Positions 1 to 64,000 of a stretch of DNA of 64,000 bases are shown here, one piece after another. A program made the position numbers and the translations under genes. The first letter of the stretch is position 1, and every line of letters starts with the position of its first letter. The notes under the pieces were generated by a model. The model searched no databases and was not told the origin of the DNA. It saw only the letters and a program-made list of their open reading frames with translations. The stretch spans positions 1,178,001 through 1,242,000 of the forward strand of contig NZ_CP119802.1 in NCBI RefSeq assembly GCF_029338355.1, given 5' to 3'. This stretch comes from Halosegnis marinus (GTDB lineage: Archaea; Halobacteriota; Halobacteria; Halobacteriales; Haloarculaceae).

Positions 1-1228
1 TCCCGCTCGCTCTGAGCAGGAACCAGCCGCCGTCGACCCCGACGCGGACCCCGTCGAGCGTCGTCACGTCGTCGTACTCGGCGAGCACGCGCTCGCGGAC
101 CCGCTCCATCACCGCCGCCTTGTCCGCCACTTCGACCGCGTCGCGCCGGATGGGGTAGGCGGGGAGCTCCGCCGCCCGTTCCGCGAGCGGCCGTTCTGCG
201 GCCAGTTCGACGAGCTTACAGGCCGCGTAGGGGCCGTCCGGGCACAGCGTCTCCGTCGGCCATATCCACGCGCCCGACGGCTCCCCGCCGAAGGCCACGT
301 CCGGGGCCGCGGCGGCCTCGGCGACGTACACGTCCCCGACCGGGGTGCGCTCGACGCCGACGCCCCGCTCCGCGAGGTAGTCCTCGACGGCGAGGCTCGT
401 GTCCACGGGGACGGCCACCCGCTCGCCCTCGGCCGCGGCGTCGGCCGCGAACAGCGCGAGCGTCCCGTCCCCCGAGAGGAAGGTGCCGTCGCCCGCGACC
501 GCCCGGAGGCGGTCGGCGTCGCCGTCGTGGGCGATACCGAGGTCGGCGTCCGTCGCCCCGACGAGCGCGGCCAGCGACCCGCAGTGCTCGGCGGTCGGCT
601 CCGAGGGCCGGCCCGGAAACGCCCCGTCCGGCTGGGCGTTGAGCGTCTCCACGTCGCAGCCGAGCCGCGACAGCGCGTCGACGGTCACCCCGCCCGCGCC
701 GTTGCCGAGGTCGACGACGACCGAGAGGGCCGCGGGGTCGGTCGCCGCGACGAGGTGGTCGGCGTGACGGTCGGTCGCCCCGCCCGCCGTCCGGTCGCCG
801 AGACCGTCCCACGCTTCGAGCGACGGGTCGCCGGCGGCGATGCGCTCCTCGACGTCCGCCCGGCGGTCGGCGCCGAACGCCTGTCCCGACGGCTGCCAGA
901 GTTTGAGACCGTTGTCGGGCGCGGGATTGTGGCTCGCCGTCACCGACACGCCCGCGCCGGCGTCGAACCACGCGACTGCCCGCGCGACGGTCGGCGTGCT
1001 CGCGAGTCCGAGGTCGACCACATCGACGCCCGTCTCCCGCAGCCCCGCCGCCAGTGCGTCCGCGAGCATCGCCCCCGACTCGCGCGGGTCGCGGCCCACG
1101 ACGACGCGCCGCGGGTCGCCCCGGTCGGCGAGGTGTCCCCCGACGGCCCGCCCCACGTCGAGCGCGAGCGCCGCGGTCACCTCGTCGCCGACGGGCCCCC
1201 GAACGCCGCTCGTTCCGAACAGTGACAT
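1..1228 (-). CDS. glmM: Phosphoglucosamine/phosphomannomutase, 3' end beyond window
   Basis: Alpha-D-phosphohexomutase that would interconvert hexosamine (or hexose) 6- and 1-phosphates for UDP-sugar and S-layer glycan synthesis. The ATG at 1226-1228 opens MSLFGTSGVRGPVG, the family N-terminus. The catalytic phosphoserine loop TASHNP lies near residue 100 and the metal-binding loop DGDADR near residue 230. The sugar-binding GGEPSG motif follows near residue 315. About 409 codons are present and the reading frame runs off base 1, so only the last part of the phosphate-binding domain is missing. Haloarchaea carry several paralogues, so glmM versus manB substrate preference is not settled by sequence. 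It stands alone, divergent from rpiA with one small gene between. Confidence 0.9.
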   Translation of the reverse strand, partial: MSLFGTSGVRGPVGDEVTAALALDVGRAVGGHLADRGDPRRVVVGRDPRESGAMLADALAAGLRETGVDVVDLGLASTPTVARAVAWFDAGAGVSVTASHNPAPDNGLKLWQPSGQAFGADRRADVEERIAAGDPSLEAWDGLGDRTAGGATDRHADHLVAATDPAALSVVVDLGNGAGGVTVDALSRLGCDVETLNAQPDGAFPGRPSEPTAEHCGSLAALVGATDADLGIAHDGDADRLRAVAGDGTFLSGDGTLALFAADAAAEGERVAVPVDTSLAVEDYLAERGVGVERTPVGDVYVAEAAAAPDVAFGGEPSGAWIWPTETLCPDGPYAACKLVELAAERPLAERAAELPAYPIRRDAVEVADKAAVMERVRERVLAEYDDVTTLDGVRVGVDGGWFLLRASG

Positions 1229-1356
1229 GGTCGGGCCGTCGCGGCGGCGCGAGAAAACGCCTCCGACCGTCCGCGCGGGCAGGGGCCGGCTAACAATACG
1301 TCGGGGACGACGGCGGGCGGACCCCGGCTCCCGACGGCCGCGGCCGCGCGGACCGC

Positions 1357-1521
1357 TCAGGCCGGCTCCCAGTTGCAACTCGTCCCCGTCGCCAACCCCT
1401 CGCGCTCGACGTACTCGGTCAGACACGCCCAGTTGCAGAAGGGGTACTCCGTCCCGTCGTGGGTCGCGCGCACGGGGTCGTGTGCCTCGACGCGACAGCC
1501 GCAGAACGCGCAGTCGGTCAT
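1357..1521 (-). CDS. Small Cys-rich (zinc-binding) protein, 54 aa
   Basis: Starts MTDCAFCGCRVEAHDP and contains CAFCGC followed by FCNWAC, four or more cysteines that could hold one zinc in a TRASH- or knuckle-like fold. The second half (CLTEYVEREG) looks like the amphipathic helix that follows such knuckles. It lies between the mutase gene and rpiA and is transcribed leftward. No enzyme motif is present. Many haloarchaeal genomes carry one-domain zinc proteins of this size; their roles (DNA or protein binding) are mostly unknown. The start is fixed by the only ATG before the first Cys. Confidence 0.75.
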   Translation of the reverse strand: MTDCAFCGCRVEAHDPVRATHDGTEYPFCNWACLTEYVEREGLATGTSCNWEPA

Positions 1522-1600
1522 GTTCGGGGATGGGACGGCGCGGGGCAAAACGGTGACGGCGACCGCGGGGTTTTCGGCGTCGCGGCGAGCACGGGCGCGT

Positions 1601-2302
1601 ATGAAACGGACCGGCGGGTCGGATGCGGCGAAGCGGCGGGCGGGCGAGGCCGCGGCCGACCGGGTGACCGACGGGCAGGTCGTCGGCCTCGGGACGGGGA
1701 GCACGGCGGCCCACGCGATACGGGCGCTCGGTCGCGCGGCCGATTCGGGGCTCGACGTGCGCGGGATTCCCACCTCCTTCGCGTCGCGCCAGTTGGCCCG
1801 CGAGGTCGGCGTGCCGCTGACGACGCTCGAGGAGGCGACGCCCGACGTGGCCATCGACGGGGCCGACGAGGTGTGCGAGCGGCCGGGCGGCTTCGACCTC
1901 GTGAAGGGGGGCGGGGCCGCCCACACCCGCGAGAAGTACGTCGACTCGGCGGCCGACGACCTGCTCGTGGTCGCGGACCCCTCGAAGCTCGCGGACCCGC
2001 TCGCGGGGCCCATACCCGTGGCGGTGGTGCCGGACGCCCGGCCGGTCGTCGCGGCGGCGGTCCGCGAACTGGGCGGGGAGCCGACCCTGCGCGCGGCCGA
2101 ACACAAGGACGGCCCCGTCGTCACGGACGACGGGAACCTCGTCCTCGACTGCGCGTTCGACGGCTTCGACCCCGACGAGCTGTCGGCGGCGCTGTCGGCG
2201 ACGCCGGGGGTCGTGGAGCACGGACTGTTCTGCGGGCTGGCGGACGCGGTGTTCGTCGGGACCGAGGACGGCGTCGAGGTGCTGGAGGCCTCGCCCGAAT
2301 AG
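1601..2302 (+). CDS. rpiA: Ribose-5-phosphate isomerase A
   Basis: Interconverts ribose 5-phosphate and ribulose 5-phosphate in pentose synthesis. The 233-residue length fits RpiA. Landmarks are the phosphate loop GLGTGST near residue 30, the DGADEV motif with catalytic Asp/Glu near residue 87, and KGGGAAHTREK near residue 100. The C-terminal part has the expected glycine-rich LFCGLADAVFVG. The ATG at 1601 was chosen because residues MKRTGGSDAAKRRAGEAAA form the normal first helix; the open frame upstream has no family similarity. Haloarchaea lack the classical oxidative pentose phosphate pathway, so RpiA here mainly supplies ribose 5-phosphate for nucleotides. Confidence 0.95.
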   Translation: MKRTGGSDAAKRRAGEAAADRVTDGQVVGLGTGSTAAHAIRALGRAADSGLDVRGIPTSFASRQLAREVGVPLTTLEEATPDVAIDGADEVCERPGGFDLVKGGGAAHTREKYVDSAADDLLVVADPSKLADPLAGPIPVAVVPDARPVVAAAVRELGGEPTLRAAEHKDGPVVTDDGNLVLDCAFDGFDPDELSAALSATPGVVEHGLFCGLADAVFVGTEDGVEVLEASPE

Positions 2303-2363
2303 CGCCGCCGCTACCCGGGTAGCGCGCAAAGAAGCGGGGATTGTTGTCGCTCGAGAGCCGGAC

Positions 2364-2531
2364 TTACAGGTCGCGCGGCTGGACCGTCTTGCGGTCGTTC
2401 TCGTCGGCGCGGCGGGCGGCGTCGTCGAGGAGCTCCGCGACCTCCTCGTCGAGCGCGTCGTAGAAGTCCGACGCAACGTTCATGTCATCGAGCGCTTCCT
2501 TCACAGCGGCCTTGACGATCAGGTCTGCCAT
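2364..2531 (-). CDS. Histone-fold protein (DUF1931-like), 55 aa
   Basis: Sequence MADLIVKAAVKEALDDMNVA, then acidic helices and a KTVQPRDL end, matches the single-histone-fold DUF1931 type found throughout haloarchaea. KAAVKEAL forms helix 1, the DFYDALDEEVAELLDDAARRA stretch the long central helix, and the TVQPRD strand-loop corresponds to the histone 'T-V-x-x-x-D' end. The protein is short and acidic, so general DNA packaging is doubtful; it may pair with another subunit. A strong TATA box lies 24-36 nt upstream of the ATG, which implies a leaderless transcript. Confidence 0.85.
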   Translation of the reverse strand: MADLIVKAAVKEALDDMNVASDFYDALDEEVAELLDDAARRADENDRKTVQPRDL

Positions 2532-2554
2532 ACACGCCGGCGTAAACATACGCG

Positions 2555-2567
2555 ACTTATATACTTT
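2555..2567 (-). promoter_or_regulatory. TATA box of the histone-fold gene
   Basis: On the minus strand the sequence reads AAAGTATATAAGT, one of the most AT-rich stretches in the first 7 kb and a good archaeal BRE/TATA match. Its centre lies about 30 nt before the ATG at 2531, so the transcript should start within a few bases of the start codon. Confidence 0.75.
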
Positions 2568-2695
2568 CCTGATTGGCTGGCGGTAGGGGCCTTCTCGCGG
2601 TCGTTCTCCGTGTGGAACCGGGCAGGATTCTCCGGCATCCGCGACAGCCGGTCGCACAGCGACAGCCACAGGGCGCCCGGTCGCCCAGGGCGAGT

Positions 2696-3469
2696 ATGCG
2701 AGAGCTACTCGAAGCGGTCGCGGCGGGCGAGACCTCGCCCGAAGCGGCCGAGGCTGAACTGCGCGGCTACGCGGCCGGCGAGGCGGGACGGTTCGACGCC
2801 GCCCGGCGGTCGCGCACGGGCATCCCCGAGGGCATCATCGCCGAGGGGAAGACGCCGGCGGAGACGGCGTCGCTCGCCGTCGCCGCGGTGGAGACGACCG
2901 GGCGCGCGCTCGTGACGCGCGCGGACGAGGCGGCCGCGGCCGAGACGCGCGACGCGCTCGCGGACGCCCACCCCGCGGTCGAAACCGAGCGCGACGAGCG
3001 GGCCGGTACGCTCCTCGCGGCGCTGCCCGACAGCGAACCGCCCGCCCTGGACGCGACGGTCGGGGTCGTCACCGCCGGCACCTCCGACGCCGGCCCCGCG
3101 GGGGAGGCCGCGGTCGTCGCCCGCGAGATGGGCGCGACCGTCGAGCGCGTCGACGACGTGGGCGTCGCCGGCATCCACCGGCTGTTCGACACGCTCGACG
3201 CGGTCCGCGAGCCGGACGTGCTCGTCGTCGCCGCCGGCCGGGAGGGGGCGCTCCCGACGGTGGTCGCGGGGCTGGTCGACGCGCCGGTCATCGGCCTCCC
3301 CGTCTCGACCGGCTACGGCCACGGCGGCGAGGGGGAGGCGGCGCTGTCCGGCATGCTCCAGTCGTGTACGCCGCTCGCGGTCGTCAACGTCGATGCCGGG
3401 TTCGTGGCCGGGGCGCAGGCGGGGCTCGTCGCCCGGGCAGTTCACGACGCGCGAACTGAACGGACGTAG
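2696..3469 (+). CDS. larB: LarB-type pyridinium-3,5-biscarboxylate mononucleotide synthase
   Basis: Related to PurE and to LarB, which carboxylates and hydrolyses nicotinic acid adenine dinucleotide in synthesis of the nickel-pincer cofactor. The 257-aa product has the LarB N-terminal helical part (MRELLEAVAAGETSPEAAE) and a PurE-like core. That core shows VVTAGTSDAGPAGEAA near residue 125, GREGALPTVVAGLVDAPVIG near 180 and the loop STGYGHGGEGEAALSGMLQSC near 205. I see no larC, larE or larA nearby, so the product may be used elsewhere or the gene may have another role. The ATG at 2696 was chosen because homology begins there. Confidence 0.88.
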   Translation: MRELLEAVAAGETSPEAAEAELRGYAAGEAGRFDAARRSRTGIPEGIIAEGKTPAETASLAVAAVETTGRALVTRADEAAAAETRDALADAHPAVETERDERAGTLLAALPDSEPPALDATVGVVTAGTSDAGPAGEAAVVAREMGATVERVDDVGVAGIHRLFDTLDAVREPDVLVVAAGREGALPTVVAGLVDAPVIGLPVSTGYGHGGEGEAALSGMLQSCTPLAVVNVDAGFVAGAQAGLVARAVHDARTERT

Positions 3470-3554
3470 GCCCACGTCACCCCTTAGCGAGGGTATTTGT
3501 GTGTCCGAACCCAACTACCGCATGCCGACACGGACCACTCGGGTCGGCGAACCA

Positions 3555-3710
3555 ATGCCCACGTGCGACCACTGTGACGCGCACGTCTCGGAGGGTTTCG
3601 CCCGCGTCTTCACGGACGACGGCGGGGAACTCCGGGCCTGCCCCAACTGCTCGGCGAACGCCGGTATCGCCGAGGTCTCGCGGGAGCGTGCGTACCAATC
3701 ACAGATCTGA
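3555..3710 (+). CDS. Small zinc-ribbon protein, 51 aa (DUF7563-like)
   Basis: Contains CDHC at residues 4-7 and CPNC at 29-32, a compact one-zinc ribbon, with VSEGFARVF between. It resembles a haloarchaea-specific family of about 50 residues recalled as DUF7563. An ATG 33 nt upstream (3522) is in frame and would add 11 residues without similarity, so 3555 is preferred. It is transcribed with, but not overlapping, the GIY-YIG gene 44 nt downstream. Function unknown. Confidence 0.8.
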
Positions 3711-3754
3711 TCGCGGCACTGCCCCTTAACCACAGGGGTGCCCTCTCACCGACC

Positions 3755-4000
3755 GTGAGTCACTACGCCTACGTGCTCGTCTGTGCGGACGACACCTTCT
3801 ACACGGGCTACACCACCGACCCGGAGCGACGGGTCGCGGAACACGACGCCGGCGAGGGCGCGAAGTACACGCGGGGGCGCACGCCGGTCGAACTCGTCCA
3901 CGTCGAGTCGTTCGACACGAAGTCGGCGGCGATGAGCCGCGAGTACGAGATCAAACAGCTCTCGCGGGCCGCGAAGGAGCGGCTGGTCCGCGAGGGTTGA
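3755..4000 (+). CDS. GIY-YIG nuclease domain protein (UPF0213/SLX1-like), 81 aa
   Basis: Single-domain nuclease of the GIY-YIG superfamily. The two motif strands are YAYVLVC (residues 4-10) and FYTGYTTD (15-22), followed by the catalytic Arg in DPERRVAEH and the helix [21 protein letters not shown]. The catalytic Glu is probable in SREYEIK. The 81-residue length is that of stand-alone bacterial and archaeal UPF0213 proteins, several of which cut branched or damaged DNA. The start is GTG at 3755. The next gene starts 26 nt downstream on the same strand, so the two are probably co-transcribed. Confidence 0.9.
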
Positions 4001-4026
4001 AGTACGGGAACGCGGCCACGCCCCGC

Positions 4027-4731
4027 GTGTCACACGCCCGCCTCATCGCCGGCGACTGCACCGCCACCTTCGACGGGGACCGCGCACGCGAGACGCGCGG
4101 CCGCGTCGTCTGTCTCAGAAAGCCCGACGACACCGTTCTGCTCCACGACGCCGCGGGGTACCGCCCCGTCGCGTGGCTCACCCGGCCCGACGCCTCCGTC
4201 GTCGCCGGCGACCCGCCGACGCTCGACGCCCGCGACGGCGACGACCGCCTCCGCGTCCTGTTCCACGAGACGAGCGTCGACGTCCGCGTGCCCGTCTCCG
4301 CGGCGGGCGACCCCGCCGGCGCCTGTCCGGACTGCGACGGGGCGCTCGTCGCCCGCTCGGGGACGCTCGCGTGTACCGACTGCGACCGCGAGTACGTGCT
4401 CCCGGCCGGCGCCGAGGTGCTCGACGAGCGCTGCGACTGCGGCCTCCCCCGAGTGGTCGCCGTCCGGGGCGACCGCTTCGAGGTGTGTGCCGACCGCTCC
4501 TGCGAGTCGCTCGACGACGCGGTCCGCGAGCGCTTCGACCGCGCGTTCGACTGCCCCGACTGCGGCGACGACCTCCGGGTGGTGCGGGCCGGCGGCCTCC
4601 TGCTCGGCTGCGACGCCTACCCGGACTGCGAGGCGGCGTTCGCGCTCCCGGCGGCCGAACACGACGGCACCTGTGCGTGCGGCCTGCCCACCTTCGGGGG
4701 TGCGTGTCTCGACCGCGAGTGCGACGGATAG
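4027..4731 (+). CDS. NucS N-terminal-like domain fused to topoisomerase-type C4 zinc fingers
   Basis: Residues 1-95 align by eye with the N-terminal DNA-binding domain of the NucS protein encoded at 41327-42046: both have GxC, then a KPD(x)T segment, then GYRPVAW / GHQPVNW. The rest lacks the NucS nuclease core. It holds three Cys clusters instead (CPDC...CTDC; CDCG...CESL; CPDC...CDAYPDC, then CACG...CLDREC), like topoisomerase I C4 zinc fingers. Start chosen as GTG at 4027, giving MSHARLIAGDC; a TTG ten codons upstream is unlikely. It lies 26 nt after the GIY-YIG gene and 64 nt before endA. Probable DNA-binding protein without its own nuclease site. Confidence 0.82.
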   Translation: MSHARLIAGDCTATFDGDRARETRGRVVCLRKPDDTVLLHDAAGYRPVAWLTRPDASVVAGDPPTLDARDGDDRLRVLFHETSVDVRVPVSAAGDPAGACPDCDGALVARSGTLACTDCDREYVLPAGAEVLDERCDCGLPRVVAVRGDRFEVCADRSCESLDDAVRERFDRAFDCPDCGDDLRVVRAGGLLLGCDAYPDCEAAFALPAAEHDGTCACGLPTFGGACLDRECDG

Positions 4732-4795
4732 TCGTCTCACCCACGATACCGCCGTCTCCGTAGGTTTTTGACTCCTGCCCCGCGTCCCCCGATAC

Positions 4796-5830
4796 ATGGA
4801 CGCACACGTCGAGGGGGACCTCGTCCGCCTGGGGCCGGACGGTCGCGAGCGGTTCTACGATTCGCGGGGGTACGGCCGTCCCGACGACGGGGGACTCGCG
4901 CTCTCGCTGGTCGAGGCGGCCCACCTGCTCTACCGCGGCGACCTCGACGCCGTGGACGGGCGCGGCTTCCGGGAGTTCTTCGAGGGGGAGGGTATCGCCA
5001 GCCGCTTCATCGTGTACAAGGACCTCCGCGACCGCGGCTTCTACCTCTCGCCGGCGCGCGAGGGGTGGGTCGACGACCCCGAGGGCTGTGACTTCGTGGT
5101 CTACCCGCGCGGCGACGGCCCGTGGGACGACGCCGTCGAGTACCGGGTGCGCGTCGTCGCGGAGCGCGAGTCCGTCCCCGCCGACGCGCTCGGCGACCTC
5201 GTGCTCGCGGTCGTGGACGAGGAGTCGGAGCTCACCTACCTCGAAACGTCGCGCCCCTCGTTCGAGGGCGGGTCGCGCCACGACGCCGGGCCGCGAACCG
5301 ACGCCGCGCTGCTTGACGACCGCGTCGTCGTCTGGGAACCCCCGGACGGACTGTACGAGCGGGGCTTCTACGGCCAGCCGCTCGACGAGGACCGTACCGC
5401 CGTCCAGCTCTCGCTCGTGGAGGGGGCGTACCTCGCGGAGCGCGACGCCCTCTCGTTCGACGCGGGTCGCGAGTCGGTCCTCGACCGCGGCCGCGAGGCG
5501 GAGGGCGAGCGGTTCGACCGCCGGCTCACGGTGTACGCCGCGCTGCGCGCGAGCGGCGTCGTCCCCAAGACCGGCTTCAAGTTCGGCGCGGACTTCCGCA
5601 CCTACTCCGACGTGTCGAGCGTCTCCGACCTCGGCCACTCCGAGCGGCTGGTCCGGGTGTTGCCGACCGACCACACCTTCGCGCCGCGGGACCTCTCGCT
5701 CGACGTGCGGCTGGCCCACGGCGTCCGCAAGGAGATGGTGTTCGCGTTCACCGACGGCACCGAACACGGGCCGGACGTGGACCCCGACGCCGACGTGCGG
5801 TGGCTCGCCGTCCAGCGGCTCACGCCCTAG
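4796..5830 (+). CDS. endA: tRNA-splicing endonuclease
   Basis: Cuts bulge-helix-bulge motifs in intron-containing tRNAs and rRNA precursors. The 344-aa protein has two tandem EndA repeats, the double-length form that dimerises, as in haloarchaea. Each half has the LSLVEAAHLL / LSLVEGAYLA helix and a YxxLRxxGF element. The C-terminal repeat has the catalytic triad: Tyr in DFRTYSD, His in LGHSERLV and Lys in GVRKEMVF. The N-terminal repeat lacks an obvious triad. The product would act on the BHB helices seen around the 16S and 23S genes in this window. The gene ends 4 nt inside the convergent methyltransferase gene. Confidence 0.96.
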   Translation: MDAHVEGDLVRLGPDGRERFYDSRGYGRPDDGGLALSLVEAAHLLYRGDLDAVDGRGFREFFEGEGIASRFIVYKDLRDRGFYLSPAREGWVDDPEGCDFVVYPRGDGPWDDAVEYRVRVVAERESVPADALGDLVLAVVDEESELTYLETSRPSFEGGSRHDAGPRTDAALLDDRVVVWEPPDGLYERGFYGQPLDEDRTAVQLSLVEGAYLAERDALSFDAGRESVLDRGREAEGERFDRRLTVYAALRASGVVPKTGFKFGADFRTYSDVSSVSDLGHSERLVRVLPTDHTFAPRDLSLDVRLAHGVRKEMVFAFTDGTEHGPDVDPDADVRWLAVQRLTP

Positions 5831-6525
5831 TCCGGGTTCGGGACGAACACGTGCGGGAGGTGGTGCCACGCCCACCGCACGTCGGGCCGCTCCACTACTG
5901 TGTACACGTCGCGGGGCCACGTCCCCACGGCGTCGTCGATACGCTCCCGCGAGAGCACGCTGTCGCCCTCCAGCAGCGGGCCGAACCGCGCCGTGTAGTC
6001 CTCCGGGTCGAACACGAACGGTCGGTCCGTGTGCGCGTGCGGGTCGTCCGCCGCGACCCGGAGGAAGTCGCGGAGCGCCCGGTTCCCGTAGTTGAACACG
6101 AGCGCGCCGCCCGGCGCGACCGCGTCGTGGAGGTTCGAGAGCGCTCGCTCGACGTCGCGCACGTACAGGAGGGTGAAGTGACAGGCGACGACCGCGAACT
6201 CGCGGTCGGGGTCGAACGCCGGGAGCGTGGCCCGCTCGAACGAGACGTTGTCGAGGCCCCGGTCGGCCGCGCGCTCGCGGTTCTCGGCGAGCACAGCCTC
6301 GGCGGTGTCGTAGCCGACGACCTCGCGGTCGGGGAACCGCTCGGCCAGCGCGAACGTCGCCGCGCCCGGCCCGCATCCCACGTCCGCGACCGGCCCCGCC
6401 GGCCTCCCGGCGACGAACTCGCAGAGCACGTCCGAGACGTGGCCCGCGCTCGGCCCCGACTCGTCGTACTCCGCGTCGCCCGCGTCGCGCCAGTACCCCT
6501 CCCAGTCGAAGGCGTCCGCGCTCAT
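5827..6525 (-). CDS. Class I SAM-dependent methyltransferase
   Basis: 232 residues with motif I VADVGCGPGAATFAL near residue 50, motif II EVVGYDTAEAVLAEN, and the motif IV segment VVACHFTLLYVRDVERALSNL, followed by APGGALVFNYGN. The fold is Rossmann-like Methyltransf_11/25, which modifies small molecules; substrate unknown. The ATG at 6523-6525 overlaps the stop codon of the upstream gene by 4 nt, so translation is probably coupled. The start MSADAFDWEGYWRDAGDAEYDE is typical of small-molecule methyltransferases. Confidence 0.85.
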   Translation of the reverse strand: MSADAFDWEGYWRDAGDAEYDESGPSAGHVSDVLCEFVAGRPAGPVADVGCGPGAATFALAERFPDREVVGYDTAEAVLAENRERAADRGLDNVSFERATLPAFDPDREFAVVACHFTLLYVRDVERALSNLHDAVAPGGALVFNYGNRALRDFLRVAADDPHAHTDRPFVFDPEDYTARFGPLLEGDSVLSRERIDDAVGTWPRDVYTVVERPDVRWAWHHLPHVFVPNPD

Positions 6526-7079
6526 TCGGCCCCCACGAACAGCGCGAGGTCGTCGCGGACGCTCCCCGCCGGGGTCGCCGCGGGGACGGCGTCGAGCCAC
6601 CGGAGCGTCAGCGGGTTCGTCTCGCAGAGGCCGTCGCGCACCGTGTCGTCCGCGACGCGTGCCCCGAAGACGACGTGGTGGGTCCGCACGCGGACCGCCC
6701 CGTCGACCGTGTGCTCGACCGCGCGGACCGCCCGCACCTCCGTCAGGGTCGCGTCGCTCCCCGTCGCCCCCGCGACGAACGCGCGACCCGCCGCCGCGAA
6801 GTCGCCCTCGGGCGGCACCGTGTCCGTCAGCGGGTAGGCCGCGCCGTCGTCCGCGACGCCGGCGAGCAGTCGCCCGTCGTTGTCCGTCGCGCCGACGACG
6901 GCCCGCCCCGCGGTCCCGTGTTCCGGGTGGTTCTCCCACGCTTCGTCGCCCCCGTGCTCGACCGAGAGCGCGTCGACCTCGATACCGCGCTGCGCCGCGG
7001 CCGCCTCGGGGTCGTCGAGCGACCCGACCGCGTCGTCCGTCGCCGATACCGCGCCGTCGAATGGTGTTGAATCCGTCAT
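6522..7079 (-). CDS. Nudix-fold-like protein with degenerate Nudix box
   Basis: 185 residues. The middle has a Nudix-like pattern: GRAVVGATDNDGRLLAGV, then a region where the Nudix box should be (FAAAGRAFVAGATG), then THHVVFGARVADD. The box consensus GX5EX7REUXEEXGU is not met, because the glutamates that bind Mg are replaced by Ala, Phe, Val and Gly. It is therefore probably non-hydrolytic, perhaps a binding protein. It is the first gene of a two-gene unit with the methyltransferase (4 nt overlap). The fold assignment is by eye and uncertain. Confidence 0.65.
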   Translation of the reverse strand: MTDSTPFDGAVSATDDAVGSLDDPEAAAAQRGIEVDALSVEHGGDEAWENHPEHGTAGRAVVGATDNDGRLLAGVADDGAAYPLTDTVPPEGDFAAAGRAFVAGATGSDATLTEVRAVRAVEHTVDGAVRVRTHHVVFGARVADDTVRDGLCETNPLTLRWLDAVPAATPAGSVRDDLALFVGAE

Positions 7080-7312
7080 GTGGTGTGGATGTCTCTCGTC
7101 GTCCGTGGCTGTGAACCGTCGTCCCGACGTGCCCGTGGCTGTTCCGGCGGCTTCTCGGCCTACTGGCTCCCACGGCAAAAAACTGTCGCGAGGATTTACT
7201 TTTCTCCTTACTTACTATTTCGCACCCCTCGGGTTTAGTTCTTCCCCCGGCGCGGGAACGGCTACGGGGGAGCGAACCGCTTTTGCGCGACGGCGTCCGA
7301 TTCGGGGACGAC

Positions 7313-8932
7313 ATGGCCGACGAACGCCGCGACGAGGGCGAGTCCCTCCCGCCGCGCGAGAACCTCCTCGCGGACGGCGGCGAGGGGTCGGGGAGCGACC
7401 GCGAGTCTCGTCGGGCCCTGCCCGACGGCGGGAGCGCAGCAGGTGCCGACGACGTCGCCCTCGACCCGTGGGGCTCGGCGAGCGTCGCAGATTACCGGAA
7501 ACTGTTCGAGCAGTTCGGCATCGAGGAGTTCGACGCCGTGCTGCCCGAGGTGCCGAACCCCCACTACCTGATGCGCCGCGGCGTCATCTTCGGCCACCGC
7601 GACTACGGCCCGGTCGCCGAGGCGATGCGCAACGACGACCCGTTCGCCGTCCTCTCGGGGTGGATGCCGACCGGCGACCCCCACATCGGCCACAAGCTGA
7701 TGATAGACGAGATCGTCTACCACCAGGAGCAGGGCGGCGAGGCGTACGCGCTCGTCGCCGACCTCGAAGCCCACGCCGCGCGCGGCATGACGTGGGCCGA
7801 GATCGACGCGAACACCGAGGAGTACCTCCTCTCGCTTTTGGCCCTCGGCTTCGACCCCGAGGAGGGGGAGATATACCGGCAGTCGGGGAACCGCCGGCTC
7901 CAGAACCTCGCGTTCGAACTCGGCGCGGAGGCGAACTTCTCGGAGATGCAGGCACTGTACGGCTTCGACGGCGAGACGAACGTCTCGCACATGCAGTCCG
8001 TCATCACCCAGATGGCGGACATCCTCTACCCGCAACTCGACGAGCCGATGCCGACCGTCATCCCCGTCGGGCCGGACCAGGACCCGCACGTCCGGCTGGC
8101 GCGCGACCTCGCCGAGCGGATGCGCTACTTCAAGGTGACCGAGGCGTACGCCAGCTTCGAGGCCGAACCCGAGGAGCGCGTCCTCGTCCGCGAGGCGTAC
8201 GACGCGCTCGGCGGCGACGACGCCGACGTGCGGTGTGAGGAGGCCGCCGACTACCTCCGCGAGCACCACGCCGGGGAGGCCGGCGCGAGCGTCGTGGACA
8301 AACTCGATAACGCCGGGAAGGAGCCGGTCCGCCCGCGCGTGCGCTTCCTCGACCGCCGGGCGACCGACGCCGCGTTCGACGCGCTCATCGAGGCCGTCGA
8401 GGGCGAGAAACGGGTGTTCGAGGGCCACGTCGATTCCTTCGACCTCTCCCGCGACGCGGCGGAGGAACTCGCGCGCGAGGTGGAACTCGACCACGGCGGC
8501 CACGCCTTCCGCGCGCCCTCCTCCGTCTACCACCGGTTCATGACCGGGCTTACGGGAGGGAAGATGTCCTCCTCGGTGCCCGCCTCCCACATCAGCCTGC
8601 TCGACGACCCCGAGGAGGGGTACGACAAGGTGAAGTCCGCGACGACGGGCGGCCGCTCCACCGCGGAGGAGCAGCGCGAACTCGGCGGGGAGGCCGACGA
8701 GTGTCCCGTCTACGAACTGTACGCCTACCTGCTCGCGGGCGACGACGACGAGTTCGCGACCGAGGTGTACGAGGAGTGCGTCGGCGGCGAGCGCCTCTGT
8801 GGCGGCTGCAAGGAGCAGGCCGCCGAGATGATGCGCGAGTTCCTCGACGAGCACCAGGAGAAGCGCGAGGAGATGCGCCCCGTCCTCGACGAACTCGACA
8901 TCGACGTGGAGAGTCCCCGGCGGCGCGACTGA
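7313..8932 (+). CDS. trpS: Tryptophanyl-tRNA synthetase
   Basis: Charges tRNA-Trp. The 539-aa class I enzyme has the HIGH motif as GDPHIGHK at residues 121-128 and KMSKS as GGKMSSS at about 415-421. The first 50 or so residues are an acidic, low-complexity extension (ESLPPRENLLADGGEGSGSD) common in halophiles. A haloarchaeal insertion of about 120 residues precedes KMSSS. The ATG at 7313 was preferred over an in-frame upstream ATG at 7283, whose ten extra codons overlap the likely promoter. Pairing with endA in this neighbourhood is common in haloarchaea. Confidence 0.96.
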   Translation: MADERRDEGESLPPRENLLADGGEGSGSDRESRRALPDGGSAAGADDVALDPWGSASVADYRKLFEQFGIEEFDAVLPEVPNPHYLMRRGVIFGHRDYGPVAEAMRNDDPFAVLSGWMPTGDPHIGHKLMIDEIVYHQEQGGEAYALVADLEAHAARGMTWAEIDANTEEYLLSLLALGFDPEEGEIYRQSGNRRLQNLAFELGAEANFSEMQALYGFDGETNVSHMQSVITQMADILYPQLDEPMPTVIPVGPDQDPHVRLARDLAERMRYFKVTEAYASFEAEPEERVLVREAYDALGGDDADVRCEEAADYLREHHAGEAGASVVDKLDNAGKEPVRPRVRFLDRRATDAAFDALIEAVEGEKRVFEGHVDSFDLSRDAAEELAREVELDHGGHAFRAPSSVYHRFMTGLTGGKMSSSVPASHISLLDDPEEGYDKVKSATTGGRSTAEEQRELGGEADECPVYELYAYLLAGDDDEFATEVYEECVGGERLCGGCKEQAAEMMREFLDEHQEKREEMRPVLDELDIDVESPRRRD

Positions 8933-8980
8933 GCCGGGGAGCCGGGAAACCTTCTTGTCCGCGGCCCGCCCCCGACAGCC

Positions 8981-10153
8981 ATGCGCGTCGTCGTCTGCGG
9001 CGGTGGCATCGTCGGCCTGTCGGCCGCGCACGCGCTCGCCGAGCGCGGCGTCGGGGTCGTCGTCTGCGAGGCCGGGTCGCTCGGCGCGGGCAACACCGAG
9101 CGGTCGGCGGGCGGCATTCGCACCCAGTTCTCCACCCGCGTCAACGTCGACCTCTCGCTCGCCTCGCTCCCCGTGTGGGAGACGTTCGAGGAGCGGTTCG
9201 GCGTCGACATCGCCTTCCGGCGGCCGGGGTACCTCTTCCTCGCGCGCGACGGGGCGTCCGCGGCGGACCTCCGCGACGCGGTCGCCGTCCAGCGTGATGC
9301 CGGCGCGGAGACCGAACTGTTGACCCCCGACGAGGCGCACGAACACTGTCCGGAGCTGCGCGCCGAGCGGTACGAACTCGCCTCCTACGCCGCGACCGAC
9401 GGCTTCGCCGACCCACACCTCGCCCTGCAGGGGTACGCGACCGCCGCGCGCGAGGCGGGGGTCGATATCCGCACGAACACCCCTGTCACAAACCTCGAGG
9501 TCGCCGGCGGCGCGGCCGACCGGACGGCGGACGTGACCGTGACGACGCCGGACGGAAGAATCGGGTGCGACGTCCTCGTCAACGCCGCGGGCGCGTGGGC
9601 CGCGCGGGTCGGGGCGATGGCCGGGGTGGACCTCCCCGTCGCGGCCCGGCGGCGACAGGTCGCCGTCGTGGACCCCGAAACCCCCGTCCCCGAGTCCGTC
9701 CCGCTCACCATCGACCTCGACTCGGGGTCGTACTTCCGGCCCGAACGGGAGGGGCGGGCGCTGGTCGGGGGGCATTTCGGGGGCGAGGCCGCCGCCTCGG
9801 ACCCAGACGTCGACCCCGACACCTACGCGACGGGGATGGACACTGACTGGGCCGTGACCGCGTGCGAGCGCGCGGGCGAGACGGCCGGCTACTTCGGCCC
9901 GGAGACCCGCATCCGGCGGGGGTGGGCCGGCTGTTACGCCGTCACGCCGGACCACCATCCCGTCGTGGAGGTGTCGCGGCCGGGAGTCGTCACGGCCGCG
10001 GGCTTCTCCGGCCACGGCTTCCAGCACGCGCCCGCGACGGGGCGGGTCGTGGCGGAGCTGTGTCTCGACGGCGCGGCGACGCACGTGGACGTGTCGGGGC
10101 TCGGCCGCGACCGCTTCGACGGCGACACCGAGGCGGAGCGCCACGTCGCCTGA
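8981..10153 (+). CDS. FAD-dependent oxidoreductase (DadA/SoxB-type)
   Basis: 390 residues in the DAO superfamily (glycine, sarcosine or D-amino-acid oxidases/dehydrogenases). The N-terminus MRVVVCGGGIVGLSAAHAL is the FAD-binding beta-alpha-beta fold, ending in Glu (VVCEAGS) that binds the ribose. ERSAGGIRTQFS is the DAO second motif. VNAAGAWA near residue 205 and the C-terminal GWAGCYAVTPDHHPVV and GFSGHGFQHAPATGR segments are typical. It sits 48 nt after trpS on the same strand but with its own likely promoter. Substrate is unknown; secondary or D-amino acids are the family norm. Confidence 0.9.
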   Translation: MRVVVCGGGIVGLSAAHALAERGVGVVVCEAGSLGAGNTERSAGGIRTQFSTRVNVDLSLASLPVWETFEERFGVDIAFRRPGYLFLARDGASAADLRDAVAVQRDAGAETELLTPDEAHEHCPELRAERYELASYAATDGFADPHLALQGYATAAREAGVDIRTNTPVTNLEVAGGAADRTADVTVTTPDGRIGCDVLVNAAGAWAARVGAMAGVDLPVAARRRQVAVVDPETPVPESVPLTIDLDSGSYFRPEREGRALVGGHFGGEAAASDPDVDPDTYATGMDTDWAVTACERAGETAGYFGPETRIRRGWAGCYAVTPDHHPVVEVSRPGVVTAAGFSGHGFQHAPATGRVVAELCLDGAATHVDVSGLGRDRFDGDTEAERHVA

Positions 10154-10372
10154 CGCACAACGCTTTTGCGCCGCCGCGCGCGAGGGCCGGTATGGCACCC
10201 GAATCCCGTGCCCGACGCGTCGCGCGCGAACCGCCGAGTCCGGGGTTCGGCTTCTTCTCCCGCTCCTGAACGGGGTGGAGACGGGACCGCCCCTACCGGG
10301 CCGTCCCGCGGAAACCGCCGTTTCGGAGTCGGAACCGCTAACTGAGCGACGCACACAGCCGAAGACAATCGA

Positions 10373-11875
10373 ATGAAGCTACCCGCAACGGAGGTCGCGC
10401 TCCTCGAAGCCGCGAGCGCGACCGACCCGAGGACCGTCGAACAGCTCGCCGAGGAGACCGGCGAAAAACCGGAGGCCGTCACCCGCGCGGCCTTCGAACT
10501 CGCGGACGAGGGCCTCGTCGCCGTCGAGGAGCGCACCGAGGAGTCGTACGCGCTCACCGACGAGGGGGAGACGTATCTGGAGTCGGGACTCCCCGAACTC
10601 CGTCTCTACCGCGCCGCGGTCGAGGCCGGCGCGGCCGACGACCCCGTCTCGATGGGCCGCGTCATCGGCGCGTCGGGGCTCGAAGGCCCGGAAGTGGACA
10701 TCGCGCTGTCGAACTTCGCCCGGAAGGGGCTCGGCCGCATCGACTCCGGGGAGCTCTCGGCCGAGGGCGACGCCGACCCGGACGCCGACGCCGAGACCGC
10801 GGCGCTCGCGGCCGTCGCTGCGGCCGACGACCCCGACCCCGAGGTCGCGGACCGCCTCGCCGAGCGCGGCCTGCTCGACCGTTCGGAGGTCACGGAGCGC
10901 GCCGTGACGCTCACCGACGACGGCGTCACCGCGCTGATGGAGGGCGTCGAGACGGCCGAGACGGTGGGCCAGCTCACCCCCGAGATGCTCACCTCCGGCG
11001 AGTGGGAGGACGTGGAGTTCGCCGAGTACAACGTCGAGGCCGACGCCGAACCCGTGACGGGCGGCCGGAGCCACATCCTCCGGCAGACCGCCGAGGCCGT
11101 GAAGGACACCCTCGTCGGGATGGGGTTCGAGGAGATGGACGGCCCCCACGCCGACGCCGACTTCTGGATAAACGACGCGCTGTTCATGCCGCAGGACCAC
11201 CCGGCACGGACCCACTGGGACCGGTTCACGCTCGACGTGGACCCGATGGACGACCTGCCGGACGACCTCGTGGGGCGCGTCGAGGACGCCCACCGCAACG
11301 GCGTCGGGCCGGACGGCGAGGGGTACCACTCCCCGTGGAGCCGCGAGTTCGCGGAGGAGGTCGCGCTGCGCGGCCACACTACCTCGCTGTCGATGCGCTA
11401 CCTCTCGGGGTATCAGGTCGGCGAACTGGAGCCGCCACAGCGGTTCTTCTCCGTCGAGAAGGTGTACCGCAACGACACGCTCGACCCGACCCACCTGCTG
11501 GAGTTCTTCCAGATAGAGGGGTGGGTGATGGCCGACGACCTCTCCGTGCGCGACCTGATGGGCACCTTCGAGGAGTTCTACTCGCAGTTCGGTATCACGG
11601 ACATCGAGTTCAAACCCCACTACAACCCCTACACCGAGCCGTCGTTCGAGCTGTTCGGCACCCATCCGGAGACGGGCGAAATCGTCGAGATCGGGAACTC
11701 CGGCATCTTCCGCGACGAGGTGCTCGAACCGCTCGGCGTCGAGTGCGACGTGATGGCGTGGGGGCTCGCGCTCGAACGGCTCCTCATGCTCATGTACGGC
11801 TTCGAGGACATCCGCGACGTCCACGGGACGCTGTGTGACCTCGACCTCCTGCGGAACGTGGAGGTGGTGCACTGA
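10373..11875 (+). CDS. pheS: Phenylalanyl-tRNA synthetase alpha subunit
   Basis: 500 residues. Residues 1-80 form a winged-helix segment (TVEQLAEETGEKPEAVTRAAFELADEGLV), as in archaeal and eukaryotic PheRS alpha. The class II catalytic core starts near residue 230: motif 2 appears as FFSVEKVYRND and motif 3 as WGLALERLLMLMYG. Residues in YTEPSFELF shape the Phe pocket. The stop overlaps the pheT ATG by 1 nt (TGATG), so the two subunits are made from one message for the alpha2-beta2 enzyme. Confidence 0.97.
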   Translation: MKLPATEVALLEAASATDPRTVEQLAEETGEKPEAVTRAAFELADEGLVAVEERTEESYALTDEGETYLESGLPELRLYRAAVEAGAADDPVSMGRVIGASGLEGPEVDIALSNFARKGLGRIDSGELSAEGDADPDADAETAALAAVAAADDPDPEVADRLAERGLLDRSEVTERAVTLTDDGVTALMEGVETAETVGQLTPEMLTSGEWEDVEFAEYNVEADAEPVTGGRSHILRQTAEAVKDTLVGMGFEEMDGPHADADFWINDALFMPQDHPARTHWDRFTLDVDPMDDLPDDLVGRVEDAHRNGVGPDGEGYHSPWSREFAEEVALRGHTTSLSMRYLSGYQVGELEPPQRFFSVEKVYRNDTLDPTHLLEFFQIEGWVMADDLSVRDLMGTFEEFYSQFGITDIEFKPHYNPYTEPSFELFGTHPETGEIVEIGNSGIFRDEVLEPLGVECDVMAWGLALERLLMLMYGFEDIRDVHGTLCDLDLLRNVEVVH

Positions 11876-13581
11876 TGCCCGTCGTCGAGATCGACCCCGA
11901 CGAGCTCCGTGACCTGACCGGCCACGACGAGAAGGGCGACGAGGAGCTGAAGGAGGACCTGTTCGGCCTCGGGCTGGAGTTCGAGGGCGAGACGGACGAC
12001 GGCGCGTTCCAGCTGGAGTTCGCGCCCGACCGGCTGGACCGCCTCTCCGTCGAGGGGGTCGCCCGGTCGCTGCGCTACCAGTACGGCGACGACCGCGGCG
12101 TCTACGTCCCGAAGACGAACGACGCGGAGTGGACCGTCGAGGTCGAGGACGTGCCCGCAGAGCGGCCGTACGTCACCGCCGCCGTGATCCGCGGCGTGGA
12201 CATGACCGCGGGGAAACTGGAGTCGCTCATCCAGCTCCAGGAGAAGCTCCACGCGACGATGGGGCGCAAGCGGGCGAAGGGGGCCATCGGGATCCACGAC
12301 CTCGCGATGGTGAAGGGGCGGTCGGCGAGCGACGACCGGGCGAAGACCATCACCTACACGGGCATCGACCCGGACGGCGACCGGTTCGTCCCGCTGGACG
12401 CGGACACGGACATGACGCCCGCCGAGGTCCTCTCGGACCACCCCGTCGGCGAGACGTACGCCGACCTCGTGAGCGAGTACGCGACGTACCCGGCCATCTA
12501 CGACGACATCGGGCTGTTCTCGTTCCCCCCGGTCATCAACGGGAAGCGAACCGAGGTGGACGAGGGGTCGCGCGACCTGCTCGTCGAGATGACGGGCACC
12601 GACCAGTGGACGATAGACCGGATGCTCACCATCGTCTGCTACGCGCTCGACGCCCGCGGCGGGCGCGTGGAAGAGGTCGATATCGCGTACCCGGACCGCG
12701 AACTCGTGCGGCCGGCGCTCGACACCCGGACGAAGACGGTCACCCACGAGCGCATCGAATCGACGCTCGGCATCGACCTCTCCGGGCGCGACGCGGTGGA
12801 CCTGTTCGAGCGGTCGGGGCTCGACGCCGACGCGGACGAGTCCGGCGGCCTCTCCTACGAGGTGACGATACCGCCGTACCGCGTGGACGTGCTCCATCCC
12901 GCCGACCTCGTGGACGACGCCGGTCGGGCCTACGGCTTCAACGAACTCGAACCCCGCTACCCGGACGTCTCCACCGTCGGGGGCCGCCACGACCGCTCGA
13001 AGCTGGAGCGGGCGGCCCGCGAGACGCTCGTCGGCCTCGGCTTCGAGGACCTGCTGAACTTCCACATGATCTCCGAGGCGGAGAACTACGAGCGGATGGG
13101 CGTCGCCCCGGGCGACGACGCGGTCGGCGGCGGCGCGCCCGTCTCCATCGAGGGGCCGTACAGCGAGGACTACACGATGCTCCGGACGTGGGCGCTCCCG
13201 TCGCTCGCGATGGTGCTGGAGAACAACACCCACCGGAGCTACCCGCAGGACGTCGCGGAGATCGGCTTCGCCGCGGAGCGCGACGACGAGGCGTCCACGG
13301 GCGTGGCCGAGCGGCGCACCGTCGCGGCCGCGCTCGCGCGCACGGACGCATCCTACGAGGACGCGAAGGCGCGGCTCACGGCGTTGACCTCGGCGTTCGG
13401 CAAGTCGGTCGAGACGCCGGCCACGGACCACCCCTCCTTCATCGACGGGCGGGCGGCCGCGGTCGTCGTCGACGGCGAGACGGTCGGCGTCGTCGGAGAA
13501 CTCCACCCCCGCGTGCTGGTCGAACACGACCTCGAACTGCCCGTCGCGGCCTTCGAGTTCGACCTCGCGGCGCTCTCGTAA
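11875..13581 (+). CDS. pheT: Phenylalanyl-tRNA synthetase beta subunit
   Basis: 568 residues, the short archaeal type lacking the bacterial N-terminal tRNA-binding domain. MPVVEIDPDELRDLTGHDE is the usual start. The B3/B4 editing domain shows SFPPVINGKRTEV near residue 218. B5 domains cover roughly 280-350 (IPPYRVDVLHPADLVDDAGRA). The core-like C-terminal domain ends with GVVGELHPRVLVEHDLELPVAAFEF. It follows pheS with 1 nt overlap, and its product forms the heterotetramer with PheS. Confidence 0.97.
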   Translation: MPVVEIDPDELRDLTGHDEKGDEELKEDLFGLGLEFEGETDDGAFQLEFAPDRLDRLSVEGVARSLRYQYGDDRGVYVPKTNDAEWTVEVEDVPAERPYVTAAVIRGVDMTAGKLESLIQLQEKLHATMGRKRAKGAIGIHDLAMVKGRSASDDRAKTITYTGIDPDGDRFVPLDADTDMTPAEVLSDHPVGETYADLVSEYATYPAIYDDIGLFSFPPVINGKRTEVDEGSRDLLVEMTGTDQWTIDRMLTIVCYALDARGGRVEEVDIAYPDRELVRPALDTRTKTVTHERIESTLGIDLSGRDAVDLFERSGLDADADESGGLSYEVTIPPYRVDVLHPADLVDDAGRAYGFNELEPRYPDVSTVGGRHDRSKLERAARETLVGLGFEDLLNFHMISEAENYERMGVAPGDDAVGGGAPVSIEGPYSEDYTMLRTWALPSLAMVLENNTHRSYPQDVAEIGFAAERDDEASTGVAERRTVAAALARTDASYEDAKARLTALTSAFGKSVETPATDHPSFIDGRAAAVVVDGETVGVVGELHPRVLVEHDLELPVAAFEFDLAALS

Positions 13582-13635
13582 CCGTCGCGTGCGTGCGCTC
13601 CCCCGCGTCCCCGCGCGGCGCGCACGCGTGACTGC

Positions 13636-14688
13636 TTACAGGTCCGCGCCGACCGCGTCCTCGACGGAGTCGAAGCCGTCCCGTTCGAGGCGGTCGAGCA
13701 GGCCGCGGTTGATGTCGCGGGCCACCGTCGGGCCCTCGTACACGAGCGCGGTGTACAGTTGGACGACGCTCGCGCCCGCGCGTATCTTCTCGTAGGCGCC
13801 CTCCGCGTCCGAGACGCCTCCCACGCCGACGACGGGCACGTCCGTGCGCTCGGCGACGAAGCGTATCATGCGGGTGGCCTCCCGTTCGACGGGCTTGCCC
13901 GAGAGGCCGCCCCCCTCGACGCGGTTCTTCGAGCGGAGCGAGGCGGGCCGGCGGACGCTCGTGTTCGTCGCGACGACGCCGTCCAGTCCGAGGTCGTTCA
14001 CGACCGCGAGCGCTGACTCGACGGCGGCGGGCGCCAGGTCGGGCGAGAGCTTCAACAGGAGAGGAGACGCTCCCGCGTCCTGGAGCGTCGTGAGTATCCG
14101 TTCCAGCGGTTCGCGGTTCTGGAGTTCCCGGAGGCCGGGCGTGTTCGGCGAGGAGACGTTCACGACGAAGTAGTCGCCGCCCGCGCGCGTGCGCTCGTAG
14201 GTGTACCGGTAGTCGGCGGCGGCTTCGTCGAGGGGCGTGGACTTCGACTTCCCGATGTTGACGCCGACGGGGACCGGGCAGTCGGTCGCGGCGAGTCGCG
14301 GGCCGACGGCGTCAGCCCCGTGGTTGTTGAACCCCATCCGGTTGACGAGCGCGCGGTCCTCGCGGAGGCGGAACATCCGCGGCCTCGGGTTACCGGGCTG
14401 GCGCTCGGCCGTGACGCCGCCGACCTCGACGTGGCCGAAGCCCAGCGCCGCGAGCGCCGCCGGGACCTCCGCGTTCTTGTCGAAGCCGGCGGCGACGCCG
14501 ACGGGGTTGGGGAACGACTGCCCGAAGGCCTCGGTTTCGAGGCGCCGGTCGTCGACGACGAGCCGGTCGGCGAGCGCCGCGGCGACGGGCGTGTCCTGTA
14601 CCAGTCGGAGCGCCGCGTGACCGAGTCCGTGTGCGGTCTCGGCCGGCAGGGAGAACAGCGCCGGCTTCACCGCGTCGTAGGCACGCAT
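13636..14688 (-). CDS. pyrD: Dihydroorotate dehydrogenase (quinone), class 2
   Basis: Oxidises dihydroorotate to orotate with electrons passed to the membrane quinone pool. The 350 residues include the class 2 N-terminal helix region (YDAVKPALFSLPAETAHGLGH) that docks to the membrane. The catalytic base is Ser in VVNVSSPNTPGLR, which marks class 2; class 1 enzymes have Cys. FMN-binding residues occur in GVAAGFDKNAEV, GVNIGKSK, KLSPDL and GVGGVSDAEGA. It is convergent with pheT, 54 nt apart. Its pathway partner pyrC is at 24610-25884. Confidence 0.96.
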   Translation of the reverse strand: MRAYDAVKPALFSLPAETAHGLGHAALRLVQDTPVAAALADRLVVDDRRLETEAFGQSFPNPVGVAAGFDKNAEVPAALAALGFGHVEVGGVTAERQPGNPRPRMFRLREDRALVNRMGFNNHGADAVGPRLAATDCPVPVGVNIGKSKSTPLDEAAADYRYTYERTRAGGDYFVVNVSSPNTPGLRELQNREPLERILTTLQDAGASPLLLKLSPDLAPAAVESALAVVNDLGLDGVVATNTSVRRPASLRSKNRVEGGGLSGKPVEREATRMIRFVAERTDVPVVGVGGVSDAEGAYEKIRAGASVVQLYTALVYEGPTVARDINRGLLDRLERDGFDSVEDAVGADL

Positions 14689-14727
14689 CGGATGAGAAGG
14701 GGAACGGGGAGGGCAAAGGCGGTCCGG

Positions 14728-14925
14728 TCAGAACTCGTGTTCGACCTCGTCGGGGTCGGCCTTCTGGATGATGATCTTTCCGTCGCGAACACGGACGAAG
14801 ACCTCGTCGCCGATGTCGAGGCCGGCGACGGCGAGCTCGTCCTCGTGGAGGTTCACGTGGACGTTGTGGTACTCGCCGTTCTCGTCCTTCGCGCCACTCG
14901 GGCTGAGCTTCTTCTTGCGGACCAT
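14728..14925 (-). CDS. AbrB/SpoVT-like DNA-binding protein, 65 aa
   Basis: Swapped-hairpin beta-barrel DNA-binding protein: VNLHEDELAVAGLDIGDEVFVRVRDGKIIIQ is the AbrB/MazE core, with a basic start MVRKKKLSPSGAKDENG and an acidic tail. It would bind DNA as a dimer. Haloarchaea have many one-domain AbrB proteins as regulators, and no toxin gene lies next to this one. The minus-strand TATA box at 14958-14968 is 33-43 nt before the ATG. Divergent from the MC1 gene, 206 nt apart. Confidence 0.85.
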   Translation of the reverse strand: MVRKKKLSPSGAKDENGEYHNVHVNLHEDELAVAGLDIGDEVFVRVRDGKIIIQKADPDEVEHEF

Positions 14926-14957
14926 CGCGGTTGTTGGTGTGTCGTTGGCCACACTGG

Positions 14958-14968
14958 CTACATAAGTG
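14958..14968 (-). promoter_or_regulatory. TATA box of the AbrB-like gene
   Basis: Minus strand CACTTATGTAG, about 38 nt before the ATG at 14925. The predicted transcript leader is about 10 nt. Confidence 0.55.
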
Positions 14969-15085
14969 TACCGTGGTGCGTACGGGGACGACGGCTGTCG
15001 GTTCCCCGACCGCTCGACGCGAGTCCGGCCCGAACCCCGGCGAGAACTTAAAGAAACGCGCGCCTTCTCCCGGTTTTGGGGGATA

Positions 15086-15095
15086 CGTTTAAGAT
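15086..15095 (+). promoter_or_regulatory. TATA box and ribosome-binding site of the MC1 gene
   Basis: CGTTTAAGAT lies 37-46 nt before the MC1 ATG at 15132. A GGAGGCG ribosome-binding site at about 15117-15123, eight to nine bases before the ATG, matches the anti-SD CCUCC at the 3' end of the 16S rRNA below. This fits a short-leader, SD-led transcript. Confidence 0.6.
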
Positions 15096-15131
15096 GCACC
15101 CTGTTCACGGGTATCATGGAGGCGATACAAA

Positions 15132-15443
15132 ATGGCTCCCGACGACGACAAGCGGAACTTCGCACTGCGCGACGCGACCGGCAACGAGACGAGCGTCTTC
15201 TCGGGACGGACCCCGAGACAGGCGGCACTGAAGGCCGCCCGACGACTCGACCCGGCCGACACGGAACAGCACGCCGAACACACGGAGCTCCGGCTCCGCG
15301 AGAAAGGGACGAAGAAGGTCCACATCTACGACGGCTGGGCCTGGCACGAGACGGCTCCCGACGACAAGCCGGACTGGATGCCCTCGGAGATAACCGAGGC
15401 GAACGTCTCGAAGAAGGGCATCGAGCATCTCGACGAGATCTGA
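15132..15443 (+). CDS. Non-histone chromosomal protein MC1
   Basis: 103 residues matching the MC1 fold, which bends DNA sharply and binds four-way junctions. The core is KRNFALRDATGNETSVFSG, then TPRQAALKAARRL, then LRLREKGTKKVHIYDGWAW and the end PDWMPSEITEANVSKKGI. The basic residues in EKGTKKVHIY and the Trp of YDGWAW correspond to the MC1 DNA-binding arm. Haloarchaeal copies have extra acidic residues, as here. It lies directly upstream of the rRNA promoters and may help set nucleoid structure there. A T-rich stretch (CCCCCATTTTC) right after the stop may end its message. Confidence 0.95.
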   Translation: MAPDDDKRNFALRDATGNETSVFSGRTPRQAALKAARRLDPADTEQHAEHTELRLREKGTKKVHIYDGWAWHETAPDDKPDWMPSEITEANVSKKGIEHLDEI

Positions 15444-15494
15444 ACTCCTCCCCCATTTTCGACGGCGTATCGGGGCCACTTTAGTCGCGTCGCG

Positions 15495-15540
15495 CGTACG
15501 CACGGACGCGCGGCACTCATCCGGCCCGACCGTGCGTACG
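15495..15540. repeat. Inverted repeat upstream of the rRNA promoters
   Basis: CGTACGCACGG at 15495-15505 pairs perfectly with CCGTGCGTACG at 15530-15540, separated by 24 nt. It could be a terminator hairpin for MC1 or a protein-binding site; no T-tract follows directly. Confidence 0.5.
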
Positions 15541-15805
15541 AGCGCGGAGTGAGGGTCCGTTCTCCGGCCGCGCGACACCACGCCGCGAGCGGACGCGCTA
15601 TCCTGCACGGTTCACCATGAGTGTCCGGGCCATGAAACCGCATGACGGAGCGCCCCCGATACGACGGGGTTAAGTGTATCACTCCCATCGACTGTGATGT
15701 GACAGGCGCGGGGCGTTCCCCTCGGGGACGCGCCGCCCGGACACCGTCTCGGTGTCCCGCGTTCCGACTCGGTCGGTGCGCGAAGCCGGAGTTCGATTCG
15801 ATGTC

Positions 15806-15815
15806 CTTATACGTA
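15806..15815 (+). promoter_or_regulatory. rRNA promoter P1
   Basis: CTTATACGTA preceded by TTCGATTCGATGTC and followed by ACAGGGCACTCGGA. This agrees with the conserved haloarchaeal rRNA promoter pattern, in which TTCGA is followed by a TTATGTA-like box and the start lies in or near CTCGGATG. Confidence 0.8.
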
Positions 15816-15888
15816 ACAGGGCACTCGGACGGAACACGCTCGCACCCGTCTCCGACGGGCTGTGACAGCACGCTTCCGTTCCGACGCC

Positions 15889-15898
15889 CTTATACGTG
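15889..15898 (+). promoter_or_regulatory. rRNA promoter P2
   Basis: CTTATACGTG, 83 nt after P1, preceded by CCGTTCCGACGCC and followed by AACGGGCGCTCGGATT. Same element as P1 with a few changes. Confidence 0.8.
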
Positions 15899-15969
15899 AA
15901 CGGGCGCTCGGATTCAAATACGCGCTTCCCGGGTCAACCGGGGCACGGCGCGGCGACGAATCCGACGGC

Positions 15970-15979
15970 CTTATACGTA
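15970..15979 (+). promoter_or_regulatory. rRNA promoter P3
   Basis: CTTATACGTA, 81 nt after P2, preceded by GAATCCGACGGC and followed by ACAGGGCACTCGGATGG. It is almost identical to P1 over 26 nt. The near-equal 81-83 nt spacing suggests tandem duplication. Confidence 0.8.
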
Positions 15980-16065
15980 ACAGGGCACTCGGATGGAACG
16001 CACACGACGTGACCGAGATGGCCTTCGACGGTCGTCTCGTCTCGGTCCCGAACGAGCTTCGATGG

Positions 16066-16075
16066 GTTTATGACC
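16066..16075 (+). promoter_or_regulatory. Possible fourth rRNA promoter (P4)
   Basis: GTTTATGACC, preceded by GCTTCGATGG, lies 96 nt after P3. The TTCGATG and TTTATG parts match the P1-P3 pattern but the CTCGGATG initiator part is missing, so it is weaker or inactive. Confidence 0.45.
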
Positions 16076-16154
16076 CGTCGAGGGGTATGTTCAGGTCCGA
16101 AGGAAATGAGGATTCGACCCCTGCGGTCCGCCGTACACGATCGAATCTGATGTT

Positions 16155-16196
16155 AGCCCTGATGGTTCGGTGACACCCGGTATGGTGTCGCCGACC
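16155..16196 (+). other. 16S processing stem, 5' arm
   Basis: Bases 16155-16168 (AGCCCTGATGGTTC) pair perfectly with 17810-17823. Bases 16176-16181 pair with 17797-17802, and 16184-16196 (GGTGTCGCCGACC) pair perfectly with 17783-17795. The unpaired bases between the helices form the bulge-helix-bulge that archaeal splicing endonuclease (endA, this window) cuts to release pre-16S. Confidence 0.85.
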
Positions 16197-16270
16197 GATC
16201 CCACAGATAGCGATATACACATCTCTTCGGAGATGTGTCCCGCCTAACCCTCCAGCATCCGCTGGAGAAC

Positions 16271-17737
<1,467 letters not shown>

Positions 17738-17782
17738 AAAGACCGGGACCGGGGTTTCACCCCGGCCCACCTTCGTGGGTTC

Positions 17783-17823
17783 GGTCGGCGACACCGACCG
17801 GGCACCTTAGAACCATCAGGGCT
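17783..17823 (+). other. 16S processing stem, 3' arm
   Basis: Complement of 16155-16196: 17783-17795 (GGTCGGCGACACC) is the inner helix, 17797-17802 the middle helix and 17810-17823 (GAACCATCAGGGCT) the outer helix. It closes the precursor around 16S, upstream of tRNA-Ala. Confidence 0.85.
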
Positions 17824-17874
17824 ACAGTCGCGACCGCTACTCGCTCGACGCGTAGCTACCGGTCGCGGCTGCCA

Positions 17875-17946
17875 GGGCCCATAGCTCAGTGGTAGAGTGC
17901 CTCCTTTGCAAGGAGGATGCCCGGGGTTCGACTCCCCGTGGGTCCA
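17875..17946 (+). tRNA. tRNA-Ala(UGC)
   Basis: Acceptor GGGCCCA/TGGGTCC with discriminator A. D-arm TAGCTCAGTGGTAGAG; anticodon stem CCTCC/GGAGG around loop TTTGCAA, anticodon TGC at 17907-17909. T-arm GGGGTTCGACTCCCC. 72 nt, CCA not encoded. The 16S-23S spacer position of tRNA-Ala is standard in euryarchaea. Confidence 0.98.
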
Positions 17947-17966
17947 TGTACGCGACGAACCGTGCC

Positions 17967-17976
17967 CCTTATGTGT
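17967..17976 (+). promoter_or_regulatory. Spacer promoter ahead of 23S
   Basis: CCTTATGTGT inside CGTGCCCCTTATGTGTGGCA, followed by GTCCGATG. It repeats the box and initiator pattern of the leader promoters, so extra initiation upstream of 23S is likely. Spacer promoters are known from Halobacterium rRNA operons. Confidence 0.6.
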
Positions 17977-18088
17977 GGCACCGTGTTCGTCCGATGTACG
18001 ACCGATGCACCACGCCGTGCGAGCGGGGTGGGAAGGGTGGATGTGCACACCGGCTTGCAACCGGGTGCCGCGATGAAACCGTATGTAC

Positions 18089-18119
18089 GTGCAATCCAGG
18101 CGCTCACTGGACCCGTTCA
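18089..18119 (+). other. 23S processing stem, 5' arm
   Basis: GTGCAATCCAG (18089-18099) pairs with CTGGATTGCAC (21080-21090), and CTGGACCCGTTCA (18107-18119) pairs with TGAACGGGTCCAG (21060-21072). The 7-nt segments between the two helices (18100-18106 and 21073-21079) form the bulge-helix-bulge cut by the splicing endonuclease. Confidence 0.88.
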
Positions 18120-18134
18120 CTGTGCTCAGTGATC

Positions 18135-21038
<2,904 letters not shown>

Positions 21039-21059
21039 TCAATCATCGCACTGACCCAT

Positions 21060-21090
21060 TGAACGGGTCCAGGCGCAAACTGGATTGCAC
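21060..21090 (+). other. 23S processing stem, 3' arm
   Basis: Partner of 18089-18119; both helices are perfect over 13 and 11 bp. Lies 22 nt after the end of 23S. Confidence 0.88.
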
Positions 21091-21118
21091 ATGCATACGG
21101 TTGCATCATCACATGCAC

Positions 21119-21173
21119 CACCGATACAGGCGTTCCCCACGCGGGGATCGCGGTTCGACTCCGCGAATCGGCG
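21119..21173 (+). ncRNA. Mini-tRNA (acceptor stem plus T-arm) preceding 5S
   Basis: CACCGAT (21119-21125) pairs with ATCGGCG (21167-21173) except for one A-C mismatch. A textbook T-arm follows the acceptor geometry: stem CGCGG (21149-21153), loop TTCGACT, stem CCGCG (21161-21165). A small hairpin CCCC/GGGG (21135-21145) replaces the D and anticodon arms. The acceptor ends exactly at the base before 5S. In Haloferax volcanii a tRNA-like element at this place directs tRNase Z to make the 5S 5' end, and the same use is inferred here. Confidence 0.75.
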
Positions 21174-21295
21174 TTAAGGCGGCCATAGCGGCGGGGACAC
21201 TCCCGTACCCATCCCGAACACGGAAGATAAGCCCGCCAGCGTTCCGGCGAGTACTGGAGTGCGCGAGCCTCTGGGAAATCCGGTTCGCCGCCTGC
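21174..21295 (+). rRNA. 5S ribosomal RNA
   Basis: Starts TTAAGGCGGCCATAGCGG; internal CCCGTACCCATCCCGAACAC and GATAAGCCCGCCAGCGTTCC are universal archaeal 5S marks. The closing helix AAGGCGGC pairs with GCCGCCT near the 3' end. About 122 nt; the 3' end is accurate to one or two bases. Confidence 0.96.
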
Positions 21296-21401
21296 CAATC
21301 ATATCACGGCCTCACGGGCACCGCGCCCGTGGGGCCGTTTTCATTTACGGACGGAGCCGATGGCTCCGACGCGAACCGCCCAGCGGCGGCACCGCCGACC
21401 G

Positions 21402-21411
21402 CTATACTTAA
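21402..21411 (+). promoter_or_regulatory. TATA box of tRNA-Cys
   Basis: CTATACTTAA, 28-37 nt before the tRNA. It suggests that tRNA-Cys can be made independently of the rRNA operon. Confidence 0.65.
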
Positions 21412-21438
21412 CCGAGGCAGTACACTACCGACGACTGC

Positions 21439-21512
21439 GCCAAGGTGGCAGAGTGGCCTTACGCGGTCGCCTGCAGAGCGACTACACGCCGGTTCGAATC
21501 CGGCCCTTGGCT
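21439..21512 (+). tRNA. tRNA-Cys(GCA)
   Basis: Acceptor GCCAAGG/CCTTGGC with discriminator T(U), the cysteine identity base. Anticodon stem GTCGC/GCGAC around CTGCAGA gives anticodon GCA at 21473-21475. T-arm GCCGGTTCGAATCCGGC. 74 nt, CCA not encoded. Distal position in the rRNA operon is usual in haloarchaea. Confidence 0.97.
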
Positions 21513-21615
21513 TGGTCCGAGACACGGAGCGGCTGCTGGGGCGATTCTCCACACGACCGCCGGGATGCGTCCCCGTCCGCGGTGGCTTTTTGCTCCCCGC
21601 CGGTCCAGCGGGGGT

Positions 21616-22050
21616 ATGGAGATCGAGACGGTCCTCGTTCCCGTCGACGGGAGCGAGGAGTCGGTCGCGGCCGTCGAGTACGGCGTCGCGATAGCCGACG
21701 CGTACGGGGCGTCGGTCCACGCGCTGTACGTGTTGGGCGAGGGAATGGTCCGCGGGGTGGAAGCCGGGGACCTGGCGGACGAGGAGGTCGCGGCCGAATC
21801 GGAGGCGTTCCTGGACGAGGTACAGCGGATGGCCGGCGACGTGCCGGTGAGCCGAGCGATGGCCGCGGGCTTCTCGCTGTCGCAGCTCTCGCGGCATCCC
21901 GGTAGCGTCATCCTCGACGCCGCGGACGACGTGGCGGCGGACTTCCTCGTCGTTCCGCGGGAGCCGCTGACCGGCGACCCGAGCGCGGTCATCGAGAAGG
22001 CGGCCGAGTACGTCCTCGCGCACGCGTCCCAGCCGGTGCTGTCGGTGTGA
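21616..22050 (+). CDS. Universal stress protein, UspA family
   Basis: 144 residues with the UspA fold: start MEIETVLVPVDGSEESVAAVEYGVAIADAYG, then ALYVLGEG, and the end VLAHASQPVLSV. The usual ATP loop G-x2-G-x9-G-S/T is not clear in VVPREPLTGDPSAVIEKAAEY, so it may be a non-ATP-binding type. Start ATG at 21616, 104 nt after tRNA-Cys. A role in stress physiology is only inferred from the family. Confidence 0.85.
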   Translation: MEIETVLVPVDGSEESVAAVEYGVAIADAYGASVHALYVLGEGMVRGVEAGDLADEEVAAESEAFLDEVQRMAGDVPVSRAMAAGFSLSQLSRHPGSVILDAADDVAADFLVVPREPLTGDPSAVIEKAAEYVLAHASQPVLSV

Positions 22051-22087
22051 CCGTGAGTCTCTTTCCCGTTCCCCTCCAGCGCCGCGT

Positions 22088-22555
22088 ATGAGCAGCGACC
22101 CGACCGCGCCGTGGCGGCGACTGCTGGAGGTCGTCGACGCGGCCGCCGAGGAGTACCGCGAGGAGGGCCGGACGGTGGTCACGGTCGAACCGGCCGACGT
22201 AACCGTCGTTCCGGCCGACGCGGGCCCGTTCGGTCTCGTCGCCGTCGTCCCGGACGACGAGCACGCGGCGCTTACCGACCTCGTTGCGGGCCGCGAGTTC
22301 CCCACGACCGACGTGTTCAGACGCATCGCGGGTGACCTCGTACTGCTCGGCGTGGCTGTCGAGAGCGCGGACGGCGAGGCCGCGGCGCTCGTCCCGCTGT
22401 ACTACGAGCGGACGCGCGAGGAGGAAGGTGAGCTACGGAAACACGACGGCGTCCTCTACACCCGGGTTCGGGGGCTGTCGGGACGCGATACGGTGACGTT
22501 CGAGCACGACGACCCGGCGGCCTTCCTCCCCGACGAGCGGTTCGACGCCGACTAG
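22088..22555 (+). CDS. Haloarchaeal hypothetical protein, 155 aa
   Basis: Acidic protein starting MSSDPTAPWRRLLEVVDAAA, with predicted alternating helices and strands (TVVTVEPADVTVVPADAG; FGLVAVVPDDEHAAL). A C-terminal half holds LVLLGVAVES and VPLYYERTREEEGEL. No signal peptide, membrane segment or catalytic motif is visible. It follows the Usp gene by 37 nt and ends 4 nt inside a convergent gene. I do not recognise a function; conserved-looking length and codon use support a real gene. Confidence 0.75.
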   Translation: MSSDPTAPWRRLLEVVDAAAEEYREEGRTVVTVEPADVTVVPADAGPFGLVAVVPDDEHAALTDLVAGREFPTTDVFRRIAGDLVLLGVAVESADGEAAALVPLYYERTREEEGELRKHDGVLYTRVRGLSGRDTVTFEHDDPAAFLPDERFDAD

Positions 22556-23181
22556 TCGTCCGCGGTGACGTCGTGGGTGTGGCCGCACTCCGGGCACGTC
22601 ACCTCGTCGTGGCGCAGCGCGGCGGAGTGGGAGCGCACCTCGCGCATCACCTCGGAGATACGGTCCTCCGCGGCGAGTTCCTCGTCCACGGAGAGTTCGA
22701 CGCCCTCCACCTCCAACAGGAACTTCGCGACCTCCGTCACCTCGTACATCAGGTCGTCGAGCTCCTCGGCGGTGAAGAAGTCGCACATCGCGCCGTAGAG
22801 GAACGTCGCGCCGGCCTTCCGGACCTTCCCCTCGAACGACGAGCGGGCCTGATTGACGGCCTGCGGGGAGTAGGTGTCCGTCATGAAGGGGACGAGGCGC
22901 GGGAGGTTCTCGCCGATCTTCGTCATCTCGACGCCCGTCTCGGTGCGGAAGTCGGCACACAGCCGCGCGATGGCCCACTCGCGGGCGGTGATGTAGGTGC
23001 GGTCGCGGAGGAACTCGTTCGCCCGGTCGTACGTCGCGCCGTCTATCTTCGAGAAGCGGGCGTACTCGCGGACGTCCTCGGGAACCTCCTCGGCGCTCGC
23101 CTCCGTCTCCCCCTCGTCGACCCGTCGGACGGCGCTCGTCAGGTCGGTCCGCTCCTCCTCGGCTCCGGACGCGTCGGTCAT
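22552..23181 (-). CDS. Haloarchaeal DUF5806-like protein, 209 aa
   Basis: Matches my recollection of a haloarchaea-wide family (DUF5806) by the highly conserved stretch VREYARFSKIDGATYDRANEF through TYITAREWAIARLCADF and TGVEMTKIGENLPRLVPF. The last 20 residues add a zinc knuckle, CPECGHTH. The helical, acidic body and the strong conservation of the middle suggest a housekeeping role, perhaps nucleic-acid- or regulator-linked, but no activity is known. The ATG at 23181 gives the acidic N-terminus usual for halophiles. Confidence 0.82.
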   Translation of the reverse strand: MTDASGAEEERTDLTSAVRRVDEGETEASAEEVPEDVREYARFSKIDGATYDRANEFLRDRTYITAREWAIARLCADFRTETGVEMTKIGENLPRLVPFMTDTYSPQAVNQARSSFEGKVRKAGATFLYGAMCDFFTAEELDDLMYEVTEVAKFLLEVEGVELSVDEELAAEDRISEVMREVRSHSAALRHDEVTCPECGHTHDVTADD

Positions 23182-23248
23182 GGCTCCGACTCGGGTACGG
23201 CTCCGAAAAAGCGTGTCGGCGAGCGTCCGCCGTGTGTCGGACGCGCGC

Positions 23249-23611
23249 TCACTCCCGTTCCGCGTCGCGCTCGCGCCGCTCGATGTAGGCCGCCGCGTCC
23301 TCGCGGTTCTCGGTTTCGAGCAGGCGTTCGAGCCGCCGCTCGAACTCCTCGTCGGAGAGGTCGCCGTCGGCGTAGCGCCGCTTGAGCGCGTCAAGCGCGT
23401 CCTCTCCCTCCTCGACGTCGTCGTCCGGTTCCTCCTCCTCGTCGTCGAGCCCGAGGAGGATGCTCACGAGCGGGAGCACCACCGCGAACCCGATGACCCA
23501 GATCGCCCAGAAGTACGGGTAGCCGGCGAACAGCGCGAGAAACCCCGCGCCGAGCACGAGGAAGACGGTCACCTCGTCGGCCCGCGTCCGGAGGTTCTCG
23601 GCGACGCCCAT
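23249..23611 (-). CDS. Membrane protein with C-terminal SHOCT domain, 120 aa
   Basis: Two adjacent hydrophobic helices (VTVFLVLGAGFLALFAGY and FWAIWVIGFAVVLPLVSILLG, about residues 14-52) are followed by an acidic linker. A SHOCT motif follows at about 72-96 (DALDALKRRYADGDLSDEEFERRLERLLE). SHOCT domains are thought to mediate oligomerisation of membrane or secreted proteins. Upstream and downstream genes are divergent or unrelated, so the partner is unknown. Confidence 0.85.
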   Translation of the reverse strand: MGVAENLRTRADEVTVFLVLGAGFLALFAGYPYFWAIWVIGFAVVLPLVSILLGLDDEEEEPDDDVEEGEDALDALKRRYADGDLSDEEFERRLERLLETENREDAAAYIERRERDAERE

Positions 23612-23710
23612 ACCGAGGGGTCGCCGCCCCGGGACAAAAGCGCGCCGCCATCGCGCCGTCCCCGCGTCGTCGCCGGGACGCTTTTGCCCCCGGCCGGCGT
23701 TGCCGGGCGC

Positions 23711-24079
23711 ATGCACGTGCTGTTGGGTATCGGCGGGAGCGAGGACTCGATACGGGCGCTCGACCGGACCATCGAGCGGTCGCTGGAGGCCGGCGACGAC
23801 CTCGTCGTCGCGGTCCTCGACAACCCGGACTCCGAGCCGTCGCAGTCGGCGGTCGCGGAGCGGGCGCGCGAGCGGCTCGCCGACGCGGGGTTGGACGCCG
23901 AGGTCCGGCCGGTCGCGGGCGACCCCGGAAGCGCGCTGGTCGACCTCGCGGAGGCGGAGGGGTTCGACCGCATCGTGCTGGGCGGCGGCGAGACCAGTCC
24001 GCTCGGCAAGATACAGCTCGGCTCCATCGCGGAGTTCGTCCTCCTGAACGCGCCCGTCTCGGTGACGCTCGTCCGATGA
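23711..24079 (+). CDS. Universal stress protein (UspA-like), 122 aa
   Basis: Short Usp: MHVLLGIGGSEDSIRALDRTIERS, then VVAVLDN, DAEVRPVAGDPGSALVDLAE, and IVLGGGETSPLGKIQLGSIAEFVLLNAPVSVTLVR. The glycine-rich GGGETSPLGKIQLGS fits the ATP-phosphate loop G-x2-G-x9-G-S, so nucleotide binding is plausible, unlike the Usp at 21616. The stop overlaps the following GNAT gene by 4 nt, which implies a two-gene unit. Confidence 0.87.
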   Translation: MHVLLGIGGSEDSIRALDRTIERSLEAGDDLVVAVLDNPDSEPSQSAVAERARERLADAGLDAEVRPVAGDPGSALVDLAEAEGFDRIVLGGGETSPLGKIQLGSIAEFVLLNAPVSVTLVR

Positions 24080-24618
24080 GCCGCGTCTATCCGGACGACG
24101 TCGCCGGCCCGTACGAGCCGCCGCCGCGCGCGTTCACCGACCGCGACGGCCGCGAGGTGGAGGTGCGGCGCTTCCGCGAGGCCGACCGCGAGGCGCTCGT
24201 GGAGATGTACGTCGCCTTCGACCCGGAGGACCGCGCGCAGGGTATCCCGCCGACGGGCGAGACGAACGTCCGGAAGTGGCTCGACACCATCGTCACCGAC
24301 GCGGGGACCAACGTCGTCGCGTGGCACGGCGACCGCGTGGTGGGCCACGCCACGCTCGTTCCCGACTTCGACGACGGCGGCGGCGACGACGACGCCTACG
24401 AACTCGCCATCTTCGTCCTCCACGAGTATCAGGAAGCGGGCATCGGGTCGCGGCTCATCGAGGGGCTGCTCGGCGCGGGGCGCGAGGACGGCGCGGAGCG
24501 GGTCTGGCTCACCGTCGAACGGTGGAACGGGGCCGCGGTCGGCCTCTACGAGAAGGTGGGGTTCGAGCCCTCCGACACCGGGAGCTTCGAACTGGAGATG
24601 TCGGCGCGCCTACGCTGA
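24076..24618 (+). CDS. GNAT-family N-acetyltransferase
   Basis: 180 residues. After an N-terminal segment (EPPPRAFTDRDGREVEVRRFREADREALVEMY), the GNAT core shows ELAIFVLHEYQEAGIGSRLIEGLL. There the acetyl-CoA loop (Q/R-x-x-G-x-G/A) appears as QEAGIGSRL. ERVWLTVERWNGAAVGLYEKVGFEP is the usual C-terminal strand and helix. The acceptor is unknown. Pairing with a small ATP-binding Usp resembles bacterial and archaeal Usp-acetyltransferase fusions, which suggests protein acetylation controlled by the Usp; this is inference. Confidence 0.88.
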   Translation: MSRVYPDDVAGPYEPPPRAFTDRDGREVEVRRFREADREALVEMYVAFDPEDRAQGIPPTGETNVRKWLDTIVTDAGTNVVAWHGDRVVGHATLVPDFDDGGGDDDAYELAIFVLHEYQEAGIGSRLIEGLLGAGREDGAERVWLTVERWNGAAVGLYEKVGFEPSDTGSFELEMSARLR

Positions 24619-25884
24619 CCGGACGTTCTCGCCCGCAGCGTCGCCGAACCCCTCACCCCTCTCGTACACGACCGTCCCGCGCACGAGCGTCAGCTCCGGG
24701 AACACGGCGTCGCGTCCCTCGAACGGCGTCCAGTCGCACTTCGTGTGGAGGTCCGCGGCCCGGACCGGCCGCGACCCCTCGGGGTCCACGAGCACGAGGT
24801 CGGCGTCGTATCCCTCGGCGACCCGGCCCTTGTTCGGCAGGTCGAACACCGCCGCGGGGTTCGCGGCCGTGAGGTCGCGCACCCGCTCGTAGGTGAGGTC
24901 CCCCCGTCGCGCGCGTTCGAGCAGGAGCGGGAGCGCCGTCTCGACGCCCGGCACCCCCGAGGGGGCGTCCCAGATGCCGGCGTCCTTCTCCGCGCGGGTG
25001 TGGGGTGCGTGGTCGGTCGCGACGATATCGACCGTTCCGTCCGCGACCCGCTCGAAGACGGCCTCGCGCCGTTCCTCGCTCCGGAGCGGGGGGTTCATCC
25101 GGCCGTGCGTGCCCAGTTCCTCGAGGTCGTCGCGCGAGAGGAGCAGGTGGTGGGGCGTCACCTCGCAGGTCATCCCCGCTTCGGCGGCGGCGTCGATGCC
25201 TTCGGGCGTGGAGGTGTGGGCGATGTGGACCGTCGCGCCCGCCTCCGCCGCGACCCGACAGGCGCGCTCGACGGCCACGGCCTCGGCCTCGGCGGTCCGG
25301 TAGGCGCTCCACGCGTCGGCGTCGTCGCGCTCGCGCGCCGACTCGTCGAACAGCGTCGCGTCCTCGGCGTGGACGGTGACCCGGGCGCCCGCCGCCGCCG
25401 CGCGCTCGACGGCGTCCGCGTACAGGTCGGCCTCGATGCCCATGTCGCCCGTCGAGTCCGCGAGGAACACCTCGCCGAGCGCGAACAGCGGGCGGTCGAA
25501 CAGCGAGTCGGGGTCCCACGCCGCCGTGACGCCGCCGTTGATGCCGAAGTCCACGAGCGACGCCGCGGCGAGGTCGGCCTTCGCGTCGAACGCCGCGCCG
25601 TCCACGGTCGGGGGCTCGGTGTTCGGCTGGTCGGCCACGGTCGTCACGCCGCCCGCGGCCGCCGAGCGCGACCCGGTGGCCCACGTCTCCTTGTGCGGGA
25701 AGCCGGGCTGGCGGAAGTGGACGTGGGCGTCTATCATCCCCGGCAGGAGCAGTCGGTCGGTCGCGTCCACGACCCGCTCGTCCGCCCCGGCGTCGAGGTC
25801 GGCCCCGACGGCGGCGACCGTCTCGCCGGCCACACGCACGTCCTCCACGCGGCCGTCGGCGAGCGTCGCGTTCTCGAAGAGCAT
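24610..25884 (-). CDS. pyrC: Dihydroorotase
   Basis: Cyclises carbamoyl aspartate to dihydroorotate in pyrimidine synthesis. 424 residues. The zinc ligands begin with the HxH of MIDAHVHFRQPG near residue 50. GGVTTVADQPNTEPPT is the next conserved block, with His ligands in VTVHAEDATL and VHIAHTSTPEG. Asp in IVATDHAPH near residue 300 is the catalytic base. The N-terminus LFENATLADGRVEDVRVAG is the usual composite beta-sandwich domain. It overlaps the convergent GNAT gene end by 9 nt. Confidence 0.95.
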   Translation of the reverse strand: MLFENATLADGRVEDVRVAGETVAAVGADLDAGADERVVDATDRLLLPGMIDAHVHFRQPGFPHKETWATGSRSAAAGGVTTVADQPNTEPPTVDGAAFDAKADLAAASLVDFGINGGVTAAWDPDSLFDRPLFALGEVFLADSTGDMGIEADLYADAVERAAAAGARVTVHAEDATLFDESARERDDADAWSAYRTAEAEAVAVERACRVAAEAGATVHIAHTSTPEGIDAAAEAGMTCEVTPHHLLLSRDDLEELGTHGRMNPPLRSEERREAVFERVADGTVDIVATDHAPHTRAEKDAGIWDAPSGVPGVETALPLLLERARRGDLTYERVRDLTAANPAAVFDLPNKGRVAEGYDADLVLVDPEGSRPVRAADLHTKCDWTPFEGRDAVFPELTLVRGTVVYERGEGFGDAAGENVRSA

Positions 25885-25920
25885 ACGCCGACTCGGCGAC
25901 CGACCGCGGTAAAGCCCCCG

Positions 25921-26598
25921 CTATCGCACGCGCTCGACGGTCGCCTCGCGGTCCCCGACGAGCGCGGCCTCGATGGCTCGCGCCACCCGCTCCGGGTCGC
26001 CGTCGCCGCCCGCCCGCGCCACGCTCCCCACGGAGTCGGGATCGAACGGCACGTCGAGCGCCGCGTACACCGGGTCGAGCACCTCGGCTATCCCGGCGTG
26101 GTCGCGAACGACACAGATGCCCGCCGTCTGGGCGACTCCCTTCGAGACGCGCTGGGCGAGGCCCACGATTTTCCCCGCCGCCGACAGCGAGTGTTGGCCG
26201 GGACAGAACGACCCGGGCGGCTCCCCGCGCTCGGCGCGCACGCCCACCGTTTCGAGTCCGCGCGCCACGTCCGCGACCGCGGCGTCGTAGCGCTCGTCCA
26301 TCCCGCGGCGCATGTCCGCGACCGGCTCCAGCCGCAGGAAGGCGACGGTGTTCCCCGTGTAGGCGACGGCCCGGCCGCCCACGTCGCGCTCGTAGGGGGG
26401 AAAGCCGTGGTCGCGTGCGGCCTCGCGGGCGCGCTCGTAGCCGTCCGCGCGGGCGTCGCGTCGGCCGAAGGCGACCTGTCGGTGCGGCGTCCACGCGCGC
26501 ACGGCACCCTCGCCGGTCTCGGCGGTGTCGGCACGGAGCGCGGCCGTGACCGCGCGGTCCTCCTCGACCTCGCCCGCGCGTCCCCGCACGATTCGCAT
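25921..26598 (-). CDS. lplA: Lipoate-protein ligase A-type protein
   Basis: 225 residues of the biotin/lipoate ligase fold (BPL_LplA_LipB). FGRRDARADGYERAREAARDHGFPPYERDVGGRAVAY matches the LplA lipoyl-AMP loop with R-x-x-G-G-x-A. AAGKIVGLAQRVSKG has the lysine that contacts lipoyl-AMP, and FDPDSVGSVA the usual end. Haloarchaea have lipoylated 2-oxoacid dehydrogenases although their physiological role was long unclear. Octanoyl versus lipoyl use cannot be told from sequence. The neighbouring gene is divergent. Confidence 0.83.
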   Translation of the reverse strand: MRIVRGRAGEVEEDRAVTAALRADTAETGEGAVRAWTPHRQVAFGRRDARADGYERAREAARDHGFPPYERDVGGRAVAYTGNTVAFLRLEPVADMRRGMDERYDAAVADVARGLETVGVRAERGEPPGSFCPGQHSLSAAGKIVGLAQRVSKGVAQTAGICVVRDHAGIAEVLDPVYAALDVPFDPDSVGSVARAGGDGDPERVARAIEAALVGDREATVERVR

Positions 26599-26649
26599 AC
26601 GCACGGTCGGGAGCGCGGCGGCTAAAGGGTCGCGCTCCCTCCCTCCGGT

Positions 26650-27507
26650 ATGGTCACGCTTCCCGGGGACGTTGTGGCTCGCTACGAGCGGTTCTCGCTG
26701 TACAACTCCCCGTACCCGGCCCACGACCGCGGACACGCCGTCGACCTCTATCCGGGTGAGAACGGCGGGCCGGCCCCCTCGCCCGTCGCCGGGGAGGTGC
26801 TCGACACCCGGACGGTGCGCTGTCCCCCGAAGCCGTACGCCGTCGATACCGACCACCTGATCCTCGTGGACACGGGCGAGCGCGTCGCGCGGGTCCTCCA
26901 CGTCGACCCGGGGGTCGCGCCCGGCGACGAGGTGGCCGTCGGCGACTCGCTCGGCACGCTCGTCCGCTCGGGCTTCTTCGGCCGGTGGGTGGACGACCAC
27001 CTCCACCTCGGCTTCCGCGACCCGGACGCGAACCCCTACCGGGCGTCGGGGTCGCTCCCGCTCTCGCTCGACGTCTCCGTCGCGCCGGTCGCGTGGGACG
27101 GCGCGGGCGACGTGGTCGAAACGGGACCGGAACACGTCACGCTCGACACGCCCGCCCGTGACGGGGACGGGAACGGGGACGGAGACGGCTTTCACGCGCT
27201 GGCGAGCGACGAGGGCGTCCCGCTCGACGGCGGCCTCCCGCACTACACGGGCGGCGGGGTGTTCCGCCCCCGCGAGGGTGACCTCTCGCTGCTCGGGACG
27301 CGGGTCGGGACGGCCGCGGGCCGCGACCTCGAATGGGCCGACGTGGCCGTCGCCGCGAACGGCGAGCGCGCGACGGGGCTGTCGCTGTTCGCTTCCCGGG
27401 TCGGCGTCGGCGCGAAACTCGTCTTCCACGAGGGCCACGACTTCGCGGTCGGCGACCGGGTCGCGGTGTCGGTCGCGCCCGCGGACGACCCCGTGCGCCT
27501 CGGGTGA
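26650..27507 (+). CDS. M23 (lysostaphin-like) peptidase-fold protein, 285 aa
   Basis: The first 150 residues look like a duplicated-hybrid/LysM-less M23 domain. They show DRGHAVDLYP (possible ligands His29 and Asp32), GGPAPSPVAGEVLDTRTV, ARVLHVDPGVAPGDEVAVGDSLGT, and the HxH motif DDHLHLGF (His117, His119). The His-Asp spacing is one residue shorter than usual. There is no signal peptide, so the protein is cytoplasmic as predicted, and archaea have no murein. It may bind metal or act on another substrate. The C-terminal half (GLPHYTGGGVFRPREGDLSLLG) is a second, unrecognised domain. A Gly-Asp-rich hinge (DGDGNGDGDG) divides them. Confidence 0.65.
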   Translation: MVTLPGDVVARYERFSLYNSPYPAHDRGHAVDLYPGENGGPAPSPVAGEVLDTRTVRCPPKPYAVDTDHLILVDTGERVARVLHVDPGVAPGDEVAVGDSLGTLVRSGFFGRWVDDHLHLGFRDPDANPYRASGSLPLSLDVSVAPVAWDGAGDVVETGPEHVTLDTPARDGDGNGDGDGFHALASDEGVPLDGGLPHYTGGGVFRPREGDLSLLGTRVGTAAGRDLEWADVAVAANGERATGLSLFASRVGVGAKLVFHEGHDFAVGDRVAVSVAPADDPVRLG

Positions 27508-27550
27508 CACCGACCCCCAAGGCTTTGCCCCGGCCGCTCGCAGGCCGGCC

Positions 27551-28336
27551 ATGAACGACGGCGCGCTCGACGACGTGGCCTACCTCGCCCGCTCCGCGAC
27601 GCGGGTGCGCCTGCTGTCGCGGGTGGCGTCGGGGCCGACGACCCGCGACCGCCTCCGCGAGGACGGCGTCGCGCGCGAGACGCTCCGGCGCACCCTCGCC
27701 GAGTTCGAGGAGCGCGGGTGGGCGACCGCCGCGGGCGGGGAGTGGGCCGCGACCCCGCTCGGCGCGTACGTCGCCGCGTCCGTGGGGGAGTGTCTCGACG
27801 ACATCGGGGCGGCGAACGCCGTCGCCGACGCCGTCGCCCTGCTCCCGGACGGTGCTCGCGACCTCGGCATGGAGGCGTACCTCGACGCCGAGGTGGTGGC
27901 GGCCACGCCCGGCGACCCGCTCAAGCCGGTTCGTCGGGCGCTCGCACCGCTGTCGGAGGGCGGCCACATCCGACTCCTCGCGGGTGCCGTCACCGCCGAG
28001 ACGCTCGCGGCGACGGCCGAGGGGCTCGACGCCGGCCAGCGGTTCGAGGCCGTCTTCGACGCGCCCGCCGCCGCCGCGCTCCGCGAGGACCCCGACCTCG
28101 CCGGGGCGGCCCGCACGCTCCTCGGCCGCGAGGGGGTGCGGGCGTGGACGACCGCCGAGACGCTCGGGTACAGCGTCGGCCTCGTGGACGGCCGGGCGGC
28201 GTTCGGCCTCACGGACGAGCGCGCCGCCCCGGCGGCGTACCTCGAAACGGGCGACGAGCGCGTCGTCGGGTGGGTCGGCGAGCGGTTCGACGCGCTCGCC
28301 GAAGCCGGCGAACGGCTCCGTCCGGCGGACCTCTGA
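27551..28336 (+). CDS. Winged-helix transcriptional regulator, 261 aa
   Basis: N-terminal HTH: DDVAYLARSATRVRLLSRVASGPTTRDRLREDGVARETLRRTLAEFEERGW, the arrangement of many haloarchaeal ArsR/MarR-like regulators. The C-terminal region of about 170 residues resembles the FilR1-type sensor domain (AEGLDAGQRFEAVFDAPAA; TTAETLGYSVGLVDGRAAFGLTDERAAPAAYLETGDERVVGW). Ligand and targets are unknown. It stands 43 nt after the M23-like gene on the same strand. Confidence 0.8.
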   Translation: MNDGALDDVAYLARSATRVRLLSRVASGPTTRDRLREDGVARETLRRTLAEFEERGWATAAGGEWAATPLGAYVAASVGECLDDIGAANAVADAVALLPDGARDLGMEAYLDAEVVAATPGDPLKPVRRALAPLSEGGHIRLLAGAVTAETLAATAEGLDAGQRFEAVFDAPAAAALREDPDLAGAARTLLGREGVRAWTTAETLGYSVGLVDGRAAFGLTDERAAPAAYLETGDERVVGWVGERFDALAEAGERLRPADL

Positions 28337-28525
28337 CGCGCCCACGCCGTGGGCACGGCCCGGGAGGCGAGGCTAACTCCTCGGGGAGCGTTCGGGACAT
28401 CGACCGCCGGCGGTAACCCGCGGGGGACGGGTGCCGACTCCGTGCGGTCACTTTCACCCGGTACGCGCCGCTTTTGGGCCGTTCGCCCCCGTCAGGCCTA
28501 TGTCCGCGCGTCGGGAAGGGGAGGT

Positions 28526-28612
28526 ATGGACCGCCAGCAGGTGTTCGCGCTGTTCATGGTGCTGTTGATGGTGTTCTCCTCGGTGGCGTACGCGGCGTCG
28601 TTCGTCCTCTAG
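28526..28612 (+). CDS. Single-helix membrane microprotein, 28 aa
   Basis: MDRQQVFALFMVLLMVFSSV followed by AYAASFVL: one hydrophobic helix after a polar N-terminus. A GGGGAGG ribosome-binding site ends five nt before the ATG (28516-28522), a strong SD for this genome. Haloarchaeal genomes carry similar short proteins, which supports translation. It ends 4 nt inside the convergent helicase gene. It could regulate a membrane complex or be a signal-like leader; the function is unknown. Confidence 0.65.
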   Translation: MDRQQVFALFMVLLMVFSSVAYAASFVL

Positions 28613-30354
28613 TCGGTGCCCCACACGTCGCCGAGCGGGTGGTCGTCCAGCGACGGGGGCGGACCGCCGTCGTCCTCCGCCGTCGTGCGCGTCGAACGCG
28701 GGCGGGAGGGCGTGCTTCCGCCCGCGTTCGCCGCGCTCGGGTCGAACGCCGGCAGGTCGGGCGCGGTCATGGCCGCGACCTGCTCCGCGAACCAGTCCGG
28801 GGTGTCGTGGGCCGCCCGCTCGAACAGGTCGAGCAGCGAGGAGTCCGCGAGGTACGTCGCCCCGTAGTCGTCGGGCGCGCGAACGACGCGGCCGGCGGCC
28901 TGAATCACGGTGCGGAGCGCGGCCCGGTAGTACCAGCCCCACTGCCCTTCTTCCAGCCGCCGGGCGACCCGCGAGTCGCGGGTGTTCGGGTACGGGGCCT
29001 TGCATATCACCTGCCAGCGACAGCGGTCGCCCTTCAGGTCGAGCGCCTCCTCCATCTTCACGGAGACGAAAACGGCGTTGGAGTCCTCCGCCTTCCAGCC
29101 GAGCAGCGCCGCGTCGCGGTTCTCCGAGTCGTGGGTCCGAACCCGCCCGCCCACGCCCATGTCGCGGAGGTGCTCGACCAGCCGTTCCGCGATGGCGTAG
29201 CTGTGCGCGTGAACCAACCCCTTCTCGTCGGGGTGGTGTTGCATCAGGCGGACGACCGTGCGCGCCACCTTCGGGAGCGTCTCGTCGCGGTGTTCGTAGG
29301 TCATCTTCCCGCACGTCACGTCGTACAGCGGGCGGTGCTCCAGCGGGAACGTGTGGGGAACGTCCACGAGCGCGACGTTGTCGGGATTCAGCCCGCAACT
29401 GGCACAGAACGCCTCCTTGTTGAGGATGGTCGCCGACAGGAGCGCGAACTTGTTGCCCCGGTCCCACACCGTGTGGTGGAGGTAGCGCGCGGGGTCCATC
29501 GGCTTCACCGTAATCGCGCCCCGGTCGTCCTGGTCGACGACCCACGTCGTCGGGCTCTCGGGGTCGCGGGCGTCCTCCAAGAACCACTGGAGTTCGCGGG
29601 TGAGTTCGGCTAGCCGGTCGCGCTCGGCCACCTCCGAGCGCGAGAGCTCGGCGTTCGAGCGGAGCTCCTCCTGCCGGCGGCCGCAGACGCGGAGCAGGCG
29701 CTCGGCGTACCCCTCCACGTCGGTCAGCCCCTCGACGGCGGGCGGCTCGCAGGCGTCCCACACCGGGACGCGGCCGGGCGAGAGGTCGATGGTCGCGTAC
29801 ATCTCCGCCCACTCCGCGAGGCCGTGGGCCTCGTCCACCACGACCACGTCGCGCTTGCCGAACACGTCGGAGCCGGCCGTCTGCATGAAGTACGCCAGCG
29901 TCATCGCCGCGATGTTCCGGTTGGAGGCGATGGCGCGGTCAGAGAAGTACGGGCAGCGGTGCTTGACGGGGCAGTCGAAGCCCGTCTCGCGGGCGCAGGG
30001 GGCCTCCGTGACCGGCGTGTCCGTCTCGCCGGGGAGGATGCAGTCGTAGTTCCCCTTCCCGCGGATGATGGAGAAGTCGTCGAGCAGGTCGTCGCCCTCC
30101 ACGTCGTCGAGCTGTGACACCTGCGGCGTGGTGTAGTACGCGCCGTACGCCTCCACGTCGTCCGTCTCGCCGGGCGTCTTCGCACAGCCGGCGATGGCCC
30201 GCGCGAGCAGCGACTTGCCGGAGCCGGTGGGCGCGCGCACGAGGACCACGTCGTTGCCGGCCTCGAACGCCGCGCGGATGCGCCGGAGCGCCTCCTGTTG
30301 GGCACCCCTGAACGAGGGTGCCGGGAACTCCGACTCCATCCGCTCCGGTTTCAC
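28609..30354 (-). CDS. XPD/Rad3-type ATP-dependent DNA helicase
   Basis: 581 residues. Walker A APTGSGKS at 41-48 and the DEAH box VVVDEAHGLAEW near 175 define superfamily 2. Between them four Cys (NYDCILPG, APCARETGFDCPVKHRCPYF) form the 4Fe-4S site of the XPD/DinG/Rad3 group. Motifs V-VI are AVFVSVKMEEALDLKGDRCRW and AGRVVRAPDD. It probably unwinds DNA 5'-3' in repair. The GTG at 30354 gives residue 1; an in-frame ATG at 30339 (MESEFPAPSF) is an equally good start and is preceded by GGAG. Confidence 0.92.
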   Translation of the reverse strand: MKPERMESEFPAPSFRGAQQEALRRIRAAFEAGNDVVLVRAPTGSGKSLLARAIAGCAKTPGETDDVEAYGAYYTTPQVSQLDDVEGDDLLDDFSIIRGKGNYDCILPGETDTPVTEAPCARETGFDCPVKHRCPYFSDRAIASNRNIAAMTLAYFMQTAGSDVFGKRDVVVVDEAHGLAEWAEMYATIDLSPGRVPVWDACEPPAVEGLTDVEGYAERLLRVCGRRQEELRSNAELSRSEVAERDRLAELTRELQWFLEDARDPESPTTWVVDQDDRGAITVKPMDPARYLHHTVWDRGNKFALLSATILNKEAFCASCGLNPDNVALVDVPHTFPLEHRPLYDVTCGKMTYEHRDETLPKVARTVVRLMQHHPDEKGLVHAHSYAIAERLVEHLRDMGVGGRVRTHDSENRDAALLGWKAEDSNAVFVSVKMEEALDLKGDRCRWQVICKAPYPNTRDSRVARRLEEGQWGWYYRAALRTVIQAAGRVVRAPDDYGATYLADSSLLDLFERAAHDTPDWFAEQVAAMTAPDLPAFDPSAANAGGSTPSRPRSTRTTAEDDGGPPPSLDDHPLGDVWGTD

Positions 30355-30393
30355 GTCACCCGCTTTCGCTCGCGGGGTGAAAACCCCTCCGTG

Positions 30394-30597
30394 TCACTCG
30401 GCGAGGGCGGCCACGTCCGCGGCCGTCGCCTCGTCGGGGAGCCGCTCGATGCAGTCGTAACAGAGCAGGTGGTCCGTGCCGTCCGCGAGTTCGAGCGCCA
30501 GGCCGTCCGTCTCGTCGCCACCGAACGTCCAGATGTTCGCGATACCCCCGGCTATCGTCACCTTGCGCCCGCAGCCGTCGCAGGGCTCGCTCGCCAT
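30394..30597 (-). CDS. Small zinc-finger protein, 67 aa (DUF7561-like)
   Basis: CDGC at residues 6-9 and CYDC at 46-49 form one zinc site, with KVTIAGGIANIWTFGGDETDGLALELADGTDHLL between, probably a beta hairpin. It resembles a haloarchaea-only family (recalled as DUF7561). It follows the helicase upstream region on the same strand by 40 nt, but that is no proof of an operon. Function unknown. Confidence 0.78.
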   Translation of the reverse strand: MASEPCDGCGRKVTIAGGIANIWTFGGDETDGLALELADGTDHLLCYDCIERLPDEATAADVAALAE

Positions 30598-30679
30598 GGC
30601 CCGGCTACGCGCCGGGGCGGAAAGAGGCTACCGCCGGCGATGCCGCTGTCGGGGGCGGCGTTCGGAAGGAGGGGGACGT

Positions 30680-30856
30680 TCAGCGGTCGGACTTGATCCG
30701 CTCGAACTGGTCGAGCAGGGCCTCGGTGGAGTCGCCGGAGTCGTAGCTCACGCTCCCGCGGTACTCGGTCCGCTCGTCGTCGGTGTGGGTGTCGACGTTC
30801 GCGGCCTTGGATTCGCGGCGTTCGTGCTCGTCCTCGTCATATGCTCCCATGCTCAT
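30680..30856 (-). CDS. Small acidic protein, about 58 aa (DUF5786-like)
   Basis: MSMGAYDEDEHERRESKAAN, then TEYRGSVSYDSGDSTEALLDQF at the end, matches a haloarchaea-wide family I recall as DUF5786. ATGs at 30865 (adds MST) and 30850 are alternatives. A TATA-like CATTAATAGG on the minus strand at 30886-30895 would place the transcript start near 30864, so 30865 as a leaderless start is also possible. There is no catalytic motif and function is unknown. Confidence 0.8.
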   Translation of the reverse strand: MSMGAYDEDEHERRESKAANVDTHTDDERTEYRGSVSYDSGDSTEALLDQFERIKSDR

Positions 30857-30958
30857 GGTAGACATTGTCACTTGTGAATTGTTCCCTATTAATGCATCGG
30901 TGAATTCGGGGGACGGCCGGGTCACAACGCGTTAACCCCTGCGCACACAAGGGGTCGT

Positions 30959-31957
30959 GTGGCAGGGCCGTTGCGCTTCCGTCGGTCGAACGGGTCGTGG
31001 AACGAACAGCGGGTGCGCGAGCGGTTGCTCCGCCCGCTGGACGAGGCGTTCGGCGCGCGCCTCGAACGCCCGTGGTTCGACCCGCCGCGGGGGTACGAGG
31101 CGCGGCGGCTGGAGATGGACAACGGCGACTTCGCGCTGTTCTGCTGGGACGGCGGCCGGGCGTACTGGATGGGGAACACGACGACGCCGGAGGCGCTGTG
31201 GCGCACGGAGAAGTACGACTTCACCGAGGTCCCGTACCCCGTGGCGCGGTGGGCCCAGCGGGAACTGCTCGCGCGCCTCGAACTCGTGGACCCGTGGCTC
31301 GCGGAGTACGACCACGTCGCGTGGTTCTTCCTCCCCGTCTTCCTCTCGAAGGACGGACGGGACACGACGCGCGCCTTCTTCGACGAACACGCGGGCGGCT
31401 TCCCCGACGCGACGCGCGACGAGGCGCTCGCCTTCTTCGAGCGGGCGCTCGCCTCGGGCGAACTCGACGAGTACCGCTACACGATGGCGTCGAAGCTCGG
31501 GACGAGCCGGGGGATGGACGTGGGCCGGATGGCCGCGACCATGGGCGAGTTCGTCGTGGCGAAACTGCTCGTCGACGCGGGCCTCGACTTCGAGCCGGAG
31601 ATCCAGCTCGACAGCGGCCACGCGCTCGACTTCCGGGTCGCCGGCGGCCACCTCGTCGAGGTGACCCGGCCGCGCCCGCCGGCGCGCCGGAGCCGCGCGG
31701 ACACGCCCGTCGCGGCCGTCCGCGAGACGGCCGACGCCAAGACGAACGACCAGCTGAAGAAACACCCATCCGCGACCCTGTTCGTGGACTGTTCCTCCTT
31801 CCGCGACGACGAGTGGGCGACGCTCCGCGCCGAGCGGCCGTCCGTGGCCCATCGGCCGACGGTCGTGTTCCGCGCCCGTCCCGACGGCCGCGTGGAGGGG
31901 TACCGCGTCGGGACGCTCCCGTTCGACACGGGCGACGCTATCGAGTGGCTGGATTAA
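30959..31957 (+). CDS. DUF5784-like protein with PD-(D/E)XK-like core, 332 aa
   Basis: Haloarchaeal family, recalled as DUF5784, of unknown function. Residues near 200-235 read MGEFVVAKLLVDAGLDFEPE, then HALDFRVAGGHLVEVTRPRP: a helix with Glu, then D-x(n)-ExT strands, the layout of the PD-(D/E)XK nuclease core. The catalytic Lys would be replaced by Thr/Arg, as in several degenerate branches. The N-terminal third is an aromatic-rich domain (GGRAYWMGNTTTPEALW). GTG start at 30959; upstream bases give no better start. Divergent from the DUF5786-like gene. Confidence 0.72.
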   Translation: MAGPLRFRRSNGSWNEQRVRERLLRPLDEAFGARLERPWFDPPRGYEARRLEMDNGDFALFCWDGGRAYWMGNTTTPEALWRTEKYDFTEVPYPVARWAQRELLARLELVDPWLAEYDHVAWFFLPVFLSKDGRDTTRAFFDEHAGGFPDATRDEALAFFERALASGELDEYRYTMASKLGTSRGMDVGRMAATMGEFVVAKLLVDAGLDFEPEIQLDSGHALDFRVAGGHLVEVTRPRPPARRSRADTPVAAVRETADAKTNDQLKKHPSATLFVDCSSFRDDEWATLRAERPSVAHRPTVVFRARPDGRVEGYRVGTLPFDTGDAIEWLD

Positions 31958-31972
31958 GCGGAGAAACGCGCT

Positions 31973-32251
31973 CTAGAAGGAGACCTGCGCCGGGCCGTCC
32001 TCGCCGACGGTCGGGGCGTCGCGGTCCGAGTAGCCCTTGCGGCCGATGGCGCCCTCCGAGACCGCGGACATCGCCGCCTGCTTCGCGTCTTCGGCGTCGT
32101 GGTAGGTCGTCTCGCCGAGGCGGCCGAGCGCCTCGCCGAACGTCTCGGAGCCGTTCTGGAGCTCCAGTTCCGTCTCGCCGTACGCGTCGATGAGCTCCGA
32201 CGCCGTCGCCGGATAGCTGTGCGCGTCGAGGTTCGCGTCCGCGTCGGACAT
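31973..32251 (-). CDS. DUF5789-like small protein, 92 aa
   Basis: MSDADANLDAHSYPATASEL, then IDAYGETELELQNGSETFGE and GAIGRKGYSDRDAPTVGED match the haloarchaeal DUF5789 type, a small alpha/beta fold of unknown role. The ATG at 32251 has GAGGT nine nt upstream; a second ATG at 32260 adds three residues. The TATA-like CATTAAGG at 32281-32288 (minus strand) would put the start of transcription near 32259, so either is possible. Convergent with the DUF5784-like gene. Confidence 0.78.
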   Translation of the reverse strand: MSDADANLDAHSYPATASELIDAYGETELELQNGSETFGEALGRLGETTYHDAEDAKQAAMSAVSEGAIGRKGYSDRDAPTVGEDGPAQVSF

Positions 32252-32378
32252 GAATCGCATACCTCTACCGAACCGGGAATCCTTAATGAACGTTGTGTAT
32301 GGATGCGGTTTCACAATAGTAATTCATTAAGGACCTGAAAGGGAGAAGCGGTTTCACCGGGGCGGACCTCGTCCGGGT

Positions 32379-33173
32379 ATGGACTCCCCCGTCGTCGCCG
32401 ACCTCCACGCGCACACGACGAACTCGGACGGCGAGATGGCGCTCGACGACGTCCCCGTCGCCGCGAAGCGGGCGGGCGTCGAGGTCGTCGCCGTCACCGA
32501 CCACGACCGCCTCCACCCGGACCTCGACGCCCCTACCGAGTACCGCGAGGGCGTGAAACTGATACACGGCATCGAACTCCGCGTCGAGAGCCCCGCGGGC
32601 CGCGTGGACCTGCTCGGCTACGCCGCCGAACCGACGATGGCCCTCGAACGCGAGACGGAACGCCTGCAGGCCGACCGGGCACAGCGCGGCGCGGCCATCA
32701 TCGAGAACGTCGAGGACCGGCTGGGCATCGACCTCGGCATCGAGGCGCGGCCCGGCATCGGCCGGCCGAACATCGCCCGCGCCGTCGCCGAGCGCACCGA
32801 CATGACCGTGAACGAGGTGTTCGACGACCTCATCGGCGACGACGGTCCCTGCTTCGTCGCCCGCGAGGTTCCCGACTTCGGGACGGGGCGCGACCTCCTC
32901 GCGGACGCGTGCGGGCTGGTCGGCCTCGCGCACCCGTTCCGCTACGAGGACCCCGCGGCCGCGCTGGAACTGTGTGCGGACCTCGACGCCGTCGAGCGCT
33001 ACTACCCCTACGGCCGCGAGGTGGAGGCGTCGCTCGTCGAGGACGCCATCGACCGCTACGACCTCGTTCCGACCGGAGGGAGCGACGCCCACGACGACGA
33101 ACTCGGGAAGGCGGGGCTCGACGCCGACGGCTACGAGCGGTTCCGGGCCGCCGCGGGGTTGCCACACCCGTAG
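32379..33173 (+). CDS. PHP-domain metal-dependent phosphoesterase
   Basis: 264 residues. PHP motif 1 is DLHAHTTNSDGEM (residues 8-20), motif 2 VAVTDHDRL, motif 3 HGIELRV, then AHPFR and the last GGSDAHDDE. These His and Asp ligands hold a trinuclear metal site. It resembles the stand-alone PHP enzymes that hydrolyse 3',5'-nucleotides or histidinol phosphate; the target is unproven. Followed 32 nt later by a small zinc-type protein on the same strand. Confidence 0.88.
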   Translation: MDSPVVADLHAHTTNSDGEMALDDVPVAAKRAGVEVVAVTDHDRLHPDLDAPTEYREGVKLIHGIELRVESPAGRVDLLGYAAEPTMALERETERLQADRAQRGAAIIENVEDRLGIDLGIEARPGIGRPNIARAVAERTDMTVNEVFDDLIGDDGPCFVAREVPDFGTGRDLLADACGLVGLAHPFRYEDPAAALELCADLDAVERYYPYGREVEASLVEDAIDRYDLVPTGGSDAHDDELGKAGLDADGYERFRAAAGLPHP

Positions 33174-33205
33174 CCGTTTTCACCCGCGACCGCGTAGCCG
33201 GTCGT

Positions 33206-33367
33206 ATGCAGTGTCACTACTGCGAGCGCGAGGCCGCCGTCGCGGTCGAGAAGGACCACATCAAGGTCGGCCTCTGTGAGGACCACTTCCGCGACCGACT
33301 GGAGGAACTCAAGTCCGACGGCTGGCTGGAGGACCTCCAGGAGGAACTCGACATCGACCGCTCGTAG
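33206..33367 (+). CDS. Small Cys-type protein, 53 aa (DUF6757-like)
   Basis: MQCHYCEREAAVAVEKDHIK then CEDHFRDRL: residues C3-x2-C6 and C28-x2-H31 form a one-zinc knuckle, followed by a helix LEELKSDGWLEDLQEELD. Resembles a haloarchaeal family recalled as DUF6757. It ends 3 nt before the convergent ligA gene. Probably a nucleic-acid- or protein-binding zinc finger; no direct evidence. Confidence 0.78.
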   Translation: MQCHYCEREAAVAVEKDHIKVGLCEDHFRDRLEELKSDGWLEDLQEELDIDRS

Positions 33368-33369
33368 GA

Positions 33370-35571
<2,202 letters not shown>

Positions 35572-35706
35572 TCAGCCCTCGCGCTCGTGGACCAACCGCT
35601 GGCGCAGCGCCCGCAGCTGATAGCGGGCCTCGTCGTCCTCGGCGTGTTCGAGCGCCTGTGCCGCCCGCTCGTCGAGTTCGTCGATGCTCGCTCCCGGTCC
35701 CGTCAT
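35572..35706 (-). CDS. Short helical protein, 44 aa
   Basis: MTGPGASIDELDERAAQALE, then HAEDDEARYQLRALRQRLVHEREG: one long amphipathic helix likely to form a coiled coil. Only the last part of a longer open frame is plausible coding. It lies upstream of ligA on the same strand, 54 nt away. Function unknown; it may be a dimerising adaptor. Confidence 0.6.
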   Translation of the reverse strand: MTGPGASIDELDERAAQALEHAEDDEARYQLRALRQRLVHEREG

Positions 35707-35790
35707 CGTATCGGGTCGTCCACGGCTCCTCGATGATAAAAGTGGCCCACGAGGGACACGTCTATACCGCCCGGCGGCCGACGGTCGGGC

Positions 35791-35997
35791 GTGACCCCTC
35801 CGACGACGTGTCCCCGCTGCGGCGCGCCCGACAGCTACGAGCGACGGTACACCACGGGCGGGGGGTGGCGACAGGTCCACGTCTGTGCGGTGTGCGGGCA
35901 CCGCGCCGTGGGGCCGGCGGGCCGGCGTGTGGCCGTCGGCGCGGTCGCGGCGGCGGCCGTCCTCGCGCTCGCCCGCGCGGTTCGCCGGCGGCTATAG
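35791..35997 (+). CDS. Zinc-ribbon plus membrane helix protein, 68 aa
   Basis: CPRC (residues 7-10) and CAVCGHR (near 33) make a zinc ribbon; RRVAVGAVAAAAVLALARAVRRRL is a C-terminal membrane segment flanked by Arg. GTG start. The tail-anchored ribbon form is common in haloarchaea; function unknown. The stop overlaps the end of the convergent aminotransferase gene by 6 nt. Confidence 0.7.
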   Translation: MTPPTTCPRCGAPDSYERRYTTGGGWRQVHVCAVCGHRAVGPAGRRVAVGAVAAAAVLALARAVRRRL

Positions 35998-37092
35998 GTC
36001 CGCGACGTCCTCGATGGCGTCGGTGAGCGCCTTCACGCTCTCGACGGTGTGTTCGCCCATGTGGCCGATGCGGAACGTCTCCTCGCCGATGTCGCCGTAG
36101 CCGTTCGAGAAGACGAAGTCGTACTCCTCGCTCACCGCGTCGATGGTCGCGGCCACGTCGATACCGGCGGTGTTCTCGACGCAGGTGACCGTCCGCGACT
36201 CGTACCCCGCCTCCGGGAAGAGGCCGAAGTGCTCCTCGGCCCAGTCGCGGGTGTACTCGGCCATCTCGCGGTGACGGGCATCCCGCGCCGCGTGCCCCTC
36301 CTCCAGCATGTGTTTCATCTGCTTCCGGTAGGCGAGCATCAGGGGAATCGCGGGCGTCGAGTGGGTCTGGCCCTTCCGGTCGTAGTAGTCGAGGCTCCGC
36401 TGGAAGCCGCCGTACCACGAGGCCGACTCGGCGGCGACCTCCCGGTCGTAGGCCGCCTCGCTCACCGTACAGACGGCGAGCCCCGGGGGCATGGCGAACG
36501 CCTTCTGCGTCGAGGTGAAGATGCAGTCGATGCCGTGGCCCTCGATGTCGATGCGGTCGCCGCCGAGACAGGAGATGGCGTCCACGACGAACAGGGTGTC
36601 CGGGTACTCCGCCACGACGTCGCCGATGGCCTCGACGGGGTTGCGCACGCCCGTCGAGGTCTCGTTCATGACCATCCCGACGACGTCGTAGTCGCGCTCC
36701 TCCAGGGCAGCGCGCACGTCCTCGGGCTTGACCGCCTCGCCCCACTCGTACTCGATGCGGTCCACGCCCTTGCCCAGCCGTTCGGCGACGTTCGCCTGTC
36801 GCTCGGAGAAGGCGCCGCTCGTGGGAACGAGCATCCGGTCCTCGACGAGGTTCAGCGTCGTCGCCTCCCAGAACTCCGTCCCGGAGGCCGTGAGGACGAT
36901 GACGTCCTCCTCGGTGTCGAGAAAGTCCTTGGTGTCCTCCACGATGGTGGTGTAGAGGTCGGTCATCCGGTCCATCCGGTGGCCGAACATCGGCTCGGCC
37001 ATCGCCTCGATGACGTCCTCGCGGACCTCCGTCGGGCCGGGGAGGTAGAGGGTCTTGTCGGGGTAGTCGTCGGCGTATTCGCTCTTCTTCAC
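35992..37092 (-). CDS. Class V aminotransferase (alanine-glyoxylate / serine-pyruvate type)
   Basis: 366 residues of fold-type I PLP enzymes. YLPGPTEVREDVIEAMAEP is the family start, PTSGAFSERQANVAERLGK the cofactor region, VDAISCLGGDRIDIEGHGID carries the PLP-pyridine Asp, and TSTQKAFAMPPG the Schiff-base Lys (near residue 190). C-terminal IGHMGEHT is conserved. Start GTG at 37092, five nt after an AGGTGG ribosome-binding site; an earlier GTG at 37101 lacks it. Likely role: amino-group transfer between small 2-oxo acids such as glyoxylate or pyruvate. Confidence 0.92.
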   Translation of the reverse strand: MKKSEYADDYPDKTLYLPGPTEVREDVIEAMAEPMFGHRMDRMTDLYTTIVEDTKDFLDTEEDVIVLTASGTEFWEATTLNLVEDRMLVPTSGAFSERQANVAERLGKGVDRIEYEWGEAVKPEDVRAALEERDYDVVGMVMNETSTGVRNPVEAIGDVVAEYPDTLFVVDAISCLGGDRIDIEGHGIDCIFTSTQKAFAMPPGLAVCTVSEAAYDREVAAESASWYGGFQRSLDYYDRKGQTHSTPAIPLMLAYRKQMKHMLEEGHAARDARHREMAEYTRDWAEEHFGLFPEAGYESRTVTCVENTAGIDVAATIDAVSEEYDFVFSNGYGDIGEETFRIGHMGEHTVESVKALTDAIEDVADL

Positions 37093-37160
37093 GGGTGCCA
37101 CCTGATACCCGGCCTTCGGCACCCCCCGGGAAGGCCGTTGTGATAGCGACGAATCTGCGC

Positions 37161-37970
37161 TCAGTACTGCCCCATCAGCCCCTCCCGGCGCGCGCGCCGC
37201 GCGGCGACCCGGAAGACGGCGTAGCCCGCGAGACAGTAGCCGACGCCCGCGGCGACGAGGACGGCGACCTCCGCGGCCGGGAACTGCCACAGCCGCGTCC
37301 CCTCGCCCATCGCCTGCTGGAGCATCGACGACCCCTGCACGAGCGGGAGGTACCGCAGGGCGGGGAGGTCCGCGACCGGCGCGGCCACCAGCCCGATGAT
37401 GACGAACTGCATCAGCTGGGTGACGTTCTCGATGCGCTTGTAGACGAGCGCGGCCCCGGCGAAGACGAAGCCGATTCCCACGACGGAGAGCAGCGCGAGG
37501 ACGACGACCGGGACGACGGTGAGTACATCGACCGAGAGCGCCCGGTCGGTGGTGACGAGCATCAGGACGAGGACGCTCCCGCCCCACAGCAGGCTCTCGC
37601 CGAGCAGGGCGACGACCCGCGCGCCCATCACCGCGCCGAAGCCGTACGGCGACATGTACAGCTGTTCGAGCGTCCCCCACTGCGACTCCTGGGTGATGCC
37701 CTGCGCCAGCCCGAAGTACGCGACGGTGGACATCGTCCAGAGGAACCACCCGACGACGAGCGCGTCGAACGTCCCGCCGAGCGCGCCCGCCCCGCCGCCC
37801 ATCCCCCCGACCGCGGCCCGCCCGCCGAAGAAGATGACCGCGAAGAAGAGGTAGATGCCGAGCACGGACGCGAGCGTGTTCGCCGGGTAGCGAACCAGGA
37901 GCAGCGCGCGCTTGTACGCGACGGCCCACACGAGCGTCCCGACGCCCGCCCGCTCGGTCGCGGCGCTCAC
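37161..37970 (-). CDS. ABC transporter permease (ABC-2 type)
   Basis: 269 residues with about six membrane helices (for example ASVLGIYLFFAVIFFGG, ALLGESLLWGGSVLVLMLV, VVVLALLSVVGIGFVFAG, AEVAVLVAAGVGYCLAGYAVF). ITQESQWGTLEQLYMSPYG near residue 95 is the conserved ABC-2 loop that meets the ATPase. GTG start overlaps the stop of the ATPase gene by 4 nt (GTGA), so the pair is one exporter. The cargo is unknown. Confidence 0.9.
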   Translation of the reverse strand: MSAATERAGVGTLVWAVAYKRALLLVRYPANTLASVLGIYLFFAVIFFGGRAAVGGMGGGAGALGGTFDALVVGWFLWTMSTVAYFGLAQGITQESQWGTLEQLYMSPYGFGAVMGARVVALLGESLLWGGSVLVLMLVTTDRALSVDVLTVVPVVVLALLSVVGIGFVFAGAALVYKRIENVTQLMQFVIIGLVAAPVADLPALRYLPLVQGSSMLQQAMGEGTRLWQFPAAEVAVLVAAGVGYCLAGYAVFRVAARRARREGLMGQY

Positions 37971-38974
37971 GCGTCGTCCCTCCCGGTGACCCGCAGGAAC
38001 ACGTCCTCGAGGTCGGGTTCGGCCGTCTGGAAGTCCGCCACCGTCAGCCCCGCGTCCCGGAGCGTGTCGGTCAGTTCGTAGAAGCCGTCGCCGACGACGC
38101 GCGCCGTGAACCGCTCGCCCGCCTCGACGGCGTCGAACCCGTCCGCGTCGAACCGCTCGCGCAGGCGTGCCCGGACCCGCTCCGGGACCGCGCCCTCGAC
38201 GGTGACCGCGTAGCTCCGCGTGCGGAACAGGTCGAGCAGGTCGGCGACCCGCTCGTCGGCGACTATCGCGCCGTCGCTCATGATGACGACGCGGTCGCAG
38301 ACGGCCTCGATGACGTCCATGTCGTGGCTCGACACGACGACGGTCATCCCCGACTCCTCGACCAGCCGCCGGAGTTCCCGGCGGAGCTCCCGCGACGACT
38401 CCACGTCGAGCCCCAGCGTCGGCTCGTCGAGGAAGACGACCTCGGCGTCGCGCGCCAGCGTCGCGGCCAGCGACACCTTCTGTTGCATCCCCCGCGAGAG
38501 CTCCTTGACCGGCGTGTCAGCCTTTCCCGTGAGGTCGAACCGCGCCAGCAGTTCGTCGTGGCGCTCGCGCACGTCCGCGGGCTTTCGCCCCGCGAGCGCG
38601 GCGAAGAAGCGGAGGTTCTCCCGCACCGTGAGCCGCCAGTAGGTGTTGCGCGCCCCCTCGAGCATCGCGCCGACGTGGCGGTACGCGGCGCGGGGGTCGG
38701 CGTGGACGTCGATGCCGGCCACCTCGGCGGTGCCGTGTGTCGGTATCACGAGGCCGAGCAGCGACTTGATGGCCGTCGTCTTGCCCGCGCCGTTCGGCCC
38801 GAGCAGGCCGACGGCGGTGCCGGCCTCGACGGCGAAGCTCACGTCGTCGACGGCCGTGACCGCGGCGTCGCCGCTCCCGTACGTCTTGGTCAGGCCGTCG
38901 ACCCGGACCGCGGCGTCCGCCGGGTCGGGCGGGTCGCGCTCGCCGACGCGCTCGGTCTCCGCGTGCAGGGACAT
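37967..38974 (-). CDS. ABC transporter ATP-binding protein
   Basis: 335 residues: Walker A GLLGPNGAGKTTAIKSLLG near residue 63, signature KELSRGMQQK, Walker B EVVFLDEPTLGLD and H-loop VVVSSHDMDVIEA. About 100 extra residues at the end (FRTRSYAVTVEGAVPERVRARL through DLEDVFLRVTGRD) are the DrrA/CcmA-like tail used by ABC-2 exporters. Divergent from the HTH gene at 39062, with a shared inverted repeat in between. Confidence 0.93.
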   Translation of the reverse strand: MSLHAETERVGERDPPDPADAAVRVDGLTKTYGSGDAAVTAVDDVSFAVEAGTAVGLLGPNGAGKTTAIKSLLGLVIPTHGTAEVAGIDVHADPRAAYRHVGAMLEGARNTYWRLTVRENLRFFAALAGRKPADVRERHDELLARFDLTGKADTPVKELSRGMQQKVSLAATLARDAEVVFLDEPTLGLDVESSRELRRELRRLVEESGMTVVVSSHDMDVIEAVCDRVVIMSDGAIVADERVADLLDLFRTRSYAVTVEGAVPERVRARLRERFDADGFDAVEAGERFTARVVGDGFYELTDTLRDAGLTVADFQTAEPDLEDVFLRVTGRDDA

Positions 38975-39001
38975 ACCCCGCTCTGGGGTGTCGCCCGGAT
39001 T

Positions 39002-39035
39002 AACGGTTTCCTGCAACCGAGTAGGGCGAACCGTT
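39002..39035. promoter_or_regulatory. Inverted repeat between exporter and its regulator
   Basis: AACGGTT (39002-39008) and its reverse complement AACCGTT (39029-39035) are separated by 20 nt. They lie in the 87-nt gap between the divergent ATPase (start 38974) and HTH gene (start 39062), so both could be in promoter range. Likely operator for the HTH protein. Confidence 0.45.
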
Positions 39036-39061
39036 CTGTCCGCCGCTCGGAACGACGACGC

Positions 39062-39589
39062 ATGGACGACGCGGACGGCCTCGCCCCGACCGAGGCGTTC
39101 GGGCTGTTGAGCCACGAGGTCCGGTTCGACATCGTCCGCGCGCTCGCGGCCGAGCGGCGACTGAACTGGGAGCGAACCGGCCTGTCGTTCGCGGACCTGC
39201 GCCGCGCCGTCGGGGTGGACGACGCGGGGAACTTCAGCTACCACCTCGACCGCCTCCGCGACCGGTTCGTCGTGGAGCGCGACGGGGAGTACGTGGCGAC
39301 CTACGCGGGGATGGAGGCCGTCGGCGCCGTGTTACAGGGGACGTACACGGAGCGGGCCGACCGCGCGCCCGAGCGCATCGACGCGGCCTGTCCGACCTGC
39401 GACGGGGCGGTCCGCGCCGCCTACGAGTACCCGATGCTCTCGGTGTCGTGTCCCGACCACGGGGTGCTGTTCGCCACGTCGGTGCCGCCGGGGGCGACGA
39501 CGGGCCGCTCGCTCGCCGCGCTCGACGGCGGGACGCTGTCCGCGTGGCTCGACGGGGAGTCCCGGGTCGTGAGAACGGAGCGGCGCTAG
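39062..39589 (+). CDS. ArsR-like HTH regulator with zinc-ribbon-type tail, 175 aa
   Basis: LAPTEAFGLLSHEVRFDIVRALAAERR, then LSFADLRRAVGVDDAGNFSYHLDRLRDRFVV, is the haloarchaeal winged helix of the ArsR/TrmB-like type. C-terminal CPTCDGAVRAAYEYPMLSVSCPDHG adds a CxxC...C-x2-H site, seen in a group of haloarchaeal regulators. It is divergent from the ABC exporter and shares the inverted repeat above; control of the exporter is likely but not shown. Confidence 0.83.
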   Translation: MDDADGLAPTEAFGLLSHEVRFDIVRALAAERRLNWERTGLSFADLRRAVGVDDAGNFSYHLDRLRDRFVVERDGEYVATYAGMEAVGAVLQGTYTERADRAPERIDAACPTCDGAVRAAYEYPMLSVSCPDHGVLFATSVPPGATTGRSLAALDGGTLSAWLDGESRVVRTERR

Positions 39590-40041
39590 TCCTGCCGGTA
39601 CTCCTTGCGGAAGCCGCGGAACTCCATGCGGTGGCTCTCCTCGTCGCCGAGTATCTCGACGGCGAGGTCCTCCGTCACCGGGTCGTCGGCCGCCTCCGCG
39701 GCGTCGATGAGTTCCCGGTACGTCTCGATGGCGTCGTTCTCCGCGTCGAGGACGCCCTCGATGACCGAGAGCACGTCCGTCGTGTCCTCGGGGGGCTGGA
39801 GGCTGTGCTGGCTCGCCGTGAACTCGGCGGAGCCCGGGGGCTTCTCGTCGAGGACCTTCAGCCGGCGGCCGAGCCGCTGGGCGTGGTTCAGTTCCTCCTG
39901 GATGTCGGCCTGCAGCGACTCCTTGATCTCCTCGGCGCGGACGCCGTCGAGGACGATGGAGTTCGTCGTGTAGTTCATCACCGTCTCCATCTCGTCGGAG
40001 TACGCCTTCCGCAGCAGTTCCGTGACGCGTTGGCTCGACAT
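39586..40041 (-). CDS. Ferritin-like four-helix protein, 151 aa
   Basis: MSSQRVTELLRKAYSDEMETVMNYTTNS, then ADIQEELNHAQRLGRRLKVL, then VLDAENDAIETYRELIDAAEAAD and EILGDEESHRMEFRGF: four amphipathic helices with E...ExxH pairs, the di-iron ligand pattern of ferritin-like and rubrerythrin-like proteins. The iron site looks complete (EEL-NH, EN-AIETY, EESH). It may store iron or scavenge peroxides. Convergent with the HTH gene, 4 nt overlap. Confidence 0.82.
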   Translation of the reverse strand: MSSQRVTELLRKAYSDEMETVMNYTTNSIVLDGVRAEEIKESLQADIQEELNHAQRLGRRLKVLDEKPPGSAEFTASQHSLQPPEDTTDVLSVIEGVLDAENDAIETYRELIDAAEAADDPVTEDLAVEILGDEESHRMEFRGFRKEYRQD

Positions 40042-40087
40042 ACCTCTCGTTTCAACGGGCGGGCAGATAAGCGTACGCGTGGCGCGG

Positions 40088-41284
40088 TCAGTCCTCGCCC
40101 GCGAACGTCGCCACGCGCTCCACGTCGATGCGGAGGAGCGCGGGCAACAACACGAGCGCGAGGGCTATCTCCGCGCCGCCCGCGACCAGGAACGCGGTCG
40201 CGTAGCCGAGGCGGTCGGCGAGCAGGCCGCCGCCCACGACCCCGGCGAGGAAGCCGAGCGAGCCGACGACGTTGAACCCGCCCGTCGCCGTCCCGCGCCC
40301 CTCCGCGTCCGCGAGGTCGTTCACGAGCGCGAGGGTCGCCGGCGCACACAGCGCGCCGAACGCGCCGACCAGCGCCATCACGACGGCCGCGAGGGCGGGC
40401 GTCGGCGCGAACGACACCCCGACGATGACGACGCCGTAGGCGAACGACCCCGCCGCGACCGGGCCGACCCGGCCGACCCGGTCGGAGAGCGCGCCCAGCG
40501 GGTACTGCAACAGCGCGAACGGGAGGAAGAAGGCGCCCAGAAGCAGGCCCGTCTCCGCCGGCCCGAGGCCGAACTCGCTCTGGAAGTACGCCACCCCGAC
40601 GAGCGCGAAGAAGCCGGCGGTGAAGCGGTCGGCGAAGCCGAACGCGAACGGCACCCCGAGCGCCGGCCGCTCGCGGACCGTCCGGAGCGCGTCGAGGGGG
40701 CCGGGCCGGGCGCCCCCGGCCGCGCGCTCGGGGTCGCGCAGGCGGAGGGCCGCGACCCCGACGACGAACATCAGGACGGCCGCGACGGCCAGCGGGACGC
40801 GCGGCCCCAGCCCGTACAGCTGGCCGCCGAGCGGCGCGCCGAGGCCGGTCCCGAGGCCGATGGCGATGCCCGCCGCGCCCATGTTGCGGCCGTTCCCGCC
40901 GCCCAGGTCCATCAGCGTCGCGATGGCGAGCGAGAAGGCCCCGATGGTGAACGCGCCCTCCACGAACCGGACGGCCAGCACCGCGGCGAAGGGAACGGCC
41001 GGGAGCGCGGCGAGGACGGCGTACGCCACCCCGCCGCCCACGGCCCCGATAGCGATGAAGCGGCGGCGACCGCCCGCGGCGTCCGAGAGCGCGCCCCATA
41101 CGCCCGCGAAGAGGACGAAGCCGGCGAACTCCGCGGCGAGGAACCACGTCCCGGCGTCGAGGGGGCCGCTCCCGCCGAGCGACGCCACCAGCTGGGGGAC
41201 CCCGGGGTAGAGCAGTACCTGCGCGAACAGCACCGTGAACACGACCGCGGCGAGCGCGAGCCTGTCCCGGCGTTGCGTCTCCAC
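40088..41284 (-). CDS. Major facilitator superfamily transporter
   Basis: 398 residues with about 12 membrane helices. GVWGALSDAAGGRRRFIAIGA is the MFS loop 2-3 motif (G-x3-D-x2-G-R-R), and its repeat GALSDRVGRVGPVAAG occurs in the second half. The GTG start at 41284 opens METQRRDRLALAAVVFTVLF. Similar haloarchaeal carriers are drug- or metabolite-efflux types; substrate unknown. Confidence 0.9.
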   Translation of the reverse strand: METQRRDRLALAAVVFTVLFAQVLLYPGVPQLVASLGGSGPLDAGTWFLAAEFAGFVLFAGVWGALSDAAGGRRRFIAIGAVGGGVAYAVLAALPAVPFAAVLAVRFVEGAFTIGAFSLAIATLMDLGGGNGRNMGAAGIAIGLGTGLGAPLGGQLYGLGPRVPLAVAAVLMFVVGVAALRLRDPERAAGGARPGPLDALRTVRERPALGVPFAFGFADRFTAGFFALVGVAYFQSEFGLGPAETGLLLGAFFLPFALLQYPLGALSDRVGRVGPVAAGSFAYGVVIVGVSFAPTPALAAVVMALVGAFGALCAPATLALVNDLADAEGRGTATGGFNVVGSLGFLAGVVGGGLLADRLGYATAFLVAGGAEIALALVLLPALLRIDVERVATFAGED

Positions 41285-41326
41285 GTTGGGTCGTGTACGC
41301 GCCCGACGGCTATTATGTCGTTCGCG

Positions 41327-42046
41327 TCACGCGGTCGGCTCGACGGCGACGAACTCCAGCCCCCGCTCGGCGAGCAGTTCCCGCGCGCGGTCCGTCACGG
41401 AGGGAGCGACGAGGACGCCCCGGACGCTCGCGCCCTCGTGGCTGTCCCGGCGGAGCGCCTCGACGTACCGCGCCAACTGGCCGACGGCGTCGGGACCGAC
41501 CCGGCGGCGTTTCAGCTCCACGACGACCGTGTTCCCGTCGGCGTCGACGCCGTACACGTCCACCGCCCCGGCGGGCGTCTCGCGCTCCGTGGCGCGCGGC
41601 TCGAACCCCGCCTCCACGAGCGCCGGGTCGTCGAGCACCCGGCGTTTCAGGTCCGCCTCGGTCCCCTCCAGCGCGAGTTCCGAGTCGTCCGTCGCGGCGT
41701 AGCGCGACACCTGCGCGACGGCCGCGAAGCGCACGTCCAGTTCCTCCTCGGGCGTCGTCCGCGTGCTGTGGACGGCGAGGTCGCCGTCCTCGACCGCGAC
41801 CGCGTGGTCACAGCCCGGGGGCTGCCAGTTCACCGGCTGGTGGCCCTCCTCGGTGTGGACGAGCGCGGTGCCGTCCGGCTTGAGGAGGAGCAGGCGGTCG
41901 CCCGGCCCGAGCGTCGAACTCGCGCGCCCCTCGTACTCGACGGCACACCGGCCGAAGACGCTCACCACCTCGCCCGCCTCGATGCCCGCCGCGACGGCCT
42001 CGCACGCGGCCTCGGGCGAGGGGTCCACGAGCACGCTCGCGTCCAT
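41327..42046 (-). CDS. nucS: Endonuclease NucS
   Basis: 239 residues. The N-terminal DNA-binding domain (VVSVFGRCAVEYEGRASSTLGPGDRLLLLKPDGTALVH, then GHQPVNWQPPG) precedes the RecB-type nuclease core. The core has GAVDVYGVDADGNTVVVELKRRRVG, where Asp, Glu and Lys form the D-E-x-K site, and GQLARYVEALR. In archaea and actinobacteria NucS cuts mismatched or branched DNA and works with PCNA (the end VEPTA is short, so the clamp motif is not obvious). Compare the nuclease-less paralogue at 4027-4731. Start ATG 42046. Confidence 0.93.
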   Translation of the reverse strand: MDASVLVDPSPEAACEAVAAGIEAGEVVSVFGRCAVEYEGRASSTLGPGDRLLLLKPDGTALVHTEEGHQPVNWQPPGCDHAVAVEDGDLAVHSTRTTPEEELDVRFAAVAQVSRYAATDDSELALEGTEADLKRRVLDDPALVEAGFEPRATERETPAGAVDVYGVDADGNTVVVELKRRRVGPDAVGQLARYVEALRRDSHEGASVRGVLVAPSVTDRARELLAERGLEFVAVEPTA

Positions 42047-42069
42047 ACCCGGCGGAGGACGGCCGCGGC

Positions 42070-42624
42070 CTAAAGCCCGACGTGTGCCTCCCGGTCGCCC
42101 GCGAACGCCCGGGCGCGCCCGGCCATGTACGAGCGCGCGCCGGCCTCGTCCACCAGCCCGCAGCGCGCCGCGTCCGCGACCGCGGACTTCACCCCCTCGA
42201 ACCAGCCGACCGCGTACGGCTCCTCGTCCCCGGTCAGGGGCACCAGCGCGCCGTCGCCCGCCGGGTCGCGCTCCGCGCCGCCGCGGTCGCCCAGCCCGAA
42301 GTAGCAGACGAGGAAGCGCTCGACCGTCCAGTCGGCCGCGACCCGGAGACAGCGGTCGTACGCGCGGTAGTCGAGGCCGGCGACGACCTCGTCCCACGCG
42401 AGCCCCGTCGCGAGCGGCACGGGGTCGACGGCCGTTCCGCCCCGCTCCGGCGCGAGGTCGATGCCGAGCGGGGCGAGGCGGTCGCGGACGCGGGAGAGGT
42501 CCCGGTCGCTCGCCCCGCCGAACGGGACCGACGGCGAGAGCGCGTCGGGGGCGACGCCGTCGTGCGCGTAGTGGAGGTCGTAGCCCGCCTCGCGGCGGTA
42601 GGCGACGAGGGTGCGGTCGGCCAT
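42070..42624 (-). CDS. Haloarchaeal DUF6735-like protein, 184 aa
   Basis: MADRTLVAYRREAGYDLHYAHDGVAP, a motif-rich start shared by a haloarchaeal family I recall as DUF6735, then LATGLAWDEVVAGLDYRAYDRCLRV and TVERFLVCYFGLGD. No catalytic pattern or membrane helix is seen. Upstream of nucS on the same strand, 23 nt away, so the two could be co-transcribed. Function unknown. Confidence 0.72.
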   Translation of the reverse strand: MADRTLVAYRREAGYDLHYAHDGVAPDALSPSVPFGGASDRDLSRVRDRLAPLGIDLAPERGGTAVDPVPLATGLAWDEVVAGLDYRAYDRCLRVAADWTVERFLVCYFGLGDRGGAERDPAGDGALVPLTGDEEPYAVGWFEGVKSAVADAARCGLVDEAGARSYMAGRARAFAGDREAHVGL

Positions 42625-42704
42625 GTCGCGGGTGGTCCCGGCTTCGGGTATGAACCTCGGGCGCGAACGCGGGGGTTTTCGGGCCGCGCGCCGTCGCTCA
42701 GCAC

Positions 42705-43337
42705 ATGGAGCAGACGACCACGGGGACCTACCGGGTGCTTCCCGGCCGCGACGACGACGAGTGGCTGTTGCTCGACGTCGAGAGCGGCGACCCGACGTAC
42801 GTCCCCCGCGGCGACGCCCCGGACCTCGCGGTCGGCAACCGCGTCCGCGCCGACCTCGCGTGGCGCGACGGCGACCCCCGCGTCGAGTCGGCCGCGGTGA
42901 CCGACGCCACCCGGTTCCGCTTCGTCCGCACGACCGAGACGATGTTCGAGGCCGCGACCCGCTGCTGGGAGGGGGCGGTCGAGAGCGGCAGCGGGATGAA
43001 CTCCCGTGTCACCTACGGGACGGACGGCGACCCGAACGGCGTCGTCTACACGTTCGCGAAACAGCCGGGCCAGCGCGACCTGTTCGAGGAGTTCCGCGAC
43101 GGCGTGAAGCCGCTCGAACCCCTGCTCGTGCGCGCCGCGGGCGGCCGTGAGGCGTACGAGGAGGGGGGCGTGACCGACGGGGCGGACCCGCCGTTCGAGA
43201 CGTTCGTCATCGACCACGGGGAGGAGCCGTTCGTCGCCGTCTACATCGTCCTCGACCCGGACGGCTTCCTCGCGGAGACGGTGCGCGACACCTACCTCGA
43301 CGCGGGGTCGGGCGGCGGCCTCGCCGACCGGCTCTGA
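42705..43337 (+). CDS. Haloarchaeal DUF6663-like protein, 210 aa
   Basis: MEQTTTGTYRVLPGRDDDEWLLLDVESGDP, then DLAWRDGDPRVESAAVTDATRFRFVRTTETMFEAA and FETFVIDHGEEPFVAVYIVL. The first 60 residues look like a small OB/beta-barrel; the rest is helical. I recall it as a haloarchaeal DUF6663 protein. Function unknown. Divergent from the DUF6735-like gene. Confidence 0.75.
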   Translation: MEQTTTGTYRVLPGRDDDEWLLLDVESGDPTYVPRGDAPDLAVGNRVRADLAWRDGDPRVESAAVTDATRFRFVRTTETMFEAATRCWEGAVESGSGMNSRVTYGTDGDPNGVVYTFAKQPGQRDLFEEFRDGVKPLEPLLVRAAGGREAYEEGGVTDGADPPFETFVIDHGEEPFVAVYIVLDPDGFLAETVRDTYLDAGSGGGLADRL

Positions 43338-43508
43338 CTACCAGCTCAGCCGGCGCGCCCGGAGGAACAGGCCGACCGCGCCGCCCCCGAAGACGGCGAC
43401 GGCGGCCGCCGGCACGGGGTCGTACGCGACCGCCACGGCGACGAACACGACGGCGGCGCCCGCGACGGTGAGCGCGTCCAGCCGTCCGACGCCCGCCTCG
43501 GTTTCCAT
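43338..43508 (-). CDS. Two-helix membrane protein, 56 aa
   Basis: METEAGVGRLDALTVAGAAV, then VFVAVAVAYDPVPAAAVAVF, then GGGAVGLFLRARRLSW: two hydrophobic spans joined by a Pro-containing turn and a basic C-terminus. The stop is adjacent to the convergent DUF6663-like gene. Such short haloarchaeal membrane proteins are common and of unknown role. Reading-frame length and codon use are consistent with coding. Confidence 0.65.
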   Translation of the reverse strand: METEAGVGRLDALTVAGAAVVFVAVAVAYDPVPAAAVAVFGGGAVGLFLRARRLSW

Positions 43509-43579
43509 ACGCGCCCTCGGGCCGGGGGCGTCAAAAGCGTCGGGGCGACGTTTATGCCGTCCCCGGCCACCGTGCCGGT

Positions 43580-43987
43580 ATGCACGACGTGTGGACCACC
43601 CGCGTCCGGTTCGCGGAGACGGACGCGCAGGGGGTCGTCTTCTACGGGAACTACCTCACCTACCAGGACGAGACGTTCGGCCAGTACCTCCGCGAGGTCG
43701 GCCGCCCGTGGGAGGAGGGCGACCTCGACCTCCACGTCGTCAACACGGACGTGGACTACCGCGCGTTCGCGGAGTTCGGCGACGACCTCGTCTGCGGCAT
43801 CCGGGCGGCCGAGATACGCGAGTCGTCGATGACGTTCGCGTGGGAGTGCCGGCACACGGACGGCACCGTCTGTGCGGAGGGGACGATGACGCACGTCGCC
43901 GTCGCGGACGGCGAACCCACCCGCATCCCGGACGACTTCCGCGAGGCGGTCGTCGCCTACCAGGACGAGCCGCCGGAGCCAGTGTAA
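43580..43987 (+). CDS. Hot-dog thioesterase (4-hydroxybenzoyl-CoA type)
   Basis: 135 residues with the 4HBT hot-dog fold: MHDVWTTRVRFAETDAQGVVFYGNYLTYQDETFGQYL has the catalytic Asp (ETDAQGVVFYGNY), and the later strands are HVVNTDVDYRAFAEFGDDLV and MTFAWECRHTDGTVCAEG. Hydrolyses acyl-CoA thioesters; the acyl group is unknown. Stand-alone gene. Confidence 0.9.
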   Translation: MHDVWTTRVRFAETDAQGVVFYGNYLTYQDETFGQYLREVGRPWEEGDLDLHVVNTDVDYRAFAEFGDDLVCGIRAAEIRESSMTFAWECRHTDGTVCAEGTMTHVAVADGEPTRIPDDFREAVVAYQDEPPEPV

Positions 43988-44019
43988 GGAGCTAAGTTCG
44001 CGGGCGCGAACGCCCGGAC

Positions 44020-44421
44020 GTGACGCTTTCGCCGGAGGAACTCGGGGACGTGCTGGAGACGCACCTCATGGGCGAGGGACTGTACGTGACGAACTGCGAG
44101 CGCCACGAGGGGGCGATACACGTCGGCTACGAGTCGCCCGCGGTCGGCGAGTCCGTGCCGCGCGGGCAGGTCGGCACCCTGCTCCGGACGCTGCTCGACC
44201 TCGCGGGCATCGAGACGGAGGGGCGCGACCTCGCGGGCATCCCGGAGGTGGGCGAGTGGGAGCCGGAGGACGTGGAGGTGTGGGTGTTCGAGGACGCCGA
44301 CGCCGACGACCGGGTCACGAAGGGCCACTACGAGGTTCGGGAGGGGTGGTTCCGCGCGCTGGAGCGCGACGACCTCTCGGAGACGGACTTCTCGACGCTC
44401 GTCCTCTCGACGCTGGAGTAG
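44020..44421 (+). CDS. Haloarchaeal hypothetical protein, 133 aa
   Basis: GTG start. The acidic protein begins MTLSPEELGDVLETHLMGEGLYVTNCERHEGAIHVGYES, then VGTLLRTLLDLAGIETEGRDLAGIPEV and VWVFEDADADDRVTKGHYEVREGWFRALE. A mixed alpha/beta fold without catalytic motifs. Family unknown to me. It stands 32 nt after the thioesterase gene. Confidence 0.72.
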   Translation: MTLSPEELGDVLETHLMGEGLYVTNCERHEGAIHVGYESPAVGESVPRGQVGTLLRTLLDLAGIETEGRDLAGIPEVGEWEPEDVEVWVFEDADADDRVTKGHYEVREGWFRALERDDLSETDFSTLVLSTLE

Positions 44422-44955
44422 CTACGACTCGATACAGCCGTTTCCGACCGAGACGACGCTGTCGTTGTACACGGTCACGTCCACGGTGTCGAACAGCGCG
44501 GTCGGGCCGCACTCCAGCCGGCCGCTCGTCCCCAGGGGCGCGTCCCCCGAGCCGAACGCGACCGAGTGGTACACCGTCGCGTTGCGCGGTACGTCCTCGA
44601 AGACGGCCGACGCCGATGCCGCGGCGTCGAACCGGTATACGCGCGTCTGCACGTCGTCGCCGTAGGGGCGCAGCGAGACGGCCCGCGGCAGGACCTCGGA
44701 CGGCACGTCGTCGATACCGGTCGCGTCCGGGAACTCCCGGACGGTCCCGTTCGCGAACTCGACGGCGAGGCCGGCGTGGCCCGGCGGCGCGACGCCGACG
44801 GTGATGACCACGGGCGTGGCGGGGTCCTCGTTGGCGACGGAGACGGTCACGTCGCTCGTCGGGCCGGCCGTCTCCGTCGGCGTCCCGCCGGGGGCCGTAC
44901 AGCCGGCGGCGAGCAGCACCACGAGAAGGACGAACGCGTATCGAACTCGTGTCAT
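44422..44955 (-). CDS. Secreted lipoprotein, 177 aa
   Basis: The signal peptide MTRVRYAFVLLVVLLAAGCT has a lipobox LAAGC, so the mature Cys19 is lipid-modified and the protein is anchored outside the cell. A Thr/Ser/Pro-rich linker follows, then a beta-rich domain (TVSVANEDPATPVVITVGVAPPGH and VYRFDAAASASAVFEDVPRNATVYHSVAF). Cleavage by twin-arginine or Sec route is not evident (no RR). Function unknown. The stop abuts the convergent hypothetical gene. Confidence 0.82.
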   Translation of the reverse strand: MTRVRYAFVLLVVLLAAGCTAPGGTPTETAGPTSDVTVSVANEDPATPVVITVGVAPPGHAGLAVEFANGTVREFPDATGIDDVPSEVLPRAVSLRPYGDDVQTRVYRFDAAASASAVFEDVPRNATVYHSVAFGSGDAPLGTSGRLECGPTALFDTVDVTVYNDSVVSVGNGCIES

Positions 44956-45000
44956 CCGTCGTGTACTGACGACTGGGATACAAGAGGCGTACGGTCCCGC

Positions 45001-45357
45001 TCAGTCCCGCTCGACGACCGTCGGCTCGTCGAGGTCGGCGTGGTCGACCGTGACGCGGTGGCGGGTGTGGCGCGCGTGCGTCGCGGCCCAGCGGCGGGCG
45101 CCCGCCTCGTCGAGCCGCTCGACCCCCTCGGGACAGCGCCGGCAGTCCGCGACCCACGGCGACACGTCGTCGGGGAAGTGACCGGTGTGCTGGAAGTGGT
45201 CGAGCGCGAACGCCTCGACGGCCTGATTGCCGACCGTCAGTTCCTCCAGTTCGTAGTCGAGCGCCCACTCGTCGTCACAGCGGGAACAGGAGACGGTCGG
45301 CAGGTCGTCCACGGCGTCCGGGTCGGTCGTCGCGGTCGGCCCGTCGGGGTCCGGCAT
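45001..45357 (-). CDS. Zinc-type hypothetical protein, 118 aa
   Basis: CSRCDDEWALDYELEELTVG (CxxC) and CRRCPEGVERLDEAGARRWAATHARHTRHRVTVDHADLD (CxxC with His-rich end) could hold one or two zinc ions. FALDHFQHTGHFPDDVSPWVADC is the link. A common type in haloarchaea; no enzyme signature. Lies 43 nt upstream of the lipoprotein gene, same strand. Confidence 0.7.
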   Translation of the reverse strand: MPDPDGPTATTDPDAVDDLPTVSCSRCDDEWALDYELEELTVGNQAVEAFALDHFQHTGHFPDDVSPWVADCRRCPEGVERLDEAGARRWAATHARHTRHRVTVDHADLDEPTVVERD

Positions 45358-45428
45358 ACGTCGCGGACGGCCCGGGGCGGTAAGAACCCCCGTCACTACC
45401 GTCACGGCCGGTCACGCGCGCCCGACCG

Positions 45429-46061
45429 CTAGCAGACCGGCTTCGGGTCGACGCCGAGCCCCTCCAGCCCGGTCGCGTACTCGTCGTAGGCGATCTCGAC
45501 CACCCGGACGGCCGCCTCGCGGGCGCGCTCGTAGTCCCCCTCCGAGTCGCACACGGAGTCCAGCAGTTCCGCGCCCCGCTCCACGATGTCGTCCGTCTCG
45601 GCGCGGAGAGCCCGGAACAGGTCGGCCTCGGCGTTCGCGCCCTCGTTGACGAAGAAGTTGATGACCTGCAGCATCGACCGCGAGGAGACGAGCGGCCGCC
45701 CGACGAGGCCCGCGCCGACGCGCGCCGCCGTGTCGTCCAGCCCGTCGAGGTACTCGTGGACGCCGTCGAGCGGCGGGTCCTCCGGCGTCGTCGGGTGGTG
45801 TTCCGCGACCCGCTCGAAGTGTTCGCGCTCCGTGCCGGCGATGGCGTCGAACGCGTGGCGTGCCGTCGCGTCCGTCTCGTCGGTCGCCCACCGCGAGAAG
45901 GTGTCGCGGGCCCGCGCCTCGGCGGCCCCCGCGGCGTCGAGCACCGCGTCGCGCTCCAGCACCGCGTCGGTCGCGGCCACGAGCGCCTTCTCGGAGCCGA
46001 GGCGGTCGAGTTCCGTGGCACACTCCTCGCGCACGGCGGCGACGACGTCCGTTCCGTCCAT
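45429..46061 (-). CDS. Helical, ferritin-superfamily-like protein, 210 aa
   Basis: All-alpha protein: TATDAVLERDAV-like helices, FSRWATDETDATARHAFDAIAGTEREHFERVAEHH, then LQVINFFVNEGANAEADLFRALRAETDDIV and VRVVEIAYDEYATGLEGL. The ExxHFERVxEHH run resembles a di-iron half-site, but the second half-site is not clear. I call it a possible ferritin-like bundle; transcription-linked roles cannot be excluded. Start ATG 46061 was chosen over the longer frame. Function unknown. Confidence 0.6.
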   Translation of the reverse strand: MDGTDVVAAVREECATELDRLGSEKALVAATDAVLERDAVLDAAGAAEARARDTFSRWATDETDATARHAFDAIAGTEREHFERVAEHHPTTPEDPPLDGVHEYLDGLDDTAARVGAGLVGRPLVSSRSMLQVINFFVNEGANAEADLFRALRAETDDIVERGAELLDSVCDSEGDYERAREAAVRVVEIAYDEYATGLEGLGVDPKPVC

Positions 46062-46147
46062 GCCTCGACCTTCGCCCGGCGGCGTGTTAAGGCTACCCGC
46101 GCCCGACCCGGCCGTGGCTTTATCGCCGCCGAACGGCACTCGTCGGT

Positions 46148-47275
46148 ATGGACGCCCTCTCGCCCGAGGCGCTCGCCGACCGCATCGACCGCGGCGAGCG
46201 CGTCACCCTGCTCGACACCCGGAACCGCACGGAGACGGACGAGTGGCGCATCGACGGGCCGACCGTCGACCGCGTCGAGGTGCCGTACATGAAGTTCGTC
46301 GCCGCGCGAGCGCGCTCCACGAGCGACCCTGCCGACCTGCTCCCCGACGACCTCGCCGAACCGGTCGTCGTGGTGTGCGCCCGGGGCGAGGCGAGCGACG
46401 AGGTGGCCGCGATGCTCCGCGAGTCGGGCGTCGACGCCGTCAACCTCGCCGAGGGAATGCACGGGTGGGCGCGCGTCTACCGCGCGACCGAACTCGACGC
46501 CGGGAAGGCGACCGTCGTCCAGTATCGCCGCCCCTCCTCGGGATGTCTCGCCTACCTCGTCGTCGCGGGCGACGAGGCGCTGGTGGTCGACCCGCTTCGC
46601 GCGTTCGCGGACCGCTACGCGGCGGACGCCCGCGACCGCGGGGCCGACCTCGTGGCGGCCGTCGATACCCACGTCCACGCCGACCACGTCAGCGGCCTGC
46701 GCGACGTGGCGGCGACCCGGTACATGTCCGAACGCGCCGTCGCGCGCGGCGTGACCTACGAGGTCGAAACGCTCGCCGACGGGGACGCTATCGGGCTCGG
46801 CGACACCGAGATAGCCGTGCTCGCCACGCCCGGTCACACCACGGGGATGGTGTCGCTCCGCGTCGGCGACGTGCTGTTGTGCGGCGACACGCTGTTCGTG
46901 GACGGCGTGCCCAGACCGGACCTCGAATCCGGGGACGACGCGGCCGAACACGCCCGCGACCTCCACCGCACCCTGACCGAGCGGCTCGCCCCGCTCCCCG
47001 ACGACACGGTCGTCGCGCCCGGCCACTACGGCGAGGGGGCAGAGCGCGCCCCCGACGGCACCTACACCGCCCCGCTCGGCGACCTCCGGGAACGGCTGTG
47101 GCCCTTCGGGACCGACCGCGAGTCGTTCGTCGCGCGCGTGCTGGAGGGACTGGGCCCGCGCCCCGCCAACGACGAGCGCATCGTCGCCGTGAACCTCGGG
47201 CGGGAGGCGGCGGCCGACGACGAGGCGTTCGAACTCGAACTCGGCCCGAACAACTGCGCCGCGAGCGCCGACTGA
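46148..47275 (+). CDS. Rhodanese - metallo-beta-lactamase fusion protein
   Basis: 375 residues. Residues 1-110 form a rhodanese domain (VTLLDTRNRTETDEWRIDGP, active-site Cys in VVVVCARGEASDEVAAM). The MBL domain follows: THVHADHVSG (Zn ligands), TPGHTTGMVSL, CGDTLFVDGVPRPDL and APGHYGEG. The order rhodanese-MBL is the reverse of the common MBL-rhodanese persulfide dioxygenases (ETHE1-like) but the same activities are likely: sulfur transfer plus thiol/persulfide hydrolysis or oxidation. The stop overlaps the next gene by 1 nt, which implies an operon. Confidence 0.88.
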   Translation: MDALSPEALADRIDRGERVTLLDTRNRTETDEWRIDGPTVDRVEVPYMKFVAARARSTSDPADLLPDDLAEPVVVVCARGEASDEVAAMLRESGVDAVNLAEGMHGWARVYRATELDAGKATVVQYRRPSSGCLAYLVVAGDEALVVDPLRAFADRYAADARDRGADLVAAVDTHVHADHVSGLRDVAATRYMSERAVARGVTYEVETLADGDAIGLGDTEIAVLATPGHTTGMVSLRVGDVLLCGDTLFVDGVPRPDLESGDDAAEHARDLHRTLTERLAPLPDDTVVAPGHYGEGAERAPDGTYTAPLGDLRERLWPFGTDRESFVARVLEGLGPRPANDERIVAVNLGREAAADDEAFELELGPNNCAASAD

Positions 47276-47691
47276 TGGACACGGCCGCCGTCCGCGACCG
47301 CCTGCTCGGCGACCGCCGCGCGTGGACGGAGGCGGTCCTCGAGTGCGCCGCCGCCGTCGCCGCCGGGTGGGACGGCGACGCGACGACCGACCGCGAGCGC
47401 GTGGTTCCCCCATATCGGGCCGCGCTCGACCGTGCGGGCGTCCTCGACGCCGCGCCCGCCGTCCTCCGCGAGTGCGTCGCCGCGGCCGGCGGGTCGCTCG
47501 CCGCCGACCCGGTGGCCGCGCCGCCGTACGTCGTCGTCACGGGCGAGGGACTCCTCCTGCGCGCCACGCTCGATACGCGCCTGCTGGTCCGCGTGCGGGC
47601 CTTCCGCCTCGTCGCCGACGGCGAGCGCCGGCGCTACGAGCGCGCCGCGACGACGCCCGAGGAAGCGGTCGTCGTGGAGACGACCGATTAA
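47275..47691 (+). CDS. Haloarchaeal hypothetical protein, 138 aa
   Basis: Starts on the stop of the MBL-rhodanese gene (TGATG). MDTAAVRDRLLGDRRAWTEAVLECAAAVAAGWDGD is a helix-rich start; then CVAAAGGSLAADPVAAPPYVVVTGEGLLLRATLDTRLLVRVRAFRL is a hydrophobic beta-type segment. No Cys pairs or signal peptide. The coupling to a sulfur-handling enzyme hints at a related role, but no evidence in the sequence confirms this. Confidence 0.7.
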   Translation: MDTAAVRDRLLGDRRAWTEAVLECAAAVAAGWDGDATTDRERVVPPYRAALDRAGVLDAAPAVLRECVAAAGGSLAADPVAAPPYVVVTGEGLLLRATLDTRLLVRVRAFRLVADGERRRYERAATTPEEAVVVETTD

Positions 47692-47715
47692 GACGGGGGC
47701 GACCGACGCGGGGGT

Positions 47716-48537
47716 ATGGACACGAGCGAGGTCTTCGGCGCGGCCCGGCCCGTCGTCGGGATGGTCCACCTCCCGGCGCTGCCGGGCGCGCCCCGGTACG
47801 ACCGCGAGGGGGGCCGCGACCGCCTCCACGCGGCCGCGCGGCGCGACGCCGAACGGCTGGCCGAGGGCGGCGTCGACGCGGTGATGGTCGAGAACTTCGG
47901 GGACGCGCCCTTCTACCCCGACGACGTGCCGAAACACGTCGTCGCGGAACTGACGACGCTGGCCCGGACGGTGAAGGAGGCGAGCGGCCTCCCGGTCGGC
48001 GTGAACGTCCTCCGGAACGACGGGGGGGCGGCGGTCGGCGCGGCGGCGGCCGCCGGGGCCGACTTCGTCCGCGTGAACGTCCACGTCGGCGCGCGCGTCA
48101 CCGACCAGGGTATCGTCGAGGGGAAGGCTCACGAGACGGCCCGCCTGCGCGAGCGCATCGACGCGGACGTGCGCCTGCTCGCGGACGTGGACGTGAAACA
48201 CTCCGCGCCGCTGGCGAGCGAGTCCTTCGAGGCGGAGTCGCTCGCGGAGTCCGCCGAGCGCGGCCTCGCGGACGGGGTCGTCGTCTCCGGCGCGCGCACC
48301 GGGCGGGCCACCCCGCTCGACACCGTGGAGGACGCCGTCGAGCGCCGCGACGCGCTCGAACTCGACACTCCCGTCTTCGTCGGCAGCGGCGTCACCGCCG
48401 ACACCGTGGGCGACCTCCTGCGGGTCGCGGACGGCGTCGTCGTCGGCACGGCGCTGAAGGAGGGGGGCGGGACGACCAATCCGGTCTCGGTGGGCCGGGT
48501 CGAGGAACTCGTCGCCGCGGCCGACCGGGTGCGCTAG
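47716..48537 (+). CDS. btpA: BtpA/SgcQ-family TIM-barrel protein
   Basis: 273 residues. VVGMVHLPALPGAPRYD opens the BtpA family, followed by AVMVENFGDAPFYPDDVPKHVVAEL, GLPVGVNVLRNDGGAAVGAAAAAGADFVRVNVHVGARVTDQG and VVVSGARTGRATPLDTVEDA. Its fold is (beta/alpha)8 like SgcQ. BtpA first drew notice for photosystem I stability in cyanobacteria; archaeal copies are thought to act in nucleoside or sugar metabolism. The convergent PfkB kinase gene overlaps it by 4 nt. Confidence 0.85.
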   Translation: MDTSEVFGAARPVVGMVHLPALPGAPRYDREGGRDRLHAAARRDAERLAEGGVDAVMVENFGDAPFYPDDVPKHVVAELTTLARTVKEASGLPVGVNVLRNDGGAAVGAAAAAGADFVRVNVHVGARVTDQGIVEGKAHETARLRERIDADVRLLADVDVKHSAPLASESFEAESLAESAERGLADGVVVSGARTGRATPLDTVEDAVERRDALELDTPVFVGSGVTADTVGDLLRVADGVVVGTALKEGGGTTNPVSVGRVEELVAAADRVR

Positions 48538-49460
48538 CGGAGGAGCGCGAGTGCCTCCTCGCGCGTCGGGAGGCCGCCGCGCGCGCCGTCGCCGCGGCAG
48601 TTGCAGGCCGCGACCGCGGCGGCGAAGCGGCCCGCTTCCTCGGGCGAGTTCCCGTCGAGGAGCCACGCGTCCGCGAGCGCGGCGAGGAAGGCGTCGCCCG
48701 CGCCGGTCGCGTCCGTGACCTCGACGTCGAACGCGTCGATTTCGAGCGTTCCGTCCGGCGTGAGCAGGGTCGCGCCGTCGGCCCCGCGGGTGAGCGCGGC
48801 GCGCTCGACGCCCCGCTCCCGGAGGAAGGCGACGGGGTCGTCCGCGCCGTGGTGGTCGAGGTAGGCCGCGAGCGCCACCTCGCCCGCGAGGAAGAGGTCG
48901 CAGGCCCCGACGGCCCGGTCGATGGTGGCGGGCGTCATCGCCCGGTCCGCCAGCTCCGCGAGGGGCCCCGAGAGGTCGAAGGCGAGCGTCACCTCGTCGG
49001 CTTCGGCCATCGCCACGAGCGGGTCGGCGGCACGCTCGGGGACGTAGGCGGTGGCCGCGACGACGCCCGCGTCGCGCAGGTAGGGCCGATCGCCCTCGGC
49101 GAGCGCGAGCGCGGCACACGACTCGCCGCCGGTGACGACCATCCGCTCGCCGTCCGCCCGGAAGACGAGCGAGTAGGTCGACTCCTCGGGGCCGCGGCGG
49201 ACCCGGTCGGTATCGACGCCGCGCTCCCGGAGGTCCGCGAGCACGGTGTCGCCGGCCGCGTCCTCGCCGACGCGCGAGACGATGCCCGTGTCGCGGCCGA
49301 GCCGCGCCGCGGCGCTGGCGACGTTGGCCGCGACGCCGCCCACCCCGTCGCGGCGCTCGCGGACGTACGACCCGCCGTCGGGTTCGGGGAGGTTCGACAG
49401 CGTGTAGTAGCGGTCCACCATCGCGCCGCCGACGGTGACGAGTTCGGGGGCGTCAGCCAT
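48534..49460 (-). CDS. PfkB-family (ribokinase-like) sugar or nucleoside kinase
   Basis: 308 residues with the ribokinase fold. GGVGGVAANVASAAARLGRDTGIVSRVGED (signature 1) and TDATGAGDAFLAALADAW (signature 2; Asp is the catalytic base) are clear. MADAPELVTVGGAMVDRYYTLSNLPEPDGGSYVRE begins the lid. Haloarchaeal PfkB proteins phosphorylate fructose, ketodeoxygluconate or nucleosides; the substrate is not set by these motifs. Its 5' end overlaps the SDR gene's 3' end by 8 nt on the same strand. Confidence 0.88.
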   Translation of the reverse strand: MADAPELVTVGGAMVDRYYTLSNLPEPDGGSYVRERRDGVGGVAANVASAAARLGRDTGIVSRVGEDAAGDTVLADLRERGVDTDRVRRGPEESTYSLVFRADGERMVVTGGESCAALALAEGDRPYLRDAGVVAATAYVPERAADPLVAMAEADEVTLAFDLSGPLAELADRAMTPATIDRAVGACDLFLAGEVALAAYLDHHGADDPVAFLRERGVERAALTRGADGATLLTPDGTLEIDAFDVEVTDATGAGDAFLAALADAWLLDGNSPEEAGRFAAAVAACNCRGDGARGGLPTREEALALLR

Positions 49461-50208
49461 CGAGCAGCGTCAGCTTGTCCCGGTCGTAGATGTCGAGTTC
49501 GCTCACCATCGACGGGGACTGCTTCGCCGCGAAGACGACGGCGTCCGCGACCTCCTCGGGCTCGACGGCCTCGCCGGGCGCGAACTGCTCCTCGAACGGC
49601 TCGGAGGAGAACTCCCCCTCGCCCTCGACGGCGAACTCCGTGCGGACCGCCGCGGGGTTGACGACCGTCACGCCGAAGTCGTCGCCCACCTGCGCGGAGA
49701 CGGACTTCGCGAAGCCGCGCGTCCACCACTTCGTCGCGGCGTACACCGGATTGAACGGCCGGGGGTACTGCCCCGCGAAGCTCCCCATGAAGACGAGCGT
49801 CCCTTCCGACTCGCGCAGGTGCGGGATGGCCGCGCGCGTCGCGTAGAACATCCCGTCGCAGTTGACGGACATCATCGTCCGGTACGAGTCCGTGCTCATC
49901 TCCGCGATGTCCGACCCCGCCGCGAGGCCGGCGTTGTTGACGAGCACGTCGATGCCGTCGAACGCCTCGACGGCGGCCTCTATCAGCGACTCCACCGCGG
50001 CCTCGTCGGTCACGTCCGTCGGGACGACCTCGACGGTCGCGTCGTGGGCCGATTCGAGGTCCGCCGCGAGCGATTCGAGGCGCTCCTCGCGCCGGGCCGC
50101 GACCACCACGTCCGCGCCGTTGCGCGCGAACGCCGCGGCCGTCGCCGCCCCGATGCCCGAACTCGCTCCCGTCACGACCGCCGTCTTGCCGTTCAGCGAC
50201 TGGCTCAT
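49453..50208 (-). CDS. Short-chain dehydrogenase/reductase
   Basis: 251 residues of the classical SDR family: TGASSGIGAATAAAF binds NADP(H) or NAD(H), NNAG appears as VNNAGLAAGS, catalytic Ser in LVFMGSFAGQYPR and the YxxxK pair as VYAATKW. MSQSLNGKTAVVTGAS start. C-terminal ASP-like SPSMVSELDIYDRDKL is typical of serine-dehydrogenase-like SDRs in haloarchaea. Overlaps the start of pfkB by 8 nt and is upstream of it on the same strand, so the pair is probably one transcript. Confidence 0.92.
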   Translation of the reverse strand: MSQSLNGKTAVVTGASSGIGAATAAAFARNGADVVVAARREERLESLAADLESAHDATVEVVPTDVTDEAAVESLIEAAVEAFDGIDVLVNNAGLAAGSDIAEMSTDSYRTMMSVNCDGMFYATRAAIPHLRESEGTLVFMGSFAGQYPRPFNPVYAATKWWTRGFAKSVSAQVGDDFGVTVVNPAAVRTEFAVEGEGEFSSEPFEEQFAPGEAVEPEEVADAVVFAAKQSPSMVSELDIYDRDKLTLLDG

Positions 50209-50270
50209 ACCACACGACTCTCGGCCCCGTTACCTCGCTCTTTCGCCTCCGGGAGTTTCCCGGCCGTGCG

Positions 50271-50361
50271 GGTCATGGGGGAGGGTTGGGGCGGTGCGGC
50301 CTCGGGGCTTTCGAGATGTTCGCCGTTCTCTCGTAGCCGGGCCGGGCTTTCGAGGTGTTCA
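50271..50361. repeat. Dispersed intergenic repeat, copy A
   Basis: GGTCATGGGGGAGGGTTGG, then CCTCGGGGCTTTCGAGATGTTC at 50300-50321, then a second half-unit GGGCTTTCGAGGTGTTC near 50344-50360. The first two parts reappear inverted at 61659-61926. No open reading frame of its own is apparent. Confidence 0.7.
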
Positions 50362-50424
50362 CGCTCGTCCCCGCACTCGGGCCATTACCGACGGAACACC
50401 GTTTCAATTCTTGCCGTAACTCTC

Positions 50425-50434
50425 GGTTATAGAT
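50425..50434 (+). promoter_or_regulatory. TATA box of metY
   Basis: GGTTATAGAT, 26-35 nt before the metY ATG at 50460. This predicts a leaderless transcript. Confidence 0.65.
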
Positions 50435-50459
50435 TCGTTCAGAGATATGCACGTAGTAC

Positions 50460-51737
50460 ATGAGCAATCGGGACCTCGGCTTCCACACGCGGTGTCTCCA
50501 CGCCGGGCACGACCCGGACCCCGCGACGGGGGCGGTCGCGCCGCCAATCTACCAGACCACCTCCTACGAGTTCGCGGACGCCGACACGGCCGCGGACCTG
50601 TACGCGCTGAAGGGCGACGACCACGTTTACTCGCGCATCTCGAACCCGACCACGGGGACGCTCGAACGGCGCCTCGCCGACCTCCACGGCGGGACGGGCG
50701 CGTGTGCCACCTCGTCGGGGATGGCGGCGCTCGACGCCGCGACGCTGGTGCTCGCGGACGTGGGCGACAACGTGGTCTCGGCGTCCTCCATCTACGGGGG
50801 GACGCACGCGTACCTGAGCTACACCGCGCGCCGCCGGGGGGTCGAGGCGCGGTTCGTGGACACGCTCGACCCCGAGGCGTACGCCGCGGTCATCGACGAG
50901 GACACGGCGTACGTCCACCTCGAAACCGTCGGGAACCCGTCGCTGGTGACGCCCCCGATAGAGGACATCGCCGACGTGGCTCACGAGCACGGCGTCCCGC
51001 TGCTCGTGGACAACACGTTCGCGACGCCGGCGCTGTGCCGGCCGTTCGACCACGGCGCGGACCTCGTCTGGGAGTCCACGACGAAGTGGATACACGGCTC
51101 CGGGACGACGGTCGGCGGCGTCCTCGTGGACGGCGGCTCGTTCCCGTGGGGCGATTACCCGGAGAAGTACCCCGAGGTGACGGCGAACCCGGCGTTCGAC
51201 GGGCTGGACTTCACGGAGCGGTTCGGGGACCGGGCGTTCGAGGCGGCCGCCCGCCAGCGGGGCCTCCGCTCGCTGGGCGACCAGCAGAGCCCCTTCGACG
51301 CGTGGGCGACGCTCCAGGGAGTCGAGACGCTCGGCCTGCGGATGGGCCGCCACTGCGAGAACGCCCGCGCCGTCGCGGAGTGGTTGGCCGGGAACCCCGA
51401 CGTGGCGTGGGTGAACTACCCCGGCCTTGCGGACCACGAGACGCACGACCTCGCGGGGGAGTACCTCGACGGGTACGGCGGGATGGTAACTTTCGGGCTG
51501 ACGGACGGCTTCGAGGGCGGCAAGCGCGTCTGCGAGGAGGTGGAGGTGGCGACGTTCCTCGCCAACATCGGGGACGCGCGCACGGTCGTCATCCACCCGG
51601 CGAGCACGACCCACGCCCAACTGTCGGAGGAGGAACAGCGCGCCTCCGGCGTCACGCCCGACCTCGTCCGACTGTCGGTGGGACTGGAGGACCCGGAGGA
51701 CATCGTCGCGGACCTCGACGGGGCGATCTCGGCATGA
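50460..51737 (+). CDS. metY: O-acetylhomoserine sulfhydrylase / cystathionine-gamma-synthase family
   Basis: 425 residues of the PLP Cys/Met-metabolism family. Landmarks: [38 protein letters not shown] start, [33 protein letters not shown], Schiff-base Lys in [11 protein letters not shown] (residue 206 or near), and the C-terminal [19 protein letters not shown]. The length and the [22 protein letters not shown] insert agree with MetY (O-acetylhomoserine + sulfide to homocysteine). It overlaps metX by 4 nt, which supports this assignment. Confidence 0.92.
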
Positions 51738-52927
51738 CGGAACTGTCGCTCGGCGAGTTCGAGTTCGACTGCGGGGAGTCGGTGCCCGACCTCACCGTCG
51801 CCTACGAGGAGTACGGGGAGTTCACCGGGGACAACGCCGTCCTCGTCTGTCACGCGCTCACCGGCTCCCAGCACGTCGCCGGGCGTCGCCGCCGGGGCGA
51901 CACCGCGGGGCAGGCCGCGGCGTGGTGGGACGACATCGTCGGCCCGGGCAAGGCCATCGACACGAACGAGTACTACGTCGTCTGCGCGAACGTGCCGGGG
52001 TCGTGTTACGGCTCGTCGGGCCCGCCGTCGGAGGCCCCCGACGGGGAGCCGTGGGGGACCCGCTTCCCGGCGGTGACCGTCGGCGACTGGACGCGCGCGC
52101 AGCGCCGCCTGCTCGACGAACTCGGCGTTCCGAACCTCCACGCCGTCGTCGGGGGGAGCGTCGGCGGGATGAACGCGCTCGACTGGGCGAAACAGCACCC
52201 GGACGGCGTCGAGCGGGTCGTCGCCGTCGCCACCGGGGCGCGGCTGGACGCGCAGTGTCTCGCGCTCGAAGCCATCGCGCGGCGGGCCATCACCACCGAC
52301 CCCGACTGGGACGGCGGCGACTACTACCCCGGCGACGGGCCGGTGCAGGGGCTCGCGCTCGCCCGGCAGGTCGGCCACGTGATGTACCTCTCGAAGTCCT
52401 CGATGGAGAAGAAGTTCGGCCGGCGCTCCGCGGGCATGGACGCCGCGCGCGACGCGTTCGAACTCGACCCCGCGGCGGGCTTCTTCCCGTACCGCGAGGT
52501 CGAGTCGTACCTCGACTACAACGGCGAGCGGTTCGCGGAGCGGTTCGACGCGAACTCCTACCTCTACCTGACGCGGGCGATGGACAGCTACGACCTCGCG
52601 GGCGGCTACGACTCGGACGCGGACGCGCTCGCGGCGTTCGACGGCGAGGCGCTCGTCCTCTCCTTCACCGGCGACTGGCACTTCACCGTCGAGCAGGGGG
52701 AGGCGCTCGCCGAGGCGGTCCGCGAGGGTGCGGGCCGCGTCGCCCACCACGTCGTGGAGTCGGACCACGGCCACGACGCCTTCCTCGTCGAACCGGAGTC
52801 GGTCGGCCCGCCGCTCGACGACTTCCTCGCCGACGGCGTCCGGGGCCGGGCCGTCTCCGACACCGTCGAGGAGGCGGACACGGGCGACGACTTCGCGCCC
52901 GTCCACACCAGCCTCTTCTCGCGGTAG
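51734..52927 (+). CDS. metX: Homoserine O-acetyltransferase
   Basis: 397 residues, alpha/beta-hydrolase fold. [20 protein letters not shown] then the oxyanion segment LTGSQHVAG; nucleophile Ser in [19 protein letters not shown]; Asp in [11 protein letters not shown] and His in [11 protein letters not shown] complete the triad. It supplies O-acetylhomoserine to MetY, encoded directly upstream (ATGA overlap). Together they complete a direct sulfhydrylation route to methionine precursors. Confidence 0.94.
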
Positions 52928-52957
52928 GCTTTCGACGCGCGCGCCCCTGGCTCTGGC

Positions 52958-53107
52958 ATGGACGACGACGCCACCGAGGCCGAGATACGGACGCGCCTGC
53001 GCTTTCTCCGCATCCGGGAACGGACGGTGAACATCGAGGACCGCGAGGCGGTCACGCGCCGCATCAAGGAGTTGGAGTCGCGGCTCGACGACGGTCAGCC
53101 GTCGTAG
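52958..53107 (+). CDS. Small helical protein, 49 aa
   Basis: MDDDATEAEIRTRLRFLRIR, then ERTVNIEDREAVTRRIKELE, then SRLDDGQPS: a helix-turn-helix-like or coiled-coil protein with strong positive-negative charge pairs. It starts with ATG at 52958, 30 nt after metX on the same strand, and its last 13 nt overlap the convergent membrane-protein gene. Function unknown. Confidence 0.55.
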   Translation: MDDDATEAEIRTRLRFLRIRERTVNIEDREAVTRRIKELESRLDDGQPS

Positions 53108-53316
53108 AACAGCAGCGCCGCGAGGCCGACGACGACGGCCGCGACGTAGGCGGGGTGGGCGCTCGCGAACGCCGTCACGTCCGTCACCGTCGCGCCCGGC
53201 CCGACGCCGAGGTAGGTGGCCGTCCCGCCGCCGAGCGCGGCGATGCCGCCGGAGATGCGGAACGGATAGCTGCTCGTCTGTTCGGCCAGCCAACCGAGGG
53301 GGGAGAGGAGGCCCAT
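53095..53316 (-). CDS. Small membrane protein, 73 aa
   Basis: MGLLSPLGWLAEQTSSYPFRISGGIAALGGGTATYL (one weak hydrophobic stretch), then VTDVTAFASAHPAYVAAVVVGLAALLFYDG (one strong helix). No motif. Possible membrane microprotein; unknown role. Confidence 0.65.
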   Translation of the reverse strand: MGLLSPLGWLAEQTSSYPFRISGGIAALGGGTATYLGVGPGATVTDVTAFASAHPAYVAAVVVGLAALLFYDG

Positions 53317-53392
53317 TCGCTACCCCTCCGTTTCGGGTGGAACGGCAAAAAGTCACGTACGCCGCGGGGATGACGCGCGTCAGACGCCCGGC

Positions 53393-54025
53393 TCAGACCA
53401 GCCCGTGTGTCTCGAACAGCGCGAGCAGGTCGGGCATCGTCGTCACCGTCTCGTCGCAGGCCGGCGCGACAGCGGGCTTGGGCGCGAAGCCGACCGCGAG
53501 GCCCGCCGCCTCCAGCATCGGGAGGTCGTTCGCGCCGTCGCCGACCGCGACCGTGTCGGCCACCGGGACGCCGTACTCCGTGGAGAGGCGCGCGAGTTCG
53601 TCGTCCTTCGTCCCCTCGATGAGCGGCCCCTCGACCTCGCCGGTGAGTTCGCCGTCCGCGACGGGGAGGCGGTTGGCGACGACGACGTCGACGGTGGTTC
53701 CCGCGCGGGCGAGCGCCGCTTCCACGCCGCGCTCGAACCCGCCAGTGAGGACGGCGACGGTGTGGCCGGCGGCCCGGAGCGCGTCGATGACCTCGGCCGC
53801 GCCGTCGCGCAGCACCACCTCGTCGAACGCCGCGGCGGCCTCGCTCTCGGGGAGGCCGTCGAGGAGCGCGGCGCGCTCGCGCAGCGACGTGGCGTACTCT
53901 ATCTCGTCGTTCATCGCGCGCTCCGTGATGGCCGCCATCTCGTCGGCGACGCCGCGGCGCTCCCCGAGGAGCACGGTCATCTCGGAGTCCGAGAGCGTCC
54001 CGTCGAAGTCGAAGGCTACGAGCAT
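53393..54025 (-). CDS. serB: Phosphoserine phosphatase-type HAD hydrolase
   Basis: 210 residues. The HAD motif I is MLVAFDFDGTLSDSEM, motif II AVLTGGFERGVEAAL (T/G-G-F), motif III Lys in IEGTKDDELARL, and motif IV VAVGDGANDLPMLEAAGLAVGF. The helical cap is of SerB type (LPESEAAAAFDEVVLRDGAAEVIDALRAAGH). Dephosphorylates phosphoserine in serine synthesis if substrate holds. Start ATG 54025 follows the longer frame's ninth residue. It lies 46 nt downstream of the flippase-like gene on the same strand. Confidence 0.85.
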   Translation of the reverse strand: MLVAFDFDGTLSDSEMTVLLGERRGVADEMAAITERAMNDEIEYATSLRERAALLDGLPESEAAAAFDEVVLRDGAAEVIDALRAAGHTVAVLTGGFERGVEAALARAGTTVDVVVANRLPVADGELTGEVEGPLIEGTKDDELARLSTEYGVPVADTVAVGDGANDLPMLEAAGLAVGFAPKPAVAPACDETVTTMPDLLALFETHGLV

Positions 54026-54071
54026 ACCCGGCCTGCGAGCCCACCACACCAGAAGCCACCGGTTCGGACAG

Positions 54072-55088
54072 TCACGACCGCGCGACGACCGCGAGCGCGG
54101 CGAGGCCGCCGAGCGCGAGCGCGAACCAGTAGCTCATCACGCGGTAGACGAGCGCGGCCGCCAGCCCCTGCGCGAGCGTCAGTCCGGTGAGCGCGACGAG
54201 CAGGGCGACGAGCGCCGCCTCCACGCCGCCGAGGCCGCCGGGCGAGGGCGTCAGCCCCGCGAGCGTCGAGGCCGGGACGACGAACAGCACGAGCAGGGGA
54301 GTGATGGACGCGAAGCCGAGCGTCTGCCCGGCGAAGTACAGCGGGAGCGCGAAGAACACCCACCCGAGGTAGGCGAACGCGACGGCCTCCACGAGCGCGA
54401 CGCGGTCCTGCGCGATGCGGCCGAACGCCTCGTACAGGCCGTCGATGCGCGCCGCGATCCCCTCGACGGAGAGCCGGTCGGTGAGGCCGGCGACCGGCTC
54501 CGCCAGCCGGAGCAGGCCGCCGCGGACGCGCTCGCGGAACCGCCAGCCGACGACGACGAGCGCGGGGACGCCGAGCGCCATCGCGAGCAGGCCCTGTGCC
54601 AGCCCCTTCGCCGCGGCGGGGAGCGACGACTGGAGCAGGAGCACGGAGAGGCCGACCGCCGAGAAGGAGAAGAAGGGGAGTAGGTTCAGCAGGTCGGCGG
54701 TGACGACGGAGGCCAGCGACTCCTCGTAGGTGGCGTCGGTGTCCCGCGAGAGGACGTACGCGATGAACGGCTCGCCGCCGGCCTGCCCGAGCGGGGTGAC
54801 GTAGTTGGCGAACGTCGCGGCGAAGTACGTGACGACGAGCCGCCGGTACGCCACGTCGATGCCCGCGACCCGGAGGACGACCTGCCAGGCCTTCCCCCAC
54901 AGCGCGAGACAGGCGGCCGTCGAGAGACAGCCGACCGCGAGCCAGCGGGGGTCCGCCTCGGCGAGCGCCCGCGTCACCTGGTCGAGGCCGACCCCGAGGA
55001 CGAACAGCGCGAGCACGACGGCGGCGACCAGAAAGCCCGCGAGCGTCTTGGCGAGCGTCCCGCGGTCGAGGGGGAGCGAGGAGGCCAC
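54072..55088 (-). CDS. Flippase-like (LPG synthase TM/UPF0104) membrane protein
   Basis: 338 residues with about eight to nine membrane helices and the LPG_synthase_TM/AglD-C-like pattern: GKAWQVVLRVAGIDVAYRRLVVTYFAATFANYVTPLGQAGGEPFIAYVLSRD, and near the end LAGLTPSPGGLGGVEAALVALLVALTG. In haloarchaea this domain occurs in AglD and polyisoprenol sugar carriers. GTG start at 55088 overlaps the sulfatase-type stop by 1 nt (TAGTG), so translation is coupled. Likely moves a lipid-linked head group across the membrane. Confidence 0.9.
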   Translation of the reverse strand: MASSLPLDRGTLAKTLAGFLVAAVVLALFVLGVGLDQVTRALAEADPRWLAVGCLSTAACLALWGKAWQVVLRVAGIDVAYRRLVVTYFAATFANYVTPLGQAGGEPFIAYVLSRDTDATYEESLASVVTADLLNLLPFFSFSAVGLSVLLLQSSLPAAAKGLAQGLLAMALGVPALVVVGWRFRERVRGGLLRLAEPVAGLTDRLSVEGIAARIDGLYEAFGRIAQDRVALVEAVAFAYLGWVFFALPLYFAGQTLGFASITPLLVLFVVPASTLAGLTPSPGGLGGVEAALVALLVALTGLTLAQGLAAALVYRVMSYWFALALGGLAALAVVARS

Positions 55089-56575
55089 TACTCCAGGTAG
55101 CCGAGGTCCTGCAGCCGGTCCTTGGTCGCCCCGTCCATGTCGCCGAGCACGTCCGCGTCCGGGTCGTAGTCGTCGTCCCACGTCTCGCCGACGCGCGCCT
55201 CGAACTCCCGAAGCGTGGCCTCCACCTCGGCGAGCACCTCGTCGTCCGCGCCCGCGAGGTTCTCGGTTTCGTCGGGGTCGCGGTCCAGCCGGTACGCCTC
55301 GTCGTCGATGCGCTCGTTGCGGACGTACTTCCCGTCGGGGCGGCGCGCGGCCCGCATCCGCGAGTAGAACCGCGAGTCCTCGTCGAGGTCGATGCCGGCC
55401 TCCGCGGCCTTCGTCTCCAGCTGTTTGAGTTCGACCACGGGCCGGTGGTACTCCACGAAGGCGTACTCGCCGTCGGCGAAGTCGCGGTAGTCCGCGGAGA
55501 GGAGCGAGCGCGCGGTATCGACGGGTTCGCCGGTCTCCGTGGCCTCGACGCCCGCGAAGTCGAGCACCGTGTGGTAGAGGTCCTGCATCTCCACCTGCAC
55601 GTCCGACCGGCTCGGCTCCGTGCCGGGCGCCTTCACGAGCAGGGGGACGTTGACGAGCGGGTCGTAGATGCCGAACTCGTGGCCGTACAGCCCGTGTTCG
55701 CCGTGGAGCTCGCCGTGGTCGGCACAGACGACGACGAGGGTGTCCTCCCACTGGTCGGTCGCCTTCAGGTGGTCGAACAGCCGTTCGAGCTCCGCGTCGA
55801 TGTGGCGTATCTCGGCGTCGTACAGCCCCCGAATGTCGTCGAACTCTCCCTCGGAGATGTCGCGCGCCCCGGAGTTGTACTCCTTCGAGTTCTGACACAC
55901 CTCGTCCGGGTCCACCCCGGGCGCGAACTCCTCGCGGTACTCCTCGGGCGGATACACCGGGAGGTGGGCGTCCATCAGGTTCACGAACGCGAACCACTCG
56001 TCGGCCTCCTCGGTGAACGCGACCGTGTTGTCGATGACCTCGGGCGTCTTCGAGTCCGCGCCCTCCGCCCCGGCGAAGTACTCGTGGACGTCGTTGCCCA
56101 GCTCCACGAGGCGGTTCGCTATCGCGCGCATCCGGTCGTTGTCGTTGACCTTCTGCCAGAGATCAGCGAGCGTTCCGGAGAGGAACTCGCCGGGCATCAC
56201 CTCGAAGAAGTTGTCCTGCTCGTCGAACCCCGCCGTGAGTCGGGTGTACGGCGTTATCCACGCGTTCGAGGAGTAGCACGCGGTGTCGTAGCCGGCCGCG
56301 CGCATCGCCTCCGCGAGCGTGCCGACCGACTCGTCGAGGTACGGCTGTTCCTGGCTCGCGCCGTGCTCGCTCGGGTAGCGGCCGGTGAACATCGAGGCGT
56401 GGACGGGGAGCGTCCACGGCGCGGGCGAGACGGCCTGCTCGTACACCGTCGCCTCCTCGGCGAACGATTCGAGCGCCGGCGTGGTGGGCCGCTCGTACCC
56501 GTACGGCGTGAGGTGGTCCTTGCGGACCGTGTCCATCACGACGAAGAGGACGTTCCGGTCCGGGGCCGGTGTCAT
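55088..56575 (-). CDS. Sulfatase-fold (alkaline phosphatase superfamily) enzyme
   Basis: 495 residues. DRNVLFVVMDTVRKDHLTPYGYERPTTP supplies the first metal ligands. The nucleophile position reads APWTLPVHASMFTGRYPSEHGA, where sulfatases have C/S-x-P-x-R; here a Thr takes the place of Cys/Ser. Metal ligands follow: VVVCADHGELHGEHGLYGHEFGIYDP. No formylglycine-compatible Cys, so a phospho- or sulfo-transferase (Thr nucleophile, as in LTA synthases) is as likely as a hydrolase. No signal peptide; the stop meets the flippase-like GTG (1 nt overlap). Confidence 0.85.
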   Translation of the reverse strand: MTPAPDRNVLFVVMDTVRKDHLTPYGYERPTTPALESFAEEATVYEQAVSPAPWTLPVHASMFTGRYPSEHGASQEQPYLDESVGTLAEAMRAAGYDTACYSSNAWITPYTRLTAGFDEQDNFFEVMPGEFLSGTLADLWQKVNDNDRMRAIANRLVELGNDVHEYFAGAEGADSKTPEVIDNTVAFTEEADEWFAFVNLMDAHLPVYPPEEYREEFAPGVDPDEVCQNSKEYNSGARDISEGEFDDIRGLYDAEIRHIDAELERLFDHLKATDQWEDTLVVVCADHGELHGEHGLYGHEFGIYDPLVNVPLLVKAPGTEPSRSDVQVEMQDLYHTVLDFAGVEATETGEPVDTARSLLSADYRDFADGEYAFVEYHRPVVELKQLETKAAEAGIDLDEDSRFYSRMRAARRPDGKYVRNERIDDEAYRLDRDPDETENLAGADDEVLAEVEATLREFEARVGETWDDDYDPDADVLGDMDGATKDRLQDLGYLE

Positions 56576-56958
56576 GTCCGAACCTCCCGCGTGAGGCGAA
56601 TAAAGTTCGTGGTCTCCGTTCGTTCGGGGTGTTCCGCGTCCGTGCTTCCGTTCAGGTGTCGGTTCCGCGACCGTCCTGACCGCGCCCGTCGCCTCCGGTT
56701 ACTGCTTCCGGAACGCCCTGCTCGCGCGGTTCCATGAGTACCGCCCCGCGACCGCACCGCCCACACGCCTCCCCAGCCGACTCGTTGCTCGCTTCGCTCG
56801 TCACTCCTCCCTCGCGCGCTGGCTGACTCGCCACGAGATGCTCGCCAGCGCGCGCCACAGCCGACAGGGGCGGACCCGCCGCGAGCACCGCGAGCGGGCG
56901 AGGGCTTCGGCGGTGTCAGTCTCCGGCGTAACGAAAACAGAGGAACGGAGCCCGGAGA
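56576..56958. other. Intergenic region without a credible gene
   Basis: 383 nt between the sulfatase-fold and nitrite/sulfite-reductase genes. It contains low-complexity CGCTTCG repeats (56780-56810) and an inverted repeat CGCGCGCTGGC (56813-56823) / GCCAGCGCGCG (56844-56854), separated by 20 nt. Open frames here have no family look. The stem could end the reductase transcript, 105-146 nt downstream of its stop, or serve another role. Confidence 0.6.
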
Positions 56959-58731
56959 CTAGTCGTCGGAGGGAATCGGCTCGCCGCTCCCGTCCGTCGG
57001 GGCGGGGCTCGCCGACATGTCGTCGTCGTCGGCGTAGGGGTACCAGGTCATCTTCGTGTTGTGCATGTACGGGTCCTCGTAGCCCGTCTCCTCGGGTTCG
57101 GCGAGGCCGGTCAGGTCGTCCTCGTCGTGGCGGGCGACGAACTCGCGGAAGCTCTCGCCGTCCTCGCGCTCGGCCTCGAACACGGAGAGGAGGTTCCCGA
57201 TGTAGCCGGGCACCTCGTCGGCGGCGACGCGCATCTCGACCCAGTCGGCGAACTGCGGGTTCTCGCCGAGGCCGCCGCCGAGGCCGATGTCGAACGCCTC
57301 GACCGGCTCGCCGTCCTTGCGCGTCTTCATCCCGCGCAGGGAGACGTCGGCTATCTGGGGCTGGGCACAGGAGGCCGTACAGCCCGACAGGTGGATGTGG
57401 AAGTCCTCGACGCCGTCGGGGACGGCGACGGTGTCGCGCAGGTGGCGCGCGTAGCGCACCATCCGGTTCTTCGTCTCCACGATGGAGAGCGAGCAGTACT
57501 CCGTCCCCGTGCAGGCGATGGAGCCGCGCATGAACGGGTGCGGGTCGGGCGAGTAGTCCTCCAGCAGCGGCTCGTCGAGGAACTCGTCCAGCCGGTCGGA
57601 ATCGACGTCCGTGACGATGAGGTTCTGTCGCTGCGTGATGCGGACCTCGCCGGAGCCGTACTCGTCGGCGAGGTGCGCGAGCGTCCGGGTGTCCTCGGCA
57701 CCCATCCGCCCGACGAGGACGGAGAGGCCGACGTAGTAGTTGCCGTCGGGCTGTTCGTGGACGCCGACGTGGTCGCCGTGCTCGCCGTCGCCGGCGTTGT
57801 AGGTGTACTGGTCGCGCAGGTCCTCGCCCGCCGTCCGCAGTTCGCCGTCCACGAACTCCTCGTCGAGGACGCGGCGGAACTTCTCGGTGCCCCACTCGTC
57901 GATGAGGAACTTGATGCGGGCGTTGAAGCGGTTCTCGCGGTCGCCGTGCTCGCGGAACAGCGCGGAACACGCCCCGGCGACCTCCGACACCTCGTCGGGG
58001 GTACAGAACACGTCGATGGAGCGCGACAGCCGGGGTTCCTTGCGGGCGAGGCCGCCGCCCACGCGGACGTTGAACCCCTTCCGCTCCTCGCCGTCTATCT
58101 CCTTCGTCGCGGGCTCGAACGCGAGGTCGTTGATGTCGCCCTGGCCGCAGCCCTCGCTACAGCCGGTGACGGACACCTTCCACTTGCGCGGGAGGTTCGA
58201 GTGCTCCTCGTTGCCCGTGAACTCCTCGTTGAGGGCCTCGGCGACGGGCCACGCGTCCACGAACTCCTCGGTGTCCTTGCCGGCGACGGGACAGCCCACG
58301 ATGTTGCGCCACGAGTCGCCGCAGGCCTGCTGGGTCGAGAGCCCGACGGATTCGAGCCGGTCCCATATCTCGGGGATGTCCTCCAGCTTGATCCAGTGGA
58401 GCTGAATCGACTGGCGGGTGGTCCAGTCACAGACCGCGCCGCCGAACTCGGGGTTGTCGGCCGGGCCGCGCGCGAACTCGTCGGCCACGTCCGCAACGAC
58501 CTCCAGCTGGCCGGGTTCGAGGACGCCGTTGGGCGTCCCGATTCGCATCATGAAGTAGCTCTCCTGGCCCTTCCGCTGGTGGTACAGTCCCCACCACTTG
58601 AAGCGCTCGAACCACTCGTCGTGTTCGTCCTCGGGGATGGACTCCCATCCCTCCTCGGCGAACTCCAGAAGGCGGTCGCGGACCTCGTTCCCGTAGGCCT
58701 CGCTCTTCCAGCCCTCGACCTTGGTCGGCAT
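56959..58731 (-). CDS. nirA: Ferredoxin-nitrite (or sulfite) reductase, siroheme type
   Basis: 590 residues of the duplicated NiR/SiR fold. RIGTPNGVLEPGQLEVVADVADEFA and the second-half VRITQRQNLIVTDVDSD are the ferredoxin-like repeats. The Fe4S4-siroheme ligands are CTGTEYC (C-x5-C) and GCTASC (C-x3-C), with 'CTGTEYCSLSIVETK' close to plant and cyanobacterial nitrite reductases (C-x-G-x-x-x-C, ETK); sulfite reductases usually differ there. An acidic C-terminal tail is typical of haloarchaea. Likely reduces nitrite to ammonium with ferredoxin. No nitrate reductase or transporter lies in the window. ATG 58731. Confidence 0.9.
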   Translation of the reverse strand: MPTKVEGWKSEAYGNEVRDRLLEFAEEGWESIPEDEHDEWFERFKWWGLYHQRKGQESYFMMRIGTPNGVLEPGQLEVVADVADEFARGPADNPEFGGAVCDWTTRQSIQLHWIKLEDIPEIWDRLESVGLSTQQACGDSWRNIVGCPVAGKDTEEFVDAWPVAEALNEEFTGNEEHSNLPRKWKVSVTGCSEGCGQGDINDLAFEPATKEIDGEERKGFNVRVGGGLARKEPRLSRSIDVFCTPDEVSEVAGACSALFREHGDRENRFNARIKFLIDEWGTEKFRRVLDEEFVDGELRTAGEDLRDQYTYNAGDGEHGDHVGVHEQPDGNYYVGLSVLVGRMGAEDTRTLAHLADEYGSGEVRITQRQNLIVTDVDSDRLDEFLDEPLLEDYSPDPHPFMRGSIACTGTEYCSLSIVETKNRMVRYARHLRDTVAVPDGVEDFHIHLSGCTASCAQPQIADVSLRGMKTRKDGEPVEAFDIGLGGGLGENPQFADWVEMRVAADEVPGYIGNLLSVFEAEREDGESFREFVARHDEDDLTGLAEPEETGYEDPYMHNTKMTWYPYADDDDMSASPAPTDGSGEPIPSDD

Positions 58732-58814
58732 GGACGGGTAGAACGGCTCCCCGCATATACACGCGCGCGCCGCGTCAAACCTCCCCTCGGCTCGCGTTTA
58801 CCAGCAAGAATTTC

Positions 58815-59159
58815 TCACTCCGACGACGCCGGACGCGCGAGTCGCCGGCGGCGGTCGGGGACGTGGACGCTCGACGGGACGACGGGCCGGAACACGCCCG
58901 TCTCCGGGTCCGCGCGGCCGAGCTCCAGCCAGTCGGTGACGCCCTCCGTGCCGCAGGCGATACAGCGGCCGGCGACGCGCGCCTCGACCCGACCGGCGTC
59001 GGCGCCCACCTCGACGAACCCCTCCGCGAGGAAGTCCGCGACCTCGCAGGGGCAGAAGTCGCCGCGGGCGAGCCGCCACAGGTCGGAGACGTTCACCGCC
59101 CGCGAGTCGTTGACGCTCACCCACGCGCCGTCGTCGAGCTGGTGGATCGAGGTGACCAC
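58815..59159 (-). CDS. Haloarchaeal zinc-type hypothetical protein, 114 aa
   Basis: GTG start at 59159: MVTSIHQLDDGAWVSVNDSRAVNVSDLWRLARGDFCPC then AGRCIACGTEGVTDWLELG, ending VVPSSVHVPDRRRRLARPASSE. The cysteines CPC and CIAC may form a zinc site. It is divergent from a small acidic gene at 59357, with the TATA-like ACGTTATACGG at 59280-59290 facing the latter. Function unknown. Confidence 0.72.
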   Translation of the reverse strand: MVTSIHQLDDGAWVSVNDSRAVNVSDLWRLARGDFCPCEVADFLAEGFVEVGADAGRVEARVAGRCIACGTEGVTDWLELGRADPETGVFRPVVPSSVHVPDRRRRLARPASSE

Positions 59160-59356
59160 GTGACGCGAAGGGCGCGCCCGGCCGTAAGCCCGACGCTCGC
59201 GGCCGTCGTCGCGGTCGTCCCGGATACTGGCAACCCCCGCCGGTAGGCCGCAGCAGGGGTAGCGATTACGCCTGAGGGCGACGTTATACGGCGTCCGCCC
59301 CTTCCCCCGGTAATGAGTCGAACGAGCCGTGTCCCCCCGCACGGGGAGGGTCGAAT

Positions 59357-59509
59357 GTGAGCGAGTCGGAGGAGAGCCGCGACGAGCGGTACGAGGACGT
59401 GGACACCAGCCACCTCGACGACGTGGCGGACGGCTGCGGCTGTACCGAGATATGGGAGCACACGAGCGAGCGGGAGGACGAGGCGGCCGACGAGTCGGAC
59501 GAGGAGTGA
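59357..59509 (+). CDS. Acidic Cys-containing microprotein, 50 aa
   Basis: GTG start with GGGGAGGG seven to eight nt upstream. MSESEESRDERYEDVDTSHL, then DDVADGCGCTEIWEHTSERE, then DEAADESDEE. The core GCGCTEIWEHTSE is flanked by Asp/Glu-rich, disordered ends. The SD strength and the motif support a real gene, and similar short proteins occur in other haloarchaea. Two vicinal Cys may bind metal. Function unknown. Confidence 0.65.
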   Translation: MSESEESRDERYEDVDTSHLDDVADGCGCTEIWEHTSEREDEAADESDEE

Positions 59510-59576
59510 CCCGCTCGTTCCCCCCGCGCGCACACCGACGGGGAACTTTTGTCGCGGCGCGGCCTATCGCGGACAG

Positions 59577-60245
59577 ATGAGTCCGCGCGACGACGCGGCG
59601 GACCTGCCGGGCGACGAGCCGGGCCACCGCGAGTCCCCGGTCGGCGAACCCGTCATCCGGCGGGACGTGGCCGGCGAGGACGCGGCCCGCTTCGACCCCG
59701 ACGACCCCGACAGCCTCGCGGAGGCGGCCGAGACGGTCGCCCGCTTCGCGGAGAACACCGCGGGCGGGACGGACAACGTCTACATGCTCCGGGGCGCGGC
59801 CGCCTGCGCCGCGCTCGTCCGCGGCGAGGGCTCGTACAAGGCCGCCGCCGAGCGCGCGGGCGGCGCGGCGTCCGTCTCCTTCATCCGCAAGTGGGCGCGC
59901 GTCCACGACCTGCCCCGCTCGGTGCGCCGGTACGTCGCGCTCGGGCGCATTCCCCCGACCGCCGCGAAGCACATCGCGCGTGTCCCCGGCGAGGCGCGGT
60001 TCCTGCTCGCGTGGGCCGTCCTCGACCACGGCCTCACGGTACGGGAGGTGCGCGCCGCGGCCTCGCGGGTCAACGACGGCGCGAGCGTCGAGGCGGCGTT
60101 GGCCGACGCCGACGTGGACCTCGGGCGCGTGGAACTGTCGCTCCCGCCGGACACCTACCGCGCGCTCCGCCGGCACGCCGCGCTGGCCGACGAGTCGCCC
60201 GCGGACGTGGTGGCCGACGCGCTCGACGGCTACCTCGACAGGTAA
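59577..60245 (+). CDS. ParB/KorB-like HTH protein (DUF7119-like), 222 aa
   Basis: The region near residues 70-165 (YMLRGAAACAALVRGEGSYKAAAERAGGAASVSFIRKWARVHDLPRSVRRYVALGRIPPTAAKHIARVPGEARFLLAWAVLDHGLTVREVRAAASRV) resembles the KorB/ParB HTH: a helix-turn-helix with the 'I-P-x-T-A-A-K-H-I-A' phrase, also seen in DNA-partition and nucleoid proteins. The N-terminus is acidic. The last 16 nt overlap the convergent M20 gene. Likely DNA-binding regulator; partner ParA was not seen in the window. Confidence 0.8.
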   Translation: MSPRDDAADLPGDEPGHRESPVGEPVIRRDVAGEDAARFDPDDPDSLAEAAETVARFAENTAGGTDNVYMLRGAAACAALVRGEGSYKAAAERAGGAASVSFIRKWARVHDLPRSVRRYVALGRIPPTAAKHIARVPGEARFLLAWAVLDHGLTVREVRAAASRVNDGASVEAALADADVDLGRVELSLPPDTYRALRRHAALADESPADVVADALDGYLDR

Positions 60246-61450
60246 CGCTCCGCCGCGCTCGCGAGCACGTTCGTCGCCGTCTCCACCTCCCCCCACTCGA
60301 CCGTCTCGTCCGGGTAGTGCGCCTCGTCGATGGTGCCCGGCCCGAACAGCACGGTCGGGATACCCGCCTCGACGTAGTGGCGCGCGTCCGCGCCGTAGGT
60401 GACGCCGACGGGGTCCGTGTCGTCGAGTCCTTCCGCTCGCATCCCCGACTGCACCGCCCCGACCACCGACTCGTCGGCGTCTATCTCGCTCGGCTCGAAC
60501 TGCACCGAGAACCGCTCGAAGGCGGGCGCGTGCGCCCAGTCGGCCGCCACGTCCGCGAGCGCGGCCTCGAACTCGGCCTCCACCTCGGCGACGGTCTCGC
60601 CGGGCGCGACGCCGAGACGCCACTCCGCGGTGAGCGAGGCCGGCACCGTCGAGGGCCAGTCGCCCGCCTCGACGGTCCCGCAGACCACCGGCCACGCCAC
60701 CGGGTAGTCGCCGTACAGCGGGTGTTCGACGCGCTCGCCCCGCTCGGTTTCGAGCGCGCGGAACCGTTCGCGCACCGCGGCGAACGCGTCCAGCACGTCG
60801 TCGCCGCGCCACCGCGTCGCGGCGTGGGCCGACCGGCCCGTCAACTCCAGCCGCTTCATCACGCTCCCTTCCGTCGCGACGACGGGGCGCAACTCCGTCG
60901 GCTCCGCGACGATACAGGCGTCGCGCTCGAACGGGTAGGGGTTCGACAGCGCGGCCGCCGCGGCCCCGACGCCGCCCTCCTCCTCGCCCGCGACGCTCTC
61001 GACGACGACGCGCCCGACCGGGTCGGCCTCCCCGCGTTCCGCTCGCTCGCGCAGGTCCAGCGCCGCGAACACGCAGGCCGCCAGCCCCGACTTCATGTCC
61101 GCCGCGCCCCGCGCGGTCAGGTCGTCGCCGTCCCAGACGGGGTCGAAGGGTTCGGTCGTCCACGCCGCGCGGTCGGCCGGCACCACGTCCACGTGCCCGT
61201 TCAGGAGCAGGGTCGGCCCCCCGGCCGAGAACTCGTGGACGCCCGCCACGCTCGGCCGGTCGGCGAACGCGGGGTCCGGGTCGTCCGGAAAGGAGGGGTG
61301 CTCCGCGAGCGCCGCGGGGTCGGCGGTCCACTCGTAGGTGTCGAACCCCAGCGCGTCGAGGCGGTCGCGGAGCCACGCCTGTGCGGGGGCCTCGGTCCCG
61401 CCCGTCGTGTCGTACCGGAGGAGGCGCTCGACGAACGCGCGTCTGTCCAT
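60230..61450 (-). CDS. M20-family metallopeptidase (ArgE/DapE-like)
   Basis: 406 residues. LLNGHVDVVPAD (His-x-Asp), ARGAADMKSGLAACVFAALDL (Asp-Met-Lys), SVAGEEEGGVGA (Glu-Glu-Glu) and the end HYVEAGIPTVLFGPG (His) give the di-zinc site and the catalytic Glu. GRSAHAATRWRGDDV opens the dimer domain. It removes acyl groups or dipeptides (acetylornithine, succinyl-diaminopimelate or carboxypeptidase); haloarchaeal members are diverse. Start ATG 61450. Confidence 0.9.
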   Translation of the reverse strand: MDRRAFVERLLRYDTTGGTEAPAQAWLRDRLDALGFDTYEWTADPAALAEHPSFPDDPDPAFADRPSVAGVHEFSAGGPTLLLNGHVDVVPADRAAWTTEPFDPVWDGDDLTARGAADMKSGLAACVFAALDLRERAERGEADPVGRVVVESVAGEEEGGVGAAAAALSNPYPFERDACIVAEPTELRPVVATEGSVMKRLELTGRSAHAATRWRGDDVLDAFAAVRERFRALETERGERVEHPLYGDYPVAWPVVCGTVEAGDWPSTVPASLTAEWRLGVAPGETVAEVEAEFEAALADVAADWAHAPAFERFSVQFEPSEIDADESVVGAVQSGMRAEGLDDTDPVGVTYGADARHYVEAGIPTVLFGPGTIDEAHYPDETVEWGEVETATNVLASAAERYLSR

Positions 61451-61494
61451 ACGCTTCCTCCCGTTCCCGCCCGGATGAATCCCACCTATCGAAA

Positions 61495-61502
61495 CTGTTT
61501 AC
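61495..61502 (+). promoter_or_regulatory. TATA box of tRNA-Lys
   Basis: TGTTTACC inside CGAAACTGTTTACCCCC, 27-34 nt before the tRNA. AT-rich for this genome. Confidence 0.5.
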
Positions 61503-61528
61503 CCCCTCTTGCCGTTATTTTTCCGCGA

Positions 61529-61602
61529 GGGCCGATAGCTCAGCCCGGCAGAGCGTCCGGCTTTTAACCGGACGGTCGTGGGTTCAATTCCCGCTCGGCC
61601 CG
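61529..61602 (+). tRNA. tRNA-Lys(UUU)
   Basis: Acceptor GGGCCGA/TCGGCCC with discriminator G. D-arm TAGCTCAGCCCGGCAGAGC; anticodon stem TCCGG/CCGGA around loop CTTTTAA, anticodon TTT at 61563-61565. T-arm GTGGGTTCAATTCCCGC. 74 nt, CCA not encoded. Confidence 0.97.
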
Positions 61603-62022
61603 TTCTTCGTGTGGAACTCCTCGGTCAGTCAGCGGCCCGCCCGTGACGCCTGAAGCGAGAACACCTCGAAAGCCCCGAGGCGGAGCGGTCGCGCGAGTCG
61701 CTGCGCGCCTCGCTCGCTTCGCTCACGGCTTCGCCGTTCGCCTCGTGGCCCGCCCTCCGGGCGCGCCACGCACTCGCTGCGGTGCTTGTTCCGCGAGACG
61801 TAGCCTCGCGTCGTTCGCGGTCGCTTCGCGACCGCTCACCGTCGTGACGCTCCCGCTCCGCCTCGCCCCTTTCAGTCCCACCCCACCCGACCGCGACCGC
61901 TCCGCACCAACCCTCCCCCATGACCGACACGCTCCTGCGGAGCGGTCGGTCTCGGCCACCGCGTCAGGGGCCCGGATGCGCGAAAGGGGGAGACCTTTGC
62001 CCGGCCGATACCACCGGGGGAC
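61603..62022. other. Intergenic region with hairpins, no credible gene
   Basis: 420 nt. The main content is repeat copy B (next entry). Several short palindromic runs occur, for example CGGTCGCTTCGCGACCG near 61826 and GCTTCGCTCACGGCTTCGCCG near 61715. The overlapping minus-strand open frame of 101 codons (61625-61930) is made of repeat sequence and I do not call it a gene. Confidence 0.6.
61659..61926. repeat. Dispersed intergenic repeat, copy B (inverted)
   Basis: GAACACCTCGAAAGCCCCGAGG at 61659-61680 is the reverse complement of the 50300 block (one base differs). ACCAACCCTCCCCCATGACC at 61908-61927 is the reverse complement of the 50271 block. In copy A the two blocks are about 10 nt apart, here about 230 nt apart. 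The extra middle sequence is rich in CGCTTCG-type hairpins, so copy B may be an older or expanded form. Confidence 0.65.
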
Positions 62023-63039
62023 ATGACCGACCTCGGCAAGGTGAGCGGCGAGTTCTTCCGCGAGACCATCCGGCCGAACCTCGGCGCCGAGCGCGACGAC
62101 GTGCGCCTCGGACCGACCGCGGGCGTCGACTTCGGCGTCGTGGACGTCGGCGGGAACGCGCTCGTGCTCGCGACCGACCCGCTGTCGCTCCCGCCGGCAC
62201 TCGGCTTCGACCGGGCGGCCCGGTTCGCGCTCGACATCTGTCTCGCGGACGTGGCCGTCTCCGGAATCGCGCCCTCCCACCTCGCCGTCTGCTTCTCGCT
62301 CCCGCCGGCGATGACCGACGCCGAGTTCGCCGAGGCGTGGACCGCGATGGACGAGCGCGCCCGCGAACTCGGCGTGAGCGTGACGACGGGCCACACCGCC
62401 CGCTACGCCGGCGTCGAGTTCCCGTGGGTCGGCGCGGCCACCGTCCTCGGCGTCGGCGACCACGACGACGTGGTCCGCCCGGACGGCGCGCGCCCCGGCG
62501 ACGCGCTCGTCGTCACCACCGGGCCCGCGGCGGAGACGGCGGGGCTGTTCGCCTCGCTGTTCCCCGAGGAACTGGGCCTCGACGCCGAAACGGTCGCGAC
62601 GGCACAGACACGCATCGACGACACGGCCTGCGTCGAGGACGCGCTCGCGGCCGCGGAGTTCGACGTCCACGCGATGCACGACGCGACGGAGGGCGGCGTC
62701 CAGGGCGGCCTCGTCGAGATGGCGACGGGCGCGGGCGTCCGGTTCGACCTGCACCGCGACCGGATGCCGTACGCCGAGGGCGTCCGCGCGGTCTGTGAGG
62801 CCATCGACGTGGACCCGTGGCAGGTCACCGCGTCGGGGACGCTGCTGATAGCCGTCGCGCCCGACGACGCCGACGCCCTCGTCGCGGCGCTCGAATCGCG
62901 CGGGACGCCCGCGGCCGTCGTCGGCGAGGTTTCGGCGGGCGAGGGCGTGTACGCCGACGGGGAACGCCTCCGGCACCCGGGCACGGACCCCTCGTGGCCG
63001 AAGTACGACGAGTTCCGGGAGCGCGGTCCGCAACGTTGA
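62023..63039 (+). CDS. AIR synthase-like (HypE/PurM-type) protein
   Basis: 338 residues of the PurM/HypE/ThiL/SelD superfamily. DDVRLGPTAGVDFGVVDVGGNALVLATDPLSL, then FALDICLADVAVSGIAPSHLAVCFSLPP is the ATP-binding N domain; VHAMHDATEGGVQGGLVEMATG and ASGTLLIAVAPDDADAL fit the C domain (T-E-G-G-V). HypE has a C-terminal Cys for cyanide transfer; I see none (end is GPQR), so it is not a HypE. Archaeal orphans of this type are of unknown substrate. Stand-alone gene just before tRNA-Gln. Confidence 0.83.
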   Translation: MTDLGKVSGEFFRETIRPNLGAERDDVRLGPTAGVDFGVVDVGGNALVLATDPLSLPPALGFDRAARFALDICLADVAVSGIAPSHLAVCFSLPPAMTDAEFAEAWTAMDERARELGVSVTTGHTARYAGVEFPWVGAATVLGVGDHDDVVRPDGARPGDALVVTTGPAAETAGLFASLFPEELGLDAETVATAQTRIDDTACVEDALAAAEFDVHAMHDATEGGVQGGLVEMATGAGVRFDLHRDRMPYAEGVRAVCEAIDVDPWQVTASGTLLIAVAPDDADALVAALESRGTPAAVVGEVSAGEGVYADGERLRHPGTDPSWPKYDEFRERGPQR

Positions 63040-63045
63040 AATACG
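63036..63045 (+). promoter_or_regulatory. TATA box of tRNA-Gln, overlapping the upstream stop
   Basis: TTGAAATACG spans the TGA of the AIR-synthase-like gene and lies 25-34 nt before the tRNA. The promoter is thus embedded in the 3' end of the gene. Confidence 0.55.
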
Positions 63046-63069
63046 CCACCGGGCTACCACTTACTGCGC

Positions 63070-63142
63070 AGTTCCATGGGGTAGCGGCCAATCCTGTTGC
63101 CTTCTGGGGGCAACGACCCAGGTTCGAATCCTGGTGGAACTA
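63070..63142 (+). tRNA. tRNA-Gln(CUG)
   Basis: Acceptor AGTTCCA/TGGAACT with discriminator A. D-arm GGGGTAGCGGCCAATCC; anticodon stem TTGCC/GGCAA around TTCTGGG, anticodon CTG at 63104-63106. T-arm CCAGGTTCGAATCCTGG. 73 nt; CCA not encoded. Confidence 0.95.
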
Positions 63143-63208
63143 CTTCCCGTTCTCACACGCCGAGCGGCGCGCCGGGGGACCTAACACGGCCCGCCGCGAC
63201 CGCGCGGC

Positions 63209-63994
63209 ATGGACGTCTGTCTCACGTTCGACTTCGACGCCGTCTCGCCGTGGCTCCACATCGAGGGGCGGAACACGCCGACGAACCGCTCGCGGGGCCG
63301 CTACGGCGCGGAGGTCGGCGCGCCGAACGTCCTCGACTTCCTCGCCGCGCGGGACCTGCCGGCGACGTGGTTCGTCCCCGGCCACACGATAGACAGCTTT
63401 CCGGACCCGTGCGAGCGCGTCGTCGCGGAGGGCCACGAGGTGGGCCACCACGGGTGGAGCCACACGCCGCCGGGCGAGTACGACTCGCGCGAGGCCGAGC
63501 GCGCCGACATCGAGCGCGGCATCGAGAGCATCGAACGGCTGACCGGGTCGCCGCCCGCGGGCTACCGCTCGCCGTCGTGGGACTACTCCGAGCACACTGT
63601 CGACCTGCTGGTCGAGTTCGGCTTCGACCACTCCTCGTCGGGGATGGCCCGGCAGTACGAACCGTACCCCGTTCGCCGGGACGACGCGCCCGCGGACGGA
63701 CCGTACGACCCCGGCGAGGCGACCGACCTCGTGGAGGTGCCGGTGTCGTGGCACCGCGACGACTACCCGCCGCTGGCCTTCTCGGGGTCGCGGGCGCGGA
63801 TGCCCGAGGCCGCGGTGTTCGAGGACTGGCGCGCGCAGTTCGACCACGCGCCCGACGACGGCGTGTTCGTGCTCACGATGCACCCACAGGTCATCGGGCG
63901 GGAGGACAGGCTGGCACGGCTCGGCGCGTTCGTCGAGCACGCCCGCGATGCGGGGGCGCGGTTCGCGACGACGGGGGACATCGCCGGTCGCTAG
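63209..63994 (+). CDS. Polysaccharide deacetylase-family protein
   Basis: 261 residues of the NodB/PuuE-like carbohydrate esterase 4 fold. VCLTFDFDAVSPWL (catalytic Asp/metal Asp), PATWFVPGHTIDSFPD, EGHEVGHHGWSHTPPGEYDSRE (His ligands), GYRSPSWDYSEHTVDLLVEFGFDHSSSG, and MHPQVIGRED (His). No signal peptide, so it is likely cytoplasmic, as in peptidoglycan-like deacetylases used on amides (allantoinase or urate pathway types, PuuE). Close to the end of the window and complete. Confidence 0.88.
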   Translation: MDVCLTFDFDAVSPWLHIEGRNTPTNRSRGRYGAEVGAPNVLDFLAARDLPATWFVPGHTIDSFPDPCERVVAEGHEVGHHGWSHTPPGEYDSREAERADIERGIESIERLTGSPPAGYRSPSWDYSEHTVDLLVEFGFDHSSSGMARQYEPYPVRRDDAPADGPYDPGEATDLVEVPVSWHRDDYPPLAFSGSRARMPEAAVFEDWRAQFDHAPDDGVFVLTMHPQVIGREDRLARLGAFVEHARDAGARFATTGDIAGR

Positions 63995-64000
63995 TCCATC

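Follow-up and report, generated by a model that had tools for sequence, protein, structure and literature searches.

The P0001 gene of Halosegnis marinus encodes a protein that is shaped like a sulfatase but is probably not one, and that probably decorates membrane-carried sugars inside the cell. With about even confidence, it is read here as a cytosolic group transferase with a Thr nucleophile, which would modify lipid-carrier-linked glycans (likeliest group: sulfate) before these are taken over by an MprF-type flippase. Its gene overlaps that of a flippase-like membrane protein (P0002), the predicted catalytic residues are almost invariant among the orthologs, and the adjacency with a gene of the flippase family is found repeatedly among the ortholog loci.

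P0001 and the overlapping flippase-like gene

The window (a stretch of 64,000 nucleotides from contig NZ_CP119802.1) comes from a genome of 2.81 Mb. The features needed here are:

55088-56575, minus strand: P0001, sulfatase-fold protein (alkaline phosphatase superfamily) of 495 aa without hydrophobic segment, from the ORF translation and the PF00884 profile
56531-56533, minus strand: Asp15 of P0001, predicted metal ligand; Asp in 106 of 107 aligned rows, paired by phmmer with an Asp of 4upl
56393-56422, minus strand: APWTLPVHAS in the sequence, residues 52-61 of P0001
56411-56413, minus strand: codon of Thr55; Thr in 106 of 107 rows
55964-55966, minus strand: His204; 107 of 107 rows, paired by hhalign with a His of E. 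coli EptA
55715-55720, minus strand: Asp286-His287, predicted metal ligands; 107 of 107 rows, from hhalign to EptA
55679-55681, minus strand: His299, at Asp286+13 (EptA: His; FGly-type enzymes: Lys); 107 of 107 rows
55086-55090, minus strand: TAGTG in the sequence, stop/start overlap of the P0001 and P0002 genes
54072-55088, minus strand: P0002, PF03706/TIGR00374 flippase-like membrane protein of 338 aa with an MprF-like fold, from profiles and model
53393-54025, minus strand: SerB phosphoserine phosphatase (TIGR00338), next on the strand, not a conserved neighbour and judged to lie outside the system

The match of P0001 to PF00884 (Sulfatase; 155.4 bits, cut-off 25) places it in the alkaline phosphatase superfamily. 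One base is common to its stop codon TAG and the GTG start of P0002, as in the overlap with a polyisoprenoid-type flippase gene that had been predicted originally. This partner belongs to PF03706 by profile (153.2 bits, cut-off 33.4) and by fold. Its model (pTM 0.82) aligns over 285-291 residues with the flippase domain of MprF (Z 18.0-20.3 for the MprF entries), while the next row has 5.9 and nothing else exceeds Z 8. A sequence search of P0002 against solved structures gave no significant match. Unlike MprF, P0002 carries no synthase domain. P0002 is a likely flippase of sugar-carrying lipids, which it would move outward.

The phosphatase that had been noted on the same strand is indeed the next gene (SerB, 168.6 bits to TIGR00338 at a cut-off of 144.15), but its membership of the system is rejected. 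Among the 121 ortholog loci (30 with flanks of only ~1.5 kb), serB was matched at that of the window alone, so it is not a conserved neighbour and its position is incidental. Upstream of P0001, P0004 is a nitrite/sulfite-reductase-like protein. A link to sulfur assimilation was also considered and set aside as lineage-local, because MetY adjoins the ortholog in near relatives only (L006, L007, L035, L037, L038 and L042). L006 and L035 carry one and the same gene.

A hydropathy scan over 19 residues found no hydrophobic segment, anchor or signal in P0001 or its orthologs (highest values: 0.78 for P0001, 0.64-1.41 for the orthologs). A secreted enzyme is disfavoured by these maxima, which come from the hydropathy scan alone. 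P0001 should therefore act in the cytosol, on the cytosolic face of the membrane and before flipping. For the same reason, the transfer to a surface glycan after flipping, as it was first envisaged, is given up here.

Fold and predicted active site

Judged by its motifs, P0001 is not a formylglycine sulfatase. The FGly pattern [CS]-x-[PA]-x-R, the GYxT...GK motif and the Asp-[Asp/Gln] pattern of Ca-binding 1 (patterns from PMC5066984) are each found in 0 of the 106 distinct ortholog ORFs, and the S1 identity is rejected on the absence of all three. The AlphaFold2 model (pTM 0.82, mean pLDDT 76.9) contains weak stretches, including 123-149, 290-294, 301-303 and 469-495, so that the loop around His294/His299 is poorly placed. 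The matches listed by Foldseek and VIA are headed by S1 sulfatases and phosphonate monoester hydrolases, and one of the latter ranks first in Foldseek. The fold assignment has a Foldseek value of 9.5e-19 and a VIA Z of 34.1, and VIA Z ranges from 28.1 to 34.1 across the 50 entries listed. The top ten structural rows contain 5g2u and 6hhm, the closest folds given for Agl30 and Agl31 (PMC11980604). EptA or LtaS is absent from the 50 matches listed, in Foldseek and VIA alike, so the transferase likeness of P0001 depends on residues and not on fold rank. Phosphoethanolamine transferases and LtaS do appear as weak NCBIfam matches, with 40.1 bits for NF028537 (phosphoethanolamine transferase; curated cut-off 500).

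In the phmmer alignment, Thr55 falls gap-free on the Cys of 4upl and His59 on its Arg. The Thr of APWTLPVHAS thus stands at the Cys/Ser position of sulfatases, in agreement with the original prediction, and its conservation, which was to be checked, is nearly complete. In 107 aligned rows (the query and 106 distinct ORFs out of 121 ortholog loci), Thr55 and Asp15 are each found in 106 and His204, Asp286, His287 and His299 in all 107. The sole row without Thr55 is a frameshifted, broken copy (L083), which is presumed to be the Asp15 exception too. The Thr alone is not new, since 30 of the 59 PF00884 seed sequences carry Thr at the nucleophile position; the sulfatase status of these has been doubted (PMC5066984).

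Metal binding and activity of the E. faecium arylsulfatase depend on D20, C61, D311 and H312, and its site has R65, K110 and K324 as basic residues (PMC12421950). When the two proteins are compared by spacing, D15, D286 and H287 are kept in P0001. With phosphonate monoester hydrolases and S1 sulfatases it shares the fold and the Asp/Asp-His metal ligands (EfAS/SpAS2 type). It differs from them by Thr55 for Cys, His59 for Arg and His299 for Lys, and by the missing CxPxR, GYxT..GK and Ca-binding patterns.

A correspondence of residues is also found with the phosphoethanolamine transferases. When 41 orthologs are aligned to E. coli EptA with hhalign, His204 pairs with His, Asp286-His287 with Asp-His and His299 with the His at +13. 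This alignment spans P0001 residues 198-345, and the acid and Thr of EptA are paired by spacing only (for the Thr: ungapped spacing to the following Met-Phe, in the author's reading). Read in this way, the predicted active-site set of P0001 (Asp15, Thr55, His204, Asp286-His287 and His299) matches that of phosphoethanolamine transferases (acid, Thr, Asp-His and His at Asp+13). MCR-1 requires Thr285, Asp465, His466 and His478 for activity, while its His395 is dispensable (PMC5153839); by position, the latter would correspond to His204 of P0001. EptA and MCR-1 (also LtaS) thus resemble P0001 in the Thr nucleophile, the Asp-His pair and the His at +13. They differ in that P0001 has no membrane anchor, and the sequence similarity is remote. 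In a tabulation of haloarchaeal proteins and EptA by regular expression, not by structure, P0001 and the other Ser/Thr-type rows mostly have His at Asp+13, +16 or +18. The Cys-type L165 has Lys at +13, L143 has no His before +20, and the expression found no motif in L160.

It is conceivable, if doubtful, that P0001 is instead a cytosolic hydrolase, for example an NPP-type nucleotide-sugar pyrophosphatase/phosphodiesterase that serves in salvage or quality control of glycan precursors. Its residues 9-72 match PF01663 (E 3.3e-13), the top Foldseek match is itself a hydrolase, and the superfamily is promiscuous, with sulfates, phosphates and phosphonates all hydrolysed by the E. faecium enzyme (PMC12421950). 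However, the His set of P0001 is that of the transferases, and the Agl30-like and flippase neighbours (described below) fit synthesis better. It is unlikely that P0001 is a cytosolic-side counterpart of EptA and LtaS that loads a lipid-linked glycan or membrane lipid with a phospho-type group, be it phosphate, phosphoethanolamine or phosphoglycerol. The correspondence with EptA at the active-site positions and the weak NCBIfam matches speak for it. Yet the EptA/LtaS-type enzymes used for comparison are tethered to the membrane and have their catalytic domain outside the cell, and P0001 has no such anchor. Moreover, the sole tested haloarchaeal relatives transfer sulfate (PMC11980604).

Distribution, relatives and gene neighbourhood

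Within the order, 157 of 293 genomes carry an ortholog of P0001 (match to the P0001 query at E 1e-140 or better, counted by hand), and the gap between 1e-140 and 4e-78 contains none of the best matches per genome. In a profile search of 392 genomes of the phylum (also counted by hand), orthologs occur in 32 at E 2e-228 or better, all from the same order, and the next match has 1.1e-90. With the limit set at E 1e-40, the search yields 58 matches, and every listed one is the window's own or comes from the same family or the same order. In a tree of 25 orthologs and 16 paralogs, the orthologs form one clade with 100/100 support. The window's genome has a further gene, L004, whose product is joined with 100/100 support to the Agl31-syntenic L157 protein and which is the probable Agl31 ortholog. 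Although many branches are long, Agl31 orthology of P0001 is rejected on these grounds.

Agl30 (VNG1056C) and Agl31 (VNG1057C) are N-glycan sulfotransferases of Halobacterium salinarum that belong to the alkaline phosphatase superfamily. Agl31 is cytosolic. Most N-glycan sulfation is lost when Agl30/Agl31 are deleted, and Haloferax sulfates its glycan when it expresses them (PMC11980604). N-glycan sulfation is thus published for paralogs of P0001 only, namely Agl30 and Agl31 (PMC11980604), and a word search of that text returned none of the terms PAPS, donor, threonine and nucleophile. The published S-layer peptide of Halobacterium salinarum matched 4 of 13 genomes of its genus, at 83% at best, and two L157 proteins, picked for their place in the gene order and for a hydrophobic stretch at the N-terminus, therefore served as stand-ins. 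These probable orthologs carry Asp, Ser, Asp-His and a later His, and so resemble P0001 in the acid, the hydroxyl nucleophile, the Asp-His and the later His, but with Ser instead of Thr. The superfamily fold is shared as well, and Agl31 is soluble and cytosolic, as is predicted for P0001. In contrast, P0001 forms its own clade, and an overlap with a flippase gene is not among the features described for Agl30/Agl31 in the text available (PMC11980604). By this analogy, P0001 most likely works like Agl30/Agl31, yet is not their ortholog.

Haloarcula hispanica is reported to have a DolP-linked sulfated hexuronic acid (PMC9943897), and for Haloferax it was proposed that the DolP-bound glycan may need sulfation by Agl7 to be translocated (PMC3871713). 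A canonical APS kinase (E under 1e-40) is found in 20 of the 293 genomes (hand count) and not in the window's genome. The Halobacterium genomes searched, from a genus with sulfated glycans, do not give a strong APS kinase match either, so this search is uninformative on a link to PAPS.

The gene neighbourhood was read at 121 ortholog loci. The ortholog gene was called in 118 and missed in three (L087-L089), and the flanks reach only ~1.5 kb in 30 of the 121. A PF03706 gene directly adjoins the ortholog in 56 of the 118 gene-called loci (same strand: 35, divergent: 12, convergent: 9), and the same-strand pairs have gaps of -1 to 61. Clustering at 85% yields 54 clusters, of which 16 have PF03706 on the same strand, 8 divergent, 1 in the locus but non-adjacent and 26 not in the fetched flanks (Haloferax included; some flanks are ~1.5 kb), with the gene not called in the other 3. 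Convergent loci form no class here, as they share clusters with same-strand members. The adjacency that was to be checked thus recurs in 24 of the 54 clusters, and it involves three PF03706 paralog groups. The same-strand partners are one group (100/100). Their identity with the divergent and convergent partners is 27-37%, and that between the latter two sets is 42-48%. Since distinct groups occur in different orientations, the link would have arisen, or the partner been replaced, more than once.

The other neighbours in the 118 loci are VTT/DedA (20), GT4 (15), Agl30-like (13) and arylsulfotransferase-like (12) genes, and more rarely AglB (4), DUF368 (4) and PMT-like (2) genes. A recurrent order is PF03706 < > P0001 > Agl30-like > GT4 > GT4. 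No Pfam family matched the representative of the Agl30-like neighbours, which shares 30% identity with the L157 protein. Translocation of polyprenyl phosphate has been proposed as the role of DUF368 and DedA proteins (PMC9876793). An envelope-glycan context of the orthologs is thereby supported in several lineages.

Instead of a DolP-linked glycan, the acceptor might be a glycolipid of the membrane (sulfated diglycosyl archaeol), with P0001 as its sulfotransferase and P0002 as its flippase, which again seems unlikely. Haloferax has sulfated glycolipids, P0002 resembles MprF, which is a lipid flippase, and N-glycan sulfation in Haloferax would not be required. However, the GT4, AglB, DUF368 and Agl30-like neighbours point to glycans. 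Finally, it is improbable that the overlap with the flippase gene is a local matter without functional meaning: the missing PF03706 in 26 clusters, some with short flanks, would fit this, but neighbouring genes from distinct PF03706 groups are met again and again, in all three orientations, and chance adjacency was roughly estimated at well under 1%.

Proposed reaction and its meaning

In the preferred reading, P0001 would act before the flippase. A divalent metal bound by Asp15, Asp286 and His287 would activate Thr55, which would then receive a sulfo group (less likely: phospho) from a soluble donor. With the assistance of His204 and His299, this group would subsequently be passed to a glycan that dolichol phosphate (or a different membrane lipid) carries at the cytosolic face, where a sugar hydroxyl would accept it. 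The MprF-like P0002 would carry the modified lipid-linked glycan outward, where it may end up in the S-layer, archaellum or exopolysaccharide. It is only through the analogy with Agl30/Agl31 that sulfate is favoured here over phosphate or phosphoethanolamine. Counting against this reading, the cited Thr enzymes of characterised function (EptA/MCR type) are transferases of phospho groups, strong APS kinase matches are scarce, P0001 is not the Agl31 ortholog, and PF03706 is missing from the fetched flanks of 26 of the 54 clusters. From the original prediction, the group transferase coupled to a flippase is retained, in line with the fold, the candidate residues, the PF03706 association and the envelope-glycan context, whereas its flippase-first order is reversed.

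A link to cell behaviour comes from Haloferax. Among 8800 transposon mutants, 17 were non-motile, one of them with an insertion in the 'sulfatase' gene hvo_0069, a neighbour of PanE (PMC5198076). In two Haloferax genomes, PanE adjoins the P0001 ortholog and none of the remaining PF00884 loci (2 of 11 loci). Each of 15 Haloferax genomes (genus inferred from named loci) contains exactly one ortholog. The PanE adjacency and the single ortholog per genome suggest that HVO_0069 is the P0001 ortholog. An effect on the envelope in mutants, as had been anticipated, then finds a parallel in the published motility defect of this probable ortholog. The non-motile phenotype of HVO_0069 goes back to one insertion, and the probable ortholog is annotated merely as (aryl)sulfatase. 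Since the pentasaccharide that Haloferax volcanii uses as N-linked glycan is described as free of sulfate (PMC11980604), a role in motility there requires another acceptor or group.

A bolder version, offered very tentatively and rather unlikely as a whole, is that the transferred group acts as an 'export licence'. The sulfo or phospho group, transferred via the Thr to a dolichol-carried glycan, would have to be recognised by the MprF-type flippase, and its loss would block glycan export and archaellum function. Proteins with Thr/Ser, Asp-His and His(+13) would then be a class of cytosolic group transferases across the haloarchaea that are now annotated as sulfatases.

The P0001 gene is present in about half of the sampled haloarchaeal genomes (157/293). 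If P0001 is a transferase, many haloarchaeal 'sulfatases' would be biosynthetic rather than catabolic. The proposal, if true, would also name a candidate flippase for lipid-linked glycan, a step that is poorly defined in Archaea, and would account for an unexplained non-motile Haloferax mutant. The P0001-P0002 gene pair would make the idea that the DolP-bound glycan needs sulfation for its translocation, as proposed for Agl7 (PMC3871713), directly testable.

Conservation of Thr55

Thr55, at the predicted nucleophile position of the sulfatase-fold protein P0001, is present in all 106 rows other than that of L083 in an alignment of 107 rows. L083 (Halolamina pelagica CDK2) carries an ortholog copy whose frame is broken in the N-terminal part. 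The ortholog is also kept, at 53-54% identity, in L087-L089, from three small genomes of about 1 Mb (G001, G018 and G032), all of one family. Two of these loci, L088 and L089, also have a DedA-like reading frame, roughly 3 kb upstream of the ortholog.

Neighboring genes

The P0001 region lies between a MetY/MetX pair and a nitrite/sulfite-reductase-like gene. The window also contains a stretch without called genes, which is probably an rRNA operon.

50460-52927 (+), MetY/MetX pair
56959-58731 (-), nitrite/sulfite-reductase-like gene
15443-21616, stretch without called genes; tRNA-Ala inside, tRNA-Cys near its end

Six loci from close relatives have MetY as the immediate neighbor of the ortholog (L006 and L035 carry the same gene). 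PF05935 arylsulfotransferase-like genes are found at most about 3.5 kb from the ortholog in 12 loci (L059, L090-L094, L098, L100, L101, L103, L106 and L115).

Other sulfatase-fold genes and the sulfate donor

The window's own genome encodes another sulfatase-fold protein, L004 (G000:C1 near 241,500; 460 aa), with the Ser-type motif WSVPSHAS; a GT2-like gene adjoins it. L004 is the probable Agl31 ortholog of this genome, since the tree groups it with the Agl31-syntenic protein of the Halobacterium locus L157 (support 100/100). The AglB-type cluster in L157 holds a third sulfatase-fold gene:

L157, 1125-2552 (-), motif WTPASSAS, His at Asp+13

Strong APS-kinase matches (E under 1e-40, counted by hand) were obtained in 20 of the 293 genomes sampled across the order. 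Glycan sulfation is nevertheless established for Halobacterium (PMC11980604). Set against this, the rarity of strong APS-kinase matches makes the sulfate donor of haloarchaea look like an unsettled point.
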